From positions 1 to 33,292 of the forward strand of contig JAQTSI010000011.1 of assembly GCA_028711365.1 (NCBI GenBank): a stretch of DNA of 33,292 bases, read 5' to 3'. Source of the stretch: Methylococcaceae bacterium. GTDB lineage: Bacteria; Pseudomonadota; Gammaproteobacteria; Methylococcales; Methylococcaceae. The stretch's first letter is position 1; every line of letters starts with the position of its first letter. Below are positions 1-33,292 of this stretch, in pieces. A program made the translations under genes and the position numbers. The notes beneath the pieces were generated by a model. The model saw only the letters and a list, made by a program, of their open reading frames with translations. It had not been told where the DNA came from and ran no database searches.

Positions 1-1976
1 TTTACGCCAACTGCCTGATTGGCGAAATCCGCTGCGAGAAGGGCAATGAACTGCTCGAATTAAAGATACCCGGCGGCGAACATTGGCTCAGCATCGGCCA
101 GGCTATCGGCGACGTGGATGCTGACGCGCTCAAGCGGCTGATGATCCGTCGGACGATCAAAGAACACTTGGACAAGGAATTGCGCCTTAGGCCCCAAGGG
201 ATCAAGGTGTTGAGCCTGTTTTTCATCGACGTGGTGGAGCATTACCGCCGTTATGCCGACGATGGTACGCCCGAGAAGGGCAAATACGCGCTGATGTTCG
301 AGGAGGAATACCGGCGCTGGGCCAAACACTCGGATTACCAGAGCCTATTCAAAGAAGTGGATTTCAGCGCCGAAGCTGCTGATGTCCATGGTGGCTATTT
401 CTCCATCGATAAAAAGAAGGTCGGCGGCAAGACCGTGGAGGTCTTCAAGGACACACGGGGCGACACCAAGGCGGACGACGACACCTACAACCTCATTATG
501 CGCGACAAGGAGAAACTTTTGAGTTTCGACTCGCCCTTGAAGTTCATCTTCTCCCATTCCGCGCTGCGCGAGGGTTGGGACAACCCCAATGTCTTCCAGA
601 TTTGCGCCTTGCGCGAGATCGGCACCGAACGCGAACGTCGGCAGACCATCGGGCGGGGCTTGCGCCTGTGCGTGAACCAACAGGGCGACCGCTTGCGCGG
701 CTTCGACATCAACACGCTGACCGTCATCGCCACCGAGAGCTACGAGCAATTTGCCGAGAATCTACAAAAGGAAATCGAAGAGGACACAGGCATCCGCTTT
801 GGCATTGGCGAGAAATACCAGTTCGCCGCGATTGCTGTCCTAGACGAAATCGGCAAGCCCCGGCCCTTGGGGGTGGAGCAGTCTGAAGCACTATGGGGTC
901 ATCTCAAGGAAGCGGGTTATCTGGATGCCAAGGGCAAGGTGCAAGATGCGCTGCGCAAGGCACTCAAGGACAACACGTTGTCCGTGCCGGAGGCCTTTGC
1001 CGCCCAACTGCCGCAAGTGAAGGAAATCCTGCGCAAGCTCGCGGGTAAGCTGGAAATCAAAAATGCGGATGACCGCAAGACGATAAGGACGCGGCAAGCC
1101 ATCCTGCATAGCGAAGCATTCCAAGCCCTGTGGAACCGGATCAAGCACAAGACGACCTACCGGGTGAAATTCGACAACGAGAAGCTGCTGGCCGATTGCG
1201 CCAAGGCGCTCCACGATGCCCCGCCGATTGCCAAGACGCGAGTGAATATCCGCAAGGCTGGCCTTTCCATAGGACGAGGCGGCGTGTTGACGGAAGAGAC
1301 CGCCCAGGCGGCATCCATCACGCTCGAAGAAAGAGACGTCGAACTGCCCGACATCCTGACCGATTTGCAGGACAAGACCCAGCTCAAGCGCAGCAGCCTG
1401 GTTCGCATCCTTAGCGAGAGCCAACGGCTGGACGATTTTGCGCGAAACCCGCAGCAGTTCATCGAATTGGCGACCGAAACCATCAACCGCACCAAGCGCC
1501 TCACCTTGGTGGACGGTATCAAGTATCAGCGCATCGGCGACGAGCATCATTATGCCCAGGAGCTTTTCGAGCAGGAGGAGCTAAGGGGCTACCTGACCAA
1601 TATGCTGGCAGTCGAGAAGTCGGTCTATGAACATGTCGTCTACGATTCCAGCGGCGTCGAACGCGGCTTTGCTGAGCAACTGGAAAAGAATGAGGCGGTA
1701 AAGGTATACGCCAAGCTTCCCGGCTGGTTCAAGGTTCCGACGCCGCTAGGCGCCTATAACCCGGATTGGGCCGTATTGGTGGAGCAGGACGGCGCCGAAC
1801 GGCTTTATTTTGTCGTGGAAACCAAAGGCAGCCTTTTCGCCGATGATCTACGCGGCAAGGAAACCGCCAAGATCAAATGTGGCGAAGCGCATTTCGAGGC
1901 TTTGGCCGTCGGGGAAAATCCGGCGCGGTTTATCAGGGCGACCAAGCTTGATGATGTGATGGCGTATAGTGGTTAG
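1..1976 (+). CDS. Type III restriction endonuclease Res subunit, C-terminal part (5' truncated by window edge)
   Basis: This is the DNA-translocating and cleaving subunit of a type III restriction-modification system. The track ORF begins at 114, but the same frame is open back to base 3 with no stop, so the true start lies outside the window. Visible are the second half of an SF2 helicase core, with the motif V-like 'SHSALREGWDNPN' (about residues 148-159 of the track ORF) and motif VI-like 'GRGLRL' (180-185). Near the C-terminus is a PD-(D/E)xK-like nuclease signature, 'YNPDW' (548-552) followed by 'VVETKG' (about 567-572). Walker A and B must lie upstream. No Mod methyltransferase follows; the next genes are convergent housekeeping genes, so mod should be to the left if present. 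The 184 bp between this stop and phoH hold no clear gene or terminator. Confidence 0.88.
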   Translation, partial: YANCLIGEIRCEKGNELLELKIPGGEHWLSIGQAIGDVDADALKRLMIRRTIKEHLDKELRLRPQGIKVLSLFFIDVVEHYRRYADDGTPEKGKYALMFEEEYRRWAKHSDYQSLFKEVDFSAEAADVHGGYFSIDKKKVGGKTVEVFKDTRGDTKADDDTYNLIMRDKEKLLSFDSPLKFIFSHSALREGWDNPNVFQICALREIGTERERRQTIGRGLRLCVNQQGDRLRGFDINTLTVIATESYEQFAENLQKEIEEDTGIRFGIGEKYQFAAIAVLDEIGKPRPLGVEQSEALWGHLKEAGYLDAKGKVQDALRKALKDNTLSVPEAFAAQLPQVKEILRKLAGKLEIKNADDRKTIRTRQAILHSEAFQALWNRIKHKTTYRVKFDNEKLLADCAKALHDAPPIAKTRVNIRKAGLSIGRGGVLTEETAQAASITLEERDVELPDILTDLQDKTQLKRSSLVRILSESQRLDDFARNPQQFIELATETINRTKRLTLVDGIKYQRIGDEHHYAQELFEQEELRGYLTNMLAVEKSVYEHVVYDSSGVERGFAEQLEKNEAVKVYAKLPGWFKVPTPLGAYNPDWAVLVEQDGAERLYFVVETKGSLFADDLRGKETAKIKCGEAHFEALAVGENPARFIRATKLDDVMAYSG

Positions 1977-2160
1977 CTCGAGATTTCTAGCCTGCTCGGT
2001 ATAGGTTACGCCAGGTTGTCAAACCTCCGTCGAGTTGCCTGTCGCCAACCTGTGGGTATTCTCCCATCCGAACAGGTGTCAAGACCGGCCTGCAAGGCTT
2101 TGCACTAGCGAGGACGAGAATGCCGGCAAATCATTTGTCCCGAGCGTGGTTTTGGAGGGT

Positions 2161-3567
2161 TTATAAGGCCTCTGCCGCAAAGTCCGCCAGCCTCGATCTT
2201 TCTCCCCGGCGCAGGGTGATGTGGGCGCCGAAGGGACAGGATTTGAAACGGTCCACTACATAGGTCAGGCCGGAGGTGGTTCCGGTCAAATAAGGCGTAT
2301 CGATCTGGGCGATATTGCCGAGGCAGACGATCTTGGAGCCGGGGCCGGCGCGGGTGATGAGGGTTTTCATCTGCTTGGGGGTGAGGTTCTGCGCCTCGTC
2401 CAGGATGATATAGCGGTTCAGGAAAGTGCGCCCGCGCATGAAATTCAGCGAGCGGATCTTGACCCGGTTGGCCAGCAGGTTGCCGGTGGCGGCGCGCTCC
2501 CATTCTCCCGCATCGCCATGGGAACCGAGCAGTTCCAGGTTGTCCAGCAGTGCGCCCATCCACGGGGTCATTTTTTCTTCTTCGGTGCCGGGCAGGAAGC
2601 CGATGTCCTCGCCCAGCGGGATGGTCTCGCGGGTCATGATGATTTCCTTGTAGAGCTTGTCCTCCAGGGTCTGGGTCAGGCCCGAGGCCAGGGTCAGCAG
2701 GGTCTTGCCGGTACCGGCCTGACCGAGCAGGGTGACGAAGTCGATATTCGGGTCGAGCAGCACATTGAGGGCGAAATTCTGCTCGCGGTTGCGCGCCTGG
2801 ATTCCCCAGACATCGTGTTTCGGGTCGCGGAAATCGAGGGCCAGTTCGATGATGGCGGTATGGTTCTCGCGACTGCGGACGATGGCTTCGAAGCCGGATT
2901 CGTCGGGCAGGTACAGGAACTGGTTGACGTGCCAGTTTTTCACCGAAGGCCCGCTCACTCGGTAGAAGGTATGGCCGCGAGGGTCTTGCCAAGAGTCCAT
3001 CTTGTCGCCGTGGGTAGCCCAGAAGTCCAAAGGCAGTTCCTCCATGCCGCTGTACAGCAGGTTGACGTCCTCCAGCACCTGGTCGTTGTGATAGTCCTCG
3101 GCCCGGATGCCGAGCACCGAGGCCTTGATGCGCATGTTGATGTCCTTGGACACCAGCACCACCAACTCGTCCGGGCGTTCTTCGCTCAGCGCCAGGACGG
3201 TGGAGAGGATGGCGTTGTCCCCTAGACCACCGGGGAGCGTTTCCGGCAACGAAGAAGATAGGCGTGTGACCTGGAAAAACAAGCGGCCCGTGCATTGTTG
3301 GTCGATGCGGGCGGCGTACTGAAGCTGGGGAAGTGGAATGCCCCGGTTGATGGCGTGGATATCGGCATGCTGGATCAATTCGTCCAGGAAGCGGCTGGCT
3401 TGACGGGCGTTGCGGGCGACTTCCGACTGACCTTTCTTGGAATGGTCCAGCTCTTCCAGCACGATCATCGGAATGTAGATGTTGTGCTCCTGGAAGCGGA
3501 ACAGCGACGAGGGATCGTGCATCAGCACATTGGTGTCGAGGACGAAGAGCTTTCTGACATCGTTCAT
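2161..3567 (-). CDS. PhoH2-type PIN domain-ATPase fusion (PhoH family)
   Basis: A 468-aa protein fusing an N-terminal PIN RNase-like domain to a C-terminal PhoH ATPase domain; relatives are described as RNA helicase/RNases. The PIN part begins 'LFVLDTNVLMHDP', with acidic residues D11, D118 (GDN) and D142 (SKDINMR) in plausible metal-binding places. The PhoH part has Walker A 'GQAGTGKT' (282-289) and Walker B 'ILDEAQ' (388-393), followed by 'NLTPKQMKTLITR', typical of PhoH. Length is normal for PhoH2 proteins. The ATG overlaps the stop of bcp by 4 bp (ATGA), so the two are probably translationally coupled in a gcvR-bcp-phoH unit. The longer overlapping minus-strand ORF 2105-3625 is out of frame and rich in Pro and Arg, typical of a shadow. 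Confidence 0.93.
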   Translation of the reverse strand: MNDVRKLFVLDTNVLMHDPSSLFRFQEHNIYIPMIVLEELDHSKKGQSEVARNARQASRFLDELIQHADIHAINRGIPLPQLQYAARIDQQCTGRLFFQVTRLSSSLPETLPGGLGDNAILSTVLALSEERPDELVVLVSKDINMRIKASVLGIRAEDYHNDQVLEDVNLLYSGMEELPLDFWATHGDKMDSWQDPRGHTFYRVSGPSVKNWHVNQFLYLPDESGFEAIVRSRENHTAIIELALDFRDPKHDVWGIQARNREQNFALNVLLDPNIDFVTLLGQAGTGKTLLTLASGLTQTLEDKLYKEIIMTRETIPLGEDIGFLPGTEEEKMTPWMGALLDNLELLGSHGDAGEWERAATGNLLANRVKIRSLNFMRGRTFLNRYIILDEAQNLTPKQMKTLITRAGPGSKIVCLGNIAQIDTPYLTGTTSGLTYVVDRFKSCPFGAHITLRRGERSRLADFAAEAL

Positions 3568-4049
3568 CGGGATTCTTCAGGCGCAAGTTCCAACTGGCGC
3601 AAGGCGTCCAGCACAGCCTGGGCATGGCCTTTGACGCTGACCTTGCGCCACTCCCCCGCTAGTCGGCCCTCCCGGTCGATCAGAAAAGTGCTGCGCACGA
3701 TTCCCAGCACCTGTTTGCCGTACAGGTTCTTCAACTGGATGACGTCAAACAGCCGACACAGGGTTTCATCGGCGTCGCTCAGCAGTTCGAACGGGAATTC
3801 CTGCTTGCGCTTGAAGTTCTCGTGGGATTTCAGGCTGTCGCGTGAGACGCCGTAAATCTCGCAGTCCAGTTTGGCGAATTCCCCCTGCCGATCGCGAAAA
3901 TCCTTTCCTTCCTGAGTGCAACCGGGGGTGCTGTCCTTGGGATAGAAATAGAGCACCAGGTTCTTGCCCTTCAGTTCGGCAAGCGTGAAGGTCTTGGCGG
4001 AAGTAGCGGGAGCGGAGCAGTCGGGAACGGCTTGGCCGATGGCGATCAT
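3564..4049 (-). CDS. bcp: Peroxiredoxin, Bcp/PrxQ family
   Basis: A 161-aa thiol peroxidase that reduces hydroperoxides using reductant from thioredoxin-like partners. The thioredoxin-fold core reads 'NLVLYFYPKDSTPGCT', with peroxidatic Cys at position 44. E. coli Bcp has a resolving Cys five residues later; here that position (49) is Lys ('TPGCTQEGKDF'). Other cysteines are C11, C63 and C98, so it must use another resolving Cys or work as a 1-Cys enzyme. Length is normal for the family. It lies 15 bp after gcvR, and its stop overlaps the phoH start by 4 bp. The gcvR-bcp adjacency is also found in E. coli, which supports both calls. Confidence 0.94.
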   Translation of the reverse strand: MIAIGQAVPDCSAPATSAKTFTLAELKGKNLVLYFYPKDSTPGCTQEGKDFRDRQGEFAKLDCEIYGVSRDSLKSHENFKRKQEFPFELLSDADETLCRLFDVIQLKNLYGKQVLGIVRSTFLIDREGRLAGEWRKVSVKGHAQAVLDALRQLELAPEESR

Positions 4050-4064
4050 GGGGGTTCTCGGGGG

Positions 4065-4592
4065 TTAGCGCTTGACCGGTTCGAGGATGGCGTCGAGATT
4101 TTGATGGTCGCAAAACTCGAGGAATTCATCGCGCAGGGAAACGATACGGGTGGCGACCGGGATCTTGACGATCATGCGGGCCAAAAACAGCGGTGTATTG
4201 GTGTAAGGTGCCGGATAACGGCTGGTGCTGAGATCCAGGATCTTGATGCCGCGCGTGGTGAAGAAGGCGGTAAGTTCATGGATATTGTCGATTTGGTCGC
4301 TGGCGAAGATGTCGACGCCATAAGGCACCAGATTTTCCTCTTCCTGGCGGTTTTCCGAGGCGCGCAGAGTAGCGACCTTCAGCCGATAACGGGAGCCCAA
4401 GGCTTCCAGGGCGTTTTCCAGTTTGACGATATGGTTCCAATTGCCATCCACCAGCAGATGGGCCGCAAACAAGGCACCCACTTCGGTCATTCGGCTTTCC
4501 AGGATGGCGCATTTGCAATCCTTGACGGTGCGGGTCAGTTCCTCAATCAGATCGGGACGGTCTTCTCCCGCGACGGTGATGACGAGCTGCAT
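4065..4592 (-). CDS. gcvR: Glycine cleavage system transcriptional repressor GcvR-like, tandem ACT domains
   Basis: A 175-aa protein in the GcvR family. In E. coli GcvR has two ACT domains and represses gcv through interaction with GcvA rather than by binding DNA itself. The first ACT domain starts 'MQLVITVAGEDRPDLIEELT'; the second is seen around 'RIVSLRDEFLEFCDHQNLDA'. The track ORF starts six codons further up (MRPSKI), but the ACT fold begins at the inner Met, so I chose 4592. Neither start has a strong Shine-Dalgarno sequence. It is the first gene of a probable gcvR-bcp-phoH unit, divergent from the cellulose operon across a 230-bp spacer. GcvA and the gcv genes are not in the window. 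Confidence 0.85.
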   Translation of the reverse strand: MQLVITVAGEDRPDLIEELTRTVKDCKCAILESRMTEVGALFAAHLLVDGNWNHIVKLENALEALGSRYRLKVATLRASENRQEEENLVPYGVDIFASDQIDNIHELTAFFTTRGIKILDLSTSRYPAPYTNTPLFLARMIVKIPVATRIVSLRDEFLEFCDHQNLDAILEPVKR

Positions 4593-4745
4593 GATTTTGC
4601 TTGGTCTCATTTGAAAAAATTGAGCAAGTTTAACACCTTTCCCAGGCGGTTTCTTTCCTTAAGCCCGGTTTTTAGCGCCGAATATGGAAGAAGGGATGGA
4701 TGGAATCTATGCTTGAGATAGGGCGATCATTCTTCAAATAATTAA

Positions 4746-4775
4746 TGGACAGATCCGGGATTAGCGCGGTATAAA
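4746..4775 (+). promoter_or_regulatory. Candidate sigma70 promoter of the bcs operon
   Basis: A -35-like TGGACA (4746-4751) and a -10-like TATAAA (4770-4775) are separated by 18 bp, each matching the sigma70 consensus at five of six positions. Transcription would start near 4782, giving a leader of about 40 nt before bcsB. The leader holds a six-codon ORF (ATG at 4797, TAA at 4815-4817). The bcsB start at 4823 has no recognisable Shine-Dalgarno sequence. No other good promoter was seen inside the tightly packed operon. The match is by eye only. Confidence 0.45.
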
Positions 4776-4822
4776 AACATCAATACTACGGTTTCCATGA
4801 TTGCTCCTCTTGCATAATACCA

Positions 4823-7099
4823 ATGAAAGCTATCTGGGTTATCATCGTTTGTCTATGGACATTGACCGAGTTTGCCTGGGGCGCCATACCCCACGCGGCG
4901 ATTCAGCCCGCTATGCCCGCCCCCACCGAAAGCTTGCCGGTTGCGGCTTCTCGTCTCCACCATCAGCTCGGCTACAAATTTAAGGATCTGGGCGAACTCG
5001 GCCCGATCCACCTGAATGGCGTCGATGACGACGCCACCCTATCCTTTGGCTTGCGCCGCGACGAGCTGGTCGCCAAAGCGCTTTTGAGAATCCGTTTCGC
5101 GTATTCTCCGGCGCTCATTCCGCAACTTTCCCACATCAAGATCCTGCTCAACGGCGAGGTGGCGGCGACGCTGCCGTTGTCCCATGAGCAGGCCGGCGTG
5201 GAGCAAACCCGTGAAGTCGAACTGGATCCCCGTTATTTAAGCGATTTCAATGAATTGCGATTCCAGTTGGTCGGCCATTATCTCTCCGGTCAGTCTGGCG
5301 CCGAGTGTGAGGATGCCATGCACTCCAGCCTATGGGCCAGCATCAGCAATCTGAGCCAACTGGAATTCACTGCGCAAGTGCTGGAATTGCCCAACGATCT
5401 CGCCATCCTACCCGAGCCTTTCTTCGATTTTCGCGATAACCGCAGGCTCGAACTGCCTTTTCTATTCGGCGGCAAACCATCCCGGGAAACCCTTCAGGCG
5501 GCGGGGGTCGCGGCGTCCTGGTTCGGCGCCCAGGCCGCCTACCGGGGCGCCCGTTTTCCCGTGCTGTTGAATGGACTTCCTGGACGTCACGCCATCGTGT
5601 TCGCCACCAACCAGGAACGCACGGATCTGCTCCCCCTTCCCCAGGTGGACGCGCCGACCCTCGCCCTGACATCCCATCCGCAGGACCCGAATATCAAACT
5701 CTTGCTGATTCTGGGCCGAGATGGGGCCGATCTCAAGCAAGCGGTCGAAGCGCTGGTGCTTGGCCAGGCGGTTTTATCCGGCAGCACGGCCACCGTCAAA
5801 AACATTCATCCTCCACCGCGACGCGCAGCATACGATGCCCCCAACTGGGTAAAAACAGGGCAAGCGGTCAAGCTGGGCGAGCTGGTCAGCCGTCCCGATG
5901 ATCTGCAAATCAGAAATCGTCGCCCCCATCCCATCCGAGTCAATGTGCGCGTGCCGCCCGATCTGCTGGTCTGGCAAAACAAGGGCGTGCCCCTGCAATT
6001 GAAATATCGCTACACCCCGCCGGTGGCGGACGACGATTCCACCCTCAGCATCGGTGTCAATGATTTGTTCACACGCTCATTACGGCTCAAACCGGAGCGT
6101 CAGGGGGCGACAGACAGCCTGCTGCTGCCGTTACGCAACGACGAAAGACCCATGGACAAGGGCGATATCCGGATTCCCGCCTTTCAGGTCGGCGCCGACA
6201 ACCAGCTGCAATTCCAGTTTGTTTTCGATTACCACAAACAGGGATTATGCCGTTCCTATCAGTTGGATAATGTATGGGCCGCCATAGACCCCGATTCGGT
6301 CATCGATTTCTCGTACTTTGCCCATTACGCGGAAATGCCCGATCTGAGTTTTTTCGCCCAGTCGGGTTTCCCGTTCACCCAATATGCGGATCTGGCGGAG
6401 ACCGTCGTGGTGTTGCCGGATGATCCCGTCGCCAGCGATATCGAGACCTTGCTGACCCTGCTGGGGCGCATGGGTAAATCCACCGGCCTTCCCGCCCTGC
6501 GGTTCAGGCTGCTTGACCAGGCTTCTCTCGCCGCCAATGAGGATGCCGATCTGTTATTGATAGATACCTCGCCGAAGCATGAATTGTTGAACCGTTGGCG
6601 CGAGCATCTCCCGGCCCGGATCGATAACAAGCAGCGCAGTTTTTTCACCGCATTTCGTCGGTGGGCAAACTATAAGCTGTTCGATTTTGATTCGGGCGAT
6701 CATCAGGTTGCCGCCGACCAGACGCTGCTCGAAGCCGAAGGTCCCTTGTCGGCTTTTATCGGCTTTGAATCGCCGTTGCATGACGGCCGCAGCGTGGTGG
6801 TGGTCATGGCGAGCGCGCCGGAGGTCGCCGAAACAGCCGTCGAGGCCCTGGAAAACACCGGGCTGGTCAGCTATATCCGCGGTGACGTGGCCTTCGTGCG
6901 CGGTGGCAAGGTGGAAAGCTTCCGTTTGGGTAAAAACACCTATTTCCTGGGCGAGTTGCCGGTTTGGATGTGGATATGGTTCCATTTGTCCAGGCATCCC
7001 TGGGTTCTGGCCTGCTTTGGTATATTGGCGGGGGCGCTGGTGGCTTTTCTGAGCTACTGGGCGCTGCGTCGGGTGGCGCGCAAGCGTTTAAAAACCTGA
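4823..7099 (+). CDS. bcsB: Cellulose synthase periplasmic subunit BcsB
   Basis: A 758-aa inner-membrane-anchored periplasmic subunit that pairs with BcsA and guides the growing glucan through the periplasm. A signal peptide is visible at the N-terminus ('MKAIWVIIVCLWTLTEFAWGA'). The long periplasmic part has BcsB-like beta-rich segments (for example 'FGLRRDELVAKALLRIRFAYSPA'), and the C-terminus has a membrane anchor ('HPWVLACFGILAGALVAFLSYWALRR') with a basic tail. Length is close to that of enterobacterial BcsB. It is the first gene of the nine-gene cellulose operon; 55 bp separate it from bcsZ. Unusually, bcsB precedes bcsA by seven genes. In E. coli it follows bcsA directly, so the synthase pair is translated from distant parts of the transcript. 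Confidence 0.93.
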   Translation: MKAIWVIIVCLWTLTEFAWGAIPHAAIQPAMPAPTESLPVAASRLHHQLGYKFKDLGELGPIHLNGVDDDATLSFGLRRDELVAKALLRIRFAYSPALIPQLSHIKILLNGEVAATLPLSHEQAGVEQTREVELDPRYLSDFNELRFQLVGHYLSGQSGAECEDAMHSSLWASISNLSQLEFTAQVLELPNDLAILPEPFFDFRDNRRLELPFLFGGKPSRETLQAAGVAASWFGAQAAYRGARFPVLLNGLPGRHAIVFATNQERTDLLPLPQVDAPTLALTSHPQDPNIKLLLILGRDGADLKQAVEALVLGQAVLSGSTATVKNIHPPPRRAAYDAPNWVKTGQAVKLGELVSRPDDLQIRNRRPHPIRVNVRVPPDLLVWQNKGVPLQLKYRYTPPVADDDSTLSIGVNDLFTRSLRLKPERQGATDSLLLPLRNDERPMDKGDIRIPAFQVGADNQLQFQFVFDYHKQGLCRSYQLDNVWAAIDPDSVIDFSYFAHYAEMPDLSFFAQSGFPFTQYADLAETVVVLPDDPVASDIETLLTLLGRMGKSTGLPALRFRLLDQASLAANEDADLLLIDTSPKHELLNRWREHLPARIDNKQRSFFTAFRRWANYKLFDFDSGDHQVAADQTLLEAEGPLSAFIGFESPLHDGRSVVVVMASAPEVAETAVEALENTGLVSYIRGDVAFVRGGKVESFRLGKNTYFLGELPVWMWIWFHLSRHPWVLACFGILAGALVAFLSYWALRRVARKRLKT

Positions 7100-7154
7100 G
7101 GTTCTGTTGGCCGACCACTTTTTTTAGTCGAATCTCGCATGGGGATGATGGGAT

Positions 7155-8333
7155 ATGTTGGTTTATCGGCTCAATCCTCGCTCAGGCAGACTCCTGGGGC
7201 TGGCTACGCTCGTAGTCGCCGGGCTGATCGGGTTGGCGCTCTCGCTGGCGGTGGATAGGAATTGCCCGGCCTGGCCGGAATGGAACCGGTTCAAGACCGC
7301 TTTCCTGAGCGAGGGCGGCCGCGTCATCGATCCTTCCTCGCCGCTGCGGGCCACGGTGTCGGAAGGGCAGGCTTATGCCTTGTTCTTCGCTCTGGTCGCC
7401 GACGATCGTCCAGCCTTCGATGCCATCCTGCGCTGGACCGAGGATAATCTAGCCCAAGGAGATTTGACGGCCCATCTGCCTGCCTGGCACTGGGGACGGC
7501 GCGACGAGTCTCACTGGGGGGTGTTGGACGACAATTCCGCAACCGATGCCGACCTGTGGTTGGCTTACGCTTTGGGAGAAGCCGGCCGTTTATGGAGGGA
7601 GGAGCGCTGGGTTTCGTTGTCGAGCCTGCTGGCCCATCGCATCCTGCGCACGGAAATCGCCGAACTGCCCGGCTTGGGCCCGGTCTTGTTGCCGGGGCCT
7701 TCGGGATTTCATCCGGACGCACAAAGCTGGCGGCTCAATCCCAGCTATATGCCGATGCCGCTATTGCGCCGCTTTGCCGCGCTTTATCCGCAATCGGCCT
7801 GGCCGAAGGTCGCCGACGCCTCGTTGTCTCTGTTGCTGGAAACTGCCCCGCAAGGCTACGCGCCGGACTGGGTGCTGTATCGATCGGGGCAGGGATTTAG
7901 CGTCGATAGTCAGACGCAAGGGGAGGGTGGTTACAATGCCATACGCGTTTATTTATGGGCGGGCCTCATGTCAGCGCAAGATCCTGCCCGCGGGCAATTG
8001 CTGCAAGGTTTATCCGGCATGGCCCGCCATGTCGTCGAGCATGGCGTGCCGCCCGAGTCGGTGGACACGCAAACCGGGCTTGCCCGCGGCACGGGGCCAG
8101 TGGGCTTCTCTGCGGCCCTGGTACCGTTCCTCGATGATTTGGGAGAGACGCAATCGGTCGATGAGCAACTGCAACGTCTGCAAGCCCGGCCTTTGCGGGA
8201 CAGACCGGCGGCTTATTACGATCATGCTCTCGTCCTGTTTGGCCTGGGCTGGCGGGAAGGACGCTTCCGCTTCGCCGTCGACGGCGCGCTCATTCCGGCT
8301 TGGAAGCGTTCGTGCCTCGATAAAGGGCGATGA
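7155..8333 (+). CDS. bcsZ: BcsZ-like glycoside hydrolase family 8 (periplasmic endoglucanase), base residue changed
   Basis: A 392-aa GH8 protein; BcsZ trims beta-1,4-glucan in the periplasm and is needed for normal cellulose output. The N-terminus has a membrane segment or signal anchor ('LLGLATLVVAGLIGLALSLA'). The general acid Glu lies in 'TVSEGQAYALFFAL' (E70, matching E. coli E55), and 'DNSATDADLWLAYAL' matches the next GH8 block. The E. coli catalytic base D243 sits in 'SYDAIRVY'; here the aligned motif is 'GYNAIRVYLWAG' with Asn261 (codon AAT, 7935-7937). The enzyme may therefore be weakened or use another base, as described for the GH8b subfamily. The stop overlaps bcsC by 4 bp (ATGA). 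The start is supported by a purine-rich GGGATGATGGGAT just upstream. Confidence 0.92.
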   Translation: MLVYRLNPRSGRLLGLATLVVAGLIGLALSLAVDRNCPAWPEWNRFKTAFLSEGGRVIDPSSPLRATVSEGQAYALFFALVADDRPAFDAILRWTEDNLAQGDLTAHLPAWHWGRRDESHWGVLDDNSATDADLWLAYALGEAGRLWREERWVSLSSLLAHRILRTEIAELPGLGPVLLPGPSGFHPDAQSWRLNPSYMPMPLLRRFAALYPQSAWPKVADASLSLLLETAPQGYAPDWVLYRSGQGFSVDSQTQGEGGYNAIRVYLWAGLMSAQDPARGQLLQGLSGMARHVVEHGVPPESVDTQTGLARGTGPVGFSAALVPFLDDLGETQSVDEQLQRLQARPLRDRPAAYYDHALVLFGLGWREGRFRFAVDGALIPAWKRSCLDKGR

Positions 8334-11300
8334 GCGTCATGCTGAATCCTCCCATCCGCATTTTTCTCGGCATGTTGCTGGCATTAACGACGGTTTCGTC
8401 GTCGGCGGGCGACGCGGTCGAGGAATTGCTTAGCAGCGCGCGCTTGTGGGAGGCCAACAAGCGGGAAGATCTGGCCCGCACGGCGCTGGAAAAAGCCTTG
8501 TTGATCAGCCCGCTCCATCCTCAAGCCATGCTGATGTTGGGGTTGATGGAATTGAAATCGGAGCGGATCGAACAGGTTGGCCAGCGGCTCAAGCAATTGC
8601 AAAGCGCCCATCCCGGCGATCCTGCGGCCCGTCAACTGGAAGATGCTTATCGCATCGCCACCACGGATCGCAAGGCCATGGCCAGGGCTCGCCTGCTGGC
8701 CCGCACCGGCAAGAACGAAGAAGCGATGGCCGCAATGCGCGATTTATACCCCAAGGGACCGCCCGGCGGCGAGTTGGGCACCGAGTACTACCGGCTATTG
8801 GCGAGCACCGAAAAAAACCGCAAGGAGGCCATGGCCGGGCTGGAGCGCTTGATCAGGGAGTCGGCCGACGACCTACGCCCCCGCCTGGCCCTGGCCGATC
8901 TGCTCATCGACCAATCGGCAAGCCGGTTGCAGGGCATCCGCTTGGCCGCTTCCTTGGCTCGGCAGGATGAATTGAACCACCAAGAGGTGTTGGGCGTCTG
9001 GCGCAGAGGTTTGAACAAGCTGGATCTCGACCCGGCGAACGAGAGCTTATACCGCGACTATCTGGCCCAGGATCCGCTGGATCAACTCATTCAACAACGG
9101 CTGAAGGAGGTAGCCGATCCCTCGTTGAAAGCGCGCAGAGCCGCCGCTGGCAAAGGGCGCAAGTCCGCCGGACCCGACAGTTGGGATTTGATCAAAGCCG
9201 CCAAAAAAGCCCAAGAAAGAGGCCGTTTGCAAGAAGCCGAGAATCTGGCATTGAAAGCGCTGAAGCTTCGGCCCGGCGAGTTGGAAGCCATGATCACCCT
9301 CGCCGGCATCCATGTCGACAAGCGCGATCAGGCCAAAGCCGAAGCGCTGTATCGGCAGGTTTTAAGGCGCGATCATGCCAATGACAGGGCCCTGCGAGGC
9401 ATGATCAAACTGCTGTCGGAAAGCGGCAGGCGTAGTGCCGCCATCGATTTCCTCGAGGCTTTCGCCGGCGCCAATCCCAGCAAAGCGGGGGCTGTCGCCT
9501 CGATGAGGGCCGGCTTGCTGCGCGCCGAAGCGGACGATTTTCTGAACTCGGGCCAAATGGCCAAGGCCGTGGAAACACTGGAAAAGGGTTTGCGGTTGGC
9601 GCCAGTTGACCCCTGGTTGCGCTTCGATCTGGCCAGGCTTTATGTTCGTCAAGGTTTGGTTCAGCCGGCTCGAAAGCTCATGGAGCAGGATCCGGCTGCG
9701 GTAGACCCGCAGGCAATCTATGCCCAGGCCCTGTTCCTGGCGGGGATCGATGATGAAGCGGCGGCTTTGGTGGCGTTGGAGCGGATTGCGCCAGCCCGGC
9801 GCAATGAATCCATGACGGGCCTATATCGCCGAACCCAAGTGCGCTTGCGCGCGAAACAGGCCCGCGATGCCCAGATGCAGGGGGATCAGGCCGTGGTGTC
9901 GCGCCTGTTGCAGGAGGCGGAAAAAATCGCCGAATCGGAGCCTGAACTGTTGTGGTCAGTGGCGGGCGCTAGGGTGGAAAGGGGGGAAGTGGAACGTGGC
10001 TTGGCGCTGGGAAGACGTCTGTTGGCCGAGGGCTCGCCCGGTACGGAATCCCGTTTGCACTATGCCCGACTGTTGAATGCGGCCGAACGTGACGATGAGT
10101 TGGCCGACATGCTCGAACAGACCGAACCGGATCAACTACCCGCCCATCGGCAAGCGGACTGGCTGTCCCTGCGGGCATCCCTGGCTATCCGCCGCGCCAG
10201 GGTCAAGCAAGGTTTGGGCGAATATGGACAGGCACTGGAACTGTTGAACTCGGCCTTACGCCTGCAGCCGAATGATGGGCGACTGCTGGCGGCGCAAGCC
10301 GAGTTGTACGATGTGATGGGCAGGCGCAAGGAGGCGAGAGCCATCTTGCGACGAGTCATCGAATCGAATCCTGCCGATTATGACGCCCGTTTGAGCAAGG
10401 CTAAATTGGACCGGCGGATGGGCAATGCCGGGGAAGCCTTGCGCGAGTTGAATGTTTTGCGCAGCCTGGCACCCGAGGATGACGTGGATACCCGGTTGGG
10501 CATCGCCAGGCAATTGGTGGCGCTGGAACGGTACGACGAAGCCAGGCAAGTGACCGAGATGCTGAATCAAAGGCGACCGAATGATGCGAAAGTGTTGCTG
10601 CAATCGGGCCGGGTCGAAAAAGAGGCGAGCGATTATGATCAGGCTTTGGTCTTGTTTCGCCAGGCCCGGAAACTGGAAATTCCCGATGCCCAGCGTTCGG
10701 GCGCGACCGCGGGCCAGACCGGCGGGCTATCGCCGGCAACCGAGGAGATCCAGTCCATCGAACGACGACGTTACGGGTTCTTATCGGCCGGCTTCGATCA
10801 GCGTCAACTGAGCGGAACCCCGGGTTTATCCGAAATCACCGACGAGGAGTATCCCCTGTTGTTTCGTTATCCCTTAGGCTATCGAGGCCACTGGTTCATC
10901 CAGATGGACTATTCCACCGTATCGGCGGGACAATTGCCTCTGTACCGTTTCGACGATGCGGGATTGTTCGGAAAAATCCAGGCCCTGGGTCAGAACCATT
11001 TGAAAGGGGTTTCCGACCAGTCGGCGAGTGGAGTGGATTTTGGCATCGGTTATCAGAACGATGATTGGCGTTTCGACATCGGCTCCAGTCCCCAAGGCTT
11101 CCCGGTCAGCTATCTGGTCGGCGGCATCAAGAAAAAAGGAAGCATCGGCGATGCTTACTATTCCCTGGATCTCGCTCGCCGCCCGGTTCCCAATAGCCTG
11201 ATTTCCTATGCCGGTGCGCGCGATCCGGTCACCGGGGATGTGTGGGGGGGCGTGCGCCGCAACGGTCTGGATTTCTATTCCGGCTACGATGATGGCCGCC

Positions 11301-11914
11301 TGGGTTTATTCCTCCAGGGCGGAGCGCATTACCTCGATGGCGAGCATGTCAAATCGAATCGGGACCTGATGTTGCGCGGCGGCGCCGATTGGGCCTTCAT
11401 CGATACCCATGACATGCGTCTGACGGCGGGTTTTGCCCTGATGTACTGGAATTTTGCGAATAATCAAAGGTTTTATACCTTTGGCCATGGCGGTTACTGG
11501 AGTCCGCAGGACTACCAATCCATCGCCTTCCCTTTGCAATGGAGCGGCCGTTTTGGTGCTTTGTCTTATTTGCTGAGGGGATCTTATTCCTTTTCGGTCT
11601 CCCAAGAGAAGGATGCGGATTTCTATCCCAACGATAGCGGTTTGCAGGCGATGGCGGAAAAAAATCCCCTGCCATCGGGGTATTCCAGACCCGTATACGG
11701 CGGCAGCGACGGCAGCGGCACCGGCTACTCAATCATGGGAATCCTGGAATATCAGGTCGATCCCCATCTGTTCCTAGGCGCTCGGTATGAACTGGCGCGC
11801 TCGCCCTACTACACGCCCAATTACATGACTTTCTACTTTCGTTATGCCTTCGAACCGCGTACCGAAGAGATTCCTTTCCCACCCAAACCCATCAGACCTT
11901 ACTACACCTATTGA
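8330..11914 (+). CDS. bcsC: Cellulose export outer-membrane protein BcsC (TPR plus beta-barrel)
   Basis: A 1194-aa exporter: periplasmic TPR superhelix followed by an outer-membrane barrel that lets the glucan out. A signal peptide is seen ('IFLGMLLALTTVSSSAGDA'). Helical TPR-like repeats run to about residue 790 (for example 'AENLALKALKLRPGELEAMI' and 'ALELLNSALRLQPNDGRLLA'). The C-terminal third is aromatic-rich with alternating strands and ends 'FYFRYAFEP...IRPYYTY', as expected for the BCSC_C barrel. Length is near that of E. coli BcsC (1157 aa). The start overlaps the bcsZ stop (ATGA), so it is translationally coupled. Confidence 0.95.
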   Translation: MSVMLNPPIRIFLGMLLALTTVSSSAGDAVEELLSSARLWEANKREDLARTALEKALLISPLHPQAMLMLGLMELKSERIEQVGQRLKQLQSAHPGDPAARQLEDAYRIATTDRKAMARARLLARTGKNEEAMAAMRDLYPKGPPGGELGTEYYRLLASTEKNRKEAMAGLERLIRESADDLRPRLALADLLIDQSASRLQGIRLAASLARQDELNHQEVLGVWRRGLNKLDLDPANESLYRDYLAQDPLDQLIQQRLKEVADPSLKARRAAAGKGRKSAGPDSWDLIKAAKKAQERGRLQEAENLALKALKLRPGELEAMITLAGIHVDKRDQAKAEALYRQVLRRDHANDRALRGMIKLLSESGRRSAAIDFLEAFAGANPSKAGAVASMRAGLLRAEADDFLNSGQMAKAVETLEKGLRLAPVDPWLRFDLARLYVRQGLVQPARKLMEQDPAAVDPQAIYAQALFLAGIDDEAAALVALERIAPARRNESMTGLYRRTQVRLRAKQARDAQMQGDQAVVSRLLQEAEKIAESEPELLWSVAGARVERGEVERGLALGRRLLAEGSPGTESRLHYARLLNAAERDDELADMLEQTEPDQLPAHRQADWLSLRASLAIRRARVKQGLGEYGQALELLNSALRLQPNDGRLLAAQAELYDVMGRRKEARAILRRVIESNPADYDARLSKAKLDRRMGNAGEALRELNVLRSLAPEDDVDTRLGIARQLVALERYDEARQVTEMLNQRRPNDAKVLLQSGRVEKEASDYDQALVLFRQARKLEIPDAQRSGATAGQTGGLSPATEEIQSIERRRYGFLSAGFDQRQLSGTPGLSEITDEEYPLLFRYPLGYRGHWFIQMDYSTVSAGQLPLYRFDDAGLFGKIQALGQNHLKGVSDQSASGVDFGIGYQNDDWRFDIGSSPQGFPVSYLVGGIKKKGSIGDAYYSLDLARRPVPNSLISYAGARDPVTGDVWGGVRRNGLDFYSGYDDGRLGLFLQGGAHYLDGEHVKSNRDLMLRGGADWAFIDTHDMRLTAGFALMYWNFANNQRFYTFGHGGYWSPQDYQSIAFPLQWSGRFGALSYLLRGSYSFSVSQEKDADFYPNDSGLQAMAEKNPLPSGYSRPVYGGSDGSGTGYSIMGILEYQVDPHLFLGARYELARSPYYTPNYMTFYFRYAFEPRTEEIPFPPKPIRPYYTY

Positions 11915-11920
11915 GTTCTC

Positions 11921-12124
11921 ATGAAACCAAGAACCCTGCCCGATGATATCGCTGCCCTGCTCGCCACGCTGAAGCAGGATTTCGAGTTCCGCGAAATTTC
12001 CCGGGATGAAGAAGCGCAGGCGATCATCGCCCGCTGGCCTTTGTTCCGGCGGCTGGCACGGCGTCAGGCTAGGGTAGAGTCCGCCAACGGCATCGAGAAA
12101 TCCGGGGAGGAAAGTCCAAGATGA
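11921..12124 (+). CDS. BcsR-like small cellulose regulator
   Basis: A 67-aa protein six bases after bcsC. The core 'TLPDDIAALLATLKQDFEFREISRDEEA...IARWPLFRRLA' follows the pattern of E. coli BcsR (62 aa), which has 'DTLPD...DIVALKQAF...DISQREQ...KRWPLLAEFA'. BcsR partners BcsQ in the E. coli inner-membrane Bcs complex, and bcsQ is present three genes downstream. The C-terminal tail 'ARRQARVESANGIEKSGEESPR' is charged and probably disordered. I infer function from pattern and context; the short length limits certainty, and the unrelated BcsP-type small proteins are an alternative. In E. coli bcsR sits directly before bcsQ, but here bcsE and bcsF separate them. Confidence 0.7.
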   Translation: MKPRTLPDDIAALLATLKQDFEFREISRDEEAQAIIARWPLFRRLARRQARVESANGIEKSGEESPR

Positions 12125-12163
12125 TCGCCTGTGATCCGATGAACCGAGGGAACGTTTATCCAG

Positions 12164-13879
12164 ATGATTTTTTCCCGGCGTGAAAAGCTGTCGGCTCTGT
12201 CGATAGGGGTACGAGATCTTCCCGTCGCAGTGGGCTTGTTGCGGCCGGGTAATTTGTATGCCGTGGGGGTCAGGAATGCGCAGGCGCGCCGATTATTGAT
12301 CGCCAATACCGCCAGCAGGGCTTTGCAACAGGGGGCGAAGGTGGCGATCATCTCGGCGCAACCGGCAGACCAAGTGGAATTCCTCTTGGCGCTGGATGCG
12401 GAAGTCGATCGGGCAGTCGAAGCCGGCAGCTTGTGCTTCTTCAGTCAACTGGAGGATTATGCCGTCAAGCTGGAGCGCCATGGCGCCGACCGTTTCCTGA
12501 CCGAGTTGGAGGATAGTGGTTTGCAAGCCGGCACTCTCCTGCTACTGGATGGCGCCAACCGGCTTTTTTCTGGCCACGATAGGGTCAAAGCCTCAACCCA
12601 AGCGCGTCTTTATTGCGATTGGTTCAGGGGCAGGCGAATGATCGGGATCTTTTGCTTTGCTGATTTTTCCTTGCCGGAATCGGCCGCGAACCGATTGAAA
12701 AATCTGGGTGATATTTTCTCGGGAAAAAGCGAACTGAAATCGGACCAGGGACGGTTCATCTGGGACGTCACTTACTGGGAAACCGAGAACGGTGTGGTGA
12801 GGGGAAGGGAATTCGGCGTTTATTGTGATCCGTCCGGAAAACATCTGGTCGCGAATGGCCTGGAGATCGACACCATGGCGCAAAGTCTGATCAAAGCCCC
12901 GGACGAGAGACGGGTTATCCTCACCGCCCATGCGCTGGACATGTCCGTTCATATACCCGAGGGATGGAAGGTGGTGGCGGGATATGCAGAAATATTGGCC
13001 GCTGCATGCGATACCATAGCCGCCACGATCGTACTCCATTTCGAACGGCATGAGGAGTTCCAGGAATTGGCCTATGTCGTCCATAGTCTCAGAATGGTGG
13101 CGGGGCGGGGGATAAAACTCATCGTTTGGGAAAAGGGCGAGCGGTTGCGCTATAGCCAGGCATCGTTGCTGACGGGATTGGGCGTCAACCTGGTGCTCTA
13201 CAAGGAACAGGGCATGTCCAAACTCCTGCTGGCGATCGAAGATCTGCAGGGGGTTTGTTTCATACATTGCCTGGAGCAGGATTTCGAATCCGCCGTGAAG
13301 GCAGCGACGCCGATGGTGAAGGGGGGGTATCTTCCGCCCAAAGCATTCGGCAATGCGGTATCGTTGGCCTTGAACCAGCGCACGTCGATGCAGCATGTCC
13401 TGGTATGCCTGCGCCTGTCGCCGGAAATCGCCCATATCGATGCCTTGCTGGCCTGTCGGATCGAAAGACCGGGCGATTTCCTGAGCGCGGACGAAACTCA
13501 GGTCTATCTGTTTTTGTTTGGCTGTCCGGAATCGGACATCGATACCATCCTGGATAGGATCATGGCCTTGCCGGTGGAAGAATTGTTCCTCGAACAGGCG
13601 CGCTATACTTCCCGCGAACTGATCGCGAAAATCGTCGATGACTTTGTCGCAAGGGCGGAGCACCAAGCTTTTACCGATTTTTCCCTGCAACTGCGCAAGC
13701 CTGAATCAAAGGCCGCGCCATCGACCGAAAAACTTGCGCTCGAAAATCCAACCGAAGATCAGACCCGCCACAGGGAATCTGCGAACGGAACAATGGCGGC
13801 CCCAAGGTGCGCGCCGGGAGGAAAGCGCAGCATCGCTCCCTGCTGCTTGTTGTTGCGAAAGGCGATATTCAGGCCATGA
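12164..13879 (+). CDS. bcsE: Cellulose biosynthesis protein BcsE, c-di-GMP-binding GIL domain
   Basis: A 571-aa cytosolic regulator. BcsE binds c-di-GMP through its GIL domain, and with BcsF, BcsR and BcsQ it boosts BcsA activity. The N-terminal half looks like a degenerate RecA/receiver-type fold ('LYAVGVRNAQARRLLIANTA'). The GIL region is clear: 'HSLRMVAGRGIKLIVWEKGERLRY' (308-330), 'LLTGLGVNLVLYKE' (335-348) and the I-site-like RxGD motif 'RPGD' at 435-438. The last ~70 residues after the conserved part are low complexity, and the extreme end ('RCAPGGKRSIAPCCLLLRKAIFRP') looks poorly conserved. The stop overlaps bcsF by 4 bp. GAGGG lies 13 nt before the ATG, a long spacing. Confidence 0.9.
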   Translation: MIFSRREKLSALSIGVRDLPVAVGLLRPGNLYAVGVRNAQARRLLIANTASRALQQGAKVAIISAQPADQVEFLLALDAEVDRAVEAGSLCFFSQLEDYAVKLERHGADRFLTELEDSGLQAGTLLLLDGANRLFSGHDRVKASTQARLYCDWFRGRRMIGIFCFADFSLPESAANRLKNLGDIFSGKSELKSDQGRFIWDVTYWETENGVVRGREFGVYCDPSGKHLVANGLEIDTMAQSLIKAPDERRVILTAHALDMSVHIPEGWKVVAGYAEILAAACDTIAATIVLHFERHEEFQELAYVVHSLRMVAGRGIKLIVWEKGERLRYSQASLLTGLGVNLVLYKEQGMSKLLLAIEDLQGVCFIHCLEQDFESAVKAATPMVKGGYLPPKAFGNAVSLALNQRTSMQHVLVCLRLSPEIAHIDALLACRIERPGDFLSADETQVYLFLFGCPESDIDTILDRIMALPVEELFLEQARYTSRELIAKIVDDFVARAEHQAFTDFSLQLRKPESKAAPSTEKLALENPTEDQTRHRESANGTMAAPRCAPGGKRSIAPCCLLLRKAIFRP

Positions 13880-14064
13880 GAAGTGAGAGTATCCATGCCT
13901 TGCTGGGGCAATTGCTGAATTATTCCATGGCGGGACTGCTGGCTTTTTTTGTCGTTCTGACAGTCTTTCGATTCGTCACCTCGATACGTCTACCCGGGGG
14001 AATGCGAAAACTGTTCAGAAAGCGCAGGGAGCCTATTTTTATTCGGGTATATCGGCCGAAATAA
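13876..14064 (+). CDS. bcsF: BcsF-like single-pass membrane protein
   Basis: A 62-aa protein with one transmembrane helix ('YSMAGLLAFFVVLTVFRFVTSI') followed by a basic tail ('MRKLFRKRREPIFIRVYRPK'). E. coli BcsF (63 aa) has the same layout and recruits BcsE to the membrane. I chose the inner ATG at 13876 rather than the track start at 13807. It overlaps the bcsE stop exactly (ATGA), gives the family length, and removes an implausible N-terminus. The position directly after bcsE matches the E. coli bcsE-bcsF order. The call rests on size, topology and context, because sequence identity in this family is low. Confidence 0.8.
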   Translation: MRSESIHALLGQLLNYSMAGLLAFFVVLTVFRFVTSIRLPGGMRKLFRKRREPIFIRVYRPK

Positions 14065-14098
14065 TGGGTCATTTCCATGGTTTTCAAGGTTCGATAGC

Positions 14099-14875
14099 AT
14101 GTATATCGTTGCCCTCGTTTCTACCCAGGGTGGTGTGGGGAAAACCACCATCACGGCCAATCTCGCGGCCGCCATCGGCAAGCGCGGTCATGCGGTGCTG
14201 GCGTTGGACTGGGACCCTGCCAATCGGTTAGGGCTGCATCTCGGCCTGGATCAAGCGCCTCTTCAGGGGCTCGCACAGCAGTCGGTCAGCGGAGGACATT
14301 GGAACGAAGCGGCTTACCACAATTCGGACAATGTGGATTTTTTGCCTTTCGGACAACTCTGCGAGGAGAGCCGGCTGGCATTCGAGCGTTTGCTGTGCGG
14401 GGACAAACTATGGCTGGCCCGGCGGCTGGAGGAACTCGAATACCCCCGGAACGGCGTGGTGCTGGTGGACACGATGCGGGCTCCCTCCCCCTATCTTACC
14501 CAGGCCTTGCAAGTGGCGGATCGGGTGCTGTCCGTAATGACGCCCGCCCCCACTTTTCAGCTCGACATCGAGGCCATGGAGAAATTCCTCATCGAGTTGG
14601 GCGAGGGCCATTCCCTACTCCTACGCCAGAATTATTTGCTGAACCAGGTCGATACGACGAGGCGGCTGACGCGAGAGATTATCACGGTTTTGCACGCCCA
14701 ACTGGAGCAGCGTTTGCTTCGTTACATGATCCACCGGGATGAAGCGGTGCCGGAAGCCATCGCTTGCAACGCCAGTGTGGCCGACCATGCGCCCTTGGGG
14801 CAAGCCGACCATGATTTTCAAGGACTGGCCTCGTGGTTGCTGGCCCAGGCCGACGGCGAAGGCCCCCTGCCATGA
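14099..14875 (+). CDS. bcsQ: BcsQ, MinD/ParA-like ATPase of the cellulose complex
   Basis: A 258-aa SIMIBI-class ATPase that assembles with BcsR and supports BcsA. The deviant Walker A 'STQGGVGKTTITANLAAAIG' is at residues 8-27, the switch-type 'LALDWDPANRLGLHLGLD' follows, and later 'DNVDFLPFGQL' and 'RYMIHRDEAVPEAIA' match E. coli BcsQ ('LDLLPFGQL', 'MLIHRDEAMAE'). The P-loop here has the normal Lys, whereas the E. coli K-12 protein reads GGVGTTT. The stop overlaps the bcsA start (ATGA), so BcsQ and BcsA are likely made in coupled fashion, mirroring bcsQ-bcsA adjacency in E. coli. Confidence 0.93.
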   Translation: MYIVALVSTQGGVGKTTITANLAAAIGKRGHAVLALDWDPANRLGLHLGLDQAPLQGLAQQSVSGGHWNEAAYHNSDNVDFLPFGQLCEESRLAFERLLCGDKLWLARRLEELEYPRNGVVLVDTMRAPSPYLTQALQVADRVLSVMTPAPTFQLDIEAMEKFLIELGEGHSLLLRQNYLLNQVDTTRRLTREIITVLHAQLEQRLLRYMIHRDEAVPEAIACNASVADHAPLGQADHDFQGLASWLLAQADGEGPLP

Positions 14876-17352
14876 AGCCGGGCGGCTTGATCGGGTTCCT
14901 GGCCGGACGACTTGGGGTGGCAGACCCCGCCCGAATCGGGTCATGGCTGCTGCGTGTCTTCGTATTGCCGCCGCGAATGAAACAAGCCGGTCGGCAAGGA
15001 GAGAGCCTGAGCGGGAATGTGGCGATCAACCGGATGATCGCCGTCTGGGCCGGAGCGCTTGGGGTGAACGATATGCTCGATCCAGGGGCCTGGATATTGC
15101 GCATTTTCATCCTGCCGCCTGCCCGGGAAGCCGGTTTGACCGGCTGGCTGCAAGCCGGCTTCGTCAGAGCGCGCCGATGGGTGAGCGAGCGCTTTTCGCC
15201 GCGGCGTTATGCCCGGCTGGTTTCCAGGCTGGAAACCGCTGGCATCGAATGGATGGATACCGGCGGCGTGGCTTTGCGCATCTTCCTGGGCTTGTTGGCC
15301 GGCTCATTCCTGCTGCTCGTCATCACCACGCCGTTGAATGGCGGCGAACAAGCGCGGTTTTTTCTAGTCACCTGGATGCTCGCCTTGCTGGTGCGGCGGC
15401 TGCCGGGAGACTTGCCGGGCGTGATCCTGATCATGTTGTCCTTCCTGGCGGCGTTGCGTTATGGCTGGTGGCGGATCACCAGCAGCATACCGCAGGGCTT
15501 CGGCATGGATTGGCTGTTCGGCATGGTCCTGCTGGCTGCCGAAATCTATACCTGGTTGATTTTGGTGCTGGGTTATGTGCAAACCATCATGCCGTTGCGC
15601 CGGCAGCCTGCGCCATTGCCCACCGATCCCGGTGACTGGCCAACGGTGGACGTTTTCATACCCACCTACAACGAACCCTTGAAGGTAGTGAAGACCACCG
15701 TGTACGGCGCGCAGAGCATCGATTGGCCGAAGGACAAACTCAACGTCTATCTCCTCGACGACGGCAGGCGCGAGGCGTTTCGCCAGTTCGCCGAACAGGC
15801 CGGTGTGGGTTACATCATCCGGAAGGACAACGCCCATGCCAAGGCCGGTAATCTGAATCATGCTTTGCGCTTGACGAAGGGCGAGTATATCGCCGTGTTC
15901 GATTGCGATCATATCCCTACCCGGGCGTTTCTTCAGTTATCCATGGGGTGGTTTTTGCGCGATCCTCATTGCGCGATGGCGCAGACACCTCACCATTTCT
16001 ATTCGGCAGACGCCTTCGAACGCAATTTGTCCACCCTTTACCGGGTTCCCAGTGAAAATACCCTGTTCTATCGTTTGGTTCAGGATGGCAACGATCTTTG
16101 GAATGCGGCGTTTTTTTGCGGTTCCTGCGCCATACTCAAGCCCACGCCATTGGAAGAAATCGGTGGCATTGCCGTCGAGACGGTTACGGAAGATGCACAT
16201 ACCGCGCTCAAGCTGCATCGGCGCGGTTATAACAGCGTCTACCTCAACATTCCTCTTGCTGCGGGGCTTGCCACCGAGAGCCTTGCCAGCCATATCGGTC
16301 AGTGGATTCGCTGGGCCCGGGGGATGGTGCAGATTTTTCGCATCGACAATCCCTTGCTGGGCAGGGGATTGTCCTTCTTCCAGCGTCTTTGCTATTGCAA
16401 TGCGATGCTGTATTTCTTTCACGGCATCCCCCGGCTCATTTTTCTGCTGGCTCCGCTTGCCTATCTTGGCTTCGAATTGCACATCATCCACGCCGAGGCC
16501 AAGGTGCTGGTGTTCTATGTTCTGCCCTACCTCGTCCATGCCATCATGGCCAATGCGCGCATCCAGGGACAATACCGCCATTCTTTCTGGGCCGAGGTCT
16601 ATGAATCGGTGTTGGCCTGGTATATCGCCATACCTACCACGCTGGCCCTGTTCAAACCGAAGCTCGGGAAATTCAATGTGACGTCCAAAGGCGGTTTGAC
16701 CGAGCTATCTTTCTTCGATTGGGCCATCTCCAAACCCTATCTCCTGCTGTTGGGATGCAACCTCTTGGGGTTTCTGTTAGGAATCGGCCGTTTGCTATGG
16801 TGGAATACCCGTGAGATAAACGTCGTGCTGCTGAATCTCGCTTGGGTTTTGTTCAATCTCACCCTTTTGGGCGCGGCTTTGGGGGTGGCGACGGAGGCCC
16901 GCCAGGTCCGCCTGTCCCATCGCGTGGCGATGAGGCTGCCGGTCAGCCTGTATCTTCCCGACGGCAGGGTCTGGGCTTGTTGGACCTTGGACTATTCCAG
17001 CGGAGGCCTCAGCCTGGATTTTCCGAAGGCGCAAGTGCTGGAAGTGGGGCAAAAGGTGGCGGTGTCGCTGTCGCGAGGCGATCAGGAGTTCACCTTTCCC
17101 GGCCAGATAGTCCTGGCTCAGGGCAAACGCATCGGTCTGCGCTTTGCGGATTTGTCGCCGCAGGAAGAGGCCTGGCTGACGCAGTGCACCTTTGCCCGCG
17201 CCGACGCCTGGTGCAATTGGGTTGAGAACCAGCCGCCGGGCCGAGAATTGGCGGGATTTTGGGAAATCGTCGATTCTGCCCGTTACGGCTATGGACAATT
17301 GCTGCGCCGTTTCGTCCATACCCTGCGTGCCCCGCGCGGGCATGACGGGTAG
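14872..17352 (+). CDS. bcsA: Cellulose synthase catalytic subunit BcsA (UDP-glucose-forming beta-1,4-glucan, PilZ)
   Basis: An 826-aa GT2 processive synthase in the inner membrane, polymerising UDP-glucose to beta-1,4-glucan when c-di-GMP is bound. I moved the start from 14833 to 14872, where the ATG overlaps the bcsQ stop (ATGA). Catalytic motifs are all present: DDG (296-298), DCD (344-346), FFCGS (415-419), TED (439-441) and QxxRW as 'QWIRW' (477-481). The C-terminal PilZ domain keeps RxxxR (680-684, in 'RQVRLSHR') and DxSxxG 'DYSSGG' (707-712), so c-di-GMP control should be intact. Several TM helices flank the GT domain. The long N-terminus resembles the enterobacterial type and contains a repeated 'LGV.D....GxWxLRxFxLPP' motif (about 14-35 and 63-84). 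Confidence 0.97.
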   Translation: MKPGGLIGFLAGRLGVADPARIGSWLLRVFVLPPRMKQAGRQGESLSGNVAINRMIAVWAGALGVNDMLDPGAWILRIFILPPAREAGLTGWLQAGFVRARRWVSERFSPRRYARLVSRLETAGIEWMDTGGVALRIFLGLLAGSFLLLVITTPLNGGEQARFFLVTWMLALLVRRLPGDLPGVILIMLSFLAALRYGWWRITSSIPQGFGMDWLFGMVLLAAEIYTWLILVLGYVQTIMPLRRQPAPLPTDPGDWPTVDVFIPTYNEPLKVVKTTVYGAQSIDWPKDKLNVYLLDDGRREAFRQFAEQAGVGYIIRKDNAHAKAGNLNHALRLTKGEYIAVFDCDHIPTRAFLQLSMGWFLRDPHCAMAQTPHHFYSADAFERNLSTLYRVPSENTLFYRLVQDGNDLWNAAFFCGSCAILKPTPLEEIGGIAVETVTEDAHTALKLHRRGYNSVYLNIPLAAGLATESLASHIGQWIRWARGMVQIFRIDNPLLGRGLSFFQRLCYCNAMLYFFHGIPRLIFLLAPLAYLGFELHIIHAEAKVLVFYVLPYLVHAIMANARIQGQYRHSFWAEVYESVLAWYIAIPTTLALFKPKLGKFNVTSKGGLTELSFFDWAISKPYLLLLGCNLLGFLLGIGRLLWWNTREINVVLLNLAWVLFNLTLLGAALGVATEARQVRLSHRVAMRLPVSLYLPDGRVWACWTLDYSSGGLSLDFPKAQVLEVGQKVAVSLSRGDQEFTFPGQIVLAQGKRIGLRFADLSPQEEAWLTQCTFARADAWCNWVENQPPGRELAGFWEIVDSARYGYGQLLRRFVHTLRAPRGHDG

Positions 17353-17374
17353 TTTGGCCGCCGGGAAACACCCC

Positions 17375-18943
17375 ATGGGTATCTGGAATTACTACTTCAT
17401 CGCCAAGTTGTATTGGTTTTTCGGCGGCCAGATTGGCTTGCACCGCTGGGAAAACCTGTGCTTCGCCGCTTTGCTCCTCATTCCGATCGAACCGAGGTGG
17501 GCTAGGCTATTGCGCCAACTCATCGCCATACCGGTCGGCGTGGTGCTGCTTTATCACGATTCCTGGCTGCCCCCGGTTTCGCGCCTGATCGAGGCGGCGC
17601 CCAACCTGGCGAGTTTCAGCGGCGCCTATCGGTTGGAGTTAATGGAACGATTCTTCAATGGACAGATCGTCGCCGAGTTATTGGCCTTGTTCATGGTCGC
17701 CGGCTTGTTGAGTTTGAAACTTCGGATCAGCAGTTTCGTCCTGTTGACATTGCTCGCCGCGCCTCAATTGAGCGCTTTGGCCTCGTTGAACTCCGCCCCT
17801 CAACAATCCTGCGCGAACCTCTGTCCAGGCCAGGCAAGGGTCGAGAAACCGCAGACGCAACAGGCTCAGGACGCCGACTTGGACACGGCCCTGGAAAATT
17901 TCCACGCCGAGGAGTCCAGGCGTCAGGTGATTTTCCACAAACCCAAAGCTGCCCCTGCGTTCGATATCATCATCCTGCAAATCTGTTCGCTGGCCTGGGA
18001 TGATATCGACTTCGTGCATGGAGATGCCTCGTTCCTCAAACGCTTCGACCTGCTATTCACCCGTTTCAATTCGGGATCGAGCTATAGCGGCCCGGCCGTC
18101 ATACGCTTGTTGCGCGGGAATTGCGGTCAGCAACAACACGACAAACTTTATCAAGATACCCAGCCTGCTTGCTATCTCTTCAACAAATTGGCTGAATTCG
18201 GTTTCACTCCCAACCTGCTGCTGAATCATACCGGCGATTTCGGCGGGTTTCTCCATGACATACAGGATCATGGCGGTTTGAACATCGCTCCGATCCATAA
18301 TCTGGGCGCGGTTACCTATTTGAATAGCTTCGACGGTACCCCGGTTTTCGATGATTACGACGTTCTGTCCCAGTGGTGGACAAGAAGACAATCCCAATCC
18401 ACCTCGCCCGTCGCTTTGTTCTACAATAGCAGCAGCCTCCATGACGGCAATCGTGTGCCGGGGGCGAAGAAGCTTCCCAACGTGGAATTCTACCGAATTC
18501 GTCTGAAAAGACTGTTCGGCGATGTCGGCCGGTTCATGACCGAACTGGAGGATTCGGGGCGCCAGGCGGTGCTGGTGTTCATTCCGGAACATGGCGCGGC
18601 ATTACGCGGAGACAAGATTCAAATTTCCGGCCTGCGCGAGATTCCTACAGCGCAAATTACCCTGATACCGGTCGGCGTCAAGTTCATCGGCATACCTAAA
18701 GATGCTATTTCATCCCAGATAGTGGTTGAAAAGCCCAGCAGTTATCTGGCGCTTTCAGACTTGCTGGCCAGGCTCATCGAAGCGAATCCTTACGCCGGAA
18801 ACTGGGGCGATTTCCTGCCGCAGCTCGAGCGATTGTCCATCACCGAGTATGAAGCGGAAAATGAGAAAACCGTCATGATGAGCAAAGGAGAGCGATATTT
18901 CATGCGCACGCCCGATTCGACCTGGATGGAATATCCCAAGTAA
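17375..18943 (+). CDS. bcsG: Cellulose phosphoethanolamine transferase BcsG
   Basis: About 522 aa: four or five N-terminal TM helices ('WNYYFIAKLYWFFGG' matches E. coli 'WNFYFLVKF') and a periplasmic alkaline-phosphatase-like domain that moves phosphoethanolamine from lipid to cellulose. Residues matching the E. coli zinc and nucleophile set are visible: Cys in 'ICSLAW' (204), the nucleophile Ser in 'SSYSGPA' (238), His in 'SLHDGNR' and Glu-His in 'FIPEHG'. The track ORF opens at 17192 inside bcsA. I prefer 17375, which has GGGAA seven bases upstream; 17342 is a second option that would overlap bcsA by 11 bp. It is the last gene of the cellulose operon. The segment around residues 135-185 is a variable, Gln-rich linker. 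Confidence 0.92.
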   Translation: MGIWNYYFIAKLYWFFGGQIGLHRWENLCFAALLLIPIEPRWARLLRQLIAIPVGVVLLYHDSWLPPVSRLIEAAPNLASFSGAYRLELMERFFNGQIVAELLALFMVAGLLSLKLRISSFVLLTLLAAPQLSALASLNSAPQQSCANLCPGQARVEKPQTQQAQDADLDTALENFHAEESRRQVIFHKPKAAPAFDIIILQICSLAWDDIDFVHGDASFLKRFDLLFTRFNSGSSYSGPAVIRLLRGNCGQQQHDKLYQDTQPACYLFNKLAEFGFTPNLLLNHTGDFGGFLHDIQDHGGLNIAPIHNLGAVTYLNSFDGTPVFDDYDVLSQWWTRRQSQSTSPVALFYNSSSLHDGNRVPGAKKLPNVEFYRIRLKRLFGDVGRFMTELEDSGRQAVLVFIPEHGAALRGDKIQISGLREIPTAQITLIPVGVKFIGIPKDAISSQIVVEKPSSYLALSDLLARLIEANPYAGNWGDFLPQLERLSITEYEAENEKTVMMSKGERYFMRTPDSTWMEYPK

Positions 18944-18993
18944 CTTCATCGGGCCTGAGTCAAACTGTCTGCAGTCACCTGGGGGAGAAAAGC

Positions 18994-19440
18994 ATGAGCC
19001 TGGATTATGCCAATCTATTGGCGGTCGCCATCGAAGAAGCGCGCTTGGGTTTGCAGGAAGGCGGAGTGCCGGTGGGCGCGGCGGTTTTCGGCCGCGACGG
19101 CCGGCTGCTAGGTCAGGGCCACAATCGCCGTGTCCAGGAGGGCGATCCCTCGATACATGGGGAAACCGACGCTTTTCGCAGGGCGGGGCGGCAAACGAGC
19201 TATCGGGACAAGATCATGGTCACCACCCTGGCGCCTTGCTGGTATTGCAGCGGCCTGATCCGCCAGTTCAATTTCGGCACGGTCATCGTCGGCGAATCCG
19301 TCAATTTCAAAGGCGGCATCGACTGGCTGCGTGAGAGCGGGGTGGAGGTGATCGATCTGAACTCCGAGGAGTGCATAGTGTTGATGTCTTCCTTCATCGA
19401 GACCCATCCCCCATTATGGAACGAAGACATCGGCGCTTGA
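18994..19440 (+). CDS. Cytosine deaminase, yeast Fcy1-like fold (nucleoside/CMP deaminase superfamily)
   Basis: A 148-aa zinc deaminase. The sequence tracks yeast Fcy1 over nearly its full length: 'LGLQEGGVPVGAAVF', 'LGQGHNRRVQEG', zinc motif 'HGETDAF' (H55, E57), 'TTLAPCWYCSG' (C82, C85), 'VGESVNFKGG' and the C-terminal 'FIETHPPLWNEDIG'. Fcy1 converts cytosine to uracil, so pyrimidine salvage is likely, though specificity cannot be read directly. It is not related to E. coli CodA, which is an amidohydrolase. A strong GGGGGAGA lies before the ATG. It sits 50 bp after bcsG in the same direction; a shared function with cellulose is not expected. Confidence 0.88.
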   Translation: MSLDYANLLAVAIEEARLGLQEGGVPVGAAVFGRDGRLLGQGHNRRVQEGDPSIHGETDAFRRAGRQTSYRDKIMVTTLAPCWYCSGLIRQFNFGTVIVGESVNFKGGIDWLRESGVEVIDLNSEECIVLMSSFIETHPPLWNEDIGA

Positions 19441-19451
19441 AACACGCCATC

Positions 19452-19503
19452 CCGTGAGCTCCCGGCCTGCGCTTCGCCAGTTGTCGAAGTGGCCGGCTCA
19501 CGG
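19452..19503. other. Long imperfect hairpin between deaminase gene and dapA
   Basis: Nested inverted repeats form one extended stem: CCGTGAGC pairs with GCTCACGG (8 bp), CGGCC with GGCCG (5 bp) and CTTCG with CGAAG (5 bp), around an eight-base loop. No T-run follows on the plus strand and no A-run precedes it, so it is not a textbook intrinsic terminator. It sits 11 bp after the deaminase stop and 36 bp before the dapA ATG. It could stop or pause transcription, protect mRNA ends, or be a REP-like element. Confidence 0.6.
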
Positions 19504-19539
19504 TAACATGCAGCTTTCATTAGGGTTGAGAAAAGGCGC

Positions 19540-20415
19540 ATGATTCAAGGTAGCATCGTCGCATTGGTGACGCCGATGGATGAAAATGGCGGGCTGGATG
19601 TCGCGAGCTTACGCAGGCTCGTCGAATTTCACATCGAGCAGGGTACGGATGCGATCGTCGCGGTGGGAACCACCGGAGAGTCGGCGACGCTGGATGAAGA
19701 GGAGCATATCGAGGTGGTCCGCCGGGTGGTGGTGCAGGTGAAGGGCAGGATTCCCGTCATCGCCGGCACCGGGGCCAATTCCACCAAGGAAGCCATCACC
19801 CTCACCCAGAGGTCGAAAGAGGTCGGGGCCGACGCCTGCCTGTTGGTCACCCCTTATTACAACAAGCCCACCCAGGAAGGCTTGTATCTCCATCACCAAG
19901 CCATCGCCGAGGCGGTGGACATCCCGCAGATCCTCTATAACGTGCCGAGCCGCACGGCCTGCGACATGCTGCCTTCGACGGTCGCTCGCCTGTCGCATAT
20001 TCCCAATATCATCGGCATCAAGGAAGCCACCGGCAATCTGGATCGTCTGAAGGACATCCTGGCCCAAGCCAAACCCGGTTTCCTGCTATATTCCGGCGAC
20101 GACGCCAGCGGCTGTGAATTCTGCCTGCAGGGCGGCAAGGGGGTGATTTCCGTCACCGCCAATGTCGCGCCACGACTGATGCACGAGATGGTCTTCGCCG
20201 CCATCGCCGGCGAACGCGATTTGGCCATGAGGTTGAACGCCAAGCTGACCGGCTTGCACAAGGCGCTATTCACCGAGTCCAATCCGATTCCCGTCAAATG
20301 GGCGGTTTGCGAGATGGGACTGATGGCCAGGGGGATTCGCCTGCCGCTGACCTGGTTGTCCTCGTCTTGCCAAGACGCCGTGCGCGCCGCCATGCGGCAG
20401 GCCGAAATCGCTTAA
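19540..20415 (+). CDS. dapA: 4-hydroxy-tetrahydrodipicolinate synthase
   Basis: A 291-aa class I aldolase-type enzyme that condenses pyruvate with aspartate semialdehyde in lysine and diaminopimelate synthesis. The family signatures are complete: 'VGTTGESATL' (42-51, active-site Thr44/45), 'YNVPSRTACDM' (Tyr133) and 'IIGIKEATGN' with the Schiff-base Lys161 at exactly the E. coli position. Length matches the family. AAAAGG precedes the start. It begins a dapA-bamC-purL unit; dapA-bamC adjacency is common in Gammaproteobacteria, where purC is the more usual third gene. Confidence 0.98.
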   Translation: MIQGSIVALVTPMDENGGLDVASLRRLVEFHIEQGTDAIVAVGTTGESATLDEEEHIEVVRRVVVQVKGRIPVIAGTGANSTKEAITLTQRSKEVGADACLLVTPYYNKPTQEGLYLHHQAIAEAVDIPQILYNVPSRTACDMLPSTVARLSHIPNIIGIKEATGNLDRLKDILAQAKPGFLLYSGDDASGCEFCLQGGKGVISVTANVAPRLMHEMVFAAIAGERDLAMRLNAKLTGLHKALFTESNPIPVKWAVCEMGLMARGIRLPLTWLSSSCQDAVRAAMRQAEIA

Positions 20416-20433
20416 GCCGGGAGAACTTTCAAG

Positions 20434-21210
20434 ATGGGTATCAATGCCTGGTTGCGGGTGGGTGTGATTGCATTCACGGCCTTCTCTCTTTCCGCTTGCA
20501 GTTATATCGCCAGTCTGTTTCCCGACAAGCAGAAGCAATACCGCTACAGCGGCGAATTGCCGGATCTGGAATTGCCGCCCGATCTCCACCCTGTGGACAG
20601 CGAAGGCAAGGAAGGGCGGACAAAGCACCGCTTCCAGGTGGCGGACGAAAAATCCGACTCTGCTAGCAAAGCGAAGAGCGCTCCGACGGAGCCTAGGCGT
20701 GGAAGTCGCAAGCCGGCGAAACATGACAGTTCCACCGCGACCCTGGCCGCAACCGACGACAACGCCCCGCTGATCGAGATCGAAGAGACTCACGCCGAAG
20801 CTTGGAACGACGTGAACCGAGCATTGGGACGTTTGCAGATCGAAGTCATCGACCAGAATCGTTCGGACGGCATCTATTACGTCTACTTCGGTGGCGAACG
20901 GCCGAAAAAGGAGGAAGGTCTATGGAATTATTTGACCTCCTGGGCCAGGAGCGAAAAGGACAAAGCCAAGGAATTTCGCATCAAGCTCGAGGAGAAAGGA
21001 GATTCCACCCGGATACGGGTTTTCGATCAGGAAGATCATCCGGTGGCCGAGGGTCTAGGCTTGGATCTACTGAAACGCTTGCACGAAAAACTGCAACATT
21101 TATCCGAGCCGGAGCCCGAAGAAGGCAAACACCCGCCTGAGCCCGAGGAAGGTAAGCACCCGCCGGAGCCCGAGGAAGGTAAGCACCCGCCGGAGCCCGA
21201 GAAAAAATGA
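20434..21210 (+). CDS. bamC: Outer-membrane assembly lipoprotein BamC (NlpB) with repeat tail
   Basis: A 258-aa lipoprotein of the BAM complex, which inserts beta-barrel proteins in the outer membrane. It has a signal peptide and lipobox 'FSLSAC' with lipidated Cys22, then a '[16 protein letters not shown]' segment matching the BamC N-terminal lasso, and a helix-grip-like domain around '[30 protein letters not shown]'. It is shorter than E. coli BamC (344 aa), keeping only one clear globular domain. The C-terminus is a repetitive acidic/proline tail, 'PEPEEGKHP' three times plus a partial copy. Eighteen bp separate it from dapA, with GGGAGA as ribosome binding site. Confidence 0.88.
21112..21207 (+). 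repeat. 27-bp tandem repeat inside bamC (3 full copies plus partial)
   Basis: Units at 21112-21138, 21139-21165 and 21166-21192 encode EPEEGKHPP-type nonapeptides. A partial fourth copy runs to 21207. The second and third copies are identical, and the first differs at a few third-codon positions, which suggests recent slippage or unequal crossover. The array keeps the bamC frame, and the protein ends three codons later. Confidence 0.92.
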
Positions 21211-21241
21211 TCCCGAATCCCCCTCTATCGATCCAGGCCGC

Positions 21242-24200
21242 ATGATACTGAAGATTAACGGCGCAAGCGCACTCTCCGCATTCAGAAAACGGAAGCTGAA
21301 ATCCCGGCTTCAGGTCCAGGATTCGGAGATTACCGATGTTGCGGCGAACCATGTGTATTTCGTCGAGCTCGAACGGGCTTTGACTGGCGGGGAGTCCAAA
21401 ATCCTGGAACGGATCTTAGGTCCGGGTCTAGCTTTGCCAAAAGCCCATTTCCTGGTCGTGCCGCGCCTAGGCACGGTTTCGCCGTGGTCCAGCAAGGCTA
21501 CGGATATCGCTTTGCGCTGCGGCTTGAGCGCGGTCAAGCGAATCGAGCGGGGGATCGAGTATTTCGTCGAGGGCTTGCCCGAGTTGTCTCTGCCCCGCCA
21601 TGAGGCCATCAAGCGGCTTTTGCATGACCGCATGACTCAGGCGGTGCTCGGTCGCGGCGATTACGAGGCGATTTTCCAGCATCAAAAGCCGGGAAAACTG
21701 GGCTATGTTCCCTTGATCGAGGAAGGGCGTTGGGCCCTGGTGAAGGCCAACACCCGGCTTGGGCTGGCGCTTTCCGATGATGAACTGGATTATCTGGAGC
21801 AAAGCTTCACCGCGCTGAACCGCAATCCCACCGATGTGGAACTGATGATGTTCGCCCAGGCCAATTCCGAACATTGCCGCCACAAGATCTTCAACGCGAG
21901 CTGGAGAATCGATGGCGAACAGCAGCCGGCGAGCCTGTTCGGGATGATCCGCAACACCCGCGATGCCAGCCCGGACGGCATCATTACGGCGTATAGCGAC
22001 AATTCCGCCATCATCGAAGGCCCGTCCGCCCAGGTATTCCTGCGCGATCCGCAGACTCTGGAATACGGCTACATTCAGGAAAGTGTCCCCATCCTGATGA
22101 AGGTGGAGACCCATAACCATCCCACCGCCATCTCTCCCCACCCCGGCGCGGCCACCGGTTCGGGCGGCGAGATCCGCGACGAGGCCGCCACCGGCCGAGG
22201 CTCCCAAACCAAGGCCGGCTTGAGCGGTTTTTCCGTCTCCCACCTGCGCATTCCCGATTTTCTCCAGCCGTGGGAAGTCGACCACGGCAAACCCGCCCGC
22301 ATCGCCTCGGCGCTGGACATCATGCTGGAAGGGCCGATCGGTGGGGCGGCGTTCAACAACGAATTCGGCAGGCCCAACCTGGCCGGCTATTTCCGCACCT
22401 TCGAACAGACCGATCCTAGCGGTGAGGGTCTATGGGGCTATCACAAGCCCATCATGATCGCCGGCGGCATGGGCAATATCAGGCCGCAACTGGTCGCCAA
22501 GGAGCGGATTCCGCCCGGCGCGGTCATCGTGGTGCTGGGCGGTCCCGCCATGCTGATCGGCCTGGGTGGCGGAGCGGCCTCCTCGCAGGCTTCCGGCGAA
22601 GGGGGAGAGGAGCTGGATTTCGCCTCGGTGCAGCGGGAAAACCCGGAGATGCAAAGGCGTTGCCAGGAGGTCATCAACCGCTGCAACAGCCTGGGGGAAG
22701 CCACCCCTATCCTGTCCATCCACGACGTAGGAGCGGGCGGCATCTCCAACGCCATCCCCGAAATCATCCACGACAGCGGGCGCGGCGGGCATTTCGAACT
22801 GCGCCGGGTCCACTGCGACGAGCCCGGCCTTTCGCCCTTGCAGATCTGGTGCAACGAGGCGCAGGAGCGCTATGTGCTTGCCCTCAACCCCGAATGGCTG
22901 GACTTGTTCGACGAGTTCTGCCGACGCGAGCGTTGTCCCTACGCGGTGGTCGGCCATGCCACGGAACGGGAAGAACTGGTGCTCAACGATGAACTGTTCG
23001 GCGATCGCCCCATCGATCTTCCCATGTCGCTGCTGTTCGGCAAGCCGCCGAAGATGCACCGCGAGGCGGTCCGCATCCAACCGAAACTGCCGGCTTTGGC
23101 GCTAACGGATGTCCGCATCGACGACGCCGCGCGCCGGGTGCTGGCGTTCCCGGCGGTGGCGGACAAGAGCTTCCTGATTCATATCGGCGACCGCTCGGTG
23201 GGCGGATTGGTGGCGCGCGATCAGATGGTGGGTCCCTGGCAGATCCCGGTGGCCGACGTGGCGGTCACCGCGAGCGGGTTTCATGCCTATACCGGCGAAG
23301 CCATGGCCATGGGCGAGCGCAGTCCGCTGGCGATCATCGATGCGCCGGCTTCCGGCCGCATGGCCATAGCCGAGGCGCTGACCAATCTCGCCGCCGCGCG
23401 TATCCAGTCGCTGGGCCAGGTGAAATTGTCCGCCAACTGGATGGCGGCAGCGGGGACAGCCGGCGAGGACGCCCGCCTCTACGACACGGTGCAAGCGGTG
23501 GGGATGGAATTGTGTCCCGCCCTCGGCGTCGCCATTCCGGTCGGCAAGGACTCCCTGTCTATGAAAACGCTCTGGCGGGAAGGCGATCAGGAAAAACGGA
23601 TGACCTCGCCTATCTCGCTCATCATCTCCGCTTTCGCGCCGGTGCTGGACATCGCCCGCACCCTGACGCCGCAACTGAAGCTGGATGTCGGGCCCACCCG
23701 GCTGGTTTTGATCGACTTAGGTGTGGGCAAGAACCGGCTGGGCGGCTCCGTGCTGGCCCAGGTCTATGGCCAGATGGGCGATGACTGCCCGGATCTGGAC
23801 GATCCCCAGTTGTTCAAGTCCTTCTTCGCCGCCATCCAATCCCTCAACGAAGCTGGATTATTGCTTGCCTACCACGACCGCTCCGACGGCGGCTTATGGG
23901 CGGCGGCCTGCGAGATGGCCTTCTGCGCCCGCACGGGTGTGGAAATTTCCCTGGACGGATTGGGCGATGATCCTTTGGCGGCTCTTTTCAACGAAGAATT
24001 GGGCGCTTTGCTCCAGGTGCGCGAGGATCATCTCGAATCGGTATTGGGACGGCTGCAGGAGGCCGGTTTGCAGGGTTGCCTCCATGTCCTCGGCATGCCG
24101 CGCGCCGACCGGCGCATCGCCGTTAAGCACCGGGGCGAGGTTTGGTTCTCAGCCAGCCGCGGCGAATTGCACTCGATCTGGTCGGAAACCAGCTACCGGA

Positions 24201-25105
24201 TGCAGGCTTTGCGCGATCATCCCGAATGCGCCAAGGCGCAGTTCAGCGCCCTGCTCGACGAGGAAGACCCGGGGTTGCATGTTAAGCTGAGCTTCGACAT
24301 CCAGGAAGACGTGGCGGCGCCCTTTATCCTGGCCGCCCGGCCGCGCATCGCCATCCTCCGCGAACAGGGCGTCAACGGCCATGTGGAGATGGCGGCGGCC
24401 TTCGACCGCGCCGGCTTTTCCTGCGTCGATGTGCATATGAGCGACATCATCGAAGGCCGGATCAAGCTAAAGGATTTCATCGGCCTGGCGGCTTGCGGCG
24501 GTTTTTCCTATGGCGATGTGCTCGGTGCGGGCGGCGGTTGGGCGCAGTCCATCCTATTCAACCCGAGGGCGCGGGAAGAATTCGCGGACTTCTTCGCCCG
24601 CGGCGATACCTTCGGCTTGGGGGTGTGCAACGGCTGCCAGATGATGGCGCACCTGCATGAACTCATACCCGGCGCATCGCACTGGCCCCGATTCGAGCGC
24701 AACCTGTCGGAACAGTTCGAGGCGCGGGTGGCGATGGTGGAAGTGCTGAAATCCCCTTCCCTGTTCCTGGCCGGCATGGAAGGCTCGCGCATGCCCGTGG
24801 TCGTCGCCCACGGCGAGGGCAGGGCTCAGTTCCGGGACGATCCGCACCAGGTTTTGAAAGCAGGCCTGGTGGCTCTGCGTTACGTGGACCATCATGGCCG
24901 GGCCAGTGAAAACTTTCCTTTCAACCCCAATGGTTCGCCCCTGGGCATCACCGGCCTGACGAACCAGGACGGACGCTTCACCTTGATGATGCCGCACCCC
25001 GAGCGTTGTTTCCGCACGGTGCAAAATTCCTGGCATCCCGCCGATTGGGGCGAGTATGGCCCCTGGATGCGCCTGTTCCGCAACGCCCGGGTTTGGGTGG
25101 GATAA
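21242..25105 (+). CDS. purL: Phosphoribosylformylglycinamidine synthase (large single-chain PurL)
   Basis: A 1287-aa FGAR amidotransferase, close to the 1295 aa of E. coli PurL; it makes FGAM in purine synthesis using glutamine and ATP. Order of domains: PurS-like N-terminus, two AIRS-like halves ('[19 protein letters not shown]', '[13 protein letters not shown]', 'GKDSLSMKT') and a C-terminal glutaminase with nucleophile Cys in '[11 protein letters not shown]' and the His-Glu pair in 'MPHPERCF'. The start follows bamC by 31 bp; a weak CCAGG lies before the ATG. No truncation or frameshift was seen. Confidence 0.98.
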
Positions 25106-25156
25106 ACTTCAAGCCGAACTCTGGTTGCCGCTCCGCCGTCAAGTCGAGCCCCCTTC

Positions 25157-25179
25157 GTTTCGGTAGCGAGCACCGAAAC
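25157..25179. other. Perfect 8-bp hairpin downstream of purL
   Basis: GTTTCGGT and ACCGAAAC flank a 7-base loop, 51 bp after the purL stop. There is no U-tract on either strand next to it, so if it ends transcription it would do so imperfectly. This is the only stable hairpin close to the end of the dapA-bamC-purL unit. Confidence 0.45.
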
Positions 25180-25292
25180 CCAGGCTCCAAGGATGGCGGG
25201 GCTTTCGAAGCAGTGAATCCCAAGTGATTTCACGGGCGGCACGGCTAGGTGCGGCCGGAAGCGTGGTTTTCTAATCCGAAAAACCGTCATCC

Positions 25293-25357
25293 TTGCCCCC
25301 AAGTATCATCGTCATTGCTCCCAATGATCGCCATCATTGCCCCTGAAAGTTATGTCA
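25293..25357. repeat. Three degenerate 22-bp tandem units
   Basis: Units begin TTGCCCCCAAGTAT, TTGCTCCCAATGAT and TTGCCCCTGAAAG at 25293, 25315 and 25337, an exact 22-bp step, each ending near (G/C)TCA or ATCA. The period differs from the 21-bp array further on, so this is a separate repeat or a diverged relative. No ORF of note uses it except the end of a minus-strand frame. Confidence 0.5.
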
Positions 25358-25400
25358 ACTCCGATGATTTGTTTTCTAAGCCACCTATTCTGCAGTGAAG

Positions 25401-25426
25401 GGTTCCCAAGCTGGAGCTTGGGAACC
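25401..25426. repeat. Palindromic hairpin, GGTTCCCAAGC arms
   Basis: A perfect 11-bp inverted repeat (GGTTCCCAAGC / GCTTGGGAACC) encloses a 4-base loop TGGA. Near-identical palindromes are, to my knowledge, scattered in many bacterial genomes, which suggests an interspersed REP/MITE-like element rather than a gene-specific terminator. No tail of T residues follows it. Confidence 0.7.
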
Positions 25427-25435
25427 AGGGGAAAG

Positions 25436-25750
25436 GGTTTTGCAAGCCTACTCTAAGATTTGGCAGACCTGCCAAGCGATTTGGCAAGCATGCAGAATGA
25501 TTTGGTAGAGCTGGCAAGTGATTTGGCAAGCGTGCAGAATCATTGGGCAGGTTTCCCCGATGGTTTTGCATCCTTGCATAATGGTTGTGCCTGTTTGCCA
25601 AATGATTTTGCAAGGTTGAATAATGGCTGTGCATAATTGCCAAATGATTTGGCAATGATGCAGGATGATTTTGCATCCTTGCCAAATCTCGTGGCGGGCG
25701 TGCAGAATGATTTTGCAAACTGGCGCAGGGGTTTGGTAATCAAGCGTAGC
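25436..25750. repeat. Degenerate 21-bp tandem array (about 15 units) with dyad at unit junctions
   Basis: Fourteen consecutive 21-bp units from 25436 to 25729, plus a decayed one to 25750, keep register with no indel. Typical units start GATTTGGCAAGCATGC or GATTTTGCATCC and end TGCCAAAT or TGCAGAAT. Where a unit ending TTGCCAAAT meets one starting GATTTGGCAA, a near-perfect dyad forms (for example around 25646). Because 21 is divisible by 3, several frames stay open: the minus-strand ORF 25350-25718 reads as heptads like 'LPNHLAx/MQNHxAx', and a second minus frame and most of a plus frame are also open. There is no convincing start or ribosome site, so I treat it as a DNA repeat, not a gene. 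Confidence 0.85.
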
Positions 25751-25832
25751 CCGGATGGAGCGTAGCGGAATCCGGGATGAACGGAGCCACGAAGCCCGAT
25801 AGAAGGATGCGCTGAGGAACGAACCGCATCCA
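25741..25832. repeat. Composite REP-like element with two 7-bp hairpins
   Basis: CCCGGAT (25750-25756) pairs with ATCCGGG (25770-25776), and GGATGCG (25805-25811) with CGCATCC (25825-25831). Both hairpins have 13-base loops, a shared geometry. The GTAGCCCGGATGGAGCG...AATCCGGG motif is a widespread interspersed sequence in gammaproteobacterial genomes as far as I know. It abuts the end of the 21-bp array. No RAYT transposase is present in the window. Confidence 0.7.
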
Positions 25833-25856
25833 TCATGTGAATCCATCGAAAGCCTT

Positions 25857-25903
25857 TGATCCTGACAGATTGCCGATGTGTCCACGAAAGCGTGGCAGGA
25901 TCA
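25857..25903. other. Two-helix inverted repeat near the 3' end of the minus-strand cluster
   Basis: TGATCCTG (25857-25864) pairs with CAGGATCA (25896-25903). Directly inside the right arm lies a second hairpin, CCACG-AAAG-CGTGG (25882-25895). It is 42 bp beyond the stop of the FAD oxidoreductase gene in its direction of transcription, so it could end that operon's transcript, but no U-tract follows. GCCTTTG occurs at both outer edges. Confidence 0.45.
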
Positions 25904-25944
25904 GCCTTTGTCTTCGGGTTGCCTCACTTCTCATCCGGCCATGG

Positions 25945-27261
25945 CTAAAGCTCCAGCCGCTCCATGAAATGGGTGCGGGCCGGGGATGAGCCGCGATCCA
26001 GGCCCGCTTCTCGTATCAGGCGGTGGAAGTTTTCCGAGCGCTCGGACATGAACGAGGCGGCCAGCATCAGTTCCAGCTCAACCTTCGGCACCGAGCGCAT
26101 GAAGTGTTGCACCAATTGCGCATCCACACCGTCGCCGCCGAATTCGCCCAGCGCCAGGGAGCGGGAGAATCCATAAAACTGCCGCATGCGGTTCTCGCAC
26201 AGTTGCGCATGGCGGGCGCTACGAGATGGGTCTTTGAGCGACTCGTTCACCGCCAAGGCGGTCATGCTGGCATTGTAAAACGCGTTCAATACCCCGTGGG
26301 AATAGATGGGGTCGACGAACGAGGCGGCATCGCCGATGCAATAAAAGTTTTCCCCGCAGAGTCGGGTCGAATAATAGGAATAATCCGGCCGTTCGCAGAA
26401 CGAATTGTCCTGGTACTCGGCGGGCTCCAGCAGCCGATCGAGGTGGGGAGTGCGCCGGCAGGTTTCCAGGAAGAAGCGTTCGCGCTCGGATCTGTTCATG
26501 CCGCGGGTGCGGTCGGTGTTGATGACCAGGCCCACGCTGGTCAGCCGGCGCAGGGCGATATGCCAGATCCAGCCGTCCTCGAAGGAAGTGACGAATGTGA
26601 CCGGTTTGACCTTGCCGATGTCGGCAGCCGGATGGCTGGCGCCGTCGCTGGCGATGAAGCGGGCATTCTCGTAATAGCCCCACAGGGACAGAAACCGCAT
26701 GCGCGAGTCGATCAGCTTTCTGGATTTGAATTGTCCGGCCAGCAGGGCGCTAGCTCCGCTGGCGTCGATGACATAACGGCAGACTATGCTGCCCTCGCAG
26801 GCGTTGCCGCCGCGTTTATCCAGATAATGAACCCTAGGCCGGGAACCGCCGAAATCGACCCGGTTGACGGCGACTTGTTGATGGATCTTGGCGCCTTGGT
26901 TTTCGGCATGATTCAGCAGAAGCTGGTCGAAAACATCCCGTTCCACATGCAGGGCAGGGCGGGTGAATCCGAATTCGGCAAAAGCGATGCGGTGGATCTT
27001 GCCGTTCCAGGCGGAGATGCCGCCGGCTTTTTCGATAAAGCCCGCTTGTTCGATGAGCCCCGAAGCGCCGGTTTGGTCGGCATATTTCCAGAAATGGGGG
27101 ATCAGGCTCTCGCCCACCTGGGGGCGGGGATGGCGGGCTTTTTCCAGCAGCACCACGTCGATGCCGTCTTTGGCCAACAAAGCCGCCACGCTGGAGCCGG
27201 CGGGACCGCCGCCGATCACCAGGACATCGCAGCCTTGGGGGATTTCACCGTGCATGGCCAT
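25945..27261 (-). CDS. FAD-dependent oxidoreductase, flavin-dependent-halogenase-like
   Basis: About 438 aa. It has an N-terminal dinucleotide-binding motif 'VIGGGPAGSS' (15-24), 'VGESLIP' (49-55) and a C-terminal FAD motif 'IGDAASFVDPIYSHG' (309-323), the layout of the halogenase/geranylgeranyl-reductase flavoprotein group. A halogenase-type 'WIWHIA' (231-236) closely resembles WxWxIP but ends in Ala instead of Pro, and 'FIEKAG' (75-80) keeps a Lys in a place where phenolic halogenases have their active-site Lys. Halogenation is therefore possible but unproven; a phenol- or polyene-modifying oxidase is the alternative. The 629-aa track ORF runs back into the transporter gene in another frame. 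Likely starts are 27288, 27261 or 27255; I used 27261, which has a GGGG stretch upstream. It ends the minus-strand cluster. Confidence 0.85.
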   Translation of the reverse strand: MAMHGEIPQGCDVLVIGGGPAGSSVAALLAKDGIDVVLLEKARHPRPQVGESLIPHFWKYADQTGASGLIEQAGFIEKAGGISAWNGKIHRIAFAEFGFTRPALHVERDVFDQLLLNHAENQGAKIHQQVAVNRVDFGGSRPRVHYLDKRGGNACEGSIVCRYVIDASGASALLAGQFKSRKLIDSRMRFLSLWGYYENARFIASDGASHPAADIGKVKPVTFVTSFEDGWIWHIALRRLTSVGLVINTDRTRGMNRSERERFFLETCRRTPHLDRLLEPAEYQDNSFCERPDYSYYSTRLCGENFYCIGDAASFVDPIYSHGVLNAFYNASMTALAVNESLKDPSRSARHAQLCENRMRQFYGFSRSLALGEFGGDGVDAQLVQHFMRSVPKVELELMLAASFMSERSENFHRLIREAGLDRGSSPARTHFMERLEL

Positions 27262-27314
27262 GACCCCGGCGGTGCCCGGAGCCTCCATTGGCAATGGGGA
27301 TGAGTGTGGGTCGT

Positions 27315-28280
27315 CTACACATAGCGTTGCGAACGGTACATCAGATAATACAAAGCGGAAAAAGCCAGGAACAGCGCGAGCGAAGCGGCGGCGATTTCCC
27401 GGGATAATGGAATCAGCAGGAGGGAAGAGATCAACTCGGCCAGAATCAGGATGACCAAGACCCAAACCACCATCATCCGCGACATGCAGGTGCAGGTATA
27501 GACCCCCAAAGGCGCACCGACCACCACGATGGGGATGGCGGCCAGCCAATATTGGACCACCGGGGCGGTGAATTGGCCGGCGCTTGCGATCATGGCGAAG
27601 CCCGACCAGGAGGTCAGCACCATCATGGCGATGACGGTGGGCGTGGCGGTTTTCTCGCACATCCGAAACCACAGCACCAAGACCGAGAAGACGATGATTT
27701 CCAGGCCGCTGCCCAACAGCCCGCTCACCAGTCCGCCGATCATGCCGAAAATCAGCAAGACGGCTTTTTCGGTGAAAGCGAAGCGGGGCAGGGAATAGTT
27801 GCGGTCCCGGTTGGGATCGCGGTTGTGCCACCACAGCGCCAGGGCAAAACTACACTGGACCACGGTGAACAGAATCCGCACCGCGCTGGAAGGCAGGCTG
27901 CCGGCCAGGGAGAATCCGACCGGCAGCAGGGGAATGGAGCCCAGCACGACCCAGAACACGGCACGCCACTCCACCCGGATGCGCAGCAGGAGAATGGTCA
28001 AGAAACCCGATCCCATGCCGATGCTCTGGGTGGCGAGGGAAAATAATTTGGCCTGGGTGGGGGGGATGGCGAGCACTTTGGTGAATACCGGAAAGGCCAC
28101 GGCTCCGCCCGCTTCGCTGGTCGCTCCGCCGATGAAGGAGCCGAACGCCATGGTCAGGGTGATGCGCCAATGTTCCGCCAAGACCTCAAGCGGCGGTTGT
28201 TCGGGCAGGAAATACCAGGCCAGCCAAACGATAGGCGCAATCAGGAAGGTCAACATGCGCCCCGGCGGCATCCTAATCAT
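27315..28280 (-). CDS. TauE/SafE family membrane transporter
   Basis: A 321-aa polytopic protein with about eight TM helices and the two internally related Gly-rich segments of this family: 'GSFIGGATSEAGGAVAFPVFTKVL' in the first half and 'GMIGGLVSGLLGSGLEIIVF' in the second. Family members are linked to export of sulfite, sulfonates and related organic anions; substrate cannot be read here. I chose the Met at 28280 ('MIRMPPGRMLTFLIAP'), where the ATG overlaps the thioesterase 3' end by 8 bp, so it is probably translationally coupled to the polyene cluster. This gene is not a usual member of aryl-polyene clusters. Plus-strand ORFs here are shadows. Confidence 0.87.
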   Translation of the reverse strand: MIRMPPGRMLTFLIAPIVWLAWYFLPEQPPLEVLAEHWRITLTMAFGSFIGGATSEAGGAVAFPVFTKVLAIPPTQAKLFSLATQSIGMGSGFLTILLLRIRVEWRAVFWVVLGSIPLLPVGFSLAGSLPSSAVRILFTVVQCSFALALWWHNRDPNRDRNYSLPRFAFTEKAVLLIFGMIGGLVSGLLGSGLEIIVFSVLVLWFRMCEKTATPTVIAMMVLTSWSGFAMIASAGQFTAPVVQYWLAAIPIVVVGAPLGVYTCTCMSRMMVVWVLVILILAELISSLLLIPLSREIAAASLALFLAFSALYYLMYRSQRYV

Positions 28281-28701
28281 CGGACTGGATTCCCAGTCGC
28301 TGGAGAAAAACCGCGGGGGAGGCATAACACATCTGCCCGCTTTGGGCGTCCACAGCTACCTGGATGCTATGTCCCTTCACCAGGGGCGTTCCGGTTTCGC
28401 TGTCGGATACGAGATATTTGATCCTCATGCGGTACTCATATTCCACCAATTGAGCCGATACCCGGATGCGCTGGCCGAAGCGGGCAGGGCGGACGAAGCG
28501 CAACTGCAGGTCGATGATGGGCCAGACGAAGCCGCTCGCTCTCATGCTGACATAGCCATAACCGATCGAATCCAACAGCGCACAGCGGGCGATCTCGAAA
28601 TATCGGCAATAATGGCCGTGCCAGGCGATCTCGAGCATGTCCACGTCATGGAAGGGGATGGTCAATTCCACTTCGGCCTGGGCGAGAGGCTTACCGCTCA
28701 T
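28273..28701 (-). CDS. Acyl-CoA/acyl-ACP thioesterase, 4-HBT hotdog fold (ApeK-like)
   Basis: A 142-aa hotdog thioesterase. The 4-hydroxybenzoyl-CoA thioesterase signature is 'FHDVDMLEIAWHGHYCRYFE', with the catalytic Asp in HDVDM. The inner ATG at 28701 overlaps the stop of the upstream acyltransferase by 4 bp, and replaces the longer track start at 28926. In aryl-polyene clusters a thioesterase occupies this place after the acyltransferase, and is thought to release or recycle acyl groups. Downstream it overlaps the TauE/SafE gene. Confidence 0.88.
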   Translation of the reverse strand: MSGKPLAQAEVELTIPFHDVDMLEIAWHGHYCRYFEIARCALLDSIGYGYVSMRASGFVWPIIDLQLRFVRPARFGQRIRVSAQLVEYEYRMRIKYLVSDSETGTPLVKGHSIQVAVDAQSGQMCYASPAVFLQRLGIQSDD

Positions 28702-29648
28702 GGTTTGAGCCGATCCGCCGGCCAGTAAGGATAGAAATTGAACCATTGCAAGGGGGCCCGGCGGCAATGGGTTTCCAGCCGTTCGGCAAAGCATCCCGCC
28801 AACCGGGTGAATTCCTGCTGGCGTGGCTCTGCCGCCCGCGGCAGGCGGATGGATTCGGCCAGAAGGTCCAGGTAGATATGGTAGCGTCCGCCTTGCGGAT
28901 AGCAGAACAGGGTGAAGACGGGACACTGCAAGACCGAGGCGAGCAGATAAGGCCCTTGCGGGAAGTCTGCTTCCTCGCCGAGGAATTTCACCCGCACCGT
29001 GCGTTTCTGGCTGTTGATCGGAATCCGATCGCCCACCAGCACCAGGAATTCGCCCCGCTGGATCTTCTCCTGCAAGAGGATGGCGGTGGCTGGATTCAGT
29101 TCCGTCACCTGGATGAGTTCGATGTTGGCCCCGACATGGTCCACGCTGGCGAGCAGGCGGTTGAATTTCTCGGTATGCTTGGTATGCACCAGGATATTGA
29201 GACGGATATGTCCGCGCATATCGGCCATCGCCCGGCAGATTTCCAGGTTGCCGATATGGGCGCTCAAGAGCATGCCGCCCCGACCTTGTTTCAACAAATC
29301 GAGCAGCAGGTTTCGATGGTGAAATTCGATTCGATCAGAGTCGATTTTCCCCAGCCAGACGATGATCTTATCCAGCAGGTTTTCCCCGAAAGCGATGAAA
29401 TGGCGGTAACTGTCCCACCAGCCGCCGCCGAAACCCAGTTCCGGAAAATACCGGCCCAGCCGTTGCAGATATTGCCTGGAGGCATTGCGGGCCGATCGTC
29501 CGCCGATGAAGTAATAGCTGACGATAGGATACAGAAACAGCCTGAATACCCAGCGGCCAAACCAACGATGGACCCGCAGCAGGAGCTTCATGCCCCAGAG
29601 TATGCCGGTTTCTCCCAGCGATGCCCAATGCCCGTCGTCGGATTTCAC
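28698..29648 (-). CDS. LpxL/HtrB-like lysophospholipid acyltransferase (ApeJ C-terminal part equivalent)
   Basis: A 316-aa membrane-associated acyltransferase. The start 'HWASLGETGILWGMKLLLRVHRWFG' and the HX4E catalytic motif 'SAHIGNLE' (H131, E136) are typical of lipid A late acyltransferase relatives. Other conserved parts are 'LVGDRIPINSQKRTVRVKFLG' and 'APLQWFNFYPYW'. In E. coli-type aryl-polyene clusters this domain is fused behind a glycosyltransferase (ApeJ). Here the two are separate ORFs that overlap by 4 bp (ATGA at 29645-29648), consistent with a split or unfused version. It probably links the acyl chain to a lipid anchor. Confidence 0.9.
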   Translation of the reverse strand: MKSDDGHWASLGETGILWGMKLLLRVHRWFGRWVFRLFLYPIVSYYFIGGRSARNASRQYLQRLGRYFPELGFGGGWWDSYRHFIAFGENLLDKIIVWLGKIDSDRIEFHHRNLLLDLLKQGRGGMLLSAHIGNLEICRAMADMRGHIRLNILVHTKHTEKFNRLLASVDHVGANIELIQVTELNPATAILLQEKIQRGEFLVLVGDRIPINSQKRTVRVKFLGEEADFPQGPYLLASVLQCPVFTLFCYPQGGRYHIYLDLLAESIRLPRAAEPRQQEFTRLAGCFAERLETHCRRAPLQWFNFYPYWPADRLKP

Positions 29649-30382
29649 CGCCGCTTTCTACCCAACAGTTTCGGCAAGCGCAGCAGCATGAGCAGGAACA
29701 ATCGGGCATGCATCAGGCTGATCCGCAGGTTGTCCTCCCAAAGACGGAAATGGGATACGCCATCTTCCGGGTATCCCACCCGGGTGGGAAGGGAGATGAT
29801 GGGGATTTCCCGCCAGTAGAGCCGCACCAGGATTTCGGTGTCGAATTCCATGCGATTACCCAAGGCCGTGGTCTGCATCAGTGCTATGCAGGTGTTCACC
29901 GGGTAGACCCGGTAGCCGCACATGGAGTCGCGGATGGTAAACGACAGGGTATTGATCCAGACCCAGATATGGGTCAGATAGCGCGCATAGTAGCGGATCT
30001 TGGGAACCGACTCGTCGAATACCGGTTGGCCGATGACCACCGCCTGCGGATTGGATCGGGCGGCGGCGAGGAATTTATCCAGATCGTCCAGGTCATGCTG
30101 GGCATCGGCGTCGATCTGGATGGCGTGGGAGTATTCCAGCCGTTGAGCCTCGAGTATGCCCAGTTTCACGGCGCTGCCTTTGCCCTGGTTCTTATCCTGC
30201 CGGAGATAGCGGACCCCAGGGTGTTGATCCGCCAGCCCGCGCATGATTCCGGCGCAGGAAGGCCGGCTGCCGTCGTCGATCAGGAGGCAGGGCCAGCCAT
30301 GAGCTTGCAGCCGTTCCACGATCTTCGGTAGCGGCCCCTCGTGGTCGTAGACGGGAATGACGATGCAGGGTTTAAATTCCAT
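29645..30382 (-). CDS. Glycosyltransferase family 2 (ApeJ N-terminal part equivalent)
   Basis: A 245-aa GT-A fold enzyme: 'CIVIPVYDHEGPLPKIVERL' at the N-terminus, nucleotide-binding 'LLIDDGS', and a DxD-like 'IDADAQHDLDDL'. It resembles dolichyl-phosphate mannose synthase-type GT2. I used ATG 30382 ('MEFKPCIVIPVY'), preceded by GGAAGG; the track start at 30631 lies within the dehydratase gene. The start overlaps the dehydratase stop by 11 bp and the 3' end overlaps the acyltransferase by 4 bp. Donor and acceptor are unknown; in related clusters it is thought to modify the lipid headgroup. Confidence 0.88.
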   Translation of the reverse strand: MEFKPCIVIPVYDHEGPLPKIVERLQAHGWPCLLIDDGSRPSCAGIMRGLADQHPGVRYLRQDKNQGKGSAVKLGILEAQRLEYSHAIQIDADAQHDLDDLDKFLAAARSNPQAVVIGQPVFDESVPKIRYYARYLTHIWVWINTLSFTIRDSMCGYRVYPVNTCIALMQTTALGNRMEFDTEILVRLYWREIPIISLPTRVGYPEDGVSHFRLWEDNLRISLMHARLFLLMLLRLPKLLGRKRR

Positions 30383-30731
30383 GGAAATAGATCCTTCCCG
30401 AGCTATGTTCATGATTTTCAGAACGGAAACTGAACTCCAGCTTGTGGGCCGTGGCCTGGTAGCGCAATTGTAGTACCAGAAGTTGCCCCGGCAGGACCAG
30501 TTCCTTGAACTTGATGACTTCCATGCGCCGGAACGGCAGCGCGATACCCAGGCTTTGCCGGGCAAAATGCACCGCCCAATGCACCTGAACCACGCCGGGT
30601 AAAATGGGTATTCCCGGAAAGTGGCCGGCAAAATAGGCCAGGGTTTCGGGAACCCGCAGAGTCAATGCCGTCCCGTCTGCATCGGGCTTTTCGTCCAGCA
30701 CTTGCGGCAGCCAAGGTTCGCTGATGGTCAT
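30372..30731 (-). CDS. 3-hydroxyacyl-ACP dehydratase-like hotdog protein (ApeI-like)
   Basis: A 119-aa FabZ/FabA-like protein. The 'GHFPGIPILPGVVQVHW' segment matches the FabZ active-site block, with catalytic His37. The acidic partner residue seen a few places on in FabZ is not obvious ('VVQVHWAV'), as is common in the ApeI group. It would remove water from 3-hydroxyacyl-ACP during polyene chain extension. It starts six bp after the COG4648 gene, where E. coli-type clusters carry an AMP ligase gene instead. Confidence 0.82.
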   Translation of the reverse strand: MTISEPWLPQVLDEKPDADGTALTLRVPETLAYFAGHFPGIPILPGVVQVHWAVHFARQSLGIALPFRRMEVIKFKELVLPGQLLVLQLRYQATAHKLEFSFRSENHEHSSGRIYFHGI

Positions 30732-30737
30732 GGGGAA

Positions 30738-31274
30738 TCAGAAGGTTTTTCTAACATGTCTGCGGATGCACATTTCCCCTCCCATGAGGATTCCCATGAG
30801 CACATAGGCAATCAGGCCGTTATACAGACTCCAGATCCCCCTGTCGCCGTACCAGACGGTGGCGGCGGAAATCGAGCCATTGATCAGGAAGAAAGCGCAC
30901 CAGACCAGGGTGACCTTGCGGGTATAACTCACTCCTCGCGGTGGTAAGTCGGGATCTTGCAATCTGGCCAGCTTTTCCACGATGGTCGGGGGCTTGAGGA
31001 AACTGTAAAAAAACCAGGCGAAGAACGACAGACTGACGAAGATCGGATAACCCAGCAGCAAATATTGATCGTTGCTGAGGCCTGTGGCTAGCAAAAAAGC
31101 GGCCGGGGCCAGGATGATCCAGTGGCTTTCCGCAGCCTTGTCCCGGTACAGGCCGCGCAACAGCAGGATCACGATCAGGATCAGGGCCAGATAGCGGGGC
31201 TGGACGGTATCGAAGGTGAAGTAAACCAGGAACGGGTAACAGACCGTCACGACCCCGATGAACCCCTTCAGCAT
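30738..31274 (-). CDS. COG4648-type integral membrane protein of aryl-polyene clusters
   Basis: A 178-aa protein with about five hydrophobic helices ('PRYLALILIVILLLRGLY', 'LLLGYPIFVSLSFFAWFFYSFL') and a conserved basic/Pro segment 'LQDPDLPPRGVSYTRKVTLVWCAFFLINGSISA'. This is the arrangement of the small membrane protein found in fatty-acid-like pigment clusters. Its biochemical role is not known to me. It lies six bp after the second acyl carrier protein gene. Confidence 0.75.
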   Translation of the reverse strand: MLKGFIGVVTVCYPFLVYFTFDTVQPRYLALILIVILLLRGLYRDKAAESHWIILAPAAFLLATGLSNDQYLLLGYPIFVSLSFFAWFFYSFLKPPTIVEKLARLQDPDLPPRGVSYTRKVTLVWCAFFLINGSISAATVWYGDRGIWSLYNGLIAYVLMGILMGGEMCIRRHVRKTF

Positions 31275-31280
31275 GGCCGC

Positions 31281-31529
31281 TTAGGCGTTGTACATCTTGT
31301 ACAGGGTTTCCACCACGTCCTGGACGGTGCGGGCGTTCTTGAAGTCCTCCGGGTTGATGCGCTTGCCGGTAAATTCGCGCAGCCTCACCATCAAATCCAC
31401 GGCGTCGATGCTGTCGATATCCAGATCTTGATACAGGTAGGCTTTCGGGCTGATGTCGTCGGCCTGAAGCTCGAACATTTCCGACATCAACTGCCTGAGA
31501 GTGTGAAATATTTCTTCGTGGGTTTTCAT
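31281..31529 (-). CDS. Acyl carrier protein (ApeF-like)
   Basis: An 82-aa carrier protein with the phosphopantetheine site 'DIDSIDAVDLMV' (Ser40). Helices and acidic surface fit the ACP fold. Its ATG overlaps the stop of the upstream carrier gene by 4 bp, so the two carriers are made together. Pairs of ACPs (ApeE/ApeF) are typical of aryl-polyene clusters and carry starter and growing chains. Confidence 0.93.
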   Translation of the reverse strand: MKTHEEIFHTLRQLMSEMFELQADDISPKAYLYQDLDIDSIDAVDLMVRLREFTGKRINPEDFKNARTVQDVVETLYKMYNA

Positions 31530-31795
31530 GGGTCTGCTCGCTCTTGTTGCGATGCGATAAAACGGATCAGGCTATTCACCGAGGCAAAATGTTGTACCAG
31601 ATCGGCGGAGTCGGGAACGACGTGAATAGGGTATTTTTTCTTCAGTGCGACTCCCAGTTCAAGGGCATCGATGGAATCCAGCCCCAGGCCCTCTGCGAAT
31701 AGCGGGGCCGCCGAGTCGATGTCTTCCGGGCTCATCCCTTCCAGGCCGAAGGTATCGATGATCAACTGTTTGATTTCGACTTCAAGATTTTCCAT
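31526..31795 (-). CDS. Acyl carrier protein (ApeE-like)
   Basis: An 89-aa carrier protein with the motif 'GLDSIDALELGV' (Ser41 for phosphopantetheine). It differs from its neighbour in sequence, so the pair is not a recent duplication. The start lies within the 3' end of the upstream acyltransferase gene (14-bp overlap), again implying coupled translation. Confidence 0.93.
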   Translation of the reverse strand: MENLEVEIKQLIIDTFGLEGMSPEDIDSAAPLFAEGLGLDSIDALELGVALKKKYPIHVVPDSADLVQHFASVNSLIRFIASQQERADP

Positions 31796-32555
31796 GGGCT
31801 CTTTCCTGTTCGCAGAAATACTGTTCCAGATATCGGGTCAGCTTTCTTGACGCGATGGATCGAGGATGGTTTCCCGCCATCTGGGCAGGATCGATATCCT
31901 TCCCTATCATGAGGCGGAAATGGACCTTTTTCGGCGGGATTTGATACCACTTTTCCTGCTTGGTCAGGGTCGTCGGTTTACAGTCGATATAAACTGGAAC
32001 GATATTGGCCCCCGATTTTAATGCAATATTGGCGGCGCCGCGCTGAAATCTCAGCGGTTTGCCCAGCGTGGTTCGGGTGCCTTCGGGAAACACGATCAGC
32101 GAGCTTCCCTCACCCAAGTCTTCCGCGCATCGAGTCAATAACATCTCGGGATCTTCGGCAAACAGATAACTCATCGTCCGGATGGGGGCGCGCATGAACG
32201 GATTATGAACCAGCGCCGGCTTGACGATGCAACTGGCGTTGCGGATCAAGGAGATCAGAAATACCACGTCGATCAGTGAAGGATGGTTGGCGATGACCAG
32301 GCTGCCGGGCTGGTTCAGCCGTTCTCGTCCATGCACTTCATAGCTCAACAGGCCGAGGCCGCGCAGAAGTGCGATGTAGCAACGGAATACCCAGTGCATC
32401 ACGTTCCTTGCCTTGCGCTTCTTGTCCGGTCCCGTCCCTAGGAAGATTTCCACGACCGGAAACAGGAACACCCAGATGATCCCGGCGAGGCCGAAGACAA
32501 AAAAACTGAATGCCGTGGCGCACAGACGCCAGAGGTAATCGATGCGCTCAAACAT
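31782..32555 (-). CDS. 1-acyl-glycerol-3-phosphate acyltransferase-type protein (ApeD-like)
   Basis: A 257-aa PlsC-type acyltransferase. The HX4D motif is 'NHPSLIDV' (H91, D96), and the acyl-acceptor motif 'FPEGTRT' is at 156-162. An N-terminal hydrophobic helix ('FSFFVFGLAGIIWVFLFPVV') anchors it in the membrane. It overlaps the upstream ketosynthase-like gene by 8 bp and the first carrier gene by 14 bp. In aryl-polyene clusters this acyltransferase stands before the two carrier proteins, as here. Confidence 0.9.
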   Translation of the reverse strand: MFERIDYLWRLCATAFSFFVFGLAGIIWVFLFPVVEIFLGTGPDKKRKARNVMHWVFRCYIALLRGLGLLSYEVHGRERLNQPGSLVIANHPSLIDVVFLISLIRNASCIVKPALVHNPFMRAPIRTMSYLFAEDPEMLLTRCAEDLGEGSSLIVFPEGTRTTLGKPLRFQRGAANIALKSGANIVPVYIDCKPTTLTKQEKWYQIPPKKVHFRLMIGKDIDPAQMAGNHPRSIASRKLTRYLEQYFCEQERAHGKS

Positions 32556-33292
32556 CGCTCAGGTTCCAATGCCAGGCCGATTCGGGGGCCGACTGGTGCT
32601 TGCCTTGCAGGATGGCCGAGCCAAATTCTTCCAGGTCGCAGGCTGGGGAGAAGGCCCCCGTCCGCTTCAAATGCAAGCGCAAGCCGCCCTGTCCGGACCG
32701 TCCCAAGCGCATGGCCAGAGCCAAGGTGGCGCTGGGCCCGGCGACATAGGAACGGTAAACCTCGGGCAAGGCTTGTTCATACCAGACCAGCAGAACCTTC
32801 GGATAGGAAGTTTCCAGAAGCAAACCGGCGGCTTCCAGGAAGGCCGAAAACAGGCCCTCCGGTCCGCCGGCCAGCGTCAGATAAGGCGACCTCGTCCCGC
32901 TATACAGGGTATAAAGGCCGGCAATCGCATTATGCACGGAGTGGCTGAAACCGCTCGGCGAGAGATCGGCAGCGTCGGCGAGATCGCTCAACAGCGCGAA
33001 ATAGTTGTGGCTTTCGCCATGTGCAGAATAAAACACGGTGGGCAGCTCGGATTCCTGATCCCGGCAGTTCCAGGCGACGGCGATGGCTGCCTTGGCCAGG
33101 GGCGATAATCGGCGTCTTTGCATCATGGGGAGAAAACTGACGTCGGCGCCCCCGGCCTTGGAGGGTAATACCGTCCCCCCCGGCCAACGGCCATCGGCGG
33201 CATTTTCCCCTTCCCGCCACAAGCACCATTTCTCCAAAGTAAAGCTCAGGTTTCCGTTCGCGGGGGCTTCGGTTTGGCCTTGCTTCGATCCG
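32548..33292 (-). CDS. Beta-ketoacyl synthase chain-length-factor-like protein (ApeC-like), 5' end uncertain at window edge
   Basis: The track ORF (229 aa) starts at a TTG (33237), but the frame is open to the window edge and the upstream codons read 'NLSFTLEKWCLW', which looks like the family N-terminus. No ATG, GTG or TTG occurs between 33237 and the edge; only a CTG at 33249. The true start is thus CTG or outside the window. The protein has the ketosynthase-like blocks 'FYSAHGESHNYFALLSDL' and 'FSHSVHNAIAGLY'. It is much shorter than a full ketosynthase, and 'LTLAGGPEGLF' shows no active-site Cys, so it is probably a chain-length or priming partner. Confidence 0.8.
   Translation of the reverse strand, partial: GSKQGQTEAPANGNLSFTLEKWCLWREGENAADGRWPGGTVLPSKAGGADVSFLPMMQRRRLSPLAKAAIAVAWNCRDQESELPTVFYSAHGESHNYFALLSDLADAADLSPSGFSHSVHNAIAGLYTLYSGTRSPYLTLAGGPEGLFSAFLEAAGLLLETSYPKVLLVWYEQALPEVYRSYVAGPSATLALAMRLGRSGQGGLRLHLKRTGAFSPACDLEEFGSAILQGKHQSAPESAWHWNLSDV

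What the first reader, a model, noticed from the sequence alone, without database searches (positions are those of the whole stretch)
7935..7937. BcsZ has Asn in place of the catalytic base Asp
E. coli BcsZ uses E55 as acid and D243 as base, the latter in 'SYDAIRVY'. In this otherwise well-conserved BcsZ the acid Glu70 is kept, but the aligned motif is 'GYNAIRVYLW', with codon AAT (GAT would give Asp). Either the glucanase has lost activity and acts structurally, or it uses a different base as in the GH8b subfamily, or the organism needs slow trimming of a modified cellulose. The gene is otherwise intact, so loss by decay is unlikely.
Basis: partly seen in the sequence, partly recalled or inferred. 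Interest (0 to 1): 0.7.

Follow-up and report, generated by a model that had tools for sequence, protein, structure and literature searches.

The report
Cellulase with amide at its base
The cellulose-trimming enzyme BcsZ in this genome has asparagine where the E. coli enzyme has its catalytic aspartate, but the same swap has arisen many times and is the normal state in large groups of bacteria, including the rhizobial family of a cellulase known to be active, so this is most likely a widespread working variant and not a broken enzyme.

Summary
In detail: codon 261 of bcsZ (7935-7937) is AAT (Asn), aligned with the E. coli base Asp243; the acid Glu70 is kept. It is not peculiar to this genome. 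Of 278 BcsZ/GH8 homologues collected, 166 have Asn, 103 Asp, 7 Glu, and all 278 keep the acid. In an even phylum draw 14 of 49 have Asn. Asn is reconstructed as ancestral for the window's clade (P about 0.97-1.0). Asp and Asn interchange repeatedly (at least 25 changes), including an apparent return to Asp in the window's 60%-identical sister. Asn-type genes show ordinary purifying selection and sit in complete bcs operons. Rhizobial CelC genes are Asn-type, including one from R. leguminosarum, whose CelC2 is a purified active endoglucanase. So is PDB 5cd2. Decay, read error and a structural-only role are unlikely. How the Asn form works is open: Asp-to-Asn in another GH8 enzyme cuts activity at least 1000-fold. 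A new clue is position 238 (PDW motif): Glu occurs only with Asn261 (16 clades), Asn only with Asp261 (8 clades). This fits an Asn base backed by carboxylate 238, as proposed for GH95/GH139, but no activity or distance was measured.

The parts
7155..8333 (+). bcsZ, periplasmic GH8 endo-beta-1,4-glucanase, 392 aa, Asn-type
   Evidence: PF01270; NF008305 equivalog; predicted model pLDDT 91, 46-50% identity and rmsd 1.1-1.6 A to solved BcsZ structures
7935..7937 (+). codon 261, AAT = Asn, at the position of E. coli Asp243 / CelA Asp278 (general base)
7362..7364 (+). codon 70, Glu, proton-donor acid (E. coli Glu55); invariant in 278 of 278 homologues
7545..7547 (+). codon 131, Asp, equivalent of AfmE1 Asp95 / CelA Asp152 (subsite -1 Asp; its counterpart is the base in GH48)
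7746..7748 (+). codon 198, Tyr, E. coli Tyr182; by alignment the candidate for the Tyr that positions the nucleophilic water in other GH8
7866..7868 (+). codon 238, Asp of the PDW motif (E. coli Asp220, CelA Asp259); covaries with residue 261
7905..7907 (+). codon 251, Asp, 10 residues before Asn261, the spacing of the GH8b base Glu309
7923..7925 (+). codon 257, Glu, 4 residues before Asn261; acid here is commoner in Asn-types
4823..7099 (+). bcsB
   Evidence: PF03170
8330..11914 (+). bcsC
   Evidence: PF05420 and TPR
12164..13879 (+). bcsE
   Evidence: PF10995, TIGR03369
14099..14875 (+). bcsQ
   Evidence: PF06564
14833..17352 (+). bcsA (longest ORF; its start overlaps bcsQ)
   Evidence: glycosyltransferase 2 and PilZ
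17378..18943 (+). bcsG, pEtN transferase (start inferred inside ORF 17192-18943)
   Evidence: PF11658, TIGR03368

Best explanation
This is a functional BcsZ of a widespread Asn-type, not a decayed enzyme. Asn261 was inherited: the window's clade has carried Asn at the base position since its common ancestor, and Asp and Asn interchange by a single transition elsewhere in the family. Shown here by sequence: identity of the codon, spread, ancestry, switching, constancy of the acid Glu70, ordinary purifying selection, and the exclusion pattern between residues 238 and 261. Inferred: the enzyme still trims periplasmic cellulose during export. Most likely mechanism, inferred only: Glu70 protonates the leaving group as usual, Asn261 holds the nucleophilic water, and the water's proton is taken up by Asn261 itself as an activated (imidic) amide or passed on to a neighbouring carboxylate. 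The best candidate for that carboxylate is Asp238 of the PDW motif, with Asp131 as second candidate. The confidence given is for the functional, inherited Asn-type; the specific Asp238-backed Asn mechanism alone I put at about 0.3.
For: Asn in 74 of 80 nearest named homologues, 14 of 49 in an even phylum draw, 40 of 54 in one alphaproteobacterial order. Acid Glu70 278/278; Arg264 invariant in both types; Tyr198 166/166 in Asn-types. At least 19 state changes on 158 sequences, 9 forced by well-supported branches; 25 on 267 sequences with both coupled columns left out of the tree. Ancestral P(Asn) 0.97-1.00 with returns to Asp in L002, L058, L077. dN/dS of Asn-type pairs 0.05-0.19 against 0.06-0.16 for Asp-type. 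Asn-types in complete bcs operons. CelC of R. tropici, R. etli, S. fredii, S. medicae, S. meliloti, N. galegae and R. leguminosarum are Asn-type; R. leguminosarum CelC2 is a purified, active endoglucanase (PMC6761101). PDB 5cd2 reads SYNAIRVYLWAG. Residue 238: (Asn261,Asp) 139, (Asp261,Asp) 93, (Asn261,Glu) 25, (Asp261,Asn) 10, none with two amides, none Glu with Asp261; dependent model better, LR 17.3, p 1.7e-4 uncorrected. Precedent for Asn as base activated by Asp in inverting hydrolases: GH95/GH139 (PMC12282258); imidic Asn base in GH45 (PMC5829257).
Against: In TtGH8, Asp281Asn at this position leaves about 0.1% activity by the text, 0.01% by the table values (PMC6173055). E. coli BcsZ Asp243Ala is inactive on CMC plates although Asp220 (= 238) is present (PMC11379886). 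No activity of any Asn-type BcsZ was measured here, and the CelC2 sequence of the assayed strain ANU843 was not read. The 238-261 association sits on a background of clade effects: in a scan of 311 columns several variable columns do as well, and the independent-pair tests for it have too few informative pairs. No coordinates were available to measure the distance from 238 to 261.
Confidence: 0.72

Rival explanations
1. Asn-type BcsZ is catalytically dead or nearly so and acts as a cellulose-binding or structural part of the export complex.
For: Asp-to-Asn at this position lowers TtGH8 activity at least 1000-fold. A Salmonella BcsZ acid mutant still affects some biofilm phenotypes, suggesting a role beyond catalysis (PMC5070118).
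Against: Acid Glu70 is invariant in 166 of 166 Asn-types. Asp reappears inside Asn clades. In E. coli cellulase activity is needed for export and an unrelated cellulase replaces BcsZ. The rhizobial Asn-type CelC family contains a known active cellulase.
Confidence: 0.13
2. The base has moved to an acid in the loop before Asn261 (Asp251 at -10 or Glu257 at -4), as in GH8b chitosanases where Glu309 stands 10 residues before Asn319.
For: GH8b spacing verified on 1v5c. In E. coli-like BcsZ of the first set all 83 Asn-types have acid at -10 or -4, against 23 of 35 Asp-types. Sister pair: window E257/N261 versus L002 I/D.
Against: In the enlarged set several Asn-types have no acid in that loop (L222, L223, L224, L236, L293, L306, L307, L313). 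Independent pairs: -4 acid goes with Asn in 3.5 and against in 0.6 of 14, median p 0.375; -10 acid shows no link. L223 (Asn) and L308 (Asp) have nearly the same loop.
Confidence: 0.15
3. The invariant subsite -1 Asp (Asp131, CelA Asp152) takes over as base, as its equivalent does in the sister family GH48.
For: Asp131 in 164 of 166 Asn-types. The GH48 base is the structural equivalent of CelA Asp152 (PMC13363691).
Against: It is equally invariant in Asp-types, so sequence cannot tell; in GH8 it is described as positioning the sugar in subsite -1.
Confidence: 0.2
4. Asn261 is deamidated to Asp after synthesis, giving a normal GH8 enzyme.
For: Would explain normal function without other changes; no tool result supports it.
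Against: Asn-Ala is a slow deamidation context (general knowledge). Not tested.
Confidence: 0.03

Closest known systems
BcsZ of E. coli / Enterobacter (PDB 3qxf, 7f81)
   Same: fold (rmsd 1.3-1.4 A), acid Glu, PDW Asp, operon partners bcsA, B, C, E, G, Q
   Different: Asp at the base position; E. coli has Lys233 where the window has Asp251
V. fischeri ES114 endo-1,4-D-glucanase (PDB 5cd2)
   Same: BcsZ with Asn at the base position; structure released 2015
   Different: Val, not Glu, at -4; 46% identical in the structural match
Rhizobial CelC / CelC2
   Same: GH8 cellulase in a cellulose-synthesis operon, Asn at the base position; one member biochemically active
   Different: other main branch of the tree (SHSEGQGYG motif); several members have Glu at position 238
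GH8b chitosanase of Bacillus sp. K17 (1v5c)
   Same: Asn at the CelA Asp278 position, acid residue 10 before it
   Different: about 16% identity; Glu, not Asp, at -10; a loop acid is not general in Asn-type BcsZ
GH95 / GH139 fucosidases and GH45 subfamily C
   Same: inverting hydrolases proposed to use an Asn base, in GH95/GH139 activated by an Asp
   Different: other families and substrates; the proposal there rests on structure and mutants, here only on covariation

Membership tests
BcsZ (NF008305 / PF01270) | family profile score above curated cut-off | tested here: met
   521.5 bits against 299; Pfam 252.5 against 24
BcsZ (NF008305 / PF01270) | encoded with bcsA, bcsB, bcsC | tested here: met
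   B-Z-C-E-Q-A-G on one strand
BcsZ (NF008305 / PF01270) | catalytic acid Glu | tested here: met
   Glu70
GH8a (Adachi scheme) | Asp base at the CelA Asp278 position | tested here: not met
   Asn261
GH8b (Adachi scheme) | Asn at the CelA Asp278 position (as in K17 chitosanase) | tested here: met
   N261 corresponds to K17 N319
GH8b (Adachi scheme) | Glu base 10 residues upstream | tested here: not met
   Asp251 in the window; no acid in the loop of several Asn-types
Pseudoenzyme | loss of constraint on the remaining catalytic residue | tested here: not met
   Glu70 invariant in 166 Asn-types; dN/dS 0.05-0.19
Asn-base hydrolase (GH95/GH139-like mechanism) | carboxylate next to the Asn that activates it | tested here: inconclusive
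   238 is Asp/Glu whenever 261 is Asn, one odd outlier apart; distance not measurable here
Active endoglucanase | hydrolysis of CMC or cello-oligosaccharides | not testable with these tools
   needs an assay

The most novel reading that the evidence does not exclude
In BcsZ/CelC cellulases the general base is a two-residue site: positions 238 (PDW) and 261 share one required carboxylate, so that evolution flips repeatedly between a classical Asp base and an Asn base activated by Asp/Glu238, making the textbook base of BcsZ optional across a whole family.
Probability: 0.3. Interest if true: 0.68.

Novelty: new variant of a known kind. Interest (0 to 1): 0.47.

Why it matters
The base assigned in E. 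coli BcsZ is treated as part of the essential machinery of bacterial cellulose export, yet a large share of natural BcsZ/CelC enzymes lack it and show no sign of decay. Either an amide can serve as base in GH8, as claimed for GH45, GH95 and GH139, or another carboxylate takes over, or BcsZ can do its job at very low rates. A natural family with at least 25 Asp/Asn switches, one Asn-type crystal structure and one Asn-type lineage with known activity makes this directly testable.

Tried and rejected
Read error or decay. Link of Asn to operon type: both states occur in the same architectures, e.g. L058 (Asp) among Cupriavidus (Asn). A single compensating acid column: none in the first set. Column 257 (-4) looked best in independent pairs but weakened with 120 new sequences. 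GH8b-type loop base: not general. Paper searches for a characterised Asn-type enzyme from Burkholderia, Cupriavidus or Dyella found none in the titles and abstracts listed. Robledo 2008 and Nakamura 2015, and a guessed DOI for Mazur and Zimmer 2011, were not found in the library. No tool gave coordinates, so no distances were measured. A search for methane/ammonia monooxygenase to help name the organism was uninformative.

Full report
OBSERVATION. The ORF 7155-8333 (+) encodes a 392-residue BcsZ that passes the NCBIfam BcsZ equivalog and Pfam GH8 cut-offs. Codon 261 (7935-7937) is AAT, Asn, in GYNAIRVYLW, aligned with Asp in E. coli and Enterobacter BcsZ. By numbering it is E. coli 243 and CelA 278. 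The acid Glu70 (E. coli Glu55) is present. The gene lies in a complete operon bcsB-Z-C-E-Q-A-G. A model built from 28 homologues has mean pLDDT 91 and matches solved BcsZ structures at 1.1-1.6 A.

HOW COMMON. 74 of the 80 nearest named homologues (Nitrotoga, Cupriavidus, Dyella, Paraburkholderia, Chromobacterium, Acidovorax and others) have Asn. This sample is drawn by similarity to the window. In draws made evenly over a class and a phylum the counts are 3 Asn/13 Asp and 14 Asn/32 Asp/3 Glu; in three orders 18/14, 40/14 and 13/26. The pooled, deduplicated set of 278 has Asn 166, Asp 103, Glu 7, Ser 1, one gap, and the acid in all 278. Most solved BcsZ-type structures are Asp-type, but PDB 5cd2 (V. 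fischeri ES114) reads SYNAIRVYLWAG and is Asn-type.

HISTORY. With column 261 blanked, a tree of 158 sequences needs 19 state changes, at least 9 forced by well-supported branches. With 267 sequences and both columns 261 and 238 left out it needs 25. A two-state model puts Asn at 0.97-1.00 at the nearest ancestors of the window. The window's sister L002 (same family, 60% identical), L058 and L077 are then returns to Asp. Codons are AAC/AAT and GAC/GAT, one transition apart. These are quick trees, so single branches are uncertain, but the multiplicity of change is robust.

IS THE ASN FORM ALIVE? Glu70, Asn195, Tyr198 and Arg264 are invariant in the Asn-types. dN/dS between close Asn-type pairs is 0.05-0.19, like Asp-type pairs (0.06-0.16). 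Most Asn-types sit in bcs operons, and the switch does not follow operon type. One genome, G728, carries both an Asn-type and an Asp-type gene. Rhizobial celC genes of R. tropici CIAT 899, R. etli 8C-3, S. fredii NGR234, S. medicae, S. meliloti GR4 and N. galegae are Asn-type. So is the R. leguminosarum copy found, although that record is frameshifted. R. leguminosarum CelC2 is described as a purified, biochemically characterised endoglucanase (PMC6761101). Its own sequence was not read here. Against this, Asp281Asn of the GH8 xylanase TtGH8 keeps about 0.1% activity by the text, or 0.01% by the table (PMC6173055). E. coli Asp243Ala is inactive and fails in export (PMC11379886). So if Asn-types work well, their site differs from those enzymes in more than this residue.

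WHERE IS THE BASE? (a) GH8b-like relocation. In K17 chitosanase residue 309 is Glu and the CelA-278 position is Asn319, 10 residues on. The window has Asp251 at -10 and Glu257 at -4, and among E. coli-like BcsZ of the first set all 83 Asn-types have acid at one of them against 23 of 35 Asp-types. I then collected 120 new sequences. Acid at -4 remained commoner with Asn (21 of 73 against 1 of 43), but several Asn-types have no acid in the loop and the independent-pair test was not significant. (b) Residue 238, Asp of the PDW motif (E. coli 220, CelA 259). The four combinations seen are Asn261/Asp238 139, Asp261/Asp238 93, Asn261/Glu238 25, Asp261/Asn238 10. Two amides never occur apart from one outlier with an aberrant motif (L319), and Glu238 never occurs with Asp261. 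Glu238 forms 16 pure clades, all Asn261; Asn238 forms 8, all Asp261. A model in which change at 238 depends on 261 is better by LR 17.3, 2 df, p 1.7e-4. This was found after looking at conserved acid columns, and a scan of 311 columns shows that clade effects make several variable columns equally significant. It is a strong lead, not proof. (c) Asp131 (CelA Asp152), whose GH48 equivalent is the base, cannot be judged from sequence because it hardly varies.

MECHANISM PREFERRED. Glu70 as acid; Asn261 holding the water and acting as activated amide or relay; Asp/Glu238 as the carboxylate behind it. The same logic, an Asn base activated by an Asp in an inverting enzyme with an (alpha/alpha)6 domain, is proposed for GH95 and GH139 (PMC12282258), and an imidic Asn base for GH45 (PMC5829257). 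Residues 238 and 261 flank the same predicted beta-hairpin (240-250) and loop, so contact is plausible, but no distance was measured.

COMPARISON AND NOVELTY. The protein is a BcsZ by every family test. It fails the defining feature of GH8a (Asp at the CelA-278 position) and of GH8b (Glu at -10). That GH8 members differ in base location is known (PMC5407803, PMC6173055). In the passages I read I found no mention that a large part of BcsZ/CelC lacks the assigned base.

Noticed in passing
G000 contig C321:3333-4394, locus L194:1324-2592: The genome carries a second, unlinked GH8 gene resembling GH8b glucanases/chitosanases (best solved relative 5xd0), also with Asn at the CelA-278 position (YYYNAGR) and Glu 10 residues before it.
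   Followed up: partly
window 4823-18943: BcsZ is patchy in this family: six genomes of the same genus lack a match, and one of 30 other family members has a close one, suggesting transfer or repeated loss.
   Followed up: no
L119 and L138 (one genome, G728): One genome from the group of G734 has two bcs loci, one with Asn-type and one with Asp-type BcsZ: a natural pair for comparison.
   Followed up: no
BcsZ column 84 (window codon 84, 7404-7406): Recurrent departures from the conserved Asp84 to Ser, Glu or Asn were counted only in Asn261 lineages; unexplained.
   Followed up: no
L190:2307-3219 (R. leguminosarum plasmid pSK06): celC in this deposited record is split by an apparent frameshift and has no listed gene.
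   Followed up: no
window 14833-14875: The longest bcsA ORF (GTG start) overlaps the end of bcsQ by 43 bases; the true start may lie further down.
   Followed up: no
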